The notes beneath the pieces are model-generated. The model ran no database searches, was not told the origin of the DNA, and was given only the letters and a program-made list of their open reading frames with translations. A stretch of 64,000 bases of DNA from Glaciihabitans sp. (GTDB lineage Bacteria > Actinomycetota > Actinomycetes > Actinomycetales > Microbacteriaceae). The stretch is from the NCBI GenBank assembly GCA_025463785.1, contig JAODBD010000005.1, forward strand, positions 334,335-398,334. Reading direction: 5' to 3'. Position 1 is the first letter of the stretch; each line of letters opens with the position of its first letter. The translations under genes were made by a program, and so were the position numbers. Positions 1 through 64,000 of this stretch are shown piece after piece.

Positions 1-189
1 GCGGGTCACCCGGCCGTCGTCGGGTTCGAGCCGACCGGAGAGCAGCCTCAGCAGGCTGGACTTGCCGTCGCCGTTGCGGCCGACGACGCCGATTCGCTGG
101 CCCTCGTCGAGGCCGATGGTGACGCTGTCAAAGACGACCCGCGTCGGGTATTCGAGGTGGAGGCTTTCGGCTCCGAGCAGATGTGCCAC
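1..189 (-). CDS. ABC-F family ATP-binding protein, N-terminal part (continues beyond left edge)
   Basis: Reverse-strand reading from GTG at 189: VAHLLGAESLHLEYPTRVVFDSVTIGLDEGQRIGVVGRNGDGKSSLLRLLSGRLEPDDGRVTR; Walker A GRNGDGKSS; open to window edge; not in the ORF track because it starts with GTG and is truncated. Confidence 0.8.
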   Translation of the reverse strand, partial: MAHLLGAESLHLEYPTRVVFDSVTIGLDEGQRIGVVGRNGDGKSSLLRLLSGRLEPDDGRVTR

Positions 190-248
190 GTGTGTCGAGA
201 CTACCGGTGTTGGCTGGGGTGCAGCATGCTGCAGCGCCCCGGGCTCCG

Positions 249-1838
249 CTACTCCGTGATGTCGATCTCGCGCAGGAGGTCGGCGTCGATGGCGGTGCGC
301 ACCTTCTCGAGCAGCCCATCCGGCACAGGAGAATCGACGGTCAGCACGCTCAGCGCCTGGCCCCCGGCCTGGCGCCGCGCGATCTGCATGCCGGCGATAT
401 TGATGGATGCCTCTCCGAACTCCCGGCCGTAGATCGCGACGATCCCGGGCCGGTCGGTGTACACCATGACGATGAGGTGGCGAGCGATCGGCACCTCGAC
501 GTCATATCCGTTGATCTCGACGAGCTTCTGCGTCTGCTTCGGGCCGGTGAGCGTGCCCGAGACCGAGATCTGCGAGCCGTCACTCAGGCTGCCGCGAATG
601 GTGAGCAGGTTGCGGTATTCCTCTGACTCGGCGTCGGTGATCAGACGAACCGTGACCCCGCGCTGCTCGGCGAGCAGCGGCGCGTTGACGTAGCTGACCG
701 ACTCGCTGACGACGTTCGAGAAAATGCCCTTGAGAGCGGCGAGCTTGAGCACGCTGACGTCGAACTCGGTGATCTCGCCACGAACCTCCACATCGACGCT
801 CGTAATGGGGCTGTCGGCGAGGCCAGCGAAGACCTGGCCGAGCTTCTCCATGAGCGGGATGCCGGGACGCACGGTCGAGTCGATGACCCCACCCGCGACG
901 TTGACGGCGTCGGGCACGAGCTCGCCATCGAGCGCGAGCCGAACCGAGCGGGCAACGGAGACGCCCGCCTTCTCCTGTGCCTCATCCGTCGATGCTCCGA
1001 GGTGCGGCGTGAGAATAATGTTTTCGAGACCGAGCAGCGGCGAGTCGGCGGGCGGTTCGGAGACGAACACGTCGATACCCGCGCCTGCGATGCGGTTGCT
1101 CTTGAGTGCCGCGTACAGCGCTTTCTCGTCGATGAGCCCGCCGCGAGCGACGTTGACGATAAACGAGGTCGGCTTCATGAGGGCAAACTGCTCTGTGCCG
1201 ATCATCCCCGTCGTCTCCGGCGTTTTCGGCATGTGGATGGTCACGAAGTCGGACTGCGCGAGAAGCTCCTCGAGCGTCAGCAGCGTGACGCCGAGCTGCT
1301 GGGCACGCGCGCTCGTGACGTAGGGGTCGTAGGCGACAACATTCATCCCGAACGCTTGAAGACGGGCGGTGATCAGTGCGCCGATGCGACCGAGGCCGAT
1401 GATGCCGATGGTCTTCTCGAAGAGTTCGACGCCCGTGTACTTCGATCGCTTCCACGTGCCTTCGGCCAGGCTCGCGTGCGCAGCGGGAATGTGGCGCGCG
1501 AGGCTCAGGATGTGGCCAACGGTGAGTTCTGCGGCGGAGACGATGTTCGAGGTCGGCGCATTGACGACCATGACACCGGCTTCGGTTGCCGACTTGATGT
1601 CGACGTTATCGAGGCCAACTCCGGCACGGGCGATGACCTTGAGCTGCTTGGCCGCAGCGATGGCCTCGGCGTCGATCTGCGTCGCCGAGCGGATGAGCAC
1701 GGCGCTTGCGTCGGCGAGGGCCGACAGCAGCACGGAGCGGTCGGTGCCATCGATGGAACGCACATCGAAGTCGGGCCCCAAAGCCTCGACCGTTGCTGGT
1801 GAAAGTTCTTCGGCGATGAGCACGATCGGCTTGGCCAC
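249..1838 (-). CDS. serA: D-3-phosphoglycerate dehydrogenase (long form with C-terminal ACT domain)
   Basis: 529 aa; GLGRIGALITARL NAD-binding motif, RGGLIDEKAL, C-terminal ACT-like MVYTDRPGIVAIYGREFGEASINIAGMQI. Confidence 0.95.
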   Translation of the reverse strand: MAKPIVLIAEELSPATVEALGPDFDVRSIDGTDRSVLLSALADASAVLIRSATQIDAEAIAAAKQLKVIARAGVGLDNVDIKSATEAGVMVVNAPTSNIVSAAELTVGHILSLARHIPAAHASLAEGTWKRSKYTGVELFEKTIGIIGLGRIGALITARLQAFGMNVVAYDPYVTSARAQQLGVTLLTLEELLAQSDFVTIHMPKTPETTGMIGTEQFALMKPTSFIVNVARGGLIDEKALYAALKSNRIAGAGIDVFVSEPPADSPLLGLENIILTPHLGASTDEAQEKAGVSVARSVRLALDGELVPDAVNVAGGVIDSTVRPGIPLMEKLGQVFAGLADSPITSVDVEVRGEITEFDVSVLKLAALKGIFSNVVSESVSYVNAPLLAEQRGVTVRLITDAESEEYRNLLTIRGSLSDGSQISVSGTLTGPKQTQKLVEINGYDVEVPIARHLIVMVYTDRPGIVAIYGREFGEASINIAGMQIARRQAGGQALSVLTVDSPVPDGLLEKVRTAIDADLLREIDITE

Positions 1839-2020
1839 GAAAGAGGTTCCTTAGATAGGGAATTGGTCGCTGCGGGCGGGGCGCAACCTAACGGAGTTTA
1901 TCGGGCGGGTAGCCGAAGGTCATATTCGCCCTCCATCTGGCCGCAATATGAAGTAATGGATGCCGCCGACCGGTCACTCGGATCGCCCGCTATATCGGCA
2001 TCCGCGGGTCTGCCTGGCAC

Positions 2021-2428
2021 TTACCCGACACGGTTGAGGGCGACCACCGGAATCTGGCGCTTGATGTGCGACTGGTGCTCTTCGAAGAACGGCGCAACGT
2101 TCACGATCGCGTCCCAGACGCGCTGCCGAGCCCCTCCCTGGATCGTGGATGCGACGGCCTCGTACTTCTCGTCGCCTATCTCGACCACGACATCCGCATT
2201 GTTCAGCAGGTTCTTGTACCAGCCCGGGTCTTCCTCGGCGCCGTTATTCGACGCAATCACATAGACCAGATCGCCGTCGCGATGGAACATCATGGGCGCG
2301 ACGCGTTCCTTGCCGGTGGTAGCGCCGCGGGTCGTCAGGAGGAGCAACCGGTCACGGTGCATGCCCCTGATCTCACCACCCGCGCGAAATTGCCTGACGA
2401 CATAGCGGTTGATTTCCTTCTGGTCCAT
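2021..2428 (-). CDS. Nitroreductase/deazaflavin (F420)-dependent oxidoreductase family protein (DDN-like)
   Basis: 135 aa from MDQKEINRY; TTRGATTGKERVAPMMFHRDGDLVYVIASNNGAEEDPGWYKNLLNNADVVVEIG is typical of the DDN family; the longer ORF in the track is an upstream extension. Confidence 0.85.
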   Translation of the reverse strand: MDQKEINRYVVRQFRAGGEIRGMHRDRLLLLTTRGATTGKERVAPMMFHRDGDLVYVIASNNGAEEDPGWYKNLLNNADVVVEIGDEKYEAVASTIQGGARQRVWDAIVNVAPFFEEHQSHIKRQIPVVALNRVG

Positions 2429-2481
2429 CCGCGCTCCGCCTTCTTTGCCAGCCTGGGTTCGATACTCGGTCGGGATGCCAG

Positions 2482-2817
2482 CTAGTTGTGCTGCACATAC
2501 GCAATTGATCCGACGGTGCAGCAGGCAAGCACCGTGAGACCAATCAGAAAGAAGAGAACGCGATTGGCGAGAACACGACGCCGGCCAAGCCAGAATGCGG
2601 TGGCGTAGGTGATGACGGGGAGGGTGACGTCGAGGATCAGCAGCCCCCAGGGCACGCCGATCTCGTCCAGCGCCTTTGGCAGCTGAACCAGGTTGCCGAT
2701 GGCATCCCAAAGCACGTACGCGTAGAGGACCCCGAACACGATCGCGGCCGTGATGGATGCCCATCCGTACCTGACCGCGGCTCGGGGCGCCTTCTCCGCC
2801 GCCGTGATGTCAGTCAC
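2482..2817 (-). CDS. Small membrane protein, unknown function
   Basis: 111 aa with 3-4 predicted TM segments; stop/start junction 1 bp from the next upstream ORF. Confidence 0.6.
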   Translation of the reverse strand: MTDITAAEKAPRAAVRYGWASITAAIVFGVLYAYVLWDAIGNLVQLPKALDEIGVPWGLLILDVTLPVITYATAFWLGRRRVLANRVLFFLIGLTVLACCTVGSIAYVQHN

Positions 2818-2818
2818 A

Positions 2819-3259
2819 TCAACTCCCCATCACGAACGACCACGGCACGAGCAACACGGCGCCCGCCAACAGCAACACGAGGCGCCGGACGGGACTGTGA
2901 TGGCGTGTGAACCAGAGGACAGACGCAAACCATGCGATCGGTGCCGCAATCGCGAGGTACTGCTGCACCTCGAACGCGCCCCGGTCCAGCGCGTTCGTGG
3001 GTGGGTAGTAAAACCGCTGCAGCGAGACGACCCATCCGATCGTGTAAAGCAGGTAGATGCCACCGAGAATGCCGAGGCTGATGAGGAACGCGCTACTGGC
3101 CACCACCGGCAGGACTGCGGCATTCGATGGGGCGTTCGCGGCGCTTGCGGTCTTCGTCGGGGCGGCACCCGCGGCCTTAGCCACAACAGGCGTCTCGACA
3201 TGACTGGGGTCGTGTTCCCCCGCCCAGGTCAGGGCTGCTTCGTCTTCGTCTGCTGTCAC
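2819..3259 (-). CDS. Membrane protein, unknown function
   Basis: GTG start at 3259 (VTADEDEAALTWAG); TM segments ISLGILGGIYLLYTIGWV, YLAIAAPIAWFASVLWF. Confidence 0.6.
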   Translation of the reverse strand: MTADEDEAALTWAGEHDPSHVETPVVAKAAGAAPTKTASAANAPSNAAVLPVVASSAFLISLGILGGIYLLYTIGWVVSLQRFYYPPTNALDRGAFEVQQYLAIAAPIAWFASVLWFTRHHSPVRRLVLLLAGAVLLVPWSFVMGS

Positions 3260-3344
3260 GCTTCCAGTATTGCGGAAAGCCCGCGCCCGAGCACCGCTCG
3301 CGGACTCGCAGGCTGGCCCGCAACGTGCCGGATAGGGTGAGTGG

Positions 3345-3737
3345 ATGCCCGTCATCCTCGCATTCGTCGCCTGCGGCATCCTCGCCCTGCTTGCGCTGTT
3401 TCAGCTCGCGCTCATCGCCGGGGCACCGTTCGGGGACTTCGCGTGGGGAGGCCACAACGAGGTACTGCTCGCGCGCGGTCGTGTGAACAGCGCGGTCGCG
3501 ATCGTTGTCTACGCGCTGTTCGCGCTGATCATCCTGAATGCCGTCGGGCGCGTGGATGTCTTGTCAACCCTGGTCGGAACGATCGCCACCTACGTCGTGG
3601 CCGCATTCTTCTTCGTGAACTTCGTCGTGAGCGCAGTTTCACCGAGCCCGAAGGAGCGGGCGCTCATGTCGCCCGTCAATCTGCTGCTTGCCACGCTCTG
3701 CCTGTTCGTTGCGGTAACCGGACACCTCGCGCACTGA
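3345..3737 (+). CDS. Small integral membrane protein, unknown function
   Basis: 130 aa, four hydrophobic helices (MPVILAFVACGILALLALFQLALIAG...). Confidence 0.7.
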   Translation: MPVILAFVACGILALLALFQLALIAGAPFGDFAWGGHNEVLLARGRVNSAVAIVVYALFALIILNAVGRVDVLSTLVGTIATYVVAAFFFVNFVVSAVSPSPKERALMSPVNLLLATLCLFVAVTGHLAH

Positions 3738-3751
3738 GTGAACGGGGGCGG

Positions 3752-4561
3752 TCAGGCCGCCGTGATCCGCTCCCGCAGGAACTCGACCACTCGCGCGCGC
3801 GCGGCCAGCGCGGGATGCCCCGGCGTCTCGCGAACCTCATCCGTGAGCACCGAATGCGCTCCCTTGGGGAACCCCGCGGCATTTCCGGGAGACGAGTCCA
3901 GTTCGATGACTTCGAATGCGTCGCCCAGCCGCTTCTTTACAGTGTCGAAGCGGGCGCGCGGGGCGGATGCATCCTCGCTGAAGCGAAGGCCGAGAGCGCA
4001 GAGGTCGCCCGCGTTCGCCCGCGCAGCGATCACGTCGAAGTCCTCAGCCGAAACCGGCAGGTCGACGCGGCGAGCGCGGCTGATCGGGAACGGGAGCGCT
4101 GGCTGGCTCATGACGGATGCGAGAACCGAGTCGTCGATTGCCGCGGCGAGCGCGAATCCACCCGTCAGGCACATCCCGATCACGCCCACTCCCTTGCCCG
4201 GCGTGCGGGAGGCGAGGTCGGCGGCGACCGCGCGAAAGTAGTCGGTGATGGGCCGGTGAACCCCGACCGCAAACGCTCGGAATTCGGCTGAAACGCAAAT
4301 GCGCGCGACCACTCCAAGTGTGTAACCGGCCGTGGCGCTTCGACCGGGGTCGCCGAACGGAGACGGGACCACAACGGTGAAGCCCTCATCAACAAGGTGC
4401 TCGGCAAGGCCGAGGACCTGCGGCGTGATGCCCGGTATCTCCGGGATCAGAACGACCCCGGGCCCGCTGCCCTTCTCGTAACAGTCATAGGTCACGCCCG
4501 CGCCGGTGAACGGCGCCTGAGTCCACCCCGTGAGGTCTGCGACCGGGGCTGATGTGGTCAC
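3752..4561 (-). CDS. Dienelactone hydrolase family protein
   Basis: 269 aa; alpha/beta hydrolase fold with GVIGMCLTGGFALAAA nucleophile elbow (Cys), VVLIPEIPGI. Confidence 0.8.
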   Translation of the reverse strand: MTTSAPVADLTGWTQAPFTGAGVTYDCYEKGSGPGVVLIPEIPGITPQVLGLAEHLVDEGFTVVVPSPFGDPGRSATAGYTLGVVARICVSAEFRAFAVGVHRPITDYFRAVAADLASRTPGKGVGVIGMCLTGGFALAAAIDDSVLASVMSQPALPFPISRARRVDLPVSAEDFDVIAARANAGDLCALGLRFSEDASAPRARFDTVKKRLGDAFEVIELDSSPGNAAGFPKGAHSVLTDEVRETPGHPALAARARVVEFLRERITAA

Positions 4562-4594
4562 AAAATGTCCAATCGTCCAGCTGAGGCAAGCACG

Positions 4595-4652
4595 CCGCGC
4601 TGAGGTTTGTCGCCAGCGCCCACGTTCGTACAGGAGTGCTCGCGTTGAACCT

Positions 4653-4660
<8 letters not shown>
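4595..4660. repeat. Intergenic inverted repeat (13-bp perfect arms CCGCGCTGAGGTT / AACCTCAGCGCGG)
   Basis: Arms at 4595-4607 and 4648-4660 read directly from the sequence. Confidence 0.7.
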
Positions 4661-5748
<1,088 letters not shown>

Positions 5749-5813
5749 TTAGTGAATCAGGTGGTTCGCCGCCGGGACGGTGGTGTTAGTTCTGCGCCGC
5801 CGAAACGGCTGGG

Positions 5814-6320
5814 CTAATTCTTGAAGACGCGCTCGGTAATGCTCTTACCGCCGCGACCGATCGCGAGAAGGCCGGACTGCGCGATCTCTTTGATTCCGTA
5901 GGGTTCGAGCACGCGCAAGAGCGCCTGGATCTTGCCGCTGTCACCGGTGGTCTCGATGACCAGGGCATCCGTCGCGACATCAACGATGTGCGCCCGAAAG
6001 AGGGTGACGGCCTCGAGAATCTGCGAGCGAGTTGAGTTATCGACCCGAACCTTGATCAGCAGATGCTCACGCGTAACCGCCTGTGCGGGGTCGAGTTCGA
6101 CAATCTTGATCACGTTGATCAGCTTGTTGAGCTGCTTGGTGACCTGCTCGAGCGGGAGCTCCTCGACATCCACCACGACGGTGATTCGCGACAGGCCATC
6201 GATCTCGCTCTTACCGACGGCGAGCGACTCGATGTTGAACCCACGACGAGCGAATAGGCCGGCGACGCGAGTCAGCAGACCGGGCTTGTCTTCCACCAGA
6301 AGGGACAGCACGTGGCTCAT
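5814..6320 (-). CDS. ilvN: Acetolactate synthase small subunit
   Basis: 168 aa; ACT-domain SLLVEDKPGLLTRVAGLFARRGFNIESLAVG. Confidence 0.96.
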   Translation of the reverse strand: MSHVLSLLVEDKPGLLTRVAGLFARRGFNIESLAVGKSEIDGLSRITVVVDVEELPLEQVTKQLNKLINVIKIVELDPAQAVTREHLLIKVRVDNSTRSQILEAVTLFRAHIVDVATDALVIETTGDSGKIQALLRVLEPYGIKEIAQSGLLAIGRGGKSITERVFKN

Positions 6321-6323
6321 GAT

Positions 6324-8162
6324 CTACTCCTGTTCCCACTCTGGCGCGTGCTCGAGCGCGTATTGGACGGATGAATTGCCGACGCCTTGGGGCACCATCG
6401 GCCAGACCATGGCATCCCGGCTCACGACGAAGTCGATGACCACAGGACGGTCGTTCGTTTCGAGCGCGAGCTTAATGGCGGCATCCACCTCCTCCATCCT
6501 GGTGACGCGGATGCCGAGGGCGCCGTACGCGTCCGCCATCTTCACGAAGTCGGGGATCATGCGCGACGCGACACCCTCGCCCAGGTGACCGGTGTTCAGG
6601 TCGGTGAAGGAGTGCCGCCCGTCGTAGAACAGGGTCTGCCACTGGCGAACCATGCCGAGCGACGAGTTGTTGATGATCGCCACCTTGATTGGGATGTCGT
6701 TGATGGTGCAGGTTGCGAGCTCCTGGTTGGTCATCTGGAAGCAGCCATCGCCGTCAATCGCCCAGACCACGCGATCGGGATTGGCAACCTTGGCGCCCAT
6801 AGCGGCGGGAACGCCGTAACCCATGGTGCCGGCGCCGCCCGAGTTCAGCCAGGACATCGGCCGTTCGTACTTGATGAACTGTGCGGCCCACATCTGGTGC
6901 TGGCCGACGCCCGCCGCGTACACGGCCTCCGGGCCGCTCAACTGGCCAATGCGCTCGATCACATACTGAGGCGAGAGCTGGCCGTCGGTCGGCAGGTCAT
7001 AGCCGAGCGGATATCTCGCACGCAGCTCGTCGAGCCGCCGCCACCATTCGCTGATGTCGGGCTTCTCATCGAGATGCTTGACGGCCTCCCCGTAGGCGAC
7101 GGTGAGATCGGCGATGACATCCTTGGCATCGCCGACGATGGGAACATCTGCAACCCGGATCTTCGAAATCTCCGCGGGATCGATGTCGACGTGCACGACC
7201 TTGGCGTTGGGCGCAAAGTCGCTGACCTTGCCCGTCACGCGGTCGTCGAACCGCGCGCCCAGCGAGACCAGGAGGTCACTCTCCTGGATGCCGAGGACGG
7301 CGGGTACGGTGCCGTGCATGCCGGGCATTCCGAGGTGCTGCCTGTGCGAATCGGGAAAGGCACCGCGCGCCATAAGGGTCGTGACGACGGGGGCGCCGAT
7401 CTTCTCGGCGAGCTCGAGCAGTTCCTTGTGCGCTCCCGCCCGGATGACGCCACCGCCGACGTACAGGATCGGCCGCCTGGCCTCCGCCAGCAGCTGCGCC
7501 GCCGCCTGGATCTGCTTGCCGTGGGCCTTGGTGACCGGCCGGTAGCCGGGCAGGTCGACCTTGGGCGGCCAGATGAATGGGGCACTGTTCTGCTGGGCAT
7601 CCTTGGTCACGTCGACCAGCACCGGACCGGGGCGCCCGGTGGTCGCGATCTGGTAGGCGGCAACCAGCGTGGCGGGAACGTCCGCGGGGTCTGTCACGAG
7701 GAACGAGTGCTTGGTGATCGGCATCGTGATGCCCACGATGTCGACCTCCTGGAAGGCATCCGTTCCCATGGACGTCGAGAAGACCTGGCCGGTGATGGCG
7801 AGCAGCGGCACCGAGTCCATGTGAGCATCCGCGATGGCAGTAACGAGGTTGGTCGCGCCGGGCCCGGAGGTCGCGATGGCGACACCGACCCGACCCGACG
7901 AGGACGCGTATCCTTCGGCCGCGTGACCGGCACCCTGTTCGTGACGAACCAGAATGTGGCGAATGGATGTCGACGCCATGAGCTCGTCGTAAAACGGCAT
8001 GATCGCCCCGCCGGGCAGACCGAAGACGTCGGTGATGCCGAGGTGCTCAAGGGTGCGGAGAATCGCGCCGGAACCCGTGAGTATCTCGGACTCTTTCGAG
8101 CGCTCGCCCTTCGTAGACTGCGCTTGGGAGGCGGGTGGCACGGGGATTGGATCCGTGGACAT
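6324..8162 (-). CDS. ilvB: Acetolactate synthase large subunit
   Basis: 612 aa; TPP enzyme, [44 protein letters not shown]. Confidence 0.96.
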
Positions 8163-8197
8163 TGTGTGGCTTTCTGATGAGGTGATCGGGGGCGAAA

Positions 8198-9925
8198 CTA
8201 CCCGGTAACGGCACCCTCTGCGGCGGAGCGCACGAGCTTCGAATATTTCGCGAGAACGCCACGGGTGTAGCGGGGAGGTAGGGGAGCCCAGCCTGAGCGG
8301 CGAGCTTCCAGCTCTGCTGCGTCGACCAGTAGGTCTAGCGAGCGAGCTGCGATATCGACCCGTATCAGATCACCATCGCGCACGAATGCGATTGGACCAG
8401 CGTCCACCGCTTCGGGAGCTATGTGGCCGATACACAGTCCGGTTGTGCCGCCTGAGAATCTGCCGTCTGTCAAGAGTAGTACATCTTTTCCGAGGCCAGC
8501 GCCCTTGATGGCGGCGGTGATGGCGAGCATCTCGCGCATCCCGGGGCCACCCTTCGGGCCCTCGTAGCGGATGACGACGATGTCGCCGGCCGCGATCTTC
8601 CCTTCGGTCAGCGCATCCATTGCGGCGCGTTCGCGCTCGAACACCCGCGCGGGGCCCTCGAAGACGTCGGCGTCGAAGCCCGCGGTCTTGACTACGGCAC
8701 CTTCCGGCGCGAGCGAGCCCTTGAGGATCGTCAGGCCGCCGGTCTTGTGGATGGGGTTGTCGAGTTTGCGAAGAACCTCGCCGTCGAGCTCGCCCGGGTT
8801 CAGCTCCGCCAGGTTCTCGGCGACGGTCTTGCCGGTCACGGTGAGCGCATCGCCATGCAGGAGCCCGGCGTCGAGCAACGCTTTCATGAGTACGGGGATG
8901 CCGCCGTGCCGGTCCATGTCGTTCATCACGTAGCGACCGAACGGCTTCATGTCCGCCAGGTGCGGAACCCTGTTGCCGATGCGGTTGAAGTCGTCGATCG
9001 AGAGGTCGACCTCGGCCTCGTGCGCGATCGCGAGCAGGTGCAGTACGACGTTGGTCGAACCGCCGAGCGCCATGGCAACGGTGATCGCGTTCTCGAACGC
9101 GTCCTTGGTGAGGATGTCGCGGGTCGTGATCCCGAGGCGAAGCATGTTCACGACGGCCTCACCCGAGCGGTGCGCGTAGTAGTCGCGGCGGCGGTCGGCG
9201 CTGGCCGGGCTGGTAGAGCCGGGCAGCGACATCCCGAGTGCCTCGGCGACGCTCGCCATCGTGTTGGCGGTGTACATACCGCCGCAGGCACCCTCGCCCG
9301 GTGCGAACGCGCACTCGATGCGATTGGCGTCCTCGAGGCTCATCTTGCCGGCCTTGACCGCCCCGACCGCCTCGAAGGAATCGATGATCGTGATGTCCTT
9401 CTCGGTGCCGTCGCTGAGCTTGACCCAGCCGGGCGCGATCGAACCGGCATACAGAAAGACGGATGCCAGGTCGAGTCTCGCCGCCGCCATCAGCATCCCG
9501 GGCAGCGACTTGTCACACCCCGCCAGCAGCACGGAGCCGTCGAGCCGCTCGGCCTGCATGACCACCTCGACCGAGTCAGCGATGACCTCACGGCTCACGA
9601 GCGAGAAGTGCATGCCCTCGTGGCCCATGCTGATGCCGTCAGAGACGGAGATGGTGCCGAACTGCAGCGGGTAACCGCCGCCGGAGTGCACGCCCTCCTT
9701 CGATGCCTGCGCGAGGCGATCGAGGCTCAGGTTGCACGGGGTGATCTCGTTCCAGGAGCTCGCGATGCCGATCTGCGGCTTATCCCAGTCGGCGTCGCCC
9801 ATTCCGACCGCGCGAAGCATGCCGCGCGACGTCAGAGCTTCGAGACCGTCGGTGACGGTGCGGGAGCGGGGCTTGATGTCAGGGGTGGCAGCGCTTGATG
9901 AACCAGCGGGGGTCGTTTCCGGCAT
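8198..9925 (-). CDS. ilvD: Dihydroxy-acid dehydratase
   Basis: From [88 protein letters not shown]. Confidence 0.96.
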
Positions 9926-9984
9926 GTTACGAGTGTAGAACTTTGCGCAGCGCCCCTCGTTCGCCGATGGCGGGCGCTGCCGTT

Positions 9985-10073
9985 CGGCGTCGGCGTTCGC
10001 GCAGGCGCATCGGAGTTTTGGTCGACACGCCGCGTGGCAGCGGACAACACGCCGACGCCGGACTGAAACTCCG
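9985..10073. repeat. Intergenic nested inverted repeats (TCGGAGTTT / AAACTCCGA; CGGCGTCGGCGT / ACGCCGACGCCG-like)
   Basis: cggagttt at 10011-10018 pairs with aaactccg at 10066-10073; cggcgtcggcgt near 9985 pairs with acgccgacgccg near 10049. Confidence 0.5.
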
Positions 10074-10097
10074 ACGTTGCTACTGCGGGGCGCGCGA

Positions 10098-10892
10098 CTA
10101 CTGCTCGTGGGCAGTACCGTCGCGGAACTCCGCGAGCAGCGCGAGCACCTGCGCCACCTGCAGCGGGCCCGCAACGCGATGAGCCGCGAGGGTCTCACCG
10201 GTGCCACTTTTGAGACCGAAGTCGTCGGGAGTGAGGGCGGCGAAGGCATCCTCATCCGTCACGTCATCGCCCGCGTAGAAGACGGCATCCGCGTTGGTGT
10301 AGCTGCGGAGGTGCTCGATGGCATCGCCCTTGGTGGTCGAGCGCACCGAGAACTCGAGCACATTCTTACCCTTGCGCACCTTGACGTTATCGACCTCGGC
10401 GGTCGCCTCGCTCAGCGCCACGAGGTGGGCGACACGGGAGTTGTGGTCGGTCGCGAGCCGCGTGTGCAGAGCAAATCCCGCGGGCTTTGGCTCGAGCCAG
10501 ACCTGATCGAACGACTCGGCGACCTCGCCCAGCACCTCGTTGAGAACATCCACCTGGCGCAGCTCACGAGTGTCGAGCGAGACGGCGTCGCCGGGATGAT
10601 CGAGCCGAATCTCGATGCCGTGTGACCCGACCAGCAGGGCGGTATCCGGCAGGTCTGAGACGAGCTCGAGTGAGTGCAGTGATCGCCCGGACACGAGTGC
10701 AACGCGAGTGCCCGGCAGGTCGAGCAGGGACAGAACGGCGGAACGTGCTTCGGGGATGGCGCGCGCCTGCTCGGGGTCATCGACTTCGGGCGCGAGCGTC
10801 CCGTCGAAGTCGAGTGCGACCAGCAGGCGCCGCACGCGAGCGATCTCTCGCAGTGCGCCCACGAGTTCGCGGGATAGCCCGAGTTCGCTCAT
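10098..10892 (-). CDS. otsB: Trehalose-phosphatase
   Basis: HAD motif [29 protein letters not shown]; adjacent to otsA. Confidence 0.93.
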
Positions 10893-10899
10893 CTGGCGC

Positions 10900-12417
10900 T
10901 CATCGGTGACGAATCCGTTCGATGGTCCACTCGAGCTCGCCCAGCGGATCCTCTTCTTCGACTGGCTCCACGGGTTCGCCCGAATTGTCGGCGCCGGCGG
11001 AACGGAGCGCCGCCAGGAATTCGGCAGACCACCGCGCGACGTCATTGCGCAGCACGAGCTTGCGCATCGAGCGCATCCTGCGCTGCCGCTCGACGAGTGG
11101 CATCTCGGTTGCCTGCACAATGGCATCCTTCAGGCCGTCGATGTCGTGCGGGTTAATACGAAGTGACCGGCGCAGTTCGTCGGATGCTCCGGTGAACTCG
11201 CTCAGCACCAGAACGCCGTCGTTGTCGAAGCGGCTGGCCACGTATTCCTTGGCGACGAGGTTCATGCCATCGCGCAGGGCCGTGACCAGCATGACGTCGG
11301 CCGCGAGGTACAGCGCCACCATCTCATCACGCGGGTAGCCGTGGTGGTGGTAGCTGATCGCCTGATGGCTCATGGTGCCAAAATCGCCATTGATACGGCC
11401 GACGGTGAGCTCGATCTCATCCCGAAGCTGCATGTAGGCGGCGACCCGCTCGCGGCTCGGGTTCGCGACCTGCACGAGCGTGACATCCTGAACGTTCAGG
11501 CGACCCTCCTCGAGCAGCTCGCCGAACGCTTTCAGCCGGTGGCCGATGCCCTTCGTGTAGTCGAGGCGGTCGACGCCGAGCATGACGATCTTGGGATTGC
11601 CGAGACCGGCGCGAATCTCCTTCGCCCGCGCCTGGATCTCGGGTTTGCGTGCCAGCTCCTCGAACGCCGACGAGTCGATCGAGATCGGAAATGCCTTCGC
11701 AAGCACGCGCCGCGCCGGCGTCTCGGCCGTTCCCTCGCCCGGAACCTCGATGTACGGATACTTCGTGACGTACCCGAGAAGGCGCCGGGCCGCGCGCGAA
11801 AAATTGGCGGCATCCGCAACCCGCTGGAATCCGATGACGTCGGCGCCGAGCAGCCCATCGATGATCTGAGTGCGCCACGGCAGTTGCGAGTAGATGCCAT
11901 AGGGCGGGAACGGGATGTGATTGAAGAACCCAATGGTGAGGTCGGGCCTCGCGGTACGCAGCATCTTCGGCACCAACTGCAGCTGGTAGTCCTGTACCCA
12001 GACCACCGCGCCCTGCGCAGCAACCGCGATCGCGGCATCCGCAAATCGCTGGTTCACCGCGACGTAGCTTTCCCACCACTCGCGGTGGTAGCTCGGCGGC
12101 GCAATGACGTCGTGATAGAGCGGCCAGAGCGTGTCGTTGGAGAAACCCTCGTAGTAGTTTTCGACGTCATCGGGGCTGAGAGCAACGGGGACGATCCGGA
12201 TGCCGTCGCTCACAAACGGATCAAATTCGAGGTCTGGTTGCCCCGTCCAGCCCACCCACGCGCCGTCCGTCGCCCGCATGACAGGCTCGAGCGCAGTGAC
12301 AAGACCGCCCGGAGAGTGCTGCCAGGATGCGTCACCGTTCGGTGCGATCACTCGGTCCACGGGCAGTCGATTCGATACGACGACGAAGTCGTAGCCACCG
12401 TGCTTCTGAGTAGTCAT
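10900..12417 (-). CDS. otsA: Alpha,alpha-trehalose-phosphate synthase (UDP-forming)
   Basis: 505 aa; VSNRLPVDR, VWVQDYQLQLVPKMLR, GVDRLDYTKGI, LRDGMNLVAKEYVASR. Confidence 0.96.
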   Translation of the reverse strand: MTTQKHGGYDFVVVSNRLPVDRVIAPNGDASWQHSPGGLVTALEPVMRATDGAWVGWTGQPDLEFDPFVSDGIRIVPVALSPDDVENYYEGFSNDTLWPLYHDVIAPPSYHREWWESYVAVNQRFADAAIAVAAQGAVVWVQDYQLQLVPKMLRTARPDLTIGFFNHIPFPPYGIYSQLPWRTQIIDGLLGADVIGFQRVADAANFSRAARRLLGYVTKYPYIEVPGEGTAETPARRVLAKAFPISIDSSAFEELARKPEIQARAKEIRAGLGNPKIVMLGVDRLDYTKGIGHRLKAFGELLEEGRLNVQDVTLVQVANPSRERVAAYMQLRDEIELTVGRINGDFGTMSHQAISYHHHGYPRDEMVALYLAADVMLVTALRDGMNLVAKEYVASRFDNDGVLVLSEFTGASDELRRSLRINPHDIDGLKDAIVQATEMPLVERQRRMRSMRKLVLRNDVARWSAEFLAALRSAGADNSGEPVEPVEEEDPLGELEWTIERIRHR

Positions 12418-12498
12418 TGAGTATTCAACGCTACCAGCAGGTGGCGCACACCCTCGGGGCGGATGGCCTCCTCGCGTGCAACATCGAGGTCACGCCAT

Positions 12499-14241
12499 TC
12501 ACGCCGTGGCGGGCACGAGGCCCAGCGCTCGAGCGCGGCGCACCCGTCGCACGGCGAGCAGTGCGACGAGCAGGCTGCCTACGCCGAAGGCGACGAGCGC
12601 GAGCGCTGCACCAATGGCGTTGGTTGCGATGCCCGAGTTCGCGATGATGGCCTGCATCCCCTGTACGCCATAGGTCAGCGGCAGGAACGGACTCACCACC
12701 TGGAACGGTTTCGCGAGCAACTGGATCGGATAGAGCCCACCGGTGGAGGTGATCTGAACTGCGAGCAGGAAGATCGACACCACAAGACCGGCTCGCCCGA
12801 GTCCGATGGTCAGCAGGTAGTGGAACGCGGTGAACGCGAGCGCCATGATCACCGCGAACAGAACGGTGGCGGGCAGGAGCGTCCAGCTCACGCCCACTGC
12901 GATATGCAGCAGGAGTACGAGCAGCAGGGCCTGGGCCGCCGTGACGATCGAGGCTCGGCCGATCGCGGCGAACACGAGCCGTCCGTTGCCCGCGGTCGAT
13001 GACAGCGTGCGACGGCTGATCGGGCGCATCACGAGGAATACCGCGAGCGATCCGATCCAGAGGCCGAGCGGAATGAACAGGGTCGCGATGATCTGCCCCG
13101 GCGACGACACCTCATTCTTGCGGTCGACGGTGACACCGATCGGATTGGATGCCACATTCGCAGTCTGGGTAATCTGCGCCTTCGTGTACGTCGGCGCGCT
13201 GGCCGCTCCGCTCGAGAGCCCGGTCGCCAACGACTTCGCCCCGGACGAAAGTGACTTCGCCCCTGAGCTCAGTTTTGCGCCTCCGGTCGCGAGCGCCTGC
13301 GTCTTGCTCGCGAACGTGCCCGTGTTGCTGGCGAGCGCGTCGAAAGCAGAGCCGACGCCCGAGGTCACCCTGGAGCCTCCGGCGGCAACTGCGGAGAGCG
13401 TGCCACTGTCAATCTCAACCGCCTGCATGAGCGCGGGATTCGACGGGTCGGCCGCGAGTGCCGCCACATCCGACTTGAGTTTCGCCGAGTACTGGGACAC
13501 CGCCGAGATGTACGGCTTCAGCGCCTGCGACTCCACCTTGGTCTTGGCCGTCTCGGTGCCCGCCTGCAACTGGCGTAGCCCGGACGGCACCTGTGAGGCT
13601 CCGCTGACATAGGAGCTCACTCCCGTCGAGAGGCTGTGCGCGCCGGACGCGATCCTGGATGCGCCATCGGCGGCCTTGGCCAGCGAGCTGCTCACTCCCC
13701 CGATGCCGGAATAGATGCCAGCGATGTACTGCTTCGTGACGGCCTGGCCAAACGCGCCGGCAAGACTGTCGCCCACCACCTGTGCGACCGAGCCGGTCAG
13801 ATAGTTGTGGGAGTCATCCGTCGTGATCGACAGCTTCGCCTGAATGGGCGACTTCGAGGAGAGCGAGACGATCGACTTCGAGAAGTCCCTGGGAACCGTC
13901 AGCACTGCGTACACGGTTCCATCGGCAAGTTGTTTCTTCGCATCGGCGCTGTTCGTGATGGTCCACTTGAAGCCAGCAGAGTTCTTGCCGGTCAGTTCGG
14001 TCACAAGTTGACGTCCCGCAAGCACCGGACTTTTGGTGCCGTCGGCGGCTGTCTGGGTGACCAGCTGGTCATTGTTGACGATGGCGGCCGGGATGTTGTT
14101 GATGCCGTGGCTCAGTTGCGAAACGGCTCCAATGAAGAGTCCCGCGAACGCGAGTGGCACGAGCACGACGGCCCCGAGTGCTGCCCAGCGCAGCCAGGGA
14201 CGGCGTAGCCAGCCACGGCGGGATGAAGTGTTTTGGCTCAC
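12499..14241 (-). CDS. YhgE/Pip-type membrane protein (ABC-2-like permease fold)
   Basis: 580 aa; N-terminal TM, long extracellular region with SGAKSLSSGAKSLATGLSSGA repeats, C-terminal TM block; start overlaps upstream gene stop by 4 bp. Confidence 0.8.
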   Translation of the reverse strand: MSQNTSSRRGWLRRPWLRWAALGAVVLVPLAFAGLFIGAVSQLSHGINNIPAAIVNNDQLVTQTAADGTKSPVLAGRQLVTELTGKNSAGFKWTITNSADAKKQLADGTVYAVLTVPRDFSKSIVSLSSKSPIQAKLSITTDDSHNYLTGSVAQVVGDSLAGAFGQAVTKQYIAGIYSGIGGVSSSLAKAADGASRIASGAHSLSTGVSSYVSGASQVPSGLRQLQAGTETAKTKVESQALKPYISAVSQYSAKLKSDVAALAADPSNPALMQAVEIDSGTLSAVAAGGSRVTSGVGSAFDALASNTGTFASKTQALATGGAKLSSGAKSLSSGAKSLATGLSSGAASAPTYTKAQITQTANVASNPIGVTVDRKNEVSSPGQIIATLFIPLGLWIGSLAVFLVMRPISRRTLSSTAGNGRLVFAAIGRASIVTAAQALLLVLLLHIAVGVSWTLLPATVLFAVIMALAFTAFHYLLTIGLGRAGLVVSIFLLAVQITSTGGLYPIQLLAKPFQVVSPFLPLTYGVQGMQAIIANSGIATNAIGAALALVAFGVGSLLVALLAVRRVRRARALGLVPATA

Positions 14242-17165
14242 GAGAGTGTGCCCTCTCTGTTCTGGTTGCCGGCAGCGTTTGCCACTGCGAGCGAATCAAG
14301 ATCGATAGTGATGACTCGACGCGCTACCGTTGCCGCGTCGAAGTCGCGGGGCGCCATGGCGGTTCCCAGCACGATGGTGGTGGTCGCGGGCGCGAGCTGA
14401 TCGAGAGCGCAGAGGAACCGGGCTTCCTCACGCGGGTCGGCGAAGGCATCCATGAGGTCGAGCATCACGACGGGCGTGTGCTCGGCCAGCGCGACCGCGG
14501 ACAAGGCCACGGCTCGCGGGAGTTGGTGCAACTGGTCAACGGTCGAGGTGCCCGCCACGACGTCCGCGCCGAGCACCGAGTTGATGCGCGCGAGCCAGGT
14601 GCGGGCGCGGCGATTGACCGTGAACGTCCGGTACCAAGGCTGGGTCATGCTCAGCCGTTCGACGAGTAGTTCACCGACGCCGACGCGAACCTCGGCGCGA
14701 TCGGATCCGCCGATGTCTTCGAGGGCCACCATTCGAGCGACCTGCGCGCTCTCGGACGGCAGCGGATGCCCGCCAACCTGGGCTCGCCCGCTCACCGGAT
14801 CGAGGCGGCCGGCCAGCGTCGCCGCCAGCAGCTTGCGGTCGGTGCCGCTCCCGCTCGCGATCACGATCGTGCCGGGCGGAACATGCAGGCTCACCGGACC
14901 AACCCGATGCAACCCGGAACCCGCGATCAGCTCGTCGGCCGTGATGACGTCGCCTTCGCACTGTCCGGCAGCCCAGCCGACCGCGGTGCGGTGGGCCCGC
15001 AGGCGCTCCCCCTCGATATCAACGTTCGGGAGAATGCGCGACAGCCACTTCGGCATCCACCAGGCGGCGCGGCCGAAGAGCGCCATCGCGGCAGGAACGA
15101 GCGTCATTCGCACGAGGAACGCGTCGGCCAGGATGCCAACGGCGAGACCCAGCGCGATCGCCTTGATCACGCCGGTGCCCTCGGGAACGAACGAGGCGAA
15201 CACGAAGAACATGATGAGCGCAGCCGCCGTGACGACGCGGGCGGCTCCGGAGAAACCGCGCACGATGGCCTTCTTCGCGTCACCCGTGTGGACGTAGGTT
15301 TCGCGCATCCCGGAGACCAGAAAGACCTCATAGTCCATGGCAAGACCGAACAGGACGGCCATGAGGAGAATCGGCAGGAAGCTCAGAATCGGCCCCGGGA
15401 TGACGCCAAGGGCGTCCGAGAGCCAGCCCCACTGGAAGATGGCGACCACAACCCCGAACGACGAGAGTACAGACAGCAGGAACCCGACCGCGGCCTTCAC
15501 GGGGATCAGCACCGAGCGGAAAACCATCATCAGGAGCAGGATCGAGAGGCCAACCACGATGAGTCCGAACGGCACGAGGGCGCTGTTGAGCCTCGATGAA
15601 ATGTCGATCTGAACTGCGGTTGCCCCGGTCACCTCGATGGGCGTCTGGTATTTCGCTTCGATGGTCGTCGACAACGCCCTGATGCGGTTGACGAGGGCAG
15701 TCGTGGTCGGGGAATCGGGCGCACTCTTCGGGATCACCTGAAGCACGGCGGTATCGAGCGAGGCGTTGGGCAGCCCCTGGCTCACATAGCTGACATCCGC
15801 GAGCTTCGACAGGTCGCTGCGGATCGAGGTCAGGTCGGCCGAGATCGCGTTGGTCTGGGTGATGTCGACGAGCACGATCAGCGGCCCGTTTCGACCCGCA
15901 CCGAACCCCTGCGTAATCATGTCGTATGAGGTGCGCGTGGTCGATCCGACGGGCTGGCTCGACCCGGACGGCAGCGCGAGCTCGAGCGAGAACGCGGGGA
16001 TCGCGAGCACTCCGAGCACAGCGACGACCGCAACCACGGCGACCACTGGGGCTTTCATGACGAGCGTCACCCAGCGCTGGCCGAGGCTACGCCTGGCCGT
16101 TGGAGCGCCATCGACCGCGTCGACCGCACGCCGATGCGCCCGCGAACCCGGCTTCGGGATGAGCCTGCCCTTCGCGAGACCCAGAATCGCCGGCAGCAGC
16201 GTTGTCGACGCGAGAATGGCCACCAACACACCCGCGGCCGCGGCGACTCCCATCGCGCTGAGGAACGGGATGCCGACAACCAGCAGCCCGAGAAGCGCGA
16301 TGATGACCGTGCCGCCCGCGAAGACGACAGCACTGCCCGCGGTCGCGACGGCCGTTGCCGCCGACTCTTCGGGCGTCATCCCGTTGGCCAATTGGTTTCG
16401 ATGCCGCGACAGGATGAACAAGCCGTAGTCGATGCCGACGGCAAGCCCGATCATCAGCGCCAACAGCGGCGTTGAGCTTCCGATGACGGTGAACTTTGCG
16501 GCCGCGAGCACGCCACCCATGGTGACGCCGATCCCGAATATGGCCGTGAGGAGTGGCATCCCGGCGGCGAGCAGCGAGCCGAATGCGATGAACAGGACGA
16601 TTCCCGCGAAGAGAACCCCGATGCCCTCGGTTGCCGAGATACCGAACGTCTGCTTCTGAAAGACGTTACCGCCGAAGCCGATCGTGAGCCCGGCCTTTGT
16701 CGCGATGGGCGAGAGCTTCGTGAGATCGGTGAGGGTGCTGGCTTTGACGTCGGATTCCTGCTGGGTGAACTGCACGGCGACGATCGCCGCCGTCTTGTTC
16801 GGTGACACGGCATCTGATGCGTACTTGCCGAACGGCGAGCTGGCGCTGTCGACCCCGGGGATGGCGCCCGCCTTCGTCACAAGCTCGTCGATTGCATCGC
16901 GGTACGGCTGGTTCGTGACCGAGGCGCCATCCGGTACCTGGACCACGATCTGTGCGCTGGCTCCCGCGGCCGACGGGAAGACCGCGGCGAGACGGTCGAT
17001 CGCGTTCTGCGACTCGGTGCCCGGAATGGCGAAGGAGTCGTTGGTCTTGCCGCCGAGAGCGAGGCCGCCACCCAGCATCCCGATCACGATGATCAGCCAG
17101 ACGGCGAGCAACCGCCACGGGTGACGAAACGAGAACCGGCCGAGCCGGTAGAGCAGAGTTGCCAT
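14238..17165 (-). CDS. MMPL/RND-family transporter with C-terminal degenerate ABC-type nucleotide-binding domain
   Basis: 975 aa; N-terminal MMPL (GIDYGLFILSRHRNQL, GLAMDYEVFLVSGMRE); C-terminal ~250 aa GPVSLHVPPGTIVIASGSGTDRKLLAATLAGRLDPVSGRAQVGG...VVMLDLMDAF. Confidence 0.88.
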   Translation of the reverse strand: MATLLYRLGRFSFRHPWRLLAVWLIIVIGMLGGGLALGGKTNDSFAIPGTESQNAIDRLAAVFPSAAGASAQIVVQVPDGASVTNQPYRDAIDELVTKAGAIPGVDSASSPFGKYASDAVSPNKTAAIVAVQFTQQESDVKASTLTDLTKLSPIATKAGLTIGFGGNVFQKQTFGISATEGIGVLFAGIVLFIAFGSLLAAGMPLLTAIFGIGVTMGGVLAAAKFTVIGSSTPLLALMIGLAVGIDYGLFILSRHRNQLANGMTPEESAATAVATAGSAVVFAGGTVIIALLGLLVVGIPFLSAMGVAAAAGVLVAILASTTLLPAILGLAKGRLIPKPGSRAHRRAVDAVDGAPTARRSLGQRWVTLVMKAPVVAVVAVVAVLGVLAIPAFSLELALPSGSSQPVGSTTRTSYDMITQGFGAGRNGPLIVLVDITQTNAISADLTSIRSDLSKLADVSYVSQGLPNASLDTAVLQVIPKSAPDSPTTTALVNRIRALSTTIEAKYQTPIEVTGATAVQIDISSRLNSALVPFGLIVVGLSILLLMMVFRSVLIPVKAAVGFLLSVLSSFGVVVAIFQWGWLSDALGVIPGPILSFLPILLMAVLFGLAMDYEVFLVSGMRETYVHTGDAKKAIVRGFSGAARVVTAAALIMFFVFASFVPEGTGVIKAIALGLAVGILADAFLVRMTLVPAAMALFGRAAWWMPKWLSRILPNVDIEGERLRAHRTAVGWAAGQCEGDVITADELIAGSGLHRVGPVSLHVPPGTIVIASGSGTDRKLLAATLAGRLDPVSGRAQVGGHPLPSESAQVARMVALEDIGGSDRAEVRVGVGELLVERLSMTQPWYRTFTVNRRARTWLARINSVLGADVVAGTSTVDQLHQLPRAVALSAVALAEHTPVVMLDLMDAFADPREEARFLCALDQLAPATTTIVLGTAMAPRDFDAATVARRVITIDLDSLAVANAAGNQNREGTLS

Positions 17166-17202
17166 GAGGAGAGGTCCTGAAAGTTGGTGAGTGAGCCGGT
17201 GA

Positions 17203-17790
17203 TTAGGTAGTTGCCTGCGCAGAACGCAGTGAGACCGGCTCGAGCAGCTCGGTGACGATGGTGATCAGGGCAGTCCGTACCTCGATCTGGGCGGCCTCCC
17301 CGAATTGCTGGTCGCGGAGGGCGTCATCCTGTTTCGCAGAGAGCACATATGCCGCACCGCCGAGAGCGATCCCGAAGCGGAGGTGGTCTTCGACCGTGCC
17401 GACCGAGGAGGAGAAGAACGTTGCGAGCTTGACGACCATGGCGTTCGCGCGGTCGATCACCGGAACATCCTCAAGCCCCGGGCCCTGGTTGATGAACATG
17501 TGCACTTCGAGGCGGTGCGCGAGCAGGAAGTCGACGAACTGGACGATGAAGGCGTGCCGGTCATCCCTATCGGTCAGGGAGCCGCCGAGGGAGTCAAGGA
17601 TGGCGTCCATGCGATCGATTGCGGGGCCGATAGCCGCCTGGAGCAGCGCCTCTTTGGAGTCGTAATGGTAGAGCACGCTGGACTTGGAGAGGCCAGCGAT
17701 TTCGGCGATGCGCTGAAGTGAAGTGCCTGCGTATCCGGCAACGGCAAATTCGGCGAGCGCAATGTCGCGGAGGTCGTCATGGGTTGACAT
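17203..17790 (-). CDS. TetR family transcriptional regulator
   Basis: MSTHDDLRDIALAEFAVAGYAGTSLQRIAEIAGLSKSSVLYHYDSKEALL HTH; a GTG start at 17799 is an alternative. Confidence 0.9.
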   Translation of the reverse strand: MSTHDDLRDIALAEFAVAGYAGTSLQRIAEIAGLSKSSVLYHYDSKEALLQAAIGPAIDRMDAILDSLGGSLTDRDDRHAFIVQFVDFLLAHRLEVHMFINQGPGLEDVPVIDRANAMVVKLATFFSSSVGTVEDHLRFGIALGGAAYVLSAKQDDALRDQQFGEAAQIEVRTALITIVTELLEPVSLRSAQATT

Positions 17791-17804
17791 GTAGTCCACG
17801 GTAA

Positions 17805-17839
17805 CTGACCGATCGGTCAGAGGCTGTCCGATCGGTCAG
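17805..17839. promoter_or_regulatory. Probable tandem TetR operator upstream of the TetR/MMPL/YhgE operon
   Basis: Perfect 16-bp palindrome CTGACCGATCGGTCAG (17805-17820) and near-identical CTGTCCGATCGGTCAG (17824-17839), centres 19 bp apart. Confidence 0.75.
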
Positions 17840-17884
17840 TTTGCCAGCTACCTGCCAGCGGTTTCGCAGGTTGGCGCGCGCCGA

Positions 17885-19063
17885 CTACCCCAGGAACGAC
17901 AGCGCAAGCACGGCGAGGCCGACCGTAATCGGTACGACGATGAGCCCCAGCCCCGCGTACTTCCACCAGGAGACCTGCACGTCCAGCGCGGCGAGGCGCT
18001 CCCGCCAGAGGAGGGTCGCGAGAGACGCCCACGGGGTGATCAGCGAGCCAGCGTTCACACCGATCAGCAGGGCCGCCAGGCGCAGCGGTCCTTCCGCGGT
18101 CGGCTCGAGCACGAGGTATGCGGGCAGGTTGTTGACGAGGTTGGCGGAGGCGACGCCGACTCCGGACATCCTGAGCAGGGCCAGCGGGCCCGTGCCCGTT
18201 CCCGCGATCGAGCCGAGCAGCGGAGCGAGGCCGCGCGAGTGCGCCGTCTCGATGACAACGAAGAGGCCAGATGCCAGCAGCACCAGCTGCCAGGGCACCA
18301 GCCCGAACCGCACTGCGGAGCGTCGTCTCACGAGCGAGAATCCGACGAGGACGAGCGCAGCGATCACCGCGGGAATCCAGACCGCAATGCCCGACACCAG
18401 CGCCGGGATGATCAGCACCACAACGATCGCAGACGCCCAGAGCAGCACGCGGTCATCCGGTGCTGTGCGGTCGGCGGCATCGAATCGCGCAAGCAGCGCC
18501 TTGCGATATATCAGGAACAGGATGACGCACGGCACCACGACCGCGACCGCGGCCGGCGCAAGCATGAGGGCCGCGAACTGCAGTGGCGAAACCCCCTGCA
18601 GCCGATCCGCCGCGAGCAGGTTGGTGAGATTCGACACGGGCAGAAGCAGCGACGCCGAGTTGGCGAGCCACACGGTTGTCAACGCAAACGGCATCACGGG
18701 AAGCCCAACGTGACGCGTGACCGCGATGACGACCGGAGTCAGGAGTACCGCAGTGGTGTCGAGCGACAGGAAGATCGTGCTGGCCGTCGCGAGAATCACC
18801 ACGAATAGCCAGAGGACCCACGCCCGCCCGAGCCCCCACGCGGCCAGACGTTCCGCGATAACGGCGAACAGCCCGGCTTCGGCCGCAAGCTCGGTGACGA
18901 CGGTGATGCCGACCACGAAGAGCAGGATTGGCCAGACACGCTGGCCCAGAGCCAGGGCACTGGCCCCGGAAAGGAGGCCCGTCGCGACGGCAATCACCCC
19001 AAGGATCAACAGGCCAGCCCCGAGAAGTGCCGAACGCACCCGAGCCCCTTTCGACGATGTCAT
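17885..19063 (-). CDS. SLC13/ArsB-like permease
   Basis: 392 aa polytopic; LSLDTTAVLLTPVVIAV, LANSASLLLPVSNLTNLLAA characteristic of the ion-transporter (IT) superfamily. Confidence 0.75.
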   Translation of the reverse strand: MTSSKGARVRSALLGAGLLILGVIAVATGLLSGASALALGQRVWPILLFVVGITVVTELAAEAGLFAVIAERLAAWGLGRAWVLWLFVVILATASTIFLSLDTTAVLLTPVVIAVTRHVGLPVMPFALTTVWLANSASLLLPVSNLTNLLAADRLQGVSPLQFAALMLAPAAVAVVVPCVILFLIYRKALLARFDAADRTAPDDRVLLWASAIVVVLIIPALVSGIAVWIPAVIAALVLVGFSLVRRRSAVRFGLVPWQLVLLASGLFVVIETAHSRGLAPLLGSIAGTGTGPLALLRMSGVGVASANLVNNLPAYLVLEPTAEGPLRLAALLIGVNAGSLITPWASLATLLWRERLAALDVQVSWWKYAGLGLIVVPITVGLAVLALSFLG

Positions 19064-19092
19064 TCCACTATGCCAGTGCCTAGACTTTTGCT

Positions 19093-19557
19093 ATGACTAT
19101 CGACTTCGGGAGCACGTTGGTGCAGGCCGAGGGGATGACCGCAACGGGCATCCCCATTCCCGATTCTGTGGTCGCCGAGCTCGGCGGCACGAAGAACGCG
19201 GCGGTCGCGGTCCGGGTGCGCAAGGCATCCTCGGAAGACGACTGGTACAGCTACCGCATCTCGATTGCGACGCGCGATGGTCGGTACATCATGTCGTTCA
19301 GTTCGGCGAATCGAGCCGCCGCAGGACTCGTCGCCGGCGACATGCTCGACGTAGAAATTGAGCTTGATGCCGCGCCTCGCACAATCGAAATTCCGGATGA
19401 CCTGCGGGATGCCCTCACAGCATCCGGCGGTCTGGATCGCTTCCTTGCACTGTCCTACTCCCGACAACGCGGCTACATTGAGCCGGTCGAGGCTGCCAAA
19501 GCGCCGGAGACCCGACAGCGACGGATCGAGAAGATTACCGACGAGTTCGTAGTCTGA
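19093..19557 (+). CDS. DUF1905 plus YdeI/OmpD-associated domain protein
   Basis: 154 aa; GIPIPDSVVAELGG, DDLRDALTASGGLDRFLALSYSRQRGYIEPVEAAKAPETRQRRIEK. Confidence 0.75.
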   Translation: MTIDFGSTLVQAEGMTATGIPIPDSVVAELGGTKNAAVAVRVRKASSEDDWYSYRISIATRDGRYIMSFSSANRAAAGLVAGDMLDVEIELDAAPRTIEIPDDLRDALTASGGLDRFLALSYSRQRGYIEPVEAAKAPETRQRRIEKITDEFVV

Positions 19558-19577
19558 TTGATTCCTGAGTAGTTTCT

Positions 19578-19832
19578 ATGGCGAGTCGCACGGTTTCGGC
19601 GCGCCGGGTAGCGTGGAGGAGCAAACCGAAGGAGCGACAGTTGCGGAAGTTCATTTTCAACGGCAGCATCATCAGCGCAATCTTCGGTGGCATCAGCGCC
19701 GTCAGGGCCACGAAAGACGGGCCACGAGACTGGCGCACCGTGCTCCTATGGATTAGCTGGCTTGCAACAATCGCCAGTGCAATCGGCACGGTCGTGATCG
19801 ACGCTCAACAGGCTGAACTGGAAGAGGACTAA
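19578..19832 (+). CDS. Small hypothetical membrane protein
   Basis: 84 aa, one or two hydrophobic segments; start uncertain. Confidence 0.45.
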   Translation: MASRTVSARRVAWRSKPKERQLRKFIFNGSIISAIFGGISAVRATKDGPRDWRTVLLWISWLATIASAIGTVVIDAQQAELEED

Positions 19833-19837
19833 CTATC

Positions 19838-20248
19838 ATGCGATTCATCCCAGGCGGATTCGGCTTTGCTGGCCAGATCTTTGGCGCCATAGCTGCTGGC
19901 CTTTTCTTCATCGTTGTCGTGATCGTCGTACTTGGCGTGTTGTTCGTGCTCGTGCGGTTCCTCATGGCCGCAACGCGCGCGGCAGATACGTACGTGCGAG
20001 TGCATGAAGTGCCGAAGGATGACACCGCCGTGACGGCTCCGGATGCGCCGACTGCGACGAGTCCGGCTGCAAAGATTCCGGTTGCGAAGACACCGGTTGC
20101 GCCCGCCCCCGATGCGAAAGCGTCGGCGACCACACCGCCAGTGCCGGCAGCGACGAGCACAAGTGCCGCGACGACTCCGCTGCCGACGGTGACGAAGCCC
20201 GTCACAAGGACGCCGCGCACCCCGAAGACGCCGCCGCCAGCGATCTAG
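19838..20248 (+). CDS. Small membrane protein with Pro/Thr/Ala/Val-rich low-complexity tail
   Basis: 136 aa; TM AGLFFIVVVIVVLGVLFVLVRFL followed by TAPDAPTATSPAAKIPVAKTPVAPAPDAKAS... tail. Confidence 0.55.
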   Translation: MRFIPGGFGFAGQIFGAIAAGLFFIVVVIVVLGVLFVLVRFLMAATRAADTYVRVHEVPKDDTAVTAPDAPTATSPAAKIPVAKTPVAPAPDAKASATTPPVPAATSTSAATTPLPTVTKPVTRTPRTPKTPPPAI

Positions 20249-20289
20249 CGCCGAGCAGGCGGGCAGACTCCAAAGCCAGCAGCGGCGGG

Positions 20290-21021
20290 CTAACTCAGGA
20301 AAGCCCGCAGTAGAGCGGTCGACCCCTCGAGGTGCTCGCGCATCGCCTCGGCGGCCCGCTCCGGATCGCCCGTCAGAATCGCGACGACGATCGCCTCGTG
20401 CTGCTCGTTGGAGTGCGCGATATTGGTCGCCAGCAACGGGATGCGGTCAAGCAGTTCATTGACACGCGTGCGGTTGTCGGCCAGAAGCGACACGAGCGAC
20501 GGTGTTCCGACGACCTCGCCGATGGTCAGGTGCAGTCGCGAATCGAGCCGCCGATAGTCGTCGGCGGATGCCGCGGCCGCCTCCCGCAGGCGCGTCCAGA
20601 GCATGTCCCGTTCGGGCGCACTCAGGCTGCGGGCCGCGGCAGCGCGAGCGGCACCCAGCTCGAGGATTTCGCGGAGCCCGAGGACATCCTCGATTTCATC
20701 CGGAGTCGGCGTTCGTGTCTCGCCCACCACGACGGGGACGGGATCCGTGACGAACGTACCGCCGTAACGGCCGCGCTTGCTGAGGAGGTAGCCGGCGTCC
20801 GACAGTTCACGGATCGCCTCACGCACGGTGTCGCGACTCACCGAGAACCGGGCGGCGAGGTCGCGCTCGGGCGGGAGCGCTTCGCCGGGCGCGACGATCC
20901 CCAGCCGAATGGTCTGGAGCAGCCTCGCCACCGTGTCCTCGAACGCGTTGCCGTGGCGCACCGGTCGAAACAGCGCCTCATCCACAAGGTTCGGGTACGC
21001 CTCCGGAGTGTTGTCGGTCAC
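20290..21021 (-). CDS. FadR/GntR family transcriptional regulator (FCD domain)
   Basis: From GTG at 21021; winged HTH GEALPPERDLAARFSVSRDTVREAIRELSDAGYLLSKRGRYGGTFV; C-terminal FCD-like region. Confidence 0.9.
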   Translation of the reverse strand: MTDNTPEAYPNLVDEALFRPVRHGNAFEDTVARLLQTIRLGIVAPGEALPPERDLAARFSVSRDTVREAIRELSDAGYLLSKRGRYGGTFVTDPVPVVVGETRTPTPDEIEDVLGLREILELGAARAAAARSLSAPERDMLWTRLREAAAASADDYRRLDSRLHLTIGEVVGTPSLVSLLADNRTRVNELLDRIPLLATNIAHSNEQHEAIVVAILTGDPERAAEAMREHLEGSTALLRAFLS

Positions 21022-21032
21022 GGATGCGCGCC

Positions 21033-21821
21033 CTACAGCGGTGTGACGTAGGCCGAGCTGATGCCGCCATCCACCAGGAAGGTCGATGCGGTGATGAAGC
21101 TCGCGTCGTCGCTGGCGAGAAACGCGACGGCCGCCGCGAGTTCTTCCGGTTCGGCAAAGCGGCCCTTCGGGATGTGCACGAGTCGCCGCTGCGCACGCTC
21201 CGGGTCCTTCGCGAACAGCTCCTGCAGCAGCGGAGTATTGACCGGTCCCGGGCAGAGCGCATTGACGCGGATGCCCTGGCGCGCGAACTGCACGCCGAGT
21301 TCCTTGGTCATCGCCAGCACGCCGCCCTTCGACGCGGTGTACGAAATCTGGCTCGTCGCCGATCCCATGACCGCGACAAAGGATGCCGTGTTGATGATCG
21401 AGCCACTCTGCTGCGCGACCATGTGCCGAAGCGCCGCACGCGAGCACAGGTAGACCGACTTGAGATTGACCTCCTGCACACGATCCCAGGCCGGCAGTTC
21501 CGTCGTTTCGATCGAGTCGTCGTCGGGCGGCGAGATGCCAGCATTGTTGAACGCGATATCCACCGAGCCGTAGGTCGTCGCCGCAGTGTCGAAGAGGTTG
21601 TTGACCTGGGCCTCATCGGTCACGTCGACCTGCACGAACAGGCCACCGACCAGTTCCGCAGCAGTCCGGCCGGCCTCGGCATTGAAGTCGCCGATGACCA
21701 CGGTCGCGCCCTCGGCTGCGAAACGCTTCGCGGTGGCGAGGCCGATTCCGCTGGCGCCGCCCGTGATGACGGCGACCTTGCCTGCGAGCCGCTGGGTCAG
21801 GTCGATCGGTGTGATTGTCAT
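21033..21821 (-). CDS. Short-chain dehydrogenase/reductase
   Basis: From MTITPIDLTQRLAGKVAVITGGASGIGLATAKRF; NNAGISPPD; YTASKGG catalytic motif. Confidence 0.92.
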   Translation of the reverse strand: MTITPIDLTQRLAGKVAVITGGASGIGLATAKRFAAEGATVVIGDFNAEAGRTAAELVGGLFVQVDVTDEAQVNNLFDTAATTYGSVDIAFNNAGISPPDDDSIETTELPAWDRVQEVNLKSVYLCSRAALRHMVAQQSGSIINTASFVAVMGSATSQISYTASKGGVLAMTKELGVQFARQGIRVNALCPGPVNTPLLQELFAKDPERAQRRLVHIPKGRFAEPEELAAAVAFLASDDASFITASTFLVDGGISSAYVTPL

Positions 21822-21834
21822 TGTTGTCTGTTTC

Positions 21835-23196
21835 CTAGTCGGTGCTGATGAAGACGTTTTTGGTCTCGGTGAAGGCGGTGGCGGCATCCGGTCCCAACTC
21901 GCGCCCGAGGCCACTCTGCTTGAAACCGCCGAACGGGGTGGAATACCTGACGGACGAGTGCGAATTGACGGACAGGTTGCCCGTCTCGATGCCGCGCGCG
22001 ACGCGGATGGCCCGGCCGACATCCCGAGTCCAGATCGAGCCCGAGAGACCGTAGATGCTGTCGTTGGCGAGCGCGATCGCGTCGGCTTCGTCCTCGAACG
22101 GCAGCACCGTCACGACCGGGCCGAAGATCTCTTCCGTGACGACGCGATCGGTTCGGGATGCCGGGAGCAGCACCGTGGGCGGGAACCAGTACCCGGCGCC
22201 GCCTGGCGCACTCCCGCGAAACGCCACCCGCGTCTCATCGGTCACAAAGGACGCGACCCGGTCGAGGTGAGCCTTGGCGACGAGCGGGCCCATCTCGGTC
22301 GATTCGTCGCTCGGGAGCCCGACCCGAACACCCTTGACCGCGGGTTCCAGTAGCTCGAGGAACCGGTCGTAGACGCTGCGCTCGACGAGGATTCGGCTGC
22401 GGGCGCAGCAATCCTGGCCAGCGTTCTCGAATACCGCGGAGGGCGCGGAGGCAGCCGCCTTCTCGAGGTCGGAGTCGGCAAACACCACGTTCGCGCTCTT
22501 GCCGCCGAGTTCGAGGGTGACCGCCTTGACCTGCTGCGCGCATCCCGCCATCACGCCCTTGCCGACCTCGGTCGAGCCGGTAAATACGATCTTGCGCACG
22601 CTCTCGTGTGAGACAAATCGCTCGCCGACCACGCTTCCGCGGCCGGGAAGCACCTGGAACAGGCCAGCAGGCAGCCCCGATTCCACGCCGAGTTCGGCGA
22701 TGCGGATCGCTGTCAGCGGCGTCCACTCGGCCGGCTTGAGCACCACCGCGTTGCCCGCCGCGAGCGCTGGCGCGAAACCCCAGGCCGCGATCGTCATCGG
22801 GAAGTTCCACGGCACGATGATGCCGACGACACCGAGCGGTTCGAGGAAGGTCACGTCGAGACCACCCGCAACGGGGATCTGCTTGCCGATCATCCGTTCC
22901 GGAGCCGCCGCGTAGTAGTTGAGGACGTCGCGAACGTGGCCGGCCTCCCAGCGCGCCTGTCCGATGGGATGCCCGGAGTTGGCCACCTCGAGCCAGGCAA
23001 GTTCATCGATCGCAGCGTCGACGGCCACGGCAAACCGCCTGAGCGCCGCGGCACGTTCGGCGGGCGCGAGCCTGGCCCACGCGCGCTGGGCGATGACGGC
23101 GCGAGCGACCGCGTCATCCACCTGCTCCAGAGAACTCTGCTCGACGGTTCGAAGAATCGTCTCGTCGGTGGGATTGATGAGGGTAGTGCTAGCCAC
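21835..23196 (-). CDS. Aldehyde dehydrogenase family protein
   Basis: From GTG at 23196 (VASTTLINPTDETIL); VTLELGGKSANVVFADSDLEKAA, FENAGQDCCARSR active-site Cys, EIFGPVVTVLPF. Confidence 0.93.
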   Translation of the reverse strand: MASTTLINPTDETILRTVEQSSLEQVDDAVARAVIAQRAWARLAPAERAAALRRFAVAVDAAIDELAWLEVANSGHPIGQARWEAGHVRDVLNYYAAAPERMIGKQIPVAGGLDVTFLEPLGVVGIIVPWNFPMTIAAWGFAPALAAGNAVVLKPAEWTPLTAIRIAELGVESGLPAGLFQVLPGRGSVVGERFVSHESVRKIVFTGSTEVGKGVMAGCAQQVKAVTLELGGKSANVVFADSDLEKAAASAPSAVFENAGQDCCARSRILVERSVYDRFLELLEPAVKGVRVGLPSDESTEMGPLVAKAHLDRVASFVTDETRVAFRGSAPGGAGYWFPPTVLLPASRTDRVVTEEIFGPVVTVLPFEDEADAIALANDSIYGLSGSIWTRDVGRAIRVARGIETGNLSVNSHSSVRYSTPFGGFKQSGLGRELGPDAATAFTETKNVFISTD

Positions 23197-24004
23197 GTGC
23201 GCCGACCTTCCCGTACTCGCGGGCAGCGCCCACGAGGCCCGCAAACAGGCGCAGGTCGTCTGGAGTCTCTTCGGGATGCCACTGAACTGCAACGCCGAAC
23301 GGTACCGAGTCGAGCTCGACCGCCTCGATGATGCCGTCCTCCGTGCGCGCCGAGACGATCAGGCCGTCGGCTACCCGGTCGATGGACTGGTGGTGATAGA
23401 CCTTCGCGGTGAGTCCTGCTCCGAGCAGCTCCGCGAGTTCCGTGGAGGGCTCGACCTCGACGGCAACCTCGTTGAAGTTGCCCTCGCCGAGATTGTATTT
23501 GGTGCTGCCGACGACCTCGGGCAGGTGCTGCAGCAGCGTGCCTCCGAGGGCAACGTTCAAAACCTGCGCGCCACGGCAGATGCCGAGGAACGGCAATTCC
23601 CGCGCTATCGCACCGCGCAGGAGTGCATCCTCCCAGGCGTCACGATCCGGGCGCGGATCGTCGGTTGTTGGGTGTGGCTGTTGTCCGTAGCGGGCCGGGT
23701 CGACATCCTTGCCGCCGGTCAGGATGATGCCGTCCAGCCCGTCGAGGATCCGCGCGACGATCGCGTCGTCGACCGGCTGCGGCGGCAAAAGCACGGCGAT
23801 GCCGCCCGACCTGGTGACCGCGTCGAAGTACACCTTGGGAAGAAAGGATGCCGGAACATCCCAGACGCCAGTCTGCGCCTGCTCGAGATAGGTCGTGAGG
23901 CCGATCACGGGGCGCTGGAGTTGAGCGCGACGATCATTTCTGATCGTCGCCGCGACGCCAGCCCTGACGACCGTCTCGGCCGTCGGTTCCTCAGAAGCGC
24001 TCAA
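23189..24004 (-). CDS. Gamma-glutamyl-gamma-aminobutyrate hydrolase-like class I amidotransferase (PuuD-like)
   Basis: LGICRGAQVLNVALGGTLLQHLPE, VQWHPEETP; probable TTG start at 24004 overlapping the GlnA-like stop. Confidence 0.88.
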   Translation of the reverse strand: MSASEEPTAETVVRAGVAATIRNDRRAQLQRPVIGLTTYLEQAQTGVWDVPASFLPKVYFDAVTRSGGIAVLLPPQPVDDAIVARILDGLDGIILTGGKDVDPARYGQQPHPTTDDPRPDRDAWEDALLRGAIARELPFLGICRGAQVLNVALGGTLLQHLPEVVGSTKYNLGEGNFNEVAVEVEPSTELAELLGAGLTAKVYHHQSIDRVADGLIVSARTEDGIIEAVELDSVPFGVAVQWHPEETPDDLRLFAGLVGAAREYGKVGARG

Positions 24005-25370
24005 AGCCGCGCACCCTCTCCCAGTCGGTGATGGCAGCGTCGTAGGCGCGCTGCTCGATACGGGCGTTATTGAGGTAGTGGTCGACGACCTCGTCGCCGA
24101 ACGCTGTGCGGGCGATGGTCGAGGCGGACAACAGCTCGGCCGCATCCCGAAGCGTCGTCGGCACCCGCGGAGCACTCGAACCGTATGCGTTGCCCTCGAA
24201 GATGGGCTCGAGCTCAAGCTCGTTCTCGATGCCATAGAGACCGCCGGCGATGAGCGCAGCGACGGCGAGGTACTGGTTGACGTCGCCTCCAGGGATGCGG
24301 TTTTCGACCCGCAGTCCGGCGCCGTGACCGACAACCCGAAGCGCACACGTGCGATTGTCGACTCCCCACGCGACGGCGGTCGGCGCGAAACTGCCCTCAA
24401 CGTAGCGCTTGTACGAGTTGATATTGGGAGCGAAGAACAGGCTGAGTTCGCGGGTGGTTGCAATCAGACCGGCGAGCCAGTGTTCCATCAGTTTCGAGAA
24501 GCCGTACTGGCCATCCCCCGACATCACGGCTTTGCCGTCGGCGCCTCGAACACTCAGGTGGATGTGACAGCTGTTGCCTTCTCGCTCGTTGTACTTGGCC
24601 ATGAAGGTGAGGGCCTTGCCGTGCTGGTCTGCGATCTCCTTTGCGCCGTTCTTGTAGATCGAGTGGTTATCGCAGGTTTCGAGGGCACCCGTGTAGCGGA
24701 ATGCGATCTCCTGCTGGCCGAGGTTGCACTCCCCCTTGACGCCCTCGCAGTACATGCCCGCACCGTCCATGCCATTGCGAATGTCACGCAGCAGCGGCTC
24801 CATGCGGGTGGACGCCAGAATCGCGTAGTCGATGTTGTAGTCGCTCGAGGGCGTGAGCCCGGTGTATCCCTTCGCCCAGGCCTCGCGATACGTGTTGTCG
24901 AAAACGATGAACTCGAGTTCGGTACCGACGAAGGGCACGAGGCCCCGCTCGGCGAGACGGGCAATTTGCGTCTTCAAGATCTCGCGCGGGCTCTGCACTA
25001 CCGGCGTTTCGTCGAGCAGCGTCAGATCGGCCATCACGAGGGCCGTCGCCGTTAGCCACGGGATGATGCGAAGCGTCGACAGGTCGGGGTGCATCGCCAT
25101 GTCGCCATAGCCCGTCTCCCACGATGACATCGGGTAACCGTCGACCGTGTTGTTCTCGACATCGACGGCGAGCAGGTAGTTGCAGCACTCGGCGCCGTGC
25201 TCGGCGAGATCCTCGAGGAACAACCGGGCGGAAGCTCGCTTGCCAACCAGTCGCCCCTGCATGTCGGTGAAGGCGATGATGACTGTGTCGACCTCGCGTT
25301 TGTCGACCAGTGCGGTGAGCTCGGCGATGGTCAACATTCCGGTTTTTGATGCTGTGGTGCTGCTTGGCAT
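23991..25370 (-). CDS. Glutamine synthetase family protein (gamma-glutamyl-amine ligase, GlnA3/GlnA4/PuuA type)
   Basis: 459 aa; TDMQGRLVGKR, GDVNQYLAVAALIAGG; lacks the GlnA1-type C-terminal adenylylation motif; clustered with PuuD and ALDH. Confidence 0.9.
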   Translation of the reverse strand: MPSSTTASKTGMLTIAELTALVDKREVDTVIIAFTDMQGRLVGKRASARLFLEDLAEHGAECCNYLLAVDVENNTVDGYPMSSWETGYGDMAMHPDLSTLRIIPWLTATALVMADLTLLDETPVVQSPREILKTQIARLAERGLVPFVGTELEFIVFDNTYREAWAKGYTGLTPSSDYNIDYAILASTRMEPLLRDIRNGMDGAGMYCEGVKGECNLGQQEIAFRYTGALETCDNHSIYKNGAKEIADQHGKALTFMAKYNEREGNSCHIHLSVRGADGKAVMSGDGQYGFSKLMEHWLAGLIATTRELSLFFAPNINSYKRYVEGSFAPTAVAWGVDNRTCALRVVGHGAGLRVENRIPGGDVNQYLAVAALIAGGLYGIENELELEPIFEGNAYGSSAPRVPTTLRDAAELLSASTIARTAFGDEVVDHYLNNARIEQRAYDAAITDWERVRGFERF

Positions 25371-25448
25371 GGCGCTCTCTCATCCTCGAGGCTTCAACCC
25401 GACCATTACATCACAGCGACCCTGAGCATTGATTGCCCATTTGTAACG

Positions 25449-25462
25449 AGCTGTTAACAGCT
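25449..25462. promoter_or_regulatory. Palindromic candidate operator AGCTGTTAACAGCT in the divergent intergenic region
   Basis: Perfect 14-bp palindrome between the GlnA-like gene (-) and permease (+); core GTTAAC compatible with a FadR-type GT...AC operator. Confidence 0.5.
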
Positions 25463-25565
25463 AAAGGTAGACAAAAGGTACCAATAAGCGCCATGCTCTC
25501 GATAACGTGGACGCCCTTCCGACGCGATCCACTCCCGAAGTAATTCACAAGTCTTGGAGGACTGG

Positions 25566-27083
25566 ATGGCCGACAATATTGTCGCTGGCGTGAAATACAA
25601 GAAAGCGGAGGCGGGCTACTTCGAAAAACGCACCCTCAAGCGGAGCGCAGGCTTCTGGGGAATCTGGGGTCTCGGCGTCGCGGCCGTGATCTCTGGCGAG
25701 TTCTCCGGTTGGAACCTGGGAATGGCGCAGGCTGGCTTCGGAGGTATGGCCATCGCGGTCGTCATCGTGGTCGTCATGTACTTCACCATGCTGTTCTCGA
25801 TCGGTGAGATGGCCGCGGCCCTGCCGCACACGGGTGGCGCATATTCGTTCGCCCGCGCGGCAATGGGTCCGTGGGGTGGATTTATCACCGGTTTGGCCGA
25901 ATCCATCGAATATGTGGTAACCACGGCCGTGGTTGTCTACTTCGCTGCCGACTACGCGAACGCCGCGCTTGACGCGTTCTTCGGATTCCAGCTTCCCGCC
26001 TGGATCATGTGGATCATCCTCTACGCGATATTCCTCGTGGTGAACGGGCTCGGTGCCGCAATCGGATTCCGTCTGGCCATCATCGTCTCGATCATCTCGA
26101 TTGCCATCCTCGCGGTGTTCGTCATCGTCGCATTCTCAACCGGCAGCTTCTCGCTGGACAAGCTCTGGGACGTCAAGCCGACGGCCGGCAACAGCACATT
26201 CCTGCCGGGAGGCTTCGGGCCGGTGCTGTTGGTGATTCCGTTCGCGATGTGGTTCTTCCTCGGCATCGAAGAATTGCCGCTGGCATCCGAGGAGACCAAG
26301 AATCCGCAGCGCGACATCCCGAGGGCGGGAATCATTGCGCTGATCACGCTGCTGGTCTGCGCAGTGGTTATCTTCGTGGTGAACACGGGGGTCAATGGCG
26401 CCAAGGAGATCTCTCCATCCGGGCAGCCTTTGCTCGACGGCTTCGCGCTCATGGTGCCGAAGAGCCTGGCTGGGCTGCTCGCCATCTTCGCCCTGATCGG
26501 GCTGCTCGCATCGCTGCAGGGAATCATGTTCGCCTACGGACGCAACCTGTATTCCCTATCGCGGGCCGGCTACTACCCGAAGTTCATCTCGCGCACGGGC
26601 AAGTATCAGACCCCGGTTCTCGCCCTCGTCATCGGAGCGGTCATCGGTGTCCTCCTGCTCATCTTCGTGGATGCAACCGGCGGCTCAGCGGGGACCGCGG
26701 GAGCGACGACCCTGAACATCGCAATCTGGGGCGCCGTTGTGTCCTACCTGATGCAGATGATTTCGTTCGTGGTGCTTCGCAAGAAGTTCCCGAACGCGAA
26801 GCGTCCATACAAGAGTCCAACCGGAATCGTCGGTGCTGTGATCGCCGGCGTGATCTCGCTCGCGATCTTCATCGCGTTCCTGTTCAACCCCGGGTACCTG
26901 ATTGCCATCGCGGCAATCGCCGGCGTCTACGTCATCGGCCTCCTCCTGTTTGCCTTCGTCGGTCGCAAGCAGCTCGTGCTCTCTCCCGAGGAGGAGTTCG
27001 CGCTGAGTGGAGGCCTGCACGGTGACCCGCAGGTCGAGGGCTACGACGCCATGGAGGGCGAGATCTTCTCGCCGGACAAGTAA
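25566..27083 (+). CDS. Ethanolamine-permease-like APC family transporter
   Basis: MADNIVAGVKYKK...LKRSAGFWGIWGLGVAAVISGEFSGWNLGMAQAGFGGMAIAVVIVVVMYFTMLFSIGEMAAALPHTGGAYSFARAAMGPWGGFITGLAESIEYV; GGAGG upstream of ATG. Confidence 0.88.
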   Translation: MADNIVAGVKYKKAEAGYFEKRTLKRSAGFWGIWGLGVAAVISGEFSGWNLGMAQAGFGGMAIAVVIVVVMYFTMLFSIGEMAAALPHTGGAYSFARAAMGPWGGFITGLAESIEYVVTTAVVVYFAADYANAALDAFFGFQLPAWIMWIILYAIFLVVNGLGAAIGFRLAIIVSIISIAILAVFVIVAFSTGSFSLDKLWDVKPTAGNSTFLPGGFGPVLLVIPFAMWFFLGIEELPLASEETKNPQRDIPRAGIIALITLLVCAVVIFVVNTGVNGAKEISPSGQPLLDGFALMVPKSLAGLLAIFALIGLLASLQGIMFAYGRNLYSLSRAGYYPKFISRTGKYQTPVLALVIGAVIGVLLLIFVDATGGSAGTAGATTLNIAIWGAVVSYLMQMISFVVLRKKFPNAKRPYKSPTGIVGAVIAGVISLAIFIAFLFNPGYLIAIAAIAGVYVIGLLLFAFVGRKQLVLSPEEEFALSGGLHGDPQVEGYDAMEGEIFSPDK

Positions 27084-27093
27084 GGCACCGACC

Positions 27094-27135
27094 GACGGCG
27101 CGTCGCCCGTGCACACGCACGCGCGGCGCGCCGTC
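27094..27135 (+). terminator. Candidate terminator hairpin after the permease
   Basis: GACGGCGCG (27094-27102) / CGCGCCGTC (27127-27135) arms starting 11 bp after the stop codon; no clear U-tract. Confidence 0.4.
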
Positions 27136-27162
27136 GTGTCCACCACGCTTTCGGGGCCGACA

Positions 27163-27441
27163 ATGGCCAGAACACCCACGAAAGGTCCTCCGGTGGTCTC
27201 GAGACTTCGCTTCCTTCGCCCGTTCGCACCGGCCCCGACCCCCGTCGACCTCCAGCAGATGGTCTACGACCTCGTGCTCGAGCGCGCCAACGCCATGTTC
27301 GGTCCTGGCTCATCGTTTACCGTGACCCTGCGCCTGGGCGATGAATCAAACGCGATCTTCGCCGAAACGGTCGCCGAAACCCTGGCGTGGGACGTCTCGC
27401 TGGGGCTCGATACGTATGCGGCACGTTCGCTCTCCGCCTAA
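27163..27441 (+). CDS. Hypothetical protein
   Basis: Region TPVDLQQMVYDLVLERANAMFGPGSSFTVTLRLGDESNAIFAETVAETLAWDVSLGL; start uncertain (ATG 27163 or GTG 27193). Confidence 0.5.
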   Translation: MARTPTKGPPVVSRLRFLRPFAPAPTPVDLQQMVYDLVLERANAMFGPGSSFTVTLRLGDESNAIFAETVAETLAWDVSLGLDTYAARSLSA

Positions 27442-27482
27442 GTCGCAACCCGCCTGATCCATTCCCTGCCTGACTCGCGCTC

Positions 27483-28271
27483 GTGCCTGACTCACGTCCC
27501 TTCGGCACGGTAACCGGCACGGTAGTCGAGCCGGCCAGGCCTCGACGTAATCGCATCCTCTGGCTCTGGATCGGTGTCGCCCTCGTGATCGCGGGTCTCG
27601 CACTCCTGACCTACGGCAGTATGCCGAGCGCGGCCGAAGCCGGACCTCTCGCGAGCGTGCAGGCCGACACGGGCATCCACTATTCGGAAACCGGGGATGC
27701 CGTGGTCATGACCCCGGCAAGCGGCGCGACCGGTGTCGGGCTGGTATTTCTGGCGGGCGAACACATTGACGCGAGCGCATACGCCTACACACTGTCGGGA
27801 CTCGTGGATGACGGCATAACAGTTGTCATCGCGAGGCCAATGCTGAGTCTGGCGATCCTCGAGTTTCGGCCGCTCACCACGTTCACCGGCCTCGCCCCCG
27901 GCATCTCGACCTGGTACGTGGGCGGGCACTCAGTTGGCGGGGTCAGGGCGTGCCAGTACGCCAAAGATGACTACACCGTCGGTGGACTGATCCTGTTCGG
28001 CTCGTCCTGCGCCCTCGATCTGTCGCACAGCTCGATTCCGGTGCTGAGCATCGGTGGCAGTCGAGACGGCTTGCGCACACCGGCAGGTATCCGAGCGGCG
28101 GCGCACCTGTTGCCGGACACGACCACGTTCGTCGAGATCGCCGGTGCCGATCACGCAAGTTTCGGCAGTTATGGACGCCAGGCTGGCGACAACACGGCGA
28201 CAACGGCTGGGTCGTCTGTGCGGTCGCAGCTGACTACGGACATCCTCGAGTTTGTTCGCGGGGGTGGCTGA
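27483..28271 (+). CDS. Membrane-anchored alpha/beta hydrolase
   Basis: 262 aa; N-terminal TM ILWLWIGVALVIAGLALLTYG; GGHSVGGVRACQYA nucleophile elbow. Confidence 0.75.
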   Translation: MPDSRPFGTVTGTVVEPARPRRNRILWLWIGVALVIAGLALLTYGSMPSAAEAGPLASVQADTGIHYSETGDAVVMTPASGATGVGLVFLAGEHIDASAYAYTLSGLVDDGITVVIARPMLSLAILEFRPLTTFTGLAPGISTWYVGGHSVGGVRACQYAKDDYTVGGLILFGSSCALDLSHSSIPVLSIGGSRDGLRTPAGIRAAAHLLPDTTTFVEIAGADHASFGSYGRQAGDNTATTAGSSVRSQLTTDILEFVRGGG

Positions 28272-28325
28272 GGGGGTTGGCTGTGTGCGCTGACATTCCA
28301 CCCTCTCGTGCGGGATGCGCGCGGC

Positions 28326-29297
28326 TCAGGTTGCTCGCGGGTTTCGCAATCTCATGCCAAAGTACCCGGCTCCCACGAGTATGGCTGCGGAGACACCGGC
28401 GGCCGCAAACGCGATCGATTCCGGAAGGGGTATCGGCAGCGCCAGCTCGAACGAAGCCGAGTAACTGAAGACCGAATGCCCAAGTACCTCAAACCAGTTG
28501 CGCGGGTCATGGACGCCCAGAATCGGGATGACGTAGTTTCCAATCACAAACACGATCGCTGGCAGTGCGAAGACTCCGAACACGGAACCGACCGCGATTC
28601 CGCCCGCGCCAAAGAACACCGTCAGGAGGAGGATGACGACCCATTGCAGCAGCGGGTTCTGGGCGGGTGCAGCGCTGAGCGGTCGGAAGACGTCGAGCGG
28701 CAGCTGCTGAAACAGTATCGACTGGGTGATCGCGCGGCTCACGACGTCGATCAGGAGGGTTGAAGCAATCACGATCGCCGCGATACCGAGAAGCGCCAGT
28801 TGGCGAGCGGCAACCGTTCGAGCGGTACCCGCTCGCACCAGGGCAACTTTCTCGAAGCGGTAGCGGCGCTGACCGGTCGACATCCAGAGCCCGATGAGAA
28901 AGAACAGGGCAGGGTAGATCAGGAAGCCCAGATATTTGAGCGATTCTGCGACCGAGCTCTCTGGCGAGAGCGCGACGATCGCTGTCGCGAGTGTGTCGTA
29001 GTCGTACCGGGCAAGGTTACCGATGCTCTCGTTGCCGCCTTTGCCGGATACGTTCTCGGGCTTGTGCAGATCGGCAAGGAAGTTCATGTGGTTTGCGGCA
29101 TACTCGGCCCGAGTGTGCTCAAGCTGCGCGTAGTCGGCTCGCACGGCGCCGGCCGCGTTTGCGACGTTCGCGATGGCCAGCAGTGCGCACAGCACGAGCA
29201 CGGCGGGCAGCAGCCACGTGCGCCAGGCCAGCCGAAGTTCCATGCGCGCCTCGGTTATCACGCGTGACCGCGGGGCGCCGGATGCGGCGGCGATCAC
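28326..29297 (-). CDS. ABC-2-type transporter permease subunit
   Basis: 323 aa, about six TM segments; start codon overlaps stop of ATPase gene by 4 bp. Confidence 0.75.
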   Translation of the reverse strand: MIAAASGAPRSRVITEARMELRLAWRTWLLPAVLVLCALLAIANVANAAGAVRADYAQLEHTRAEYAANHMNFLADLHKPENVSGKGGNESIGNLARYDYDTLATAIVALSPESSVAESLKYLGFLIYPALFFLIGLWMSTGQRRYRFEKVALVRAGTARTVAARQLALLGIAAIVIASTLLIDVVSRAITQSILFQQLPLDVFRPLSAAPAQNPLLQWVVILLLTVFFGAGGIAVGSVFGVFALPAIVFVIGNYVIPILGVHDPRNWFEVLGHSVFSYSASFELALPIPLPESIAFAAAGVSAAILVGAGYFGMRLRNPRAT

Positions 29298-29932
29298 GCG
29301 CTGATCCTGTCGGCTGCGACGGCATCCGGTGCAGATATTTCGCCGTCGGCGAGGACGAGACGTCGGGTCGCGAGGCTGTCGTAGGTGTCGCTGTGGTGGC
29401 CCGTGATCAGAACGGTCGCGTCGGGAGCGAGGCGGTCGAGTTCACTACCCACCTCTGTCGCGGTCGGCGCATCGACGCCATTGAGTGCCTCATCGAGAAT
29501 GAGGTACCTCGCACCGCTGAGAAGCGCGGCCACCAGGTGCACCCTTTTGCGTTGACCGTGGCTCAGTTTTCTGGCCTGCAGGCGCAGCAACCCCGGGTCC
29601 GCGAGGGCAGGCGATGCGCCCGCGATGACTGACTTGGCAAGCGGGCGGCCCAGCAGCATCCGAATGTTTTCGTAGCCGCTGAGATACGGGAAAACGGGTG
29701 CGTCATCGAAGCACACGTAGAGACCGGCGCGTACTCGGGTGGCTTCTGCTCCATCGAAGCGGATGCCACCCGAGTAGCGCTGAATACCCGCGATCGCACG
29801 AATCAACGTCGTCTTACCTGATCCATTCGCCCCGACAAGGTGGGTAACCTTTCCGGACTCAATGGCTGCGCTGCACCGGTCGAGTATGGCGCGGCCGCGA
29901 ACGGCAATCGTGAGGTTGTCTAGCTCGATCAT
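29294..29932 (-). CDS. ABC transporter ATP-binding protein
   Basis: 212 aa; Walker A GANGSGKTT, signature LSHGQRKRV, Walker B YLILDEALNGVD. Confidence 0.92.
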   Translation of the reverse strand: MIELDNLTIAVRGRAILDRCSAAIESGKVTHLVGANGSGKTTLIRAIAGIQRYSGGIRFDGAEATRVRAGLYVCFDDAPVFPYLSGYENIRMLLGRPLAKSVIAGASPALADPGLLRLQARKLSHGQRKRVHLVAALLSGARYLILDEALNGVDAPTATEVGSELDRLAPDATVLITGHHSDTYDSLATRRLVLADGEISAPDAVAADRISA

Positions 29933-30002
29933 GGGATCTCCTGGTGCTCGTTCGGAACGCGACTGTTCTGGTGAATCGACTGCCGGCTGGTTCGGCTGCC
30001 TG

Positions 30003-30542
30003 TTACGGGTTGATGTAGTCGCGGCCGCCGCGGATCAGCTGGTAGTAGTCGGTCTTGGACGAACGCGAAATATCCACCGCACCCCACGGGGTCACGATGC
30101 CAACGCCGACAATCATCGTGCCGCGCCAGTTGTGCTGGGAGGTTGTGACCAGCGTGCGTACAATGCCGCCCTTGGATGCCGTGTTCGGAAACAGGTAGCC
30201 GTAGTCCTGTGAACCGGAGCTGGACGTGATCGTCGAGCTGTTCCAATACCACTCGAGGATGTTTTCGGTCCACAGCAGCGGCCCGCCGTGCTTGTGCGTC
30301 AGGCGCATGCCCGCGGTGGGCTGGCCTGACGCGGGCACGGCAAGCGTGCCAGCGCTGGCAGTGGCAAGCGTTGCCCCGGCTGGAACGGCCGCCGTGGACT
30401 GTGTCGTCCCGTCGTCGAGCCACGCCTGAAGCGCCGGCGAGTCATCCGGATTCGGCGTTGTCGCTAGTGCCGGACCCGCGAGGGACAATGCCAGTGCAGT
30501 GCCTGCCACGACGCTTGCGAGCGTCGACAGTGTTCTCTTCAC
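30003..30542 (-). CDS. Secreted protein of unknown function upstream of an ABC transporter
   Basis: 179 aa; clear Sec signal peptide MKRTLSTLASVVAGTALALSLAGPALA|TTPN; aromatic C-terminal region WTENILEWYWNSS...YGYLFPNTASKGG. Confidence 0.75.
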   Translation of the reverse strand: MKRTLSTLASVVAGTALALSLAGPALATTPNPDDSPALQAWLDDGTTQSTAAVPAGATLATASAGTLAVPASGQPTAGMRLTHKHGGPLLWTENILEWYWNSSTITSSSGSQDYGYLFPNTASKGGIVRTLVTTSQHNWRGTMIVGVGIVTPWGAVDISRSSKTDYYQLIRGGRDYINP

Positions 30543-30626
30543 AATGACTCCAATCTCTGGCCGGGCCTTGGTGCCTCGACCGCATGAGGCTAGAGACTAT
30601 AAGTATTGTCAAATTGCGTGCGAAAG

Positions 30627-30635
30627 TTATCCACA
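30627..30635 (+). promoter_or_regulatory. DnaA-box-like 9-mer TTATCCACA
   Basis: Exact match read in sequence, 85 bp upstream of the 30542 start. Confidence 0.35.
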
Positions 30636-30671
30636 CCCCCTTCGCCGTCGGGTTCTGTGGTCGACGAGCGT

Positions 30672-31004
30672 CTAATAGATCGGCGGAACTTCGTTCTCGC
30701 GAGTGCGATCGTGCTCGGGCAAGACGTGCAAGCCCCCGCTGGAATTGGCGGAATTCATGAGCTCCTCGAGCCAGAGCTTGTTCATCGACGGCTGCCTCGT
30801 GCCATAGAACTTGAACTGGACCGCGACGGATGGGTGCATCCAGATGGTGCTGCGGCCGCTGCCGTTTGCCAGTTCCTCATCCCAGGAGAACGCAAAACCT
30901 TCGCCGCGACGAAGCTTGGTGATGACTACAACCTTGAGGTGAGCGAGCGTCCGGTCCTCGATCTCAACGACCGTCCCGGTCGCCCCGTAAATCAACTGGC
31001 CCAC
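30672..31004 (-). CDS. DUF7882-like protein (Microbacteriaceae-type, often annotated near DNA ligase homologues)
   Basis: From GTG at 31004: VGQLIYGATGTVVEIEDRTLAHLKVVVITKLRRGEGFAFSWDEELANGSGRSTIWMHPSVAVQFKFYGTRQPSMNKLWLEELMNSANSSGGL; family name from memory. Confidence 0.65.
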   Translation of the reverse strand: MGQLIYGATGTVVEIEDRTLAHLKVVVITKLRRGEGFAFSWDEELANGSGRSTIWMHPSVAVQFKFYGTRQPSMNKLWLEELMNSANSSGGLHVLPEHDRTRENEVPPIY

Positions 31005-31077
31005 GATGGTCCCTGCTTCTGATTGGGCAAACGCCTGACTTCGTGCCCGCGCTAAATAGTATCCCGGGCGTGGCGGG

Positions 31078-31428
31078 CTACAGAAAGTCGAACCCGAGCT
31101 GGTCTTCCCACCAGGTCTGATCATCGGATGCCATGATCCGGCTGGGCGCCAGAGCGTCGATTTTGGCGCGCAATGCCTCGAGCTCGACGGAGTCCCGAAT
31201 TCGGACATCCGACCCGTGGGCCGGAATGATGATCAGCTGACTCGTCGGACCGACAAGCAGCCGCGCGATTCCCTGCGCGTCGGGGCCAGTGGCATCCTCA
31301 TTAACGACGGGAATGTCGATGACATCAGCGGCATTTTCCGCGGCAAGTGCGCGCGCGTAGTCGATGACGGCATCGCCAATCCGATCGCTCGTCAGTACCG
31401 ATTCCCCGGAGTACGACAAGATCTTCAT
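31078..31428 (-). CDS. Hypothetical protein
   Basis: 116 aa, MKILSYSGESVLTSDRIGDAVIDYARALA; balanced composition and clean start. Confidence 0.6.
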   Translation of the reverse strand: MKILSYSGESVLTSDRIGDAVIDYARALAAENAADVIDIPVVNEDATGPDAQGIARLLVGPTSQLIIIPAHGSDVRIRDSVELEALRAKIDALAPSRIMASDDQTWWEDQLGFDFL

Positions 31429-31473
31429 CCTTCCACCATGCCCGCGTGGGCGCGGAGGGGCTACGCGTTGCGG

Positions 31474-32331
31474 TTATTGTGTGGGCGGCGTAGGGTGCTT
31501 ACCCCGCGCCTCATGGAACGCGATGACGGCCTGTACGGGCGCGTGATCCGAGGGCCAGGCACCCTCATACCGGGTGACATTGATGGCTGAACGGAGTACC
31601 TCCACCGTCGGTGTCACCAGTATCCAGTCGATGCGCTTGCGTTCGAGCGTCGGAGCGCGATAGTTCGGGAAAGTTCCCCAGGACTCGCTCAGGCGGGTCT
31701 CCGAGCCGTTCCAGCAGTCAACGAGGGCGCCCGCGCCGGTGAGCCTGGCGTGCGGAAGCGATTCGGCATCCGTGTTGAAATCCCCGGTCACTACCGTCGG
31801 CAACGACGACTCAGCAACCAGCCGAAGGATCTCGTCGGCCGACATCATTCTGGAGCGGCGCGAAAACTGGTCGAAATGGGTATTCAGCGCTCGAAAGTGG
31901 ACGTCCGTCGCACGATCCCGAAACGTGGCGTTAACCACGACACGGGGTGTGGGATTACCCCAGGAGGTCGAACCTGGGACCGACGGCGAGTCGGACAGCG
32001 CCAGCTGTGCCCAGTCGAGGAGTTCGAGACGATCACGGTCGTAGAACAGCGGACATCCCTCCCCGCGCTTGTTCGCGTTTCGCCCATAGCCGACCGAGCG
32101 GTAGTGGTCGCCGAGGGCGTGCCGAACGAAGCTGGCCTGGTCTGGCAGGGCCTCCTGCGCGCCCAGAATCGACGGCTGCTCGGTCTCCAGCATGCGACGG
32201 ATGAGCGGCTGCCGATGCTCCCACCGGTCCGGGCTGCGCGGAATCAGGCGCGTCATGCGTCGACGGATGTTGAAGCTCATGACGTGCAGATCGGGGGCCG
32301 CAATCGCGCCGATGAGTGGGGCGTACGTCAT
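31474..32331 (-). CDS. Endonuclease/exonuclease/phosphatase family protein
   Basis: From MTYAPLIGAIAAPDLHVMSFNIRR; LGAQEAL, TGDFNTDAES, WPSDHAPVQAVI. Confidence 0.88.
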   Translation of the reverse strand: MTYAPLIGAIAAPDLHVMSFNIRRRMTRLIPRSPDRWEHRQPLIRRMLETEQPSILGAQEALPDQASFVRHALGDHYRSVGYGRNANKRGEGCPLFYDRDRLELLDWAQLALSDSPSVPGSTSWGNPTPRVVVNATFRDRATDVHFRALNTHFDQFSRRSRMMSADEILRLVAESSLPTVVTGDFNTDAESLPHARLTGAGALVDCWNGSETRLSESWGTFPNYRAPTLERKRIDWILVTPTVEVLRSAINVTRYEGAWPSDHAPVQAVIAFHEARGKHPTPPTQ

Positions 32332-32384
32332 GGGGTTCAGCCTAGGCGGCGCTCCTGAACCCGAGCGGTTTGTCATCCCCGTGG

Positions 32385-32495
32385 CTACTCGGGGCGGGAG
32401 TCGATGACGAACTGCATCATGCGAGTGGCATCGCCGTCGTCGAACATCGGCGCGAGCAGGTGGTTGAACTCGAGTTGACGGCGGGCAGAGAACCT
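32385..32495 (-). pseudogene. Possible C-terminal remnant of a degraded gene
   Basis: Frame reads RFSARRQLEFNHLLAPMFDDGDATRMMQFVIDSRPE-stop with an in-frame stop directly upstream and no plausible start. Confidence 0.35.
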
Positions 32496-32557
32496 TCAGT
32501 GTCTCGATATGGCTCGCTCGCATACTTTGACTGGCTGCGCGGGGTGGAGCACTGTGG

Positions 32558-32884
32558 TTAGCTAATTGGCTCCACGATGACGGCCGTACCGTAGGCGCAA
32601 ATCTCGATATATGCGCCGATGGCGTTGGCGTCGAATCGCATTGCCGCGATCGCGTTGCCTCCACGGGCCTCCGCCTCTGCGGCCATTCGATTCATGACCT
32701 CAGCTCGGCTATCGTGCATCGTCCGCGTGTACTCAGGTAACTCTCCGCCTCCGATCGCCCGAAAGCTCGCCGTGATGCCGGCACCGAAATTTAGGGCACG
32801 AACTGTAAGGCCCATGACTTCGCCAAGCGTCTTCGTGATGGTGTAGCCGGGAAGGTCGTTTGTCGTAACAATGATCATGCCCAT
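32558..32884 (-). CDS. YbjQ/UPF0145 (DUF74) family protein
   Basis: 108 aa; LPGYTITKTLGEVMGLTVRA, RGGNAIAAMRFDAN. Confidence 0.9.
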   Translation of the reverse strand: MGMIIVTTNDLPGYTITKTLGEVMGLTVRALNFGAGITASFRAIGGGELPEYTRTMHDSRAEVMNRMAAEAEARGGNAIAAMRFDANAIGAYIEICAYGTAVIVEPIS

Positions 32885-33064
32885 ATCGTGGCACGAAGAC
32901 TGATCCGCAGAGAACGCCAGACAGGACTTGTCCCGTAAGTGGTCGACCAGCGAGCCTTATCAGTTACTTCACGTTCACCACATGGAGATAACAAAACAAT
33001 CATGACTCTCAGGAACTCGCGAAGAGTTGCCTGAAAAAGACATCGGCTTGACCAGCGTTTGATG

Positions 33065-33137
<73 letters not shown>

Positions 33138-33212
33138 GTGGCCGGGCAAGACCCGGACCGAGAAGCAAGATTAGCATGAGAGCAATCGTCTAGCGACTCG
33201 AAGGAAAACACC

Positions 33213-33689
33213 ATGACAGGCATCCGACTTGAGGCCGGCGAGCCGGCACCGAGCTTCACTCTCGACGACCAGGACGGTCATCCCGTGTCGCTTTCGGACT
33301 TCTCCGGAGAGAAGACGATCGTCTATTTCTACCCGGCAGCATCGACCCCGGGCTGCACGACCGAGGCGTGCGATTTTCGCGACAACATCAACTCGCTGAA
33401 GTCCGCTGGGTACCAGGTTCTCGGTGTTTCGAAGGATCAGCTGCCCGCGCTCAAACGGTTCCAGCAGGAGCAGGGGCTCAACTTCCCACTGCTGAGCGAC
33501 CCCGACCTGATCGTGCACAAGGAGTACGGCGCCTACGGCGAGAAGTCGCTCTACGGCAAGACCGTCGTCGGAACACTGCGCTCGACCTTCGTGGTCGACG
33601 AGAACGGCAAGGTCAAACTCCCGCTCTATAACGTGAAGGCGACCGGGCATGTTGCCAGCCTTCGCAAGAAGCTGGGACTCGACAAATAG
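33213..33689 (+). CDS. bcp: Thioredoxin-dependent thiol peroxidase (peroxiredoxin Q/BCP)
   Basis: 158 aa; YFYPAASTPGCTTEACDFRDN. Confidence 0.94.
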   Translation: MTGIRLEAGEPAPSFTLDDQDGHPVSLSDFSGEKTIVYFYPAASTPGCTTEACDFRDNINSLKSAGYQVLGVSKDQLPALKRFQQEQGLNFPLLSDPDLIVHKEYGAYGEKSLYGKTVVGTLRSTFVVDENGKVKLPLYNVKATGHVASLRKKLGLDK

Positions 33690-33719
33690 CGCAGCCTGCC
33701 GTGCGTCATCCCTCTGCCG

Positions 33720-34121
33720 CTAGGACTCGCGTGACCGCGTGGTCGCCGCCACAACCGTCGGCGTGAACAGCAGAACGACGATCGCGACGGCAGGCAGGAT
33801 CAGCGCGACGGCGATGGCTGCCGAATCCGCCGCCTTCGCCTGCAGGATGCTGACCCCAACGAGCGCCTGAATAATTTGCCAGCAGATGGATGCTCCCCGA
33901 ATCCACGGGCGACCCTTCACCGCGTGTATCGCAATGAGAATGAGCCCGGCAGCGGCAACTGCCGCACACACGGCAAGTGCGACCGCGCTCGCGATTGAGG
34001 CAGTCGGAGCAACAAATATCTCGACCACGAGATAAACCGTTCCGAGCGCCGCAGCCACGCCCTCAAGCAATATCAGGGCTGCAAGCACATAGAGCAGCGT
34101 TCGTTTTGGCCTTTCGCTCAC
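33720..34121 (-). CDS. Membrane protein, unknown function
   Basis: 133 aa, four hydrophobic segments. Confidence 0.65.
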   Translation of the reverse strand: MSERPKRTLLYVLAALILLEGVAAALGTVYLVVEIFVAPTASIASAVALAVCAAVAAAGLILIAIHAVKGRPWIRGASICWQIIQALVGVSILQAKAADSAAIAVALILPAVAIVVLLFTPTVVAATTRSRES

Positions 34122-34334
34122 AGCTACATCCCATACAAAACTATTGATTTGACTTCGTCCATATGAGAGCCTATGTGAGGTTGATTTGGCGCTTACAGAG
34201 TTGTGAGCAATTCCCGACTGCTCTTACCCTCTCAGATTTCAGGCCTCCCGAACGTCTGGTCGTCGGCCTCTGCAGCTTAAGCAACATCATTCGTGCGCCG
34301 TTTCATGGCCACATCATCAACAAGGAGTACCACT

Positions 34335-34583
34335 ATGGATTGGCGCGATAAAGCCGCCTGTCTGACCGCAGACCCCGAGCTGTTCTTCCCTGTAGGGAAC
34401 ACCGGTCCGGCCGTGGATCAGATCGATAAGGCGAAGGCTGTTTGTGCGCGCTGCTCCGTCACCGAGATGTGCCTCCAATACGCTCTCGAAACCAGCCAGG
34501 ATTCCGGCGTGTGGGGCGGACTCAGCGAAGACGAGCGTCGTGCACTCAAGCGTCGCGCCGCCCGGGCACGTCGCGCCTCATAA
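34335..34583 (+). CDS. whiB: WhiB-family Fe-S transcriptional regulator
   Basis: MDWRDKAACLTADPELFFPVG...CARCSVTEMCLQYALETSQDSGVWGGLSEDERRALKRR; four Cys and GVWGG turn. Confidence 0.95.
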   Translation: MDWRDKAACLTADPELFFPVGNTGPAVDQIDKAKAVCARCSVTEMCLQYALETSQDSGVWGGLSEDERRALKRRAARARRAS

Positions 34584-34665
34584 AGTCGGCAGACTCACCC
34601 AAGTCTCACCCATCAAGCCTGTAGGGAAACCGGCGGGCTTCGGTTGCCCGAGCACTTCGGTCGGC

Positions 34666-36162
34666 CTAGCCCTTCGTGAGCCAGTTCAGCGGAACGTTGA
34701 TCGTCACCTCGGTGCCGCTGCCCACGAGAGTGTGCCAGTCGATTGTGCCGCCGAGTTCGCCCTGAATCAGGGTGCGAACGATCTGCGTGCCGAGCCCCGC
34801 GCCCACCTTGCCCTCAGGCAGGCCAACCCCGTTATCCCTCACCTTGACGCTCAGTTCCCTGTCGTTGCGTTTGGCGATGATCGCAACCTCGCCGTCGCGC
34901 CCGGCAAGGCCGTGTTCGACTGCATTTGTCACGAGTTCGGTGAGCGCCAATGCGAGCGGCGTCGCATATTCGCTCGGCAGCGTCCCGAAACTGCCGCTGA
35001 ATTTCGGATGCACGGTCGTGTTGTGACTCGAAGCGACCTCCGCTATCAGCAGCAGAACGCGATCGAAGACGTTGTCGAAGTCGACATTCTGCGAGAGTCC
35101 CTCGCTGAGCGTGTCGTGAACGACCGCGATTGCTGCGACCCGCCTCATGGCCTGGCCGAGGGCATCCCGAGCCACGTCGTTGTGCGTGCGGCGTGCCTGA
35201 ATTCGCAGCAGTGACGCGACCGTCTGAAGATTGTTCTTGACTCGGTGGTGGATCTCGCGAATCGTCGCGTCTTTGGTGATGAGCTCGCGCTCCTGGTGGC
35301 GCACCTCCGTCACATCGCGGCAGAGGACGATGGCGCCGACGCGCTCACCATGATTACGAATCGGGATGGCGCGCAACGACACCGTCACCCCTCTGGCCTC
35401 GATATCGGTGCGCCAGGGCGCGCGGCCAGTGACCACCAGTGGCAGCGACTCGTCGACGACGTCGTTTCGGTCAACGAGCAGTTCGGTCGTAACCTCGGCC
35501 AGCGACTCGCCCTCAAGCTCACCCGCAAAACCCATGCGATTGAACGCCGAGAGAGCGTTCGGACTCGCGAACGTGACAGTGCCGTCGGGGTCGAGCCGGA
35601 TCAACCCATCGGATGCCCGCGGAGCGCCGCGCCTCGGAGCGGTCGGCGCACCCAGATCGGGGAAGTCGCCGGATGCGATCATCTGAAACAGGTCGTTCGC
35701 GCACTCATTGAAGGTGAGCTCCTGCCTGCTTGGCGTGCGCGCCTCGCTCAGGTTGGTGTGCCGCGTGATGACCGCGATCGGAAAGTCCGTGGTGAGCTTG
35801 CCGCTCGGCGCCAGCCTGCGCAGGACGGGAACTGCCCGCACTCGAGTCGGGGTCTCCTCGTACCAGGTCGGCGTCGTCGAGTCGATTATGGTGGTCGTTT
35901 CGAAAGCCTCGGTGACTTGCGCGGCCCATTCCGGCTTGACCGTTTGGCCGACGAAGTCTCGGTAGAACAGCGTCGCCGAGCTCGACGGGCGGGCGTGGGC
36001 GACCGCGACGAAGCTGTGGTCCTTACTCGGTACCCAGAGCACGATGTCGGCGAACGCAAGGTCGGCGAGCAGTTGCCAGTCGCCGACGAGCAGATGCAGC
36101 CACTCGATGTCTGCCTCGTCGGAGCGGCCCTGAGCGAGCACGAGGTCGGAGAGGGTTGACAC
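34666..36162 (-). CDS. PdtaS-like sensor histidine kinase (HisKA_2/HWE type, PAS)
   Basis: 498 aa; EIHHRVKNNLQTVASLLRIQARR, LTELVTNAVEHGL, DNGVGLPEG. Confidence 0.9.
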   Translation of the reverse strand: MSTLSDLVLAQGRSDEADIEWLHLLVGDWQLLADLAFADIVLWVPSKDHSFVAVAHARPSSSATLFYRDFVGQTVKPEWAAQVTEAFETTTIIDSTTPTWYEETPTRVRAVPVLRRLAPSGKLTTDFPIAVITRHTNLSEARTPSRQELTFNECANDLFQMIASGDFPDLGAPTAPRRGAPRASDGLIRLDPDGTVTFASPNALSAFNRMGFAGELEGESLAEVTTELLVDRNDVVDESLPLVVTGRAPWRTDIEARGVTVSLRAIPIRNHGERVGAIVLCRDVTEVRHQERELITKDATIREIHHRVKNNLQTVASLLRIQARRTHNDVARDALGQAMRRVAAIAVVHDTLSEGLSQNVDFDNVFDRVLLLIAEVASSHNTTVHPKFSGSFGTLPSEYATPLALALTELVTNAVEHGLAGRDGEVAIIAKRNDRELSVKVRDNGVGLPEGKVGAGLGTQIVRTLIQGELGGTIDWHTLVGSGTEVTINVPLNWLTKG

Positions 36163-36182
36163 CCCACAAGGCTAGCCGCTGA

Positions 36183-37469
36183 TCACGTGGTGACCGCTCG
36201 CAGACCTCGACGAGGACGGCCCTTAGGCGCACCCTTCGGCAGGATGCGCGAGGTGACCAGATCGCGAACGGCGACACGTACCGCGGACCGCGGCAGGACA
36301 TCCGCGAGCGTCTTGCCACTCAGGATGGCCGCGTCGAGCGTCGAGGAATCGGACGGAATCATTGCAGCCGACTCGATCCCGCCGAACCGCGACAGCGTCT
36401 GAGCGACCTGCCCGATCGGATTCAGACCGATCGCGCTCGCACGGATCTTGTTCATGACGACGATAACCCGACCGGAGGCGACCGTCTCGACGAGGTCGAC
36501 GTGTGCGCGCAAGAATCGCGAGAGCCCCACGGGGTCCGCGGCGCCGACGGCAATCACACTGTCGGCCTGTCGAAGCGCCGTGATCCCTGCCGCGTTGCGC
36601 CTGGGCGCGAACAGGTCACTCGAGATCTCCTCGTCGTGCTCGAGGCTGAAGCCGACATCGACGACCGTGTATTCGACCCAGTCGCGGCACCGTTCGAGCG
36701 TCGACTCCACACGCTTGGCCGAGAGTTCGGGCCAGCGACTGGGCCTGCCGATGCCCGTGAGTACCCAAAAGCTGGCATGACCGGAATGGTAGCGCTGGCC
36801 GATGCGCTCAAGCTCTGCCGTGGTGAGGTTGTCCGCGCCCGCGAGTCGACAGGCCGCCGCGAAGCCCGGTGCCTCATCCAGGAGCCCAAGGGAGGGTGCG
36901 ATCGACCCGCTGTAGGTGTCGACATCGGCGAGAACAACGGTCTTGCCCGCCGCGGCCAGCTCAGCTGCGACGTTGATCGCAATGGTCGTACGGCCGGGTG
37001 CGCCCGCCGGGCCCCACACCGCGATCACGGTCCCGCGGCGCTCGGCCAGCAACGCCGGGTCGGTCGGCGCGGATCGCTCGCCCACCGCAGGCTCGGCTAC
37101 GGCAGCGACGACCGCGAGCATCCGTTCGAGCTCGGGCCAGGTCGCTGCCGAGTCCGCCGTCTCCAGAAGGCCGAGGGATGCCGCGTGACGCCGGTCGACC
37201 TCGCCCGCGACGAGCGCGATCACACGAACGCCTGCCTCGTCGCAGATGGCAAGCAACCTGTCGGTGAGGTGACGCTCCGTTGCCGCAACGATCGCGACAT
37301 CCGGACGACGCTCGCTTGTGTCGGCCGACGCGCCGGCCAACGCGTCAATCCTGGCCGCGAGCTCGTGCGCCGTCCCGCACCGGGCGAGAATCTCATGGCC
37401 ATGCCGTTCGGCCTCTGCGGCGAGCCGATCCTCCGCTTCGAGCGGCAGAGCCAGGGCTATTCTCGCCAC
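36183..37469 (-). CDS. CpaE/MinD-like P-loop ATPase
   Basis: From GTG at 37469; deviant Walker A VWGPAGAPGRTTIAINVAAELAAAGKTVVLADVDTYSGSIAPSLG. Confidence 0.82.
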   Translation of the reverse strand: MARIALALPLEAEDRLAAEAERHGHEILARCGTAHELAARIDALAGASADTSERRPDVAIVAATERHLTDRLLAICDEAGVRVIALVAGEVDRRHAASLGLLETADSAATWPELERMLAVVAAVAEPAVGERSAPTDPALLAERRGTVIAVWGPAGAPGRTTIAINVAAELAAAGKTVVLADVDTYSGSIAPSLGLLDEAPGFAAACRLAGADNLTTAELERIGQRYHSGHASFWVLTGIGRPSRWPELSAKRVESTLERCRDWVEYTVVDVGFSLEHDEEISSDLFAPRRNAAGITALRQADSVIAVGAADPVGLSRFLRAHVDLVETVASGRVIVVMNKIRASAIGLNPIGQVAQTLSRFGGIESAAMIPSDSSTLDAAILSGKTLADVLPRSAVRVAVRDLVTSRILPKGAPKGRPRRGLRAVTT

Positions 37470-37470
37470 G

Positions 37471-38157
37471 TCACTGCCCCAGCGGGAGGTCGACGGGCAC
37501 GACGCTGAGGGCTCCGCCGTTAGCGATTGCATCGAGAACGCTCGCGGTCGAGGATTTGGGCACCAGAAGCTCAACCGACGAGCCCGTCCCCGTCGTTACG
37601 AGAGCTTTTTGGTCAATAATTCGCACGACAATCGCCGAAGATACGAGCACCGTGGGTGCGGCGAACGATCCAGCACCCGAGGTTGCCGTATCGACCTGCG
37701 CAGCCGACCACAGGTCGACGCGTGTACCCGTACCGATGGATGTCGCCAGCGCGCTATTCACGGACACCACGACGGACGTCAGCCTGGCCCCGGCCCCGCT
37801 GCCAACGGCAGAAGTTGGAACCAGCTCGCCCGCAGCAATCGCACGGGTCACCACGACGCCAGCGCCAGGGACATCCTTCTGCTGCAGGTACAGTTTCTGG
37901 ATGCTGCCAGCCCGGACACTGGTCGGAATCAGATCCCCTGCGGTTACGTGCTGACCCGGGGTCAGTGCCGTGCGCGCAGCAAGCACGTCGACCGACGCAT
38001 TGGCCGACGACACCAGCCCCACTACGCCGATCACCGACAGAACCACCAGAGCGAGCCCGATCGCAAATCTCGGATCAAACCAGAACGAACGGTACCGACG
38101 GGATGTACCGGAACGCGGGGCCTCTGGATGCGCGGTGCCGGAAATCGTTGCGGGCAT
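37471..38157 (-). CDS. SAF domain (CpaB/RcpC-like) protein
   Basis: 228 aa; N-terminal TM, VLAARTALTPGQHVTAGDLIPTSV SAF motif. Confidence 0.8.
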   Translation of the reverse strand: MPATISGTAHPEAPRSGTSRRYRSFWFDPRFAIGLALVVLSVIGVVGLVSSANASVDVLAARTALTPGQHVTAGDLIPTSVRAGSIQKLYLQQKDVPGAGVVVTRAIAAGELVPTSAVGSGAGARLTSVVVSVNSALATSIGTGTRVDLWSAAQVDTATSGAGSFAAPTVLVSSAIVVRIIDQKALVTTGTGSSVELLVPKSSTASVLDAIANGGALSVVPVDLPLGQ

Positions 38158-38222
38158 GTCTCTCCTCGGATTACAACTCGTTGGTGTCCATGCTCACGAC
38201 AGTTGAAGAAATGCCTCGAAAG

Positions 38223-38231
38223 TTATCCACA
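38223..38231 (+). promoter_or_regulatory. DnaA-box-like 9-mer TTATCCACA
   Basis: Exact match in the divergent region between the SAF protein and HTH gene. Confidence 0.35.
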
Positions 38232-38271
38232 GGCCCGTTTTTGCGATCCGCACGGTTCCATAATCGGAGTC

Positions 38272-38580
38272 ATGAACGAGTCAGATTCCCCGAACTCCTT
38301 CGGCCGGTTCCTTACACTCGCCGACACCGCAGAGGTGTTGAACATTTCTGCCGCGCAGTCATATGCTCTGGTTCGTTCCGGCGAACTTCCCGCGATCAAG
38401 ATCGGGTCCCACGGTCAGTGGCGAGTTGAGCGCACTGTACTCGAGTCCTATATCGAGGCCATGTACGAGGAGGTCCGCAGGTTGAGCCTGTGGAACCAAT
38501 CCGACTACACCGATAACGTGTCAGATCTCAGCGCCGGCCTTCAGCGGCTCAATCACGGCAGCCGAACGCAGAGCAGCTGA
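38272..38580 (+). CDS. Excisionase/MerR-type helix-turn-helix DNA-binding protein
   Basis: MNESDSPNSFGRFLTLADTAEVLNISAAQSYALVRSGELPAIKIGSHGQWRVERTVLESYIE. Confidence 0.88.
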   Translation: MNESDSPNSFGRFLTLADTAEVLNISAAQSYALVRSGELPAIKIGSHGQWRVERTVLESYIEAMYEEVRRLSLWNQSDYTDNVSDLSAGLQRLNHGSRTQSS

Positions 38581-39158
38581 CCGAAGCGCACCATTCGATA
38601 GTCAGTTACCGCGGAGTCCCGACGCGGGCTTCCGACATCGTGGACGGCGAGGTCGAGGTGATCGCGCCCGACTCGGTCGATCGTGCCGTGCAGCCAAGCA
38701 TCCGACAGATGCAGCTCGATGCCTTGGCGTCGCCGACAGAGGTCTCGCAAAACGAACGAGAGGCCGAGCTTCGCTGACAGCGCCGCGGGTGACTCCTCCT
38801 GGCTGCCGCCATCGAGGCTGAGCAGGACCTGCTCGCGAGTGAGGCTCACGGCATCGATGGCGTCGAACGGGATGATGCAGCCAGGTCTGCGACCCGACTC
38901 CTCCACCAGCTCCCCGGCGAACCAGTCACGGCCGAAGGTGGACGAGGTCGCTGTCACACTCGACCCGTCTCGAAGATGCAATCGCAGCATCCGCTCGCCG
39001 TCGCCTGCGGTCTGCGTGTGCAGAGCGTAGAGGCGATCCCGGATACCCAGCCTGGCCAGGCGCAGCCGTTCTTCCTCGGCCTGCAGGTCGATCTCTTCGG
39101 CCGTGAGTTCCTGTGCAAGCTGGCTCTCGAGGTCGTCAAACAGGTTGTCCCAGCGCAT
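38553..39158 (-). CDS. Hypothetical protein
   Basis: 201 aa, MRWDNLFDDLESQLAQELTAEEIDLQAEEERLRLARLGIRDRL; convergent 28-bp overlap with 38272-38580. Confidence 0.7.
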   Translation of the reverse strand: MRWDNLFDDLESQLAQELTAEEIDLQAEEERLRLARLGIRDRLYALHTQTAGDGERMLRLHLRDGSSVTATSSTFGRDWFAGELVEESGRRPGCIIPFDAIDAVSLTREQVLLSLDGGSQEESPAALSAKLGLSFVLRDLCRRRQGIELHLSDAWLHGTIDRVGRDHLDLAVHDVGSPRRDSAVTDYRMVRFGQLLCVRLP

Positions 39159-39328
39159 GACGAGAGGCTAGTTCCGCGATCGAGTCGGCGAGCGGAGTTA
39201 TCCCCAGCCCCACGACGGGGGCGTGGTCAAACGCGGCATGATCTGGTTTAGTGACAGAGTTCCCCCATTCGGGGGTATACCACTCCGTCGATTCGTGACA
39301 CCAGTCCATCGCAATTTTGGGAGCGTCC

Positions 39329-39787
39329 ATGCCGTCTGCCGTACCGTCGCTGGCGACATCAGTGCCTGTCATCGATCGGGATCGCAGCTCACGCTCACGA
39401 TTCGATCCGGATGAGTTCTTCGGGCAGCAGCCGGCATCTACGTCGGCGTTGCCTGACCCTGCCCCGCTGCTCGAGAACCTCACGCGGTGCGTGATCGAGA
39501 TCCTCGCAGGCGCTCGCGATCTCGAGCAGGTCGCGCGCTGGGTAACCGACGACGTGTATCGGCATCTGCTGAAGCGCGTCGTACTCTCGACTCGGGCACG
39601 GCGGGCGCGAGGGCAGAACGCGTCGCGGCCATCGTTTTCGATCGGCTCGACGACGGTTTGCGAGCCACGGGATGGCGTGGTTGAAGCCGTGATTATCGTG
39701 CGCGGGCGCGCCCGCACGAGGGCGGTCGCCATCCGCCTCGAGGGTCTCGACTCACGCTGGCGCGCGACCGCAATCAACGTTCTCTAG
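39329..39787 (+). CDS. Rv3235-family protein
   Basis: LTRCVIEILAGARDLEQVARWVTDDVYRHLLKRV; position next to secA as in many actinobacteria. Confidence 0.72.
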   Translation: MPSAVPSLATSVPVIDRDRSSRSRFDPDEFFGQQPASTSALPDPAPLLENLTRCVIEILAGARDLEQVARWVTDDVYRHLLKRVVLSTRARRARGQNASRPSFSIGSTTVCEPRDGVVEAVIIVRGRARTRAVAIRLEGLDSRWRATAINVL

Positions 39788-39833
39788 ACATCCCCTCCCC
39801 GAGCTCCCAGCCCGCGATTTGCCCATTCCCCGC

Positions 39834-39913
39834 TCCCGCCTCCCCGAGTTGCCCACTTAGGTCGGGTTTCCGACGCAGAACCCGGCAAAACTGGGCAACT
39901 CGGGGAGGCGGGA
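39834..39913. repeat. Intergenic long hairpin (22-bp perfect arms)
   Basis: TCCCGCCTCCCCGAGTTGCCCA (39834-39855) / TGGGCAACTCGGGGAGGCGGGA (39892-39913), inner CGGGTT/AACCCG. Confidence 0.9.
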
Positions 39914-39990
39914 ACTCGAGGGGGGCGGGACTCGCGGGCGGGGGCATTCGCGGGCGGGCAACTCGCGAGCGAAGCGTGGGGCTAGCGCCC

Positions 39991-42831
<2,841 letters not shown>

Positions 42832-42957
42832 CGATTTACTCCCAAAGTTGTTGGTTGCACACGAAGGTGCGAGCTGCCTCACGGCGAGCGCGACAAATCG
42901 CCAGCACGCGTTACAGCTTCGTTATGCTACCAACCAAAGGTGGGGCGGCGCTGCTAG

Positions 42958-43638
42958 CTACCGCCGTACGGCCGCCAGAGTCTCCGGCACGGTATCGAGC
43001 TCCTCGTCGAGGCCGATAACTCCGTAGTCCCAGCCCTTACGGCGGTACACGACGCTCGGTCTGCCCGAATCGCGCTCGATAAAGAGGAAGAAGTCGTGGC
43101 CGACGAGTTCCATCCGGTCGACGGCGTCCTCCGTCGTAAGCCGCTCGGCGGGGAAAACCTTCTCGCGAATGACGACCGGCGAGTACGCGGCCTCCTCAGG
43201 CTCGCCGCTCTGAATCGGCACGGTACCCGTGCTGACGTTCGCGATCAGTTCGGCTGAAGCCGGCGTGATGTCGACGACCGAGAATCCGCCGGACGACGCC
43301 TCCCGCAGCGAGACCGGACGGTGCTGCCCGCGATGGACCTTCTTGCGGTCCTTGGCCTGGCGGATGCGCTCGATGAGCTTGTCGATCGCCAGGTCGAATG
43401 CGACGTACTTGTCGCTACCAGCGGACTCGGCCCGCACGACGGGGCCTGGACCAATCAGGGTGAGTTCGACCCGATCATCACCCGATGGGCCGGTCGATTT
43501 CTCGTGATGCCTGCACACCTTGACTTCGAAGGCGATGGCTTTCTCTGCGAGATGAGAGACCTTATCGGCCTTCTCCGTCGCGTATTCGCGAAAGCGATCA
43601 GTGACCCCCAGGCCCTGTCCGGTGATGGTAATTTCCAC
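42958..43638 (-). CDS. hpf: Ribosome hibernation promoting factor (long form)
   Basis: 226 aa; MEITITGQGLGVTDRFREYATEKADKVSHL; C-terminal MELVGHDFFLFIERDSGRPSVVYRRKGWDYGVIGL. Confidence 0.95.
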   Translation of the reverse strand: MEITITGQGLGVTDRFREYATEKADKVSHLAEKAIAFEVKVCRHHEKSTGPSGDDRVELTLIGPGPVVRAESAGSDKYVAFDLAIDKLIERIRQAKDRKKVHRGQHRPVSLREASSGGFSVVDITPASAELIANVSTGTVPIQSGEPEEAAYSPVVIREKVFPAERLTTEDAVDRMELVGHDFFLFIERDSGRPSVVYRRKGWDYGVIGLDEELDTVPETLAAVRR

Positions 43639-43730
43639 GCTGACCTCCTAGCCCCGTGCGCGAAATGCCTGGATGCCAGGCGGTTCGTTTCGCGCCTTTA
43701 GCCCCACCGTAGACCCGCGACCTTGGAATG

Positions 43731-44405
43731 TCACGGAGTGTTCTGTGAAACTCCGGAGAGTGCCGTGGATCGGTCGAACACGCGTGGCGTGAAGGCGAGG
43801 GCGGCGCCGCCGATGACCTCGGCGCCGGCCGTCCGAAGTGCTCGGGATGCCTCCGCGAACGTCGCCCCCGTTGTCACGACATCGTCGATCAGAATGAATT
43901 TTCGGCCAACGAGCGATTGCCTCGCCCTCATCGACTCGACCAGGTTGCTCGCCCGATCCTCAATGCCGAGGGTCTTCTGGCTGAGCGTGGAACGGTTATG
44001 CACGAGCACCTTCGAGAGCTCGACTCCCGCCCGACGACAGAGCAGCGCCACAGGGTCGTAGCCGCGTCGACGCCAGGCAGCCCTGCTCGTCGGTACCGCG
44101 ACCAGCTCGACTCCCGGTTGCGCGGCCCTGGCGAGCGCGGGTGCGAGCGCGAGGCCAAGCGGCTTCGCGACATCCGTGCGGCCGTTCTCTTTCAGAGCGA
44201 GCAGAGCCTGTCGCACGACACCTTCGTAGCGAAGCGCAGTGAATACCGTGGTGCCATCGGCGAGCGTTCGGGGGGTGACCTCTGGCATCAACTCGAGGCG
44301 GCAGCTATCGCAGAGGGTGCGATCTGCGCTGCCACAGCCTGCACAGTGGATGGGCGAAAGTGCCGCGAACGCATCGAGAAGTGCGCTGACAACTTTGTGG
44401 CCCAT
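43731..44405 (-). CDS. ComF family phosphoribosyltransferase-like protein
   Basis: Zn-ribbon IHCAGCGSADRTLCDSCR; PRTase FILIDDVVTTGATFAEASRALRTAGA. Confidence 0.9.
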   Translation of the reverse strand: MGHKVVSALLDAFAALSPIHCAGCGSADRTLCDSCRLELMPEVTPRTLADGTTVFTALRYEGVVRQALLALKENGRTDVAKPLGLALAPALARAAQPGVELVAVPTSRAAWRRRGYDPVALLCRRAGVELSKVLVHNRSTLSQKTLGIEDRASNLVESMRARQSLVGRKFILIDDVVTTGATFAEASRALRTAGAEVIGGAALAFTPRVFDRSTALSGVSQNTP

Positions 44406-44491
44406 CCGCACAGCATGCCATGGCCGCAACAGATCGGTCTACCACTAATTTCTCGCTGTGCAGAACCGCGCCCGTCCGGGCATGGGAAGGA

Positions 44492-46165
44492 CTACTGCTG
44501 CGTCGCCAGCACGGATGCCGTGATGCCGAGTTCCTGCCATCCGCTTGAGCGCAACTGGAACACCTGGTTCTCGAGGGTGATCACGCGCAGCGACTGTTCC
44601 CCGCTGCCTCCGACGATGTGCACCGCGTTGACGGGAGTCGACGGATCTCCGCCCGTCCCGCCGATCGTGTACGTGACGACGGTGTCCTTGCCGCCCGTCA
44701 CGTTCAGTGCCGCGATCGACATCGAGTCGACCCAGGTCGCGTCAACGGGCTCCGCACTCGACACCGGCAGATCGAGCGGCGTCCCCAAACTCGATGGGAT
44801 ATTGCCGCCGCTACGGACAACCCCCAAAACGACCAGGCGTGACCCAGTCGCGGTCTTTAGATAGAGGAGGACTCGCGTGCCGTCGTGCGATACCTGTAGG
44901 GATACCACCTTCGGACGACCCGTGAATGGTGACGGGATGGAGTGCGCGACGCCGTCCGGTCCCGTGACGCGGATCGCTGCGGCATCCGTCGATGGCACCG
45001 ACCAGGCGTAGCCATATGGATCGATGGACGGCGCGATCAGGTCCCTGCGCGAGTCGATGAGCTTCGCGGATGTCGTGGCCGAGGTGGCAAGATATACACC
45101 GGCCCTGGCGAGGATGGCGGCGCTGCCCTGATTGCGCGCGACGACAACGGCCGTGGGATTCAGGGCGACGATCTGCGTCGACAGCCTGCCGATGTCGGCA
45201 AGCTTCGGCCAGAATCCGAAGTTCCTGTCGTGGAGGACAAGTGGATCTGCGTCGATCGAGATCGCGTTCACAGCCGTCGCGGCTCGAATCTGGAGGGGTG
45301 CACCACCGACGTCGATCGCGACGAGGGTGATGCTCGACGAGAACAGGCTGGCTTCCAACTGCTTGAGGATCTGGGTCTGCGCAACGGGTTTGAGCTGTGC
45401 GGCATCGGCCGAAAGATCGACCGTTGCGGTGCTGGCACGCACCTCGACCGCGCGCTGCTGCTTGATGCCCTGCGGGAACGCAGAGACGACCACGCCGTCC
45501 TGTAGGGATGGCGCCGGGCCAGCAAGTAACGCGTTCACCACTCGAGTGGGCATTGTCGAATCCGACGGGAACCAGCGCACATCCGGCACCAGGAAGTGGA
45601 AAGTCGGGTCAAAGAAGTACAGCGGTTCCTGGGAGAACGAACCGGCGAAGTTGCCGCGCGAGATCACGATGCCGTCGGCCAGGCTACTGATTCGCCACTG
45701 TCCGTTGACCTTCTGGAACGAGAACGACAGAGACTGACTGGAGGTCGTACTCTGCTCAGAGTAGATGCCCGACTGGTCGACGTTCGCCTTAGTCGTGACG
45801 GTGTAGCTGATGCCATCCGCGCCGTCGTCCTGGGTCTCGGGAGCGTCCTCGCGCAGGAGGACACTCTTGGTCGGATCCCACTTTTGGGCGGCATCTGCCG
45901 TCAAGTACGCGCGCGCGATGCTGTAGTCATTTTCCGGTCGTACTACGGCCTGCATGAAGTCGGTAAGGATCTCGCTCTTCGTGGCGCCGTTCGGCGGGCG
46001 CGACGGCAGCTGGGCACCGCTCGGCTGGTCCGCCGACCCGACAGCGGGACCGACATTGACGCCCCCGCCCCTCGGAATGCCAACACAGCCTGCGAGGGCG
46101 AGGGCGACAACGCAGGCGGCAACCAGTGTTCGCGCGAGCCTTGCTGGGATCCGGCCTCTACTCAT
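44492..46165 (-). CDS. lpqB: LpqB family lipoprotein (GerMN plus beta-propeller)
   Basis: From MSRGRIPARLARTLVAACVVALALAGCVGIP lipobox; directly downstream of mtrB. Confidence 0.93.
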   Translation of the reverse strand: MSRGRIPARLARTLVAACVVALALAGCVGIPRGGGVNVGPAVGSADQPSGAQLPSRPPNGATKSEILTDFMQAVVRPENDYSIARAYLTADAAQKWDPTKSVLLREDAPETQDDGADGISYTVTTKANVDQSGIYSEQSTTSSQSLSFSFQKVNGQWRISSLADGIVISRGNFAGSFSQEPLYFFDPTFHFLVPDVRWFPSDSTMPTRVVNALLAGPAPSLQDGVVVSAFPQGIKQQRAVEVRASTATVDLSADAAQLKPVAQTQILKQLEASLFSSSITLVAIDVGGAPLQIRAATAVNAISIDADPLVLHDRNFGFWPKLADIGRLSTQIVALNPTAVVVARNQGSAAILARAGVYLATSATTSAKLIDSRRDLIAPSIDPYGYAWSVPSTDAAAIRVTGPDGVAHSIPSPFTGRPKVVSLQVSHDGTRVLLYLKTATGSRLVVLGVVRSGGNIPSSLGTPLDLPVSSAEPVDATWVDSMSIAALNVTGGKDTVVTYTIGGTGGDPSTPVNAVHIVGGSGEQSLRVITLENQVFQLRSSGWQELGITASVLATQQ

Positions 46166-47768
46166 CGTCTTCTCCTGCCTCGTCGTTCGGAGGAAGTTCA
46201 AGCGGCGAGGACCGAAACACTCCGCCGCTCTCGCGCGGCAGGGTGAGTCGAAAACAGGAGCCCTCGCCTGGCGCGCTCCACACTTCGAGCCAGCCGCCGT
46301 GGAGCGCGGCGTCCTCGAGCGAGATCGCCAGCCCGAGCCCCGTGCCGCCGGTGGTGCGCTGGCGCGACGGGTCTGCCCGCCAGAATCTGTCGAACACGCG
46401 TTCCATGGCGGCAGCGGTCATCCCTATGCCGTAGTCGCGGACGGCGAGCGCAACCGCGGTTGCATTGCTGTCGACGTAGACGATGATGGGCCGTCCCTCG
46501 CCATGGTCGATGGCATTACCGAGGAGGTTTTGCAGGATACGGCGAACGCGCCTCGCCTCAACGTCGGCCTCAAAGTAGCCGCCCGGCGCAACCACCCGAA
46601 GTTCGGACCCCTTACTCTCGGCAAGGGATGCGACGGACTCGACGGCATCCTCGACCAAGCGAACCAGGTTGGTCGGTTCAGTCTCGAGCTCGACGGCTCC
46701 CGCGTCGTACCGGCTCATTTCGAGAAGATCGGCCAACAGGATTTCGAAGCGCTGGACCTGGGTTCGCAGGAGCTCGGCCGTCCTTGCGGTCGCGGGCGGG
46801 AAGTCGGCGCGCTGGTCGTAGAGCACGTCTCCCGCCAGACGAATGGTCGTCAGCGGTGTGCGCAGCTCGTGCGACACGTCGGATACGAAACGCTGTTGCA
46901 CCTGCGACAGTGTTGCCAGCCGCACGATCTGCTTTTGCAGGCTGTCGGCCATGCCGTTGAACGATCGCGCGAGCGTCGCGATGACGTCATCGCCCCGCTC
47001 CGGGATGCGCCGCTCAAGCTCACCCGCCGCGAGCTTCTCCGCGGTCTCGGCTGCGAGTCGCACCGGGCCCACGACCAGCCGAACGACGATGTAGGTGACC
47101 GCGCCGATCAACACGATGAGCGCCAGCCCGCCCAGCAGCAGCGTGCTCTGCAGAGAGTCGAGCGTCTGCTGCGAGTCGGCGAGGTTGTAGATCAGATACA
47201 GCTCGTAGCGACCCGAGTTCGGCAGGTTCACATTTGAGCCGATCACGATGCCAGGCGCGCTTCCCCCGGGCGCCGGGATGTCGACCGACTGCCAGTACAC
47301 CCGGGACGTGCCCGTCGCGGTGGCCTGCACCCTCGTTCGAAGCTCGGCGCTGATGAGCTTCGTGGCCTCGGGACCGGGCGGCGTCGCGACATCGCTCGGA
47401 ACGTGGGGACCGGATTGGTGCGGGCTGCGCAGGATGGCGATGAAGGTACCCGACGTGTTCGAACTCGACTGCAGCACGTCGGTGTATGCGGTCGTCGCAG
47501 CGGACTCCGTCGTGGTCGTCGAGCCCGGCCCGTTGGTTGAGTTGAACAGGCTCTGCACGATGCTCGTCGCGCGGTCGGCCTGCACGAGCAGCTGCTGCGT
47601 TCGCGAGTGGAAGAGGTTCGTTCCGACGCTGATCGACACATAAGCACCGATGATCCCGACCGCGATGGTCGAAAGGACGATCGTGATTGCCACCGTGCGT
47701 ACCTGCAGCGACGAGCGCCACACCCTGACAAGGCGGCTGAGCCACGCTCGCCAGTCGAAATCGCGCAT
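46158..47768 (-). CDS. mtrB: MtrB sensor histidine kinase
   Basis: 536 aa; HAMP, DVSHELRTPLTTIRLAGDVL, FWRADPSRQRTTGGTGLGLAI; between lpqB and mtrA. Confidence 0.95.
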   Translation of the reverse strand: MRDFDWRAWLSRLVRVWRSSLQVRTVAITIVLSTIAVGIIGAYVSISVGTNLFHSRTQQLLVQADRATSIVQSLFNSTNGPGSTTTTESAATTAYTDVLQSSSNTSGTFIAILRSPHQSGPHVPSDVATPPGPEATKLISAELRTRVQATATGTSRVYWQSVDIPAPGGSAPGIVIGSNVNLPNSGRYELYLIYNLADSQQTLDSLQSTLLLGGLALIVLIGAVTYIVVRLVVGPVRLAAETAEKLAAGELERRIPERGDDVIATLARSFNGMADSLQKQIVRLATLSQVQQRFVSDVSHELRTPLTTIRLAGDVLYDQRADFPPATARTAELLRTQVQRFEILLADLLEMSRYDAGAVELETEPTNLVRLVEDAVESVASLAESKGSELRVVAPGGYFEADVEARRVRRILQNLLGNAIDHGEGRPIIVYVDSNATAVALAVRDYGIGMTAAAMERVFDRFWRADPSRQRTTGGTGLGLAISLEDAALHGGWLEVWSAPGEGSCFRLTLPRESGGVFRSSPLELPPNDEAGEDDE

Positions 47769-47773
47769 CGCTC

Positions 47774-48454
47774 TTAGGCCAGCGCCCCAGCGCGATAGCC
47801 GACGCCGCGCACGGTCATGACAATGCGCGGGTTGTCTGGATCGTGCTCGACCTTCGCACGAAGGCGCTGCACGTGAACGTTGACGAGCCGGGTGTCGGCC
47901 TTGTAGTGGTAGCCCCAGACCTGCTCGAGCAGCATCTCGCGCGTGAACACCTGCTGCGGCTTGACCGCGAGGGCGAGCAGAAGTTCGAACTCGAGCGGCG
48001 TCAGGTTGATCCTGGCTTCACCACGGCGAACCTCGTGACCGGCAACATCCATCACCAGGTCACCGACCTGCAGAATGTCAACGGACGTGTGCGAGGTTGG
48101 TCGAAGACGGGTCCGGATGCGTGCAACCAGCTCCTTCGGATTGAACGGCTTGACCACGTAGTCGTCTGCGCCGCTTTCGAGGCCCTTCACGACATCCGTT
48201 GTGTCGCTCTTGGCAGTCAGCATGATGATCGGCGTACCGGACTCTTCGCGGATGCGCGTGGCGACCTCGATGCCGTCCATCCCGGGCAGCATGAGATCGA
48301 GCAGGACCAGATCGGGGTTCGAGTTGTGGAATGCCTCGACTGCGTCACCGCCGTCTGCGCAGAAGATGGGCTCAAAGCCTTCGGTGCGCAGCACAATACC
48401 GATCATCTCCGCAAGAGCGGTGTCATCGTCGACAACGAGAATTCGCGCGTTCAT
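47774..48454 (-). CDS. mtrA: MtrA response regulator
   Basis: MNARILVVDDDTALAEMIGIVLRTEGFEP; OmpR-type winged helix EQVWGYHYKADTRLVNVHVQRLRAKVE. Confidence 0.95.
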   Translation of the reverse strand: MNARILVVDDDTALAEMIGIVLRTEGFEPIFCADGGDAVEAFHNSNPDLVLLDLMLPGMDGIEVATRIREESGTPIIMLTAKSDTTDVVKGLESGADDYVVKPFNPKELVARIRTRLRPTSHTSVDILQVGDLVMDVAGHEVRRGEARINLTPLEFELLLALAVKPQQVFTREMLLEQVWGYHYKADTRLVNVHVQRLRAKVEHDPDNPRIVMTVRGVGYRAGALA

Positions 48455-48568
48455 GGTCCTCATTAAAGCCGTGCCTCATTGTGGAGAAGCTTGTCGCTAA
48501 CAGTAGTCGAGTGTGAAAGCATAATCCGGTGTAGCCCGACGGTTCCGTCGGCCATGGAGGGGAACCGC

Positions 48569-49789
48569 GTGAGCGACAGTACAGGGACGCCAGGCGCGAC
48601 ACCGTGGCAGTCGCCCAGCGGGTCGCCGCGGCCGCCCGAGTTTGGCGAATTCGGAGCGCCGCCGCCGCTCGATGCGCCGCAGGCATTCGGTGGACCGCAA
48701 CCGTGGATGCCGCCGCCTAAGCCGGGGCTCATTCCGCTCGCTCCGATGACGCTCGGCTCGATTCTCGGCGCATCCTTCCGCGTGCTGCGACGCAATCCGC
48801 GTCCCGTGGTTGGCATTTCCGCCATCGTTCACGTCGTGATCGCGGCCGCCACCATCCTCACCACGACACTGTTCGCGGTGAATACCATCACCGATGCGCT
48901 CAAGCAACTCGCCAGCGGAACGGCGACCACCCCAGGGGAGCTCGGCAACCTTCTCACCGCCGACCTGGCCGAATTTGCCATCGTCGGGCTCGGCTTTGTT
49001 GGCGCGGTGTTCCTGCAGGGCATCATCAGCCTCGAGGTCGCGCGCGGAACGGTCGGCGAGCGCCTGCCGCTTCGAGCCCTTCTCGGGCGAGCTCGCGGCC
49101 GCATTCTCGTGCTGATCGGCTGGTCGCTCGCCATTGTGGGGGTCATCGTTGTGACGGTTGGCATCCTGATCTTCGTCATCGCGATTCTGGCGGTGTCAGC
49201 CGGCGGTGCAGGAGCGGGGTTCGCGGTGCTGATCCTGGTCGTCGGCTTCCTGGGTGGCGCGGTGCTCACAGTGTGGCTCGCGACCAAGCTGAGCCTCGTG
49301 CCGAGCGCGCTCGTCATCGAACGAATGACTCTCGGCCGTGCGATGCGGCGATCGTGGTCGCTCGTCAAGGGTTACTTCTGGCGCACTTTCGGCATCCAGG
49401 TGCTGGTATCGCTCATGCTGTCCATCGCAGCGTCCGTTGTTCAGACGCCGGTTTCGATCATTGGTGAACTGCTGGCCCTGTCGTCGAACCCAACCAACCC
49501 TGTGCAGGCCGTGAATTCCGCGCTCACGGGGATCGCAGTAGTCAGTGCGCTCGTGGGTGCTCTGGTCGGCACCGTCACGAGCATTGTGACGAGCTCGACC
49601 AGTGCACTTGTCTATATCGATCTGCGCATCCGCAAGGAGGGGCTCGACCTTCGCCTCATGCAGTTCGTGGATGCCCGCCAGGCCGGCGTCACGCTGTCGG
49701 ACCCTTACCTGCTCGATGAGGTTCCCGTCGCGCTCGCTGCGCCACCGGCTCCTCCCGCCCTGCCGTATGACTCCGTGCCGACTGCATGA
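48569..49789 (+). CDS. Polytopic membrane protein (glycerophosphodiesterase membrane-domain-like)
   Basis: GTG start with GGAGGGG upstream; Pro-rich N-terminus then TM segments. Confidence 0.65.
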   Translation: MSDSTGTPGATPWQSPSGSPRPPEFGEFGAPPPLDAPQAFGGPQPWMPPPKPGLIPLAPMTLGSILGASFRVLRRNPRPVVGISAIVHVVIAAATILTTTLFAVNTITDALKQLASGTATTPGELGNLLTADLAEFAIVGLGFVGAVFLQGIISLEVARGTVGERLPLRALLGRARGRILVLIGWSLAIVGVIVVTVGILIFVIAILAVSAGGAGAGFAVLILVVGFLGGAVLTVWLATKLSLVPSALVIERMTLGRAMRRSWSLVKGYFWRTFGIQVLVSLMLSIAASVVQTPVSIIGELLALSSNPTNPVQAVNSALTGIAVVSALVGALVGTVTSIVTSSTSALVYIDLRIRKEGLDLRLMQFVDARQAGVTLSDPYLLDEVPVALAAPPAPPALPYDSVPTA

Positions 49790-50457
49790 GTTTGCCGCAC
49801 GCCATAACTCGGATCATCGGCTCGCCGAGCGCGCCTCCACTCGATCCGAACTCGACCGAGGCGCGCCAGCAACTGGCACACGAGCTCGCCAAGGCCGGCT
49901 ATCAATCCGCCAAACCCACTCTGATCCAATTGATCGAGAAGGCACTCAGCGACTGGTTCGCTTCGATTCGACCGATTGGTGGTGCGGGGGTCGGTGACTC
50001 CCTCGGTGTCGTCATCGTGATCCTCGTCATCGCCGCGCTCGCCGTTGGGTTCCTGATCTTCGGCGTGCCCCGACTCAACCGTCGCGCGCGCTCGGTCGGC
50101 GCACTGTTCGGCGATGAGGACGAACGCGACTCCGTGACGCTGCGCCGCGCGGCCGAGGCAGCTGCCGCAGCGGGCGACTACGCCACCGCCATCGCCGAGG
50201 AGTTCCGCGCAATCGCGCGCGGACTGTCCGAGCGCACGGTCGTGGTCACATTTCCTGGCACCACCGCTCACGGATTCGCCGAACAGGCCGCCCTCTCGTT
50301 CCCGTCCTCACGCGGTGCGCTGCGGGCTGCGGGCGATTCCTTTGATGGCGTTCGCTATCTCAGCACCTCGGGGTCGGAGGCCGAATGGCTCGGAGTGAGC
50401 GCCCTCGAGCGCGCACTCCGGGCAGCAAAGCCGATCCTCGAGGGAGCGCTCGCGTGA
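49786..50457 (+). CDS. DUF4129 domain-containing membrane protein
   Basis: 223 aa; ATGA overlap with preceding gene; C-terminal RRAAEAAAAAGDYATAIAEEFRAIARGLSER...TAHGFAEQA. Confidence 0.85.
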   Translation: MSLPHAITRIIGSPSAPPLDPNSTEARQQLAHELAKAGYQSAKPTLIQLIEKALSDWFASIRPIGGAGVGDSLGVVIVILVIAALAVGFLIFGVPRLNRRARSVGALFGDEDERDSVTLRRAAEAAAAAGDYATAIAEEFRAIARGLSERTVVVTFPGTTAHGFAEQAALSFPSSRGALRAAGDSFDGVRYLSTSGSEAEWLGVSALERALRAAKPILEGALA

Positions 50458-51677
50458 GCGCAACGCCGACGCTGGAGCGTGCGGAGGCCGCGCCTCACGA
50501 ACCCGACACGCAGGTGAGCAACGAAGTAGCGACGCCGCGGACACGTACTGTTGCGCGCCGCGCGCTGTTTTGGATCGTCCTCGTTCTCGTGCTCCTTACC
50601 CTTGTCGTAACCGGCCTGGTCCTTGCGGGCAGCGGTCCGAGTACCGAGCGACTGTCGGCGACCAACGCACATCCCGTCGGGGCGAAGGCACTCATTGAGG
50701 TGCTGAAACAGGATGGCGTAGCCGTCGCCGCGCCCCGCAGCCTTCGCTCTGCGATCGCCGACGTCAGCGCAAACCCCACGACCACGACGCTCGTCCTGTA
50801 CGACCAGTCATCGATTCTGACGGCCAGCCAGCTCACCCGGCTGAGCAGCGTCGCATCCGATCTTGTCGTCATCGAGCCGTCGTTCACCGCGCTGAGGGCT
50901 CTCGCGCCGAGCATTTCGGCGGCCGGCTTCGCCCCCTCGCGCGCTAGTGCCGGCTGCGATTTCGGTCCCGCGCAGCTCGCCGGCAGCCTGAGCGGACTCG
51001 GCAAGTGGTATCGCGTCGACAGCAACGTTGATTCCACGACCTGCTTCGGCTCGAAGGGCGCATACTCGCTCGTGCGGGTCGCCGGCCCCGACGGTACCGT
51101 GACCGTCCTCGGCAGCACGACGATCCTGACAAACCAGTCGATCACCCAGAGCGGCAACGCCGCGCTCGCCCTCGGTCTCTTCGGCGCCAACAACCACCTG
51201 GTCTGGTATCTGCCCTCGTTTGCGGACGCGCCAGCGATGCCGACGGGCGGCATCCCTGCGCCCACCTGGGTACCGCTGCTCGCAGCGCTCCTCGGGCTGG
51301 TCGTCGTTGCGGCGGCGTTCTGGCGTGGGCGCAGGTTCGGCGCGATCGTCATCGAGCGCATGCCGGTGGTCGTCCGCGCGAGTGAAACTCTCGAGGGTCG
51401 CGCGCGCCTCTACCAAAAGGCGTCCGCGCGCACCCACGCGCTCGACGCGCTGCGCATCGGCACCCTGGACCGGCTCGCCAAACTCTGCGGTCTCCCCACG
51501 CGCGCAACACTCGACGACATCGTCGGAGCGGTCGCGAGTCACACCGGTCGACCGCTGGATGAGGTGCGAAGCCTTCTCGTCGACGAAACGCCGACCGGAG
51601 ACGCCCACCTGGTGCGACTGTCGGATGACCTTGCCGACCTCGAGAAGGAAGTCGCGAAGGCGACGCGACCGTCGTAG
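50454..51677 (+). CDS. DUF4350 domain-containing protein
   Basis: GTG start overlapping preceding stop; TNAHPVGAKALIEVLKQDGVAV...LYDQSSILTASQLTRL. Confidence 0.88.
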   Translation: MSATPTLERAEAAPHEPDTQVSNEVATPRTRTVARRALFWIVLVLVLLTLVVTGLVLAGSGPSTERLSATNAHPVGAKALIEVLKQDGVAVAAPRSLRSAIADVSANPTTTTLVLYDQSSILTASQLTRLSSVASDLVVIEPSFTALRALAPSISAAGFAPSRASAGCDFGPAQLAGSLSGLGKWYRVDSNVDSTTCFGSKGAYSLVRVAGPDGTVTVLGSTTILTNQSITQSGNAALALGLFGANNHLVWYLPSFADAPAMPTGGIPAPTWVPLLAALLGLVVVAAAFWRGRRFGAIVIERMPVVVRASETLEGRARLYQKASARTHALDALRIGTLDRLAKLCGLPTRATLDDIVGAVASHTGRPLDEVRSLLVDETPTGDAHLVRLSDDLADLEKEVAKATRPS

Positions 51678-51752
51678 CATCCCGACCGCCCAGGCCAACG
51701 CGGCGTCCCACCGGGCGCACGCCGCAGCCCAAATAGATAAGAAAATGAGTCA

Positions 51753-52709
51753 ATGACCGACAATGACCTTCGCGCCGCGTTCTCGCGCGTACGAACCGAG
51801 GTGGGCAAGGCCGTCGTTGGCCAGGACTCCGCGGTTACCGGCCTCATGATCGCCCTGCTCGCCAGCGGCCACGTGCTGCTCGAGGGCGTGCCGGGGGTGG
51901 CGAAGACGCTCCTCATTCGCACGCTTAGCCAGACACTGACCCTCGAGTCGAAGCGCGTGCAGTTCACTCCAGACCTGATGCCGGGAGACGTGACCGGTTC
52001 GCTGGTGTACGACGCAAGGCGGGGAGAATTCGAGTTCCGTGCCGGGCCGGTGTTCACCAACATCCTGCTCGCGGATGAGATCAACCGAACTCCCCCGAAG
52101 ACGCAGTCTGCTCTGCTGGAAGCAATGGAAGAGCGACAGGTCTCGGTCGACGGCGAGACCCGCAAACTGCCGGTGCCGTTCATGGTCGCAGCGACCATGA
52201 ACCCGATCGAATACGAGGGCACTTACACGCTGCCTGAGGCACAACTCGACCGATTCCTGATGAAGCTCATCCTCGATCTGCCCGAGCGCACCGACGAGAT
52301 CGAGGTGCTGACGAGGCACTCCGCGGGTTTCAACCCGCGCGACCTGGTGGCCGCTGGCGTGACTCCCATACTCGACGCTGCACAACTGGGCGAAGCGCAG
52401 GCGGCCGTCGGCAAGGTTGGGGCGAGCGCCGATGTCATCGGCTACGCGGTCGACCTGGCGCGCGGGACGCGCCAGAGCCCATCGGTCAAGCTGGGGGTGA
52501 GCCCTCGCGGTACCACCGCGCTGCTCGCTGCGGCCAAGGCGTGGGCGTGGCTCAACGGGTTCGACGCGATCACCCCGGACCACATCCAGGCCATGGCGCT
52601 GCCGGTTATGCGCCACCGCATCCAGCTTCGTCCTGAGGCCGAACTCGAAGGCGTTTCGGCTGACACCATCCTGCGCTCGGTTCTGCAGCAGGTCCAGGTG
52701 CCGATCTAG
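51753..52709 (+). CDS. MoxR family AAA+ ATPase
   Basis: 318 aa; LLEGVPGVAKTLLIRTL, LLADEINRTPPKTQSALLEAMEERQVSVDGET. Confidence 0.95.
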   Translation: MTDNDLRAAFSRVRTEVGKAVVGQDSAVTGLMIALLASGHVLLEGVPGVAKTLLIRTLSQTLTLESKRVQFTPDLMPGDVTGSLVYDARRGEFEFRAGPVFTNILLADEINRTPPKTQSALLEAMEERQVSVDGETRKLPVPFMVAATMNPIEYEGTYTLPEAQLDRFLMKLILDLPERTDEIEVLTRHSAGFNPRDLVAAGVTPILDAAQLGEAQAAVGKVGASADVIGYAVDLARGTRQSPSVKLGVSPRGTTALLAAAKAWAWLNGFDAITPDHIQAMALPVMRHRIQLRPEAELEGVSADTILRSVLQQVQVPI

Positions 52710-52727
52710 GTATGCGCGAGTACTGAG

Positions 52728-54041
52728 ATGGCAATAACGGGCTGGTTCGTCGCACTGCTGGCACTCGGTGCCGTGCCGACGATCGCGATCGGTCAACCGC
52801 TCGCCCTCGTCGCCTGGGTCGTGCTCGTTCTGCTCCTGGCCGGCCTCGATCTCGTCCTCGCTGGTTCTGCGCGCGCTGTGCGTATCCAGCGCATCCTGCC
52901 GCAGCGCGTTCGCCTCGGCGAGACCGTGCGCAGCGAACTTCTCGTGACGAATCTGGGCAGGCGCGCCATCCACGGACTGGTTCGGGATGCCTGGCAGCCG
53001 TCCGCGGGCGCATCCACGACCCGGCATCCGCTGTCGATTCCCGCTGGCGAACGACGCTCGTTCTCGACGTCGCTCACACCATTCCGCCGCGGCGAACGGC
53101 GCTCGGCGAACGTCACGATTCGCACGTTCGGACCGCTGCACCTCGCGGCGCGCCAGGCCTCGATCGTCGCGCCGGGTGCCATCAGGGTGCTGCCGCCGTT
53201 CAACTCACGCAAGCATCTGCCATCCCGGCTCGCTCAACTCCGCGAACTGGATGGGCGCACGAGCGTCATGATTCGCGGCCAGGGCACCGAGTTCGACAGC
53301 CTGCGCGAGTACGTGCGGGGCGACGATGTTCGCTCGATCGACTGGAGGGCGAGCGCCCGGCGCACCGACCCCGTGCAGGGCGGCCCAAGTCTCGTCGTGC
53401 GCACCTGGCGCCCCGAGCGCGATCGCCGCGTCGTGATCGTGATCGACAGCGGTCGCACCTCCGCCGCCCGCATCGACCGTGAGCCGCGCATCGATACCGC
53501 GTACGAGTCGGCGCTGCTCCTGGCGGCTCTCGCAAGCAGGGCGGGCGACCACGTCGACCTCGTCATTTTCGACCGCCGTGTGCGGGGCAGGGTGCAGGGA
53601 GCAACCGGGGCCGATCTCATGTCGCGCCTCGTCGACACCATGTCACCGATTGAACCCGAACTCATCGAGATGGACTGGTCGGCGGTGCCCGGCCTCGTGC
53701 GCTCGATCACATCACAGCACGCGCTCGTCGTCCTGGCGACATCCATTGATTCACCGGGCTCGGCACGTGGGCTGCTCGCAGCTCTGCCACAGCTCACTCG
53801 CAAGCACACCGTGGTCGTCTCATCGGTCACCGACCCCACGGTTCTCCAGGCCACGCGCGAACGCGCCGACAGAACGCAGGTCTACCGCGCGGCAGCGGCC
53901 GAGCGGGCCATGCTCGACATCGCGCGCGTGTCAACCGCCATCCGCCAGCTCGGCGCGGATGTCGTCACCGGAGCACCAGCAGACCTCCCGCCCGCGCTCG
54001 CCGACCGGTACATCGCGCTGAAGGCATCCGGTCGCCTGTAG
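52728..54041 (+). CDS. DUF58 domain-containing protein
   Basis: 437 aa; GTEFDSLREYVRGDDVRSIDWRASARR. Confidence 0.94.
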   Translation: MAITGWFVALLALGAVPTIAIGQPLALVAWVVLVLLLAGLDLVLAGSARAVRIQRILPQRVRLGETVRSELLVTNLGRRAIHGLVRDAWQPSAGASTTRHPLSIPAGERRSFSTSLTPFRRGERRSANVTIRTFGPLHLAARQASIVAPGAIRVLPPFNSRKHLPSRLAQLRELDGRTSVMIRGQGTEFDSLREYVRGDDVRSIDWRASARRTDPVQGGPSLVVRTWRPERDRRVVIVIDSGRTSAARIDREPRIDTAYESALLLAALASRAGDHVDLVIFDRRVRGRVQGATGADLMSRLVDTMSPIEPELIEMDWSAVPGLVRSITSQHALVVLATSIDSPGSARGLLAALPQLTRKHTVVVSSVTDPTVLQATRERADRTQVYRAAAAERAMLDIARVSTAIRQLGADVVTGAPADLPPALADRYIALKASGRL

Positions 54042-54135
54042 AAATCTCGCGTGTCCCTGTGCACGCGCGCTTCAGCGGCGATAGCCTGCACAGTGCAGAA
54101 CCCGATCAGGAAATGCTTAGAAAGGTTCCATCTCC

Positions 54136-54867
54136 ATGGCTCAACCAGCCGCCGCAACCCCAACCCTCCTCGCCCGCCTCATCGCTGAGGTCTTCGGCAC
54201 CTTCGTCCTCGTTTTCGCTGTCATCGGCACGGCGCTCTACACCTCGAGCCTCACCGGGCCGCTCGGCGTCGCGCTGGTTGTCGGGCTCGCCGTCATTGTT
54301 GCTGCCTACGCAGTCGGCTCGATTTCGGGCGGTCACTTCAACCCGGCCGTCACGCTCGGTGTCGCAATCGCTGGTCGCATGCTCTGGAAGGATGTGCTTC
54401 CGTACTTCGTTGCTCAGCTCGTGGGCGGCATCCTTGCTTCGTCGCTGCTTCTCGCAATCGCTGCCGGAGGGCCATCCGGATTCCTGACCAAGGTGCGGGC
54501 CGGCGGGTTCGCATCGAACGGCTACGGCGCGCACTCGCCCGGCGGGTTCGATCTGCTGTCAGTGATTCTGGTCGAGGTCATCCTGACTGCCGCGTTCCTC
54601 TACGTCATCCTGAGCGTCACCGCGCCCGGTTCGACCACAGCAGGATTCGCGCCACTCGCGATCGGCCTTACTCTGACCGTCATCCACCTGATCGCCATCC
54701 CGGTCAGCAACGCATCGGTCAACCCTGCGCGCTCCATTGCGACGGCCATCTACGGCGGCTCGGATGCCCTCGGGCAGCTTTGGGCGTTCATCCTCGCGCC
54801 GCTGGTCGGTGCGGCCATCGCCGGCATCACCTGGAAGACTCTCCTCGGTCGGGCAGCACGCGCGTAG
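54136..54867 (+). CDS. aqpZ: MIP family aquaporin
   Basis: 243 aa; SGGHFNPAVTLGVA and NASVNPARSIATA, two NPA motifs. Confidence 0.92.
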   Translation: MAQPAAATPTLLARLIAEVFGTFVLVFAVIGTALYTSSLTGPLGVALVVGLAVIVAAYAVGSISGGHFNPAVTLGVAIAGRMLWKDVLPYFVAQLVGGILASSLLLAIAAGGPSGFLTKVRAGGFASNGYGAHSPGGFDLLSVILVEVILTAAFLYVILSVTAPGSTTAGFAPLAIGLTLTVIHLIAIPVSNASVNPARSIATAIYGGSDALGQLWAFILAPLVGAAIAGITWKTLLGRAARA

Positions 54868-54938
54868 GCACTCGGCACCACACGAGTACGAGCGGTCCTG
54901 GTCGTGGCCACACCGCGTCCACAACTCCAGACGACGGT

Positions 54939-55024
54939 GCGCATAACTCCGGCCGATCGACCGGGAAATGGCTCCGCGGCGGCGAGTTGCGCATGCTTGG
55001 CCCTCATTAGCCGGAGTTATGCGC
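54939..55024. repeat. Intergenic inverted repeat (15-bp perfect arms)
   Basis: GCGCATAACTCCGGC (54939-54953) / GCCGGAGTTATGCGC (55010-55024). Confidence 0.88.
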
Positions 55025-55087
55025 CCGCCCGGCCGGCCGGGTAGGGCATCGCGTCGGAGAAGTCGGGCGGGCCGGCGCGAACCGCTG

Positions 55088-56440
55088 TTAGTCGAGCGGC
55101 TCGACAGGCTGCCCGGGCAGTGGAGGTTCGCCGTCCCTGCTCGGTACGGATGCGTCGGCTTCGGGCAGCATCGAGTCGGGGAGTGAACGCAGGCGCGGAA
55201 GCGGCGAAAACAACACCCAAAGCCCGGCAAGCACGCCACCGGCAAAGGACACCCAGATGGTGGGCAGGATGCCGATGATGCCGCCGAGCCACCCGCTCAC
55301 GAGTGCCGCGATCGGCATTACTCCCCAGACCAGGCAGCGGATCGACGCGTTCATGCGCCCGAGGAGCCGCGGCGGGCACAGCCGCTGCCGCAGCGTCACC
55401 TGGGTGATGTTGTAGACGAGAATGCAGAACGAGGTGATGAACTCACCGATCGACAACTCGACGACCGCGCTCGGGCCGTGAAAGAAGTTCGCGAGCGGCA
55501 CCAGGATGAAGACCGCCCCGCTCACAAATGCGGAGACCACGATGACCCTGCCATCGCCGATCCACCTGGCGAGCTTCGGAGTGGCGAGTGCACCGAGCAG
55601 TCCGCCAATCGCACCGGCCGACAGGGTGACGCCGAGTCCGAGGGAGCCAATCCCGAGGGTCCGCAGCGCAAAAATCGGGAACAGGGTAAACCCCAGCGTC
55701 GAGAAGAAGTTCGAGGTCGCCGTGGTGCCGGCAACACTCCGGATGAGCGGCTGGCCCGCGACGAACCGCACACCCTCCGCGATCTCCTTGTGCAGGGGCT
55801 GGCGCTTCGTGACATCGGCGGGAACCTCGTGGTCTTTGATGCGCCAGAGACTCAGGAATGACACGATGTACGACAGCGAATCCGCGATGATGAGGCCCGG
55901 TGCCGAGACGACGGTCAGCAGGGCTCCCGCCAGCCCCGGGCCGCCGATGCGTGCGACCTGCGCTGTGGCCTCAAGCGTCGAATTCGCCGGGCCGACCTGC
56001 TCCGACCTCACGAGCAGCGGAATGTAACTCTGGTACGACACGTCAAAGAACACATTCGCGACGCCGTAGATCGCAACGATGATGAACAGTTGCCAAATCT
56101 CCAGATGCCCGGTGAACCAGAGGATCGGGATGAGCGCCAGCACGACGGTGCGCACGACGTCCGCGGTGATCATCACGCGGCGCTTCATCCATCTGTCCAC
56201 CCAGGCGCCGGCAGGGAGACCGACGACGAGGAACGCCGCGGTCGACGCCGCGTTGAGGACACCCATCTGCCAGGCGACTGCGTGCAGCAGGGTCACGGCC
56301 AGAACCGGGATCGCAAGCGATGTGAACTGCTCGCCGAAGATGCTGATCGTCTGACCGCCCCAGAGCCACAGGAAGCCGGGATTACGACGCACGGATTCGA
56401 CGCGCGCGGGCGCGGGACCGGGGGATGCGGCGGTCGTCAT
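55088..56440 (-). CDS. MFS transporter
   Basis: 450 aa; GGQTISIFGEQFTSLAIPVLAVTLLHA, GLPAGAWVDRWMKRRVMI. Confidence 0.9.
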   Translation of the reverse strand: MTTAASPGPAPARVESVRRNPGFLWLWGGQTISIFGEQFTSLAIPVLAVTLLHAVAWQMGVLNAASTAAFLVVGLPAGAWVDRWMKRRVMITADVVRTVVLALIPILWFTGHLEIWQLFIIVAIYGVANVFFDVSYQSYIPLLVRSEQVGPANSTLEATAQVARIGGPGLAGALLTVVSAPGLIIADSLSYIVSFLSLWRIKDHEVPADVTKRQPLHKEIAEGVRFVAGQPLIRSVAGTTATSNFFSTLGFTLFPIFALRTLGIGSLGLGVTLSAGAIGGLLGALATPKLARWIGDGRVIVVSAFVSGAVFILVPLANFFHGPSAVVELSIGEFITSFCILVYNITQVTLRQRLCPPRLLGRMNASIRCLVWGVMPIAALVSGWLGGIIGILPTIWVSFAGGVLAGLWVLFSPLPRLRSLPDSMLPEADASVPSRDGEPPLPGQPVEPLD

Positions 56441-56505
56441 GTGCCCATCCTGTCATCCGATTGGGAAATGTCAATCACTGACTCCGACTGATCTATGCTT
56501 GCCGC

Positions 56506-57078
56506 ATGGCAACCCGGGATGATCACTCTGACGACGCGGACCAGCTGCTCCGAGGTCGCGCGCTGGCATCCCCACTGCGAATGCGCATCCTGCGGCTCTG
56601 CCTGCACGAGACCCGCACCAACAAGGAGCTGGCACTCGAGCTCGGGATGAACCCCGGCACCCTGCTTCATCACGTGCGCGCCCTCGTCGCAGCCGGTTTT
56701 CTCGCCGCCGAAGAGCCGCGGCGCGGAGCACGAGGCGCGAAAGAGGTGCCGTATCGGGCGACCGGCCGGAGCTGGCGCTCAGCGATGCCGGCCGGCGGCC
56801 CGATCCTGGTCGAGACGTTCCTGCAGGAGATCGAGGGCCTGATCGACGACGAGCTGCAGGTCACTCGGCTCGGGCTCAAACTCAACGCTGCGACCCGCGA
56901 CGAGATGCTCGAACGGTTCCAGGCCCTCTTCGAGGAGTACAAGGACCGAGGCGCCGACCCGGACGGCGTGCCGATCTCGCTGATGTTTGCCGAGCATCCA
57001 GAACTCAGTATGGCCGAGCGGATGCGACGCAAAGCGGCACCATCACCCAGCGAGCCGCCGGCGCCACCCGGGCTCTAG
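56506..57078 (+). CDS. ArsR-type winged-helix transcriptional regulator
   Basis: 190 aa; ALASPLRMRILRLCLHETRTNKELALELGMNPGTLLHHVRALVAAGFL; divergent from MFS gene. Confidence 0.87.
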   Translation: MATRDDHSDDADQLLRGRALASPLRMRILRLCLHETRTNKELALELGMNPGTLLHHVRALVAAGFLAAEEPRRGARGAKEVPYRATGRSWRSAMPAGGPILVETFLQEIEGLIDDELQVTRLGLKLNAATRDEMLERFQALFEEYKDRGADPDGVPISLMFAEHPELSMAERMRRKAAPSPSEPPAPPGL

Positions 57079-58088
57079 GCCGCCGTGATCTGCCGCGCAC
57101 CCGCCTCGAACTCATCGAGATCGCCGGTCTCGCCGCCGCGACTCGCGCGACGGCCGATGACCCACTGGTAGAACAGGAAGCCGAGCAGCGCGACCGTGCC
57201 GATGCCGATTTTGATCCACCAGGGCCAGTCCTGTCGAGTGATGAATCCCTCGATGAATCCTGATACCGCGAGTGACAGAATCAGCCCGATCACGACCGTG
57301 ATGAACGCCCTGCCGTCTTCAGAGAGCGCGGCGATCCTGGTGCGGGGGCCGGGCGCGATCCACGACCAGAAGATCAGCATGCCAGCGGCTCCCGCGGTGA
57401 AAACGCTGTACAGCTCGAGCTGGCCATGCGGGGCGATGTAAAGGAAGAAGTGGTCGATGCGGCCGTACTGAGCCATAATCGCTTCGGATTCGCCGAGGGT
57501 GACCGCGTTGTTGATCAGGATGAAGACCGGGTAGACACCGCTGATGCCGAACGCAATGCACTGCGCAGCAAGCCAGGCATTGTTGGTCCAGACCTGGCCC
57601 GCAAATGCCGGGTCGGGATGCGCCGAGTAGTACCCGACAAACGACTGGTTTGCGTAGGTCTTCAGTTGGCCTGCCGTACCGAGGTGCAACAGTAGCTGCG
57701 GGTTGGCGTTGAGCCACAGGGCGGTCACGGCCGCTATGACCGTGGTCGCGAGCACGACTCCGACCGTAATCCAGCGGATGCGATAGAGCGCCGCTGGCAG
57801 CTGGTTCACAAAGAAAATCGTGATCTGTTCGAGCACGTTCGCGGGAGTGCCGGTGAACTTCAGTCGTGCCCGGCTGAGCGACAGCGACAACTCGTCGCCC
57901 TGGCTCGAGAGACCGACCGTGGTACGTATCGTGGAGAGATCGCTCGCGCCAGCCTGATAGCGATCGATCAGTTCGTCGGCCTCTTTGCCAGTGAATCGCC
58001 ATTTGCGCGCCAATTCCGCGAGCCGCATCCAGTCGCTGCGGCGGGCAGCAGTAAAGGCATCGATATCCATCTGCTTAAATGATGGCAT
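57075..58088 (-). CDS. Stage II sporulation protein M family membrane protein (DUF95)
   Basis: MPSFKQMDIDAFTAARRSDWMRLAELARKWRFTGKEADELIDRYQAGASDLS; alternative start at 58070 (MDIDAF). Confidence 0.9.
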   Translation of the reverse strand: MPSFKQMDIDAFTAARRSDWMRLAELARKWRFTGKEADELIDRYQAGASDLSTIRTTVGLSSQGDELSLSLSRARLKFTGTPANVLEQITIFFVNQLPAALYRIRWITVGVVLATTVIAAVTALWLNANPQLLLHLGTAGQLKTYANQSFVGYYSAHPDPAFAGQVWTNNAWLAAQCIAFGISGVYPVFILINNAVTLGESEAIMAQYGRIDHFFLYIAPHGQLELYSVFTAGAAGMLIFWSWIAPGPRTRIAALSEDGRAFITVVIGLILSLAVSGFIEGFITRQDWPWWIKIGIGTVALLGFLFYQWVIGRRASRGGETGDLDEFEAGARQITAA

Positions 58089-58986
58089 GGCCGTAGCCTC
58101 AGCACCGATTCCGCGAGTGCCGGAAGACTTCGCATACGACGACGCCGACGAGTCGATCATGACGGGCGAGGCCGTCGCACTCGATCTGCGCCCAACCAGC
58201 TTCGTGCTTGCGGCCGCGGGCGCGGCAATCGACTGGGTACTGTATTTCGTCGGCGGCACCCTGTTCATCCTCTTCTGCATCCAGGTACCGCTCGCTCTGA
58301 GCCCGCTCGGCCAGGACTCGGCAACCGTCGCGGCCATCAGCCTCGTGAGCGAGGTTTTGGTCATCGTCATCATCCCGGCCGTCGTCGAGTTGCTCAGCCG
58401 GGGCAAGTCACTCGGTCGGCTCGCGGTTGGCGCTCGTATCGTTCGGGATGACGGGGGTGCGATTGGATTTCGGCACGCCTTCATCCGTTCGCTGGTTGCA
58501 GTGCTCGAGATCTTCATGCTGTTCGGAGGGCTCGCCGCGCTCGTGGGTCTCCTGAACGGAAAGTCGAAGCGCCTCGGCGACTACCTGGCGGGCACCTATT
58601 CGCAGTACGAACGGGTCGGCAAGTACCAGCCGTTCGTCTTCGGCGTTCCGACCGAGCTCGTCGCCTGGGCGGCGACCGCCGACGTCGCCCGGCTGCCCGA
58701 TCGCGTTGCGCGACGCATCACACAGTTCCTGCGGCAGTCGGCCAAGCTCACGCCGTACACGCGCGACCAGCTCGGCCGTCAGTTGGCGGCGGAGGCATCG
58801 GCCTGGGTGGCGCCGATTCCGCCCGTAAATGCCGAACTCTTTCTTGCCGGTGTCGTGGCACTCCGCCGCGACCGCGAGTTCGCTGGCCTCATGCTGGAGG
58901 ACGAGCGGCTATCCCACCTTGACGCAGCGCTCACCGGGGTGCCCCACGATTTCGCCCGCGACGAAAGCGGCGCGCGACCGAAATAG
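58087..58986 (+). CDS. RDD family membrane protein
   Basis: MAVASAPIPRVPEDFAYDDADESIMTGEAVALDLRPTSFVLAAAGAAIDW; RGKSLGRLAVGARIVRDDGG. Confidence 0.88.
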   Translation: MAVASAPIPRVPEDFAYDDADESIMTGEAVALDLRPTSFVLAAAGAAIDWVLYFVGGTLFILFCIQVPLALSPLGQDSATVAAISLVSEVLVIVIIPAVVELLSRGKSLGRLAVGARIVRDDGGAIGFRHAFIRSLVAVLEIFMLFGGLAALVGLLNGKSKRLGDYLAGTYSQYERVGKYQPFVFGVPTELVAWAATADVARLPDRVARRITQFLRQSAKLTPYTRDQLGRQLAAEASAWVAPIPPVNAELFLAGVVALRRDREFAGLMLEDERLSHLDAALTGVPHDFARDESGARPK

Positions 58987-59014
58987 CTGCCGACCGAAAT
59001 AGCGCCCGCCGAAT

Positions 59015-60469
59015 TCAGTACCGGTACGCGTCTCCCTTGTACGGACCATCGATCGGCACGCCGATGTACGCGGCCTGCGCGGGCGTCAGCTCGGTGAGAA
59101 CAACCCCGAGGGCATCGAGGTGGAGGCGAGCGACCTTCTCGTCGAGGTGCTTCGGCAGCACATAGACGCCAATCGGATACTGGTCGCGATTCACGTAGAG
59201 CTCGATCTGCGCGAGCACCTGGTTCGAGAACGAATTGCTCATGACGAACGACGGATGGCCGGTGGCGTTCCCGAGGTTCATCAGACGCCCCTCGGAGAGC
59301 ACCAGCACGCTGCGACCGGTCGGCAGTCGCCACTCGTGCACCTGTGGCTTGATCTCGACCTTCACGGCTCCCGGAAGGTTCTCGAGCGACGCCATATCGA
59401 TCTCGTTGTCGAAGTGACCGACGTTGGCGACGATGGCGAGGTGCTTGAGCCCGAGGAGATGATCGAGGGTCACGACATTCTCGTTGCCCGTGCCCGTCAC
59501 CACGATGTCGACCTCGCCGATGACGCTCTGGAGCGTGGTGACCTGGAAGCCGTCCATCGCTGCCTGCAGCGCGCAGATCGGGTCGACCTCGCTGACGATC
59601 ACGCGGGCGCCCTGTCCGCGCAGGGCCTCAGCGGCACCCTTGCCGACATCCCCGTATCCGCAGACGAACACGACTTTGCCGCCGATCAGAACATCCGTTG
59701 CGCGGTTCAGCCCGTCCGGGAGCGAATGACGGATGCCGTACTTGTTATCGAACTTGGACTTCGTCACGGAGTCGTTGACGTTGATCGCCGGAAACAGGAG
59801 GTCACCCGCCTTCGCGAGCTCGTACAGGCGATGAACGCCCGTCGTGGTCTCCTCGGTTACCCCGAGAAGCCCGTCTGCGAGCCGAGTCCAGCGGACCGGA
59901 TTGGATGCCAGCGAGCGGCGCAGGACATCCAGGATGACCGCGTACTCGTGGCTGGCATCCGGAGCAGTGTCGGGCACTCCCCCGGCCTGCTCGAACTCGC
60001 GCCCGCGGTGAACGAGGAGGGTTGCATCCCCGCCGTCGTCGAGGATGAGGTTCGGGCCATCAGCGGCTTCGGCACGCCAGTCGAAGATTTGCTCTGCGCA
60101 CCACCAGTACTCTTCGAGGCTCTCACCCTTCCAGGCAAACACGGGAACACCGGCAGGCGCATCCGGGGTACCGGTGGGTCCGACAGCGATGGCTGCGGCG
60201 GCCTCATCCTGCGTGGAGAAAATGTTGCAACTCGCCCACCGCACCTGAGCACCGAGAGCCACGAGGGTCTCGATCAGTACGGCCGTCTGCACGGTCATGT
60301 GCAGCGACCCGGCGATGCGCGCCCCCGCCAGCGGCTTCGACTCACCAAACTCGGCACGGAGGGCCATGAGCCCCGGCATTTCGTTCTCTGCGAGTCGAAT
60401 CTGGTGTCTGCCGGCCTCGGCAAGCTGGAGATTGGCGACACGGAAGTCCACGGAGGTTGCGGTAGGCAT
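59015..60469 (-). CDS. ahcY: Adenosylhomocysteinase
   Basis: 484 aa; [58 protein letters not shown]-terminal [11 protein letters not shown]. Confidence 0.98.
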
Positions 60470-60505
60470 GCCTCCATTGTCGCAGTTTCACGTGCCGTCG
60501 CTGGC

Positions 60506-63500
60506 TCAGACTCCTCGACGACGACGGACGAACAGGGTGGTGCCCCCTGCCAGCAGCAGAGCCAGGAGGACGATTCCTGCGGGGAGCACGAAGGCAGTGA
60601 GCGAGAACGCGCCCGGCTTGCCGCCGCCGCTCGTCGTGCTCTTCGATCCGGACCCGGATGTGCCTGTGCCGCCGGCCGAATCGGTCGGTGTCGGGGTCGG
60701 CGTCGCAGTTGGCGTCGGCGCGGGCGTGATCGTCAGTGCCGCGGACGCGCCGATCGCGAACGAGTAGTTGCTCGCGTGAAGCGATCCGGGAGCGCAGCTG
60801 ATTGCATAGGAGCCGGCGGTCTCGCCGCCGGGCCTGGTGCAGTCGGCGGTGCCGCTCACGGCGCTTGCGACGTCGTTGCCAATGAAGCCGGTGAGCGTCC
60901 AGCCGAACGTCGGGTCAGCGTCACCCTCCGACTTGCTGGCGGCGACGGCATCCACCTTCAGGACCGCTGGCAGAGCCGTGATCGAGGCGGTGGCGGTCGC
61001 CGCGCGGTAGTCGGCATCTGCTGCCCGCGTCACCGTGACTGTGCAGAAGCCAGCACCGGCCGTGAGCTGCACCGAGTCACCGGCGGCGATGGAAACACAG
61101 CTACCACTGGCGGAGTACGACAGACCGCCGGTGCCGCTGCCACCGCCTGCCGTTACGGCGATCGAGGTTCCGTAGACGCCGCTCGTGGGCGCGGTGACGG
61201 TGAGTGCGCTCTCCTCAGCCCGCTGGGCAGAAATGGTGCGGGTCACATCCGTTGCTGGTTCGAAGTTTGCGTCGCCACCCTGCGATGCCGTCAACGAACA
61301 GTTATTTGTGCCGCTCGTCATGGTGATCGTCCACCCGGTCACCGTGGCATCCGCTGAGCATCCGCCGGTCGCAACGAGCGTGATCGGGAGCGGGGATGTC
61401 GTGGTCGGATCGACCGTGAAGCTCGTCCCGAAGGTGGCTGCGGCGGCCGGGGCAGCAAAGGTCAGTGTCTGGACTGCCTTCAGCACGGTCACGATTCCCG
61501 CCACGTAGCTGATGCGGTAGTTGGCATCCGACGCGCCCTGGCAGGTCGAGGCGTAGACGCCGGGGCTCGATGCCGACGTGACCACCGTGGCGCAGGTCGG
61601 CGCGCCGCTCGGAGCGGAATCGCCCCCCGCGAGGCCGGCGTAGATCGGTGCAATCACCGGCGTGGCTTCGCCAAAGTGGATGGACACATCCGAAGCCGTG
61701 ATCGTAAGGTCGGCCTGGCCGATAACCAGTTGGCCGATGATTCCGGTCGCGAACGAGTAGTCGGTCGCGCTCAGCGTCGCCGGAACGCAGGTGATCGCAT
61801 AGCTGCCGACGCCCTCGCCTGCGGCCCGCGAGCACGTGGCCGAGCCCCCGACGACCGAATCATCTTCGCCGTTGATGAAGCCGTCGAGCACGTAGCCAAG
61901 CTGAGGATCGTCACCCCCGTAGGTCTTGTTCCCATCGGTCGCGTCGACGGTAAGCGTTCGCTTGACTGCGGCGATCGAAACGGAGGTCGAGGCCGCAAGG
62001 TAGTTGCTGTCGGCCGCGTGCGTAAGGTCAACCTCGCACGATCCAACTCCGGCTGTCATGAGAACCTGTGCCTCGGTAGCCGTCGTCGAACTAAGGGAAC
62101 AGGACGAGGAGGCACCGAGCGCGAAGGCCCACGTTCCGCTCCCCGAACCCCCGCTGGCGTCGACCGCAGCGGAATCCCCGTAGGTCGCGGATGCCGGAGC
62201 GGTGGTGGACAAAGCATCCTGGGTCGCCTTCGAGGCACCGACAGTGTGCTCGACAGAGTCGGCGGCAGTGAAGTTGCCGTCACCCGCCTGCGCCGCGTTC
62301 AGTGTGCAGTCGACCGTGCCGCTGGTCATCGTGACGTTCCAGTTGGCACCATCGGCGGTCACCGAACATCCACCCGAGGCCGTCACGTCGACGGCAAGAC
62401 CAGAGGATGCCGTTGGCGAGAGAGCAAACACGTCACCGAACACGGCGGGAGACGCCGGCTGGGCGAACGTGACGGTCTGATCGGCCTTAGTGATGGTCAC
62501 GGTTCCCGCGGTGTATGTGATCGAATAGTTCGAATCTGCGGCGTCATGACAGGTCGACGGGTACTCGCCAACATCGGACGCCGGGGTGGCCGTCGTGCCG
62601 CAGGTCGGCGGCGTCGACGGAGCGCCGTCGCCGTTCTTCAGGCCCAGGTAGTTCGGCGTGATGGTCGGCACCGCGTTGCCATAGACCGCCGACGCGTCCG
62701 ATGCAGTCACACCGAGTGGCGCGGGGGTGATAGCGAAGGATGCCGAGCCGCCAGTCGCAAACGAATAGTTTGGCGCCGCGAGGGTGCCGGGTGCGCAGGT
62801 CACTTGATCGGTCGCGACGTTTTCTCCACCAGTGCGCGAGCAGGAAGGGGCGCCCGTGATGCCCGAGTTCGATGCGGTGTCGGTCGAGGCGAAGCCGGCC
62901 AGCGTCCAGCCGAAGGTCGGATCGGGATCGCCGTACGTCTTCGACGTCGCGATGGCATTCACCCCCAGCGGGCGAAGTTGAGCTGCGACGGCGTGACCGA
63001 TCGAGCCGACGCCGTAGTTCGCGTCACTCGCCTTTGTTGCCGTCACGGTGCAGCTTCCCGTTCCGTGGACGATCTCAATGGACACGGACGAACTGGTCGA
63101 GCTGTCGATCTGGCAGGCCGCCCCGGACTCGCTGAATACGAGCGCTCCGGTGCCTGAACCCCCGGCCGCGGTGAGGGTGTACGTATCGCCGTAGGTGCCC
63201 GACGAGACGCCAGTCAGCGTGAGCACGCTCTGCGTCGCCTTCGCCGCTGACACGGTGCGGACGACATCCGCTGCAGCGTTGTAGCTGGTGTTGCCAGCCT
63301 GCGTTGCCGTCAGCGTGCAGTCGGTCGTTCCACTCGTCATGGTCACAGACCAGCCAGAACCGCTTGCGACATCCGTACAGCCGCCCGAGGCCTGGACTGT
63401 CACACCGAGCCCTGAGGTCGCCGTTGGCGTCACGGTGAAGGCCGTCCCGTAGGTGGCCGGGGTGGCCGGTTGACTGAAACCAATCGACTGGGATGCTGCA

Positions 63501-64000
63501 ACGACCGTGATCGACAGGGACGACGAGGTGAAGGCCGCACTCGCCGCGGTGACACCAAGCGTGCCGACCCCCGTTCCGGTAACGGTGATCGTGGCAATGC
63601 CCGCAACCGCGGTGACGCTGCCAAGCCCGCTGACCGTGGCCGTGCCGCTGGCTTTCGCGAAGGTAATCGAGGGCGTCGAATCAGGGCCGGTGTCGACGAC
63701 GGTACCGGCGCTGTCTTCGATCGTCGCTGTTAATACTCGGGTCGTTCCGTACGGAAGCGATGTCGAGACCGATTCACTGATGACGACCTGGCTCGCCGTG
63801 TGGCTGATCGCCACGCTGCCGTTGCCGGTGTTGCCCGCTCCCAGGAAGCTGGACGAGAGCACCGTCGCGCTGGCCCAGGATGATCCGCCTGCGCCGCCGC
63901 CGCCGGGAATGTTCATACCCTCACCCTCGGCACCACCACCCCCACCGAAGTACCCATCACCACCAGACCCACCAGGCGATATCCCGCTGGCACCATTGCC
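60506..64000 (-). CDS. Large repetitive surface protein with MBG-like modules and C-terminal TM anchor (5' end beyond window)
   Basis: Frame stays open to the right edge (GNGASGISPGGSGGDGYFGGGGGAEGEGMNIPGGGG...); repeated A/B/C/D modules; C-terminus LTAFVLPAGIVLLALLLAGGTTLFVRRRRGV. Confidence 0.88.
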   Translation of the reverse strand, partial: GNGASGISPGGSGGDGYFGGGGGAEGEGMNIPGGGGAGGSSWASATVLSSSFLGAGNTGNGSVAISHTASQVVISESVSTSLPYGTTRVLTATIEDSAGTVVDTGPDSTPSITFAKASGTATVSGLGSVTAVAGIATITVTGTGVGTLGVTAASAAFTSSSLSITVVAASQSIGFSQPATPATYGTAFTVTPTATSGLGVTVQASGGCTDVASGSGWSVTMTSGTTDCTLTATQAGNTSYNAAADVVRTVSAAKATQSVLTLTGVSSGTYGDTYTLTAAGGSGTGALVFSESGAACQIDSSTSSSVSIEIVHGTGSCTVTATKASDANYGVGSIGHAVAAQLRPLGVNAIATSKTYGDPDPTFGWTLAGFASTDTASNSGITGAPSCSRTGGENVATDQVTCAPGTLAAPNYSFATGGSASFAITPAPLGVTASDASAVYGNAVPTITPNYLGLKNGDGAPSTPPTCGTTATPASDVGEYPSTCHDAADSNYSITYTAGTVTITKADQTVTFAQPASPAVFGDVFALSPTASSGLAVDVTASGGCSVTADGANWNVTMTSGTVDCTLNAAQAGDGNFTAADSVEHTVGASKATQDALSTTAPASATYGDSAAVDASGGSGSGTWAFALGASSSCSLSSTTATEAQVLMTAGVGSCEVDLTHAADSNYLAASTSVSIAAVKRTLTVDATDGNKTYGGDDPQLGYVLDGFINGEDDSVVGGSATCSRAAGEGVGSYAITCVPATLSATDYSFATGIIGQLVIGQADLTITASDVSIHFGEATPVIAPIYAGLAGGDSAPSGAPTCATVVTSASSPGVYASTCQGASDANYRISYVAGIVTVLKAVQTLTFAAPAAAATFGTSFTVDPTTTSPLPITLVATGGCSADATVTGWTITMTSGTNNCSLTASQGGDANFEPATDVTRTISAQRAEESALTVTAPTSGVYGTSIAVTAGGGSGTGGLSYSASGSCVSIAAGDSVQLTAGAGFCTVTVTRAADADYRAATATASITALPAVLKVDAVAASKSEGDADPTFGWTLTGFIGNDVASAVSGTADCTRPGGETAGSYAISCAPGSLHASNYSFAIGASAALTITPAPTPTATPTPTPTDSAGGTGTSGSGSKSTTSGGGKPGAFSLTAFVLPAGIVLLALLLAGGTTLFVRRRRGV
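60730..63490 (-). repeat. Three imperfect ~1-kb coding repeat units within the MBG-like protein
   Basis: Unit starts QSIGFSQPATPATYG (~63490), QTVTFAQPASPAVFG (~62480), QTLTFAAPAAAATFG (~61475); last unit truncated. Confidence 0.8.

Follow-up and report, generated by a model that had tools for sequence, protein, structure and literature searches.

An MMPL permease fused to a pseudo-ABC nucleotide-binding domain and encoded next to a YhgE protein in Glaciihabitans sp. and related actinobacteria

Gene organization of the locus

The window, a stretch of 64,000 nucleotides from Glaciihabitans sp. (contig JAODBD010000005.1, positions 334,335 to 398,334), contains a minus-strand cluster in which a TetR regulator gene is followed by a gene for an MMPL/RND permease with a long C-terminal extension and by a gene of the YhgE/Pip family (Table 1). 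Open reading frame analysis of the fusion gene gave an ATG start and a product of 975 aa. The product of the downstream gene scored above the cut-offs of both YhgE profiles, TIGR03062 (E 3.2e-47, 160.8 bits against 102.2) and TIGR03061 (E 1.9e-39, 134.9 bits against 96.15), and also matched ABC2_membrane_3 (E 2.5e-21); no sequence relative of YhgE with a solved structure was found. The overlap between the two genes, pointed out in a previous sequence-only reading of this DNA, was confirmed as four bases (GTGA), and the same kind of junction, ATGA or GTGA, was present in 55 of 59 relatives.

On the same strand, yhgE is followed by two genes that we take to be otsA and otsB (10098-12417, trehalose synthesis). 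Among the fused loci of the same family, otsA was found after YhgE on the same strand in 27 of 52, with otsB also present in 25 of these; it was downstream in 0 of 20 fused loci outside this lineage. The membership of otsA in the system is uncertain, and because of this distribution a trehalose lipid as the substrate is only a suggestion. The promoter and terminator scan gave no signal above chance.

Table 1. Coordinates of the features of the cluster within the window.
Feature	Position	Strand	Evidence or remark
TetR regulator, first gene of the cluster	17203..17799	-	TetR_N, E 2.7e-11; position kept in nearly all same-family loci
MMPL::pseudo-NBD fusion gene, 975 aa	14238..17165	-	Open reading frame; architecture recurs in about 150 same-family loci
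MMPL/RND permease domain, residues 1-719	15009..17165	-	PF03176; MmpL3 best PDB match by sequence and fold
Asp246-Tyr247, proton-relay pair 1	16425..16430	-	Aligned with MmpL3 motif IDYGLFI
Asp611-Tyr612, proton-relay pair 2	15330..15335	-	Aligned with MmpL3 motif DYEVFLVS
Pseudo-ABC nucleotide-binding domain, residues 720-975, 256 aa	14241..15008	-	AlphaFold2; Foldseek; profile-profile 99.9% to separate YhgE-linked NBDs
Former Walker A, residues 771-778, SGSGTDRK	14832..14855	-	Arg777 at the Lys position
ABC signature position, LHQLP	14517..14531	-	Family consensus LPQLE
Walker B remnant VVMLDL, residues 899-904	14454..14471	-	Asp903 kept; catalytic Glu replaced by Leu904
Stop/start overlap GTGA, fusion gene and yhgE, 4 bases	14238..14241	-	ATGA/GTGA in 55/59 relatives
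YhgE/Pip protein, ABC-2-type permease, 580 aa	12499..14241	-	TIGR03062, TIGR03061, ABC2_membrane_3
otsA (trehalose-6-phosphate synthase), 81 bp after yhgE	10900..12417	-	Name presumed
otsB, next after otsA	about 10098-10892	-	Name presumed

The MMPL permease part

In the fusion protein, PF03176 was matched in two stretches corresponding to two repeats (E 4.7e-79, 266 bits against a cut-off of 20.5). The best PDB match of this part was MmpL3, both by sequence (7nvh, E 1.4e-54) and by fold (6ajf). The proton relay of MmpL3 consists of D256/Y257/D645/Y646 (PMC11524445), and an alignment revealed that the pairs D246-Y247 and D611-Y612 of the fusion protein are invariant across 40 fused proteins. 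The MMPL part is an MmpL3-like pump with intact proton-relay residues, for which proton drive is predicted.

Fold of the C-terminal domain

No Pfam family, including PF00005 (ABC_tran), matched residues 720-975, and PF00005 was detected at E<=0.01 in only 1 of 62 relatives of the fused domain. Single-sequence matches to ABC nucleotide-binding domains (NBDs) were weak, namely NCBIfam cbiO (0.0013), CydD (0.0016) and PDB 6p6i (1.3e-4). An AlphaFold2 model of the domain, built with 42 homologues, reached a pLDDT of 92.3 and a pTM of 0.89, and a Foldseek search with this model returned ABC NBDs as all of the top 50 PDB matches (best E 5.9e-12, probability 1.00). The degenerate ABC NBD that had been claimed from the sequence was thus recovered as a predicted fold, and it was further borne out by profile homology and by the separate NBD-YhgE gene pairs described below, so that the NBD identity and YhgE-linked origin of the domain are well supported. 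Chance resemblance to an NBD was ruled out by the fold and profile comparisons. The last transmembrane helix of the full-length model ends at about residue 702. A short helix (706-711) comes next and leads into the NBD-like domain, the placement of which relative to the MMPL part is unreliable because this model has a pLDDT of 78 and a pTM of 0.65.

Conservation and loss at the nucleotide site

Motifs were counted in 90 fused domains, the window's own among them. The proposed loss of the Walker A Lys, the LSGGQ signature and the catalytic Glu proved correct, with Arg777, LHQLP and Leu904 at the respective positions. The Walker A Lys position was occupied by Arg in 88 of the 90 domains and by Lys in none. 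The inner glycines of the P-loop are gone in most of the group, and the loop is shorter by one residue than that of the separate homologues. In the AlphaFold2 model a helix begins at residue 774, inside the former Walker A loop. Neither the fused domains nor the separate homologues linked to YhgE contain LSGGQ. At Walker B, Asp903 was kept in 78 of 90 fused domains, and position 904, that of the catalytic Glu, was mostly Leu, Gln or Ala.

Other positions are nearly fixed: G765 and G793 in 90/90 and P803 in 87/90, comparable to Arg777. Together with R837, W731 and R949, which are also kept, these residues indicate that the domain is not drifting freely. Conservation was also observed around the former Q-loop and the next helix (GHPLPSE...VAL.D...ELL.ERL.LTQPWYR); this conservation is partly common to the separate NBDs, which is not the case for the P-loop. 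In ABC transporters, the Q-loop and the helix that follows it form the part of the NBD that contacts the permease.

The near-invariance of Arg777 and the retention of the Walker B Asp are features that a regulatory sensor could have, one in which the domain would gate the MMPL pump by binding either nucleotide, despite the missing Lys, or some other ligand; Arg also occupies the Lys position in 69% of the separate NBDs, where it stands within a retained GSGRT. However, the shortened P-loop without its inner glycines, the helix starting inside the former loop and the missing signature motif all speak against binding of this kind, and we regard a sensor as quite unlikely.

Distribution of the fusion and its link to YhgE

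Across 400 same-family genomes, about 150 homologous loci with the fusion in the same frame were listed, nearly all encoding proteins of ~960-1250 aa. The fusion is also present in 46 named public records, including those of Galbitalea soli, Salinibacterium, Cryobacterium, Lacisediminihabitans and Herbiconiux, and these names put the window in or near Microbacteriaceae. A fusion created by sequencing error was ruled out by this recurrence, which extends from Microbacteriaceae to other families of the class. The order TetR, MMPL::NBD and YhgE on a single strand was observed in the same-family loci read at length. Wherever enough sequence was available, YhgE lies directly downstream of the fusion, in 80 of 80 loci from the family and beyond it, and it was absent from the ~1.4 kb seen downstream of closely related unfused MMPL genes in other families (21 of 21). 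Additionally, a metagenome-assembled genome labelled as an Acidobacteria bacterium (L222, JABBOD010000011.1) carries a TetR-fusion-YhgE-otsAB cluster of the Microbacteriaceae type; a wrong label or contamination is probable.

Separate NBDs, intact fusions and the history of the domain

When the order was searched with the domain profile, NBDs encoded by genes of their own were found immediately upstream of YhgE, both in other families and in two same-family genomes (L154, L161), and the pair was also found in families f21 and f22. The P-loop of these separate NBDs reads GSGKT or GSGRT, and their Walker B mostly has Asp-Asp; those tested scored above the PF00005 cut-off, and they are without LSGGQ and without the catalytic Glu. 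YhgE was therefore perhaps never driven by canonical ATP hydrolysis. The survey thus located the separate-NBD loci that the sequence-only reading had anticipated: the separate NBD adjoins YhgE, normally without an MMPL gene. It also yielded fusions with an intact P-loop, since families f24 and f105 encode an MMPL-NBD fusion with a GKT P-loop (GPSGSGKTALLL, GPPGTGKTALLL) followed by YhgE. Furthermore, shorter fused forms were observed in which the domain comprises only ~190-215 aa and the helical subdomain is absent. The proposed link of the domain to YhgE is supported by these gene pairs, as it is by the fold and the profile homology.

Several loci deserve separate mention. Arg replaces the Walker A Lys in 69% of 43 separate YhgE-adjacent NBDs, and the whole group has non-canonical sites (L147-L153, L155, L157, L161, L164-L166, L168, L177, L228-L236, L241, L242). 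Short remnants were observed at the fused MMPL loci L169, L170, L172-L174, L176, L239, L240 and L251-L255, of which L252 retains GPPHSGKTALLL. A fused system and a separate NBD-YhgE pair occur in one genome in two cases, L161/L136 (G281) and L252/L256 (G1326), so the two systems coexist. In the window's own genome, outside the window, a second and weak YhgE/ABC-2-like permease match was found (G000:C15:247414-248792, L040), immediately preceded by an ordinary NBD of 244 aa.

Profile comparison by hhalign related the domain to the separate YhgE NBDs with an E of 5e-31, against 2.5e-8 for 29 general NBDs from the window's own genome. With 6 candidates scored, this genome gave no further match to the domain at E<=1e-3. 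An origin from an unrelated NBD of the same genome is unsupported by this contrast and by the lack of a further match.

In the MMPL tree, all fused proteins form one clade (SH-aLRT 99), and a fusion occurring independently in each family is unneeded. In the NBD tree, the separate domains are divided from the fused ones (98/95), and this division appears again in the YhgE tree (99), where the subgroups are also nearly the same. The direction of the history rests on the MMPL tree and the intact forms, since the NBD and YhgE trees are unrooted. These comparisons, made at the level of sequence, trace the domain to a dedicated ABC-type NBD of YhgE; the MMPL tree supports its having joined an MmpL3-like pump once, and the motif series places the loss of the nucleotide site in the window's lineage after the fusion. 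The simplest history begins with one fusion that still had its P-loop, after which at least two lines lost the site.

An ATP-driven exporter could in principle have survived these changes. The fused domain would then be one half of an asymmetric pair, with a canonical ATPase supplied from elsewhere, and YhgE would remain an ABC exporter. ABC exporter heterodimers with one degenerate site exist, such as TmrAB, and the own genome offers 92 PF00005 matches as potential partners. However, no intact NBD is present in the window's gene cluster, 45 of 59 same-family loci have no canonical NBD closer than 6 kb, none of the candidates scored in the own genome matched the domain, and the dimer-facing signature is lost across the whole YhgE-NBD group. 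Such a pair appears highly improbable.

Selection on the domain

In simple Nei-Gojobori estimates, some with high dS and two of the pairs being one genome pair entered twice, the dN/dS of the Lys-less domain was 0.05-0.72 and fell below 0.5 in almost every pair. These values are about double those of the MMPL part, and in the intact-P-loop lineage 3 of 4 pairs had similar values in the NBD and MMPL parts. Since dN/dS is below 1 yet about twice as high as in the MMPL part, purifying selection still acts on the domain, but in relaxed form. The domain had been suggested to be vestigial or regulatory, and a purely vestigial nature is made less likely by this purifying selection.

A vestige would be a decaying passenger left by the fusion and tolerated, with MMPL and YhgE acting separately. 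The higher dN/dS of the domain is compatible with such decay, as is the series leading from fusions with an intact P-loop through Lys-less long forms to short forms without the helical subdomain. We nevertheless consider a mere vestige unlikely: dN/dS lies well below 1, the full fold is retained along with the near-fixed residues G765, G793, Arg777 and P803, and a plain MMPL beside YhgE was not seen among the loci read.

Proposed mechanism

Our best reading, with a probability of roughly 0.55, is that the domain is a pseudo-ATPase adaptor that would dock a proton-driven MMPL pump onto the ABC-2-type YhgE. The domain may bind the cytosolic face of YhgE as an NBD does, serving as a fixed adaptor and not as an ATP-driven motor, so that MMPL and YhgE would constitute one export unit through the docked domain. 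We infer this role because the domain was the NBD of YhgE, the trees are congruent and the genes overlap, and because the former Q-loop and helix region is conserved while the nucleotide site is lost. Proton flux through the MMPL relay could drive the cycle, as this relay is the sole intact motor in the unit. YhgE has a large extracytoplasmic domain and would receive or guide the substrate, probably a lipid or amphiphile, and TetR would control expression of the cluster. The fused arrangement is kept beside YhgE in many actinobacteria, suggesting that the dead ATPase still joins both transporters. The roughly twofold relaxation of selection on the Lys-less domain relative to the MMPL part counts against an adaptor, and together with the short fused forms lacking the helical subdomain it fits continuing decay.

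More tentatively, the system might represent a hybrid of two superfamilies, in which a proton-driven RND pump acquired the NBD of an ABC-2-type permease and now uses it to power or gate the permease, the proton gradient replacing ATP hydrolysis. The living intermediates of such a transition would be the separate NBD, the fusion with an intact P-loop, the fusion without a P-loop, and the fused and truncated forms.

Comparison with known systems

RND pumps and ABC transporters are normally viewed as separate, differently powered machines, and one protein here has parts of both. The open-access literature searched contained no description of an MMPL-NBD fusion or an MMPL-YhgE operon. Each part is of a known kind; what appears to be undescribed so far is the way they are combined, together with the graded loss of the ATPase. 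The graded relatives make a change of energy source testable.

The closest known relatives of the pump are MmpL3, the exporter of trehalose monomycolate, and other MmpL/MMPL proteins, with which it shares the permease fold, the two-repeat MMPL domain and the Asp-Tyr proton relay. The fusion protein scores 210.9 bits against the MmpL3 equivalog, far under its cut-off of 1400 bits, and it carries a folded pseudo-NBD, whereas the MmpL structures found are without an ABC-like domain.

The downstream protein is comparable to the YhgE/Pip family, including the phage infection protein of L. lactis, PIP of E. faecalis and EsaA of S. aureus, whose relation to PIP has been described (PMC4999554). It scores above both family cut-offs and likewise contains an ABC-2 membrane domain. 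In this locus it is tied to an MMPL pump through a former NBD, a link not found in the open-access papers searched, and YhgE/Pip proteins thereby gain an ABC-type NBD partner and a defined transporter context.

In the NBD-YhgE pairs of other actinobacteria, which are ABC-2 exporters with a separate NBD, a homologous NBD adjoins a homologous YhgE; in contrast, the NBD here is fused to MMPL and is without the nucleotide-site residues. TmrAB-type ABC proteins resemble the fused domain in combining an ABC fold with altered site residues. In TmrAB one of the two sites stays canonical, whereas almost nothing canonical is left in the fused domain.
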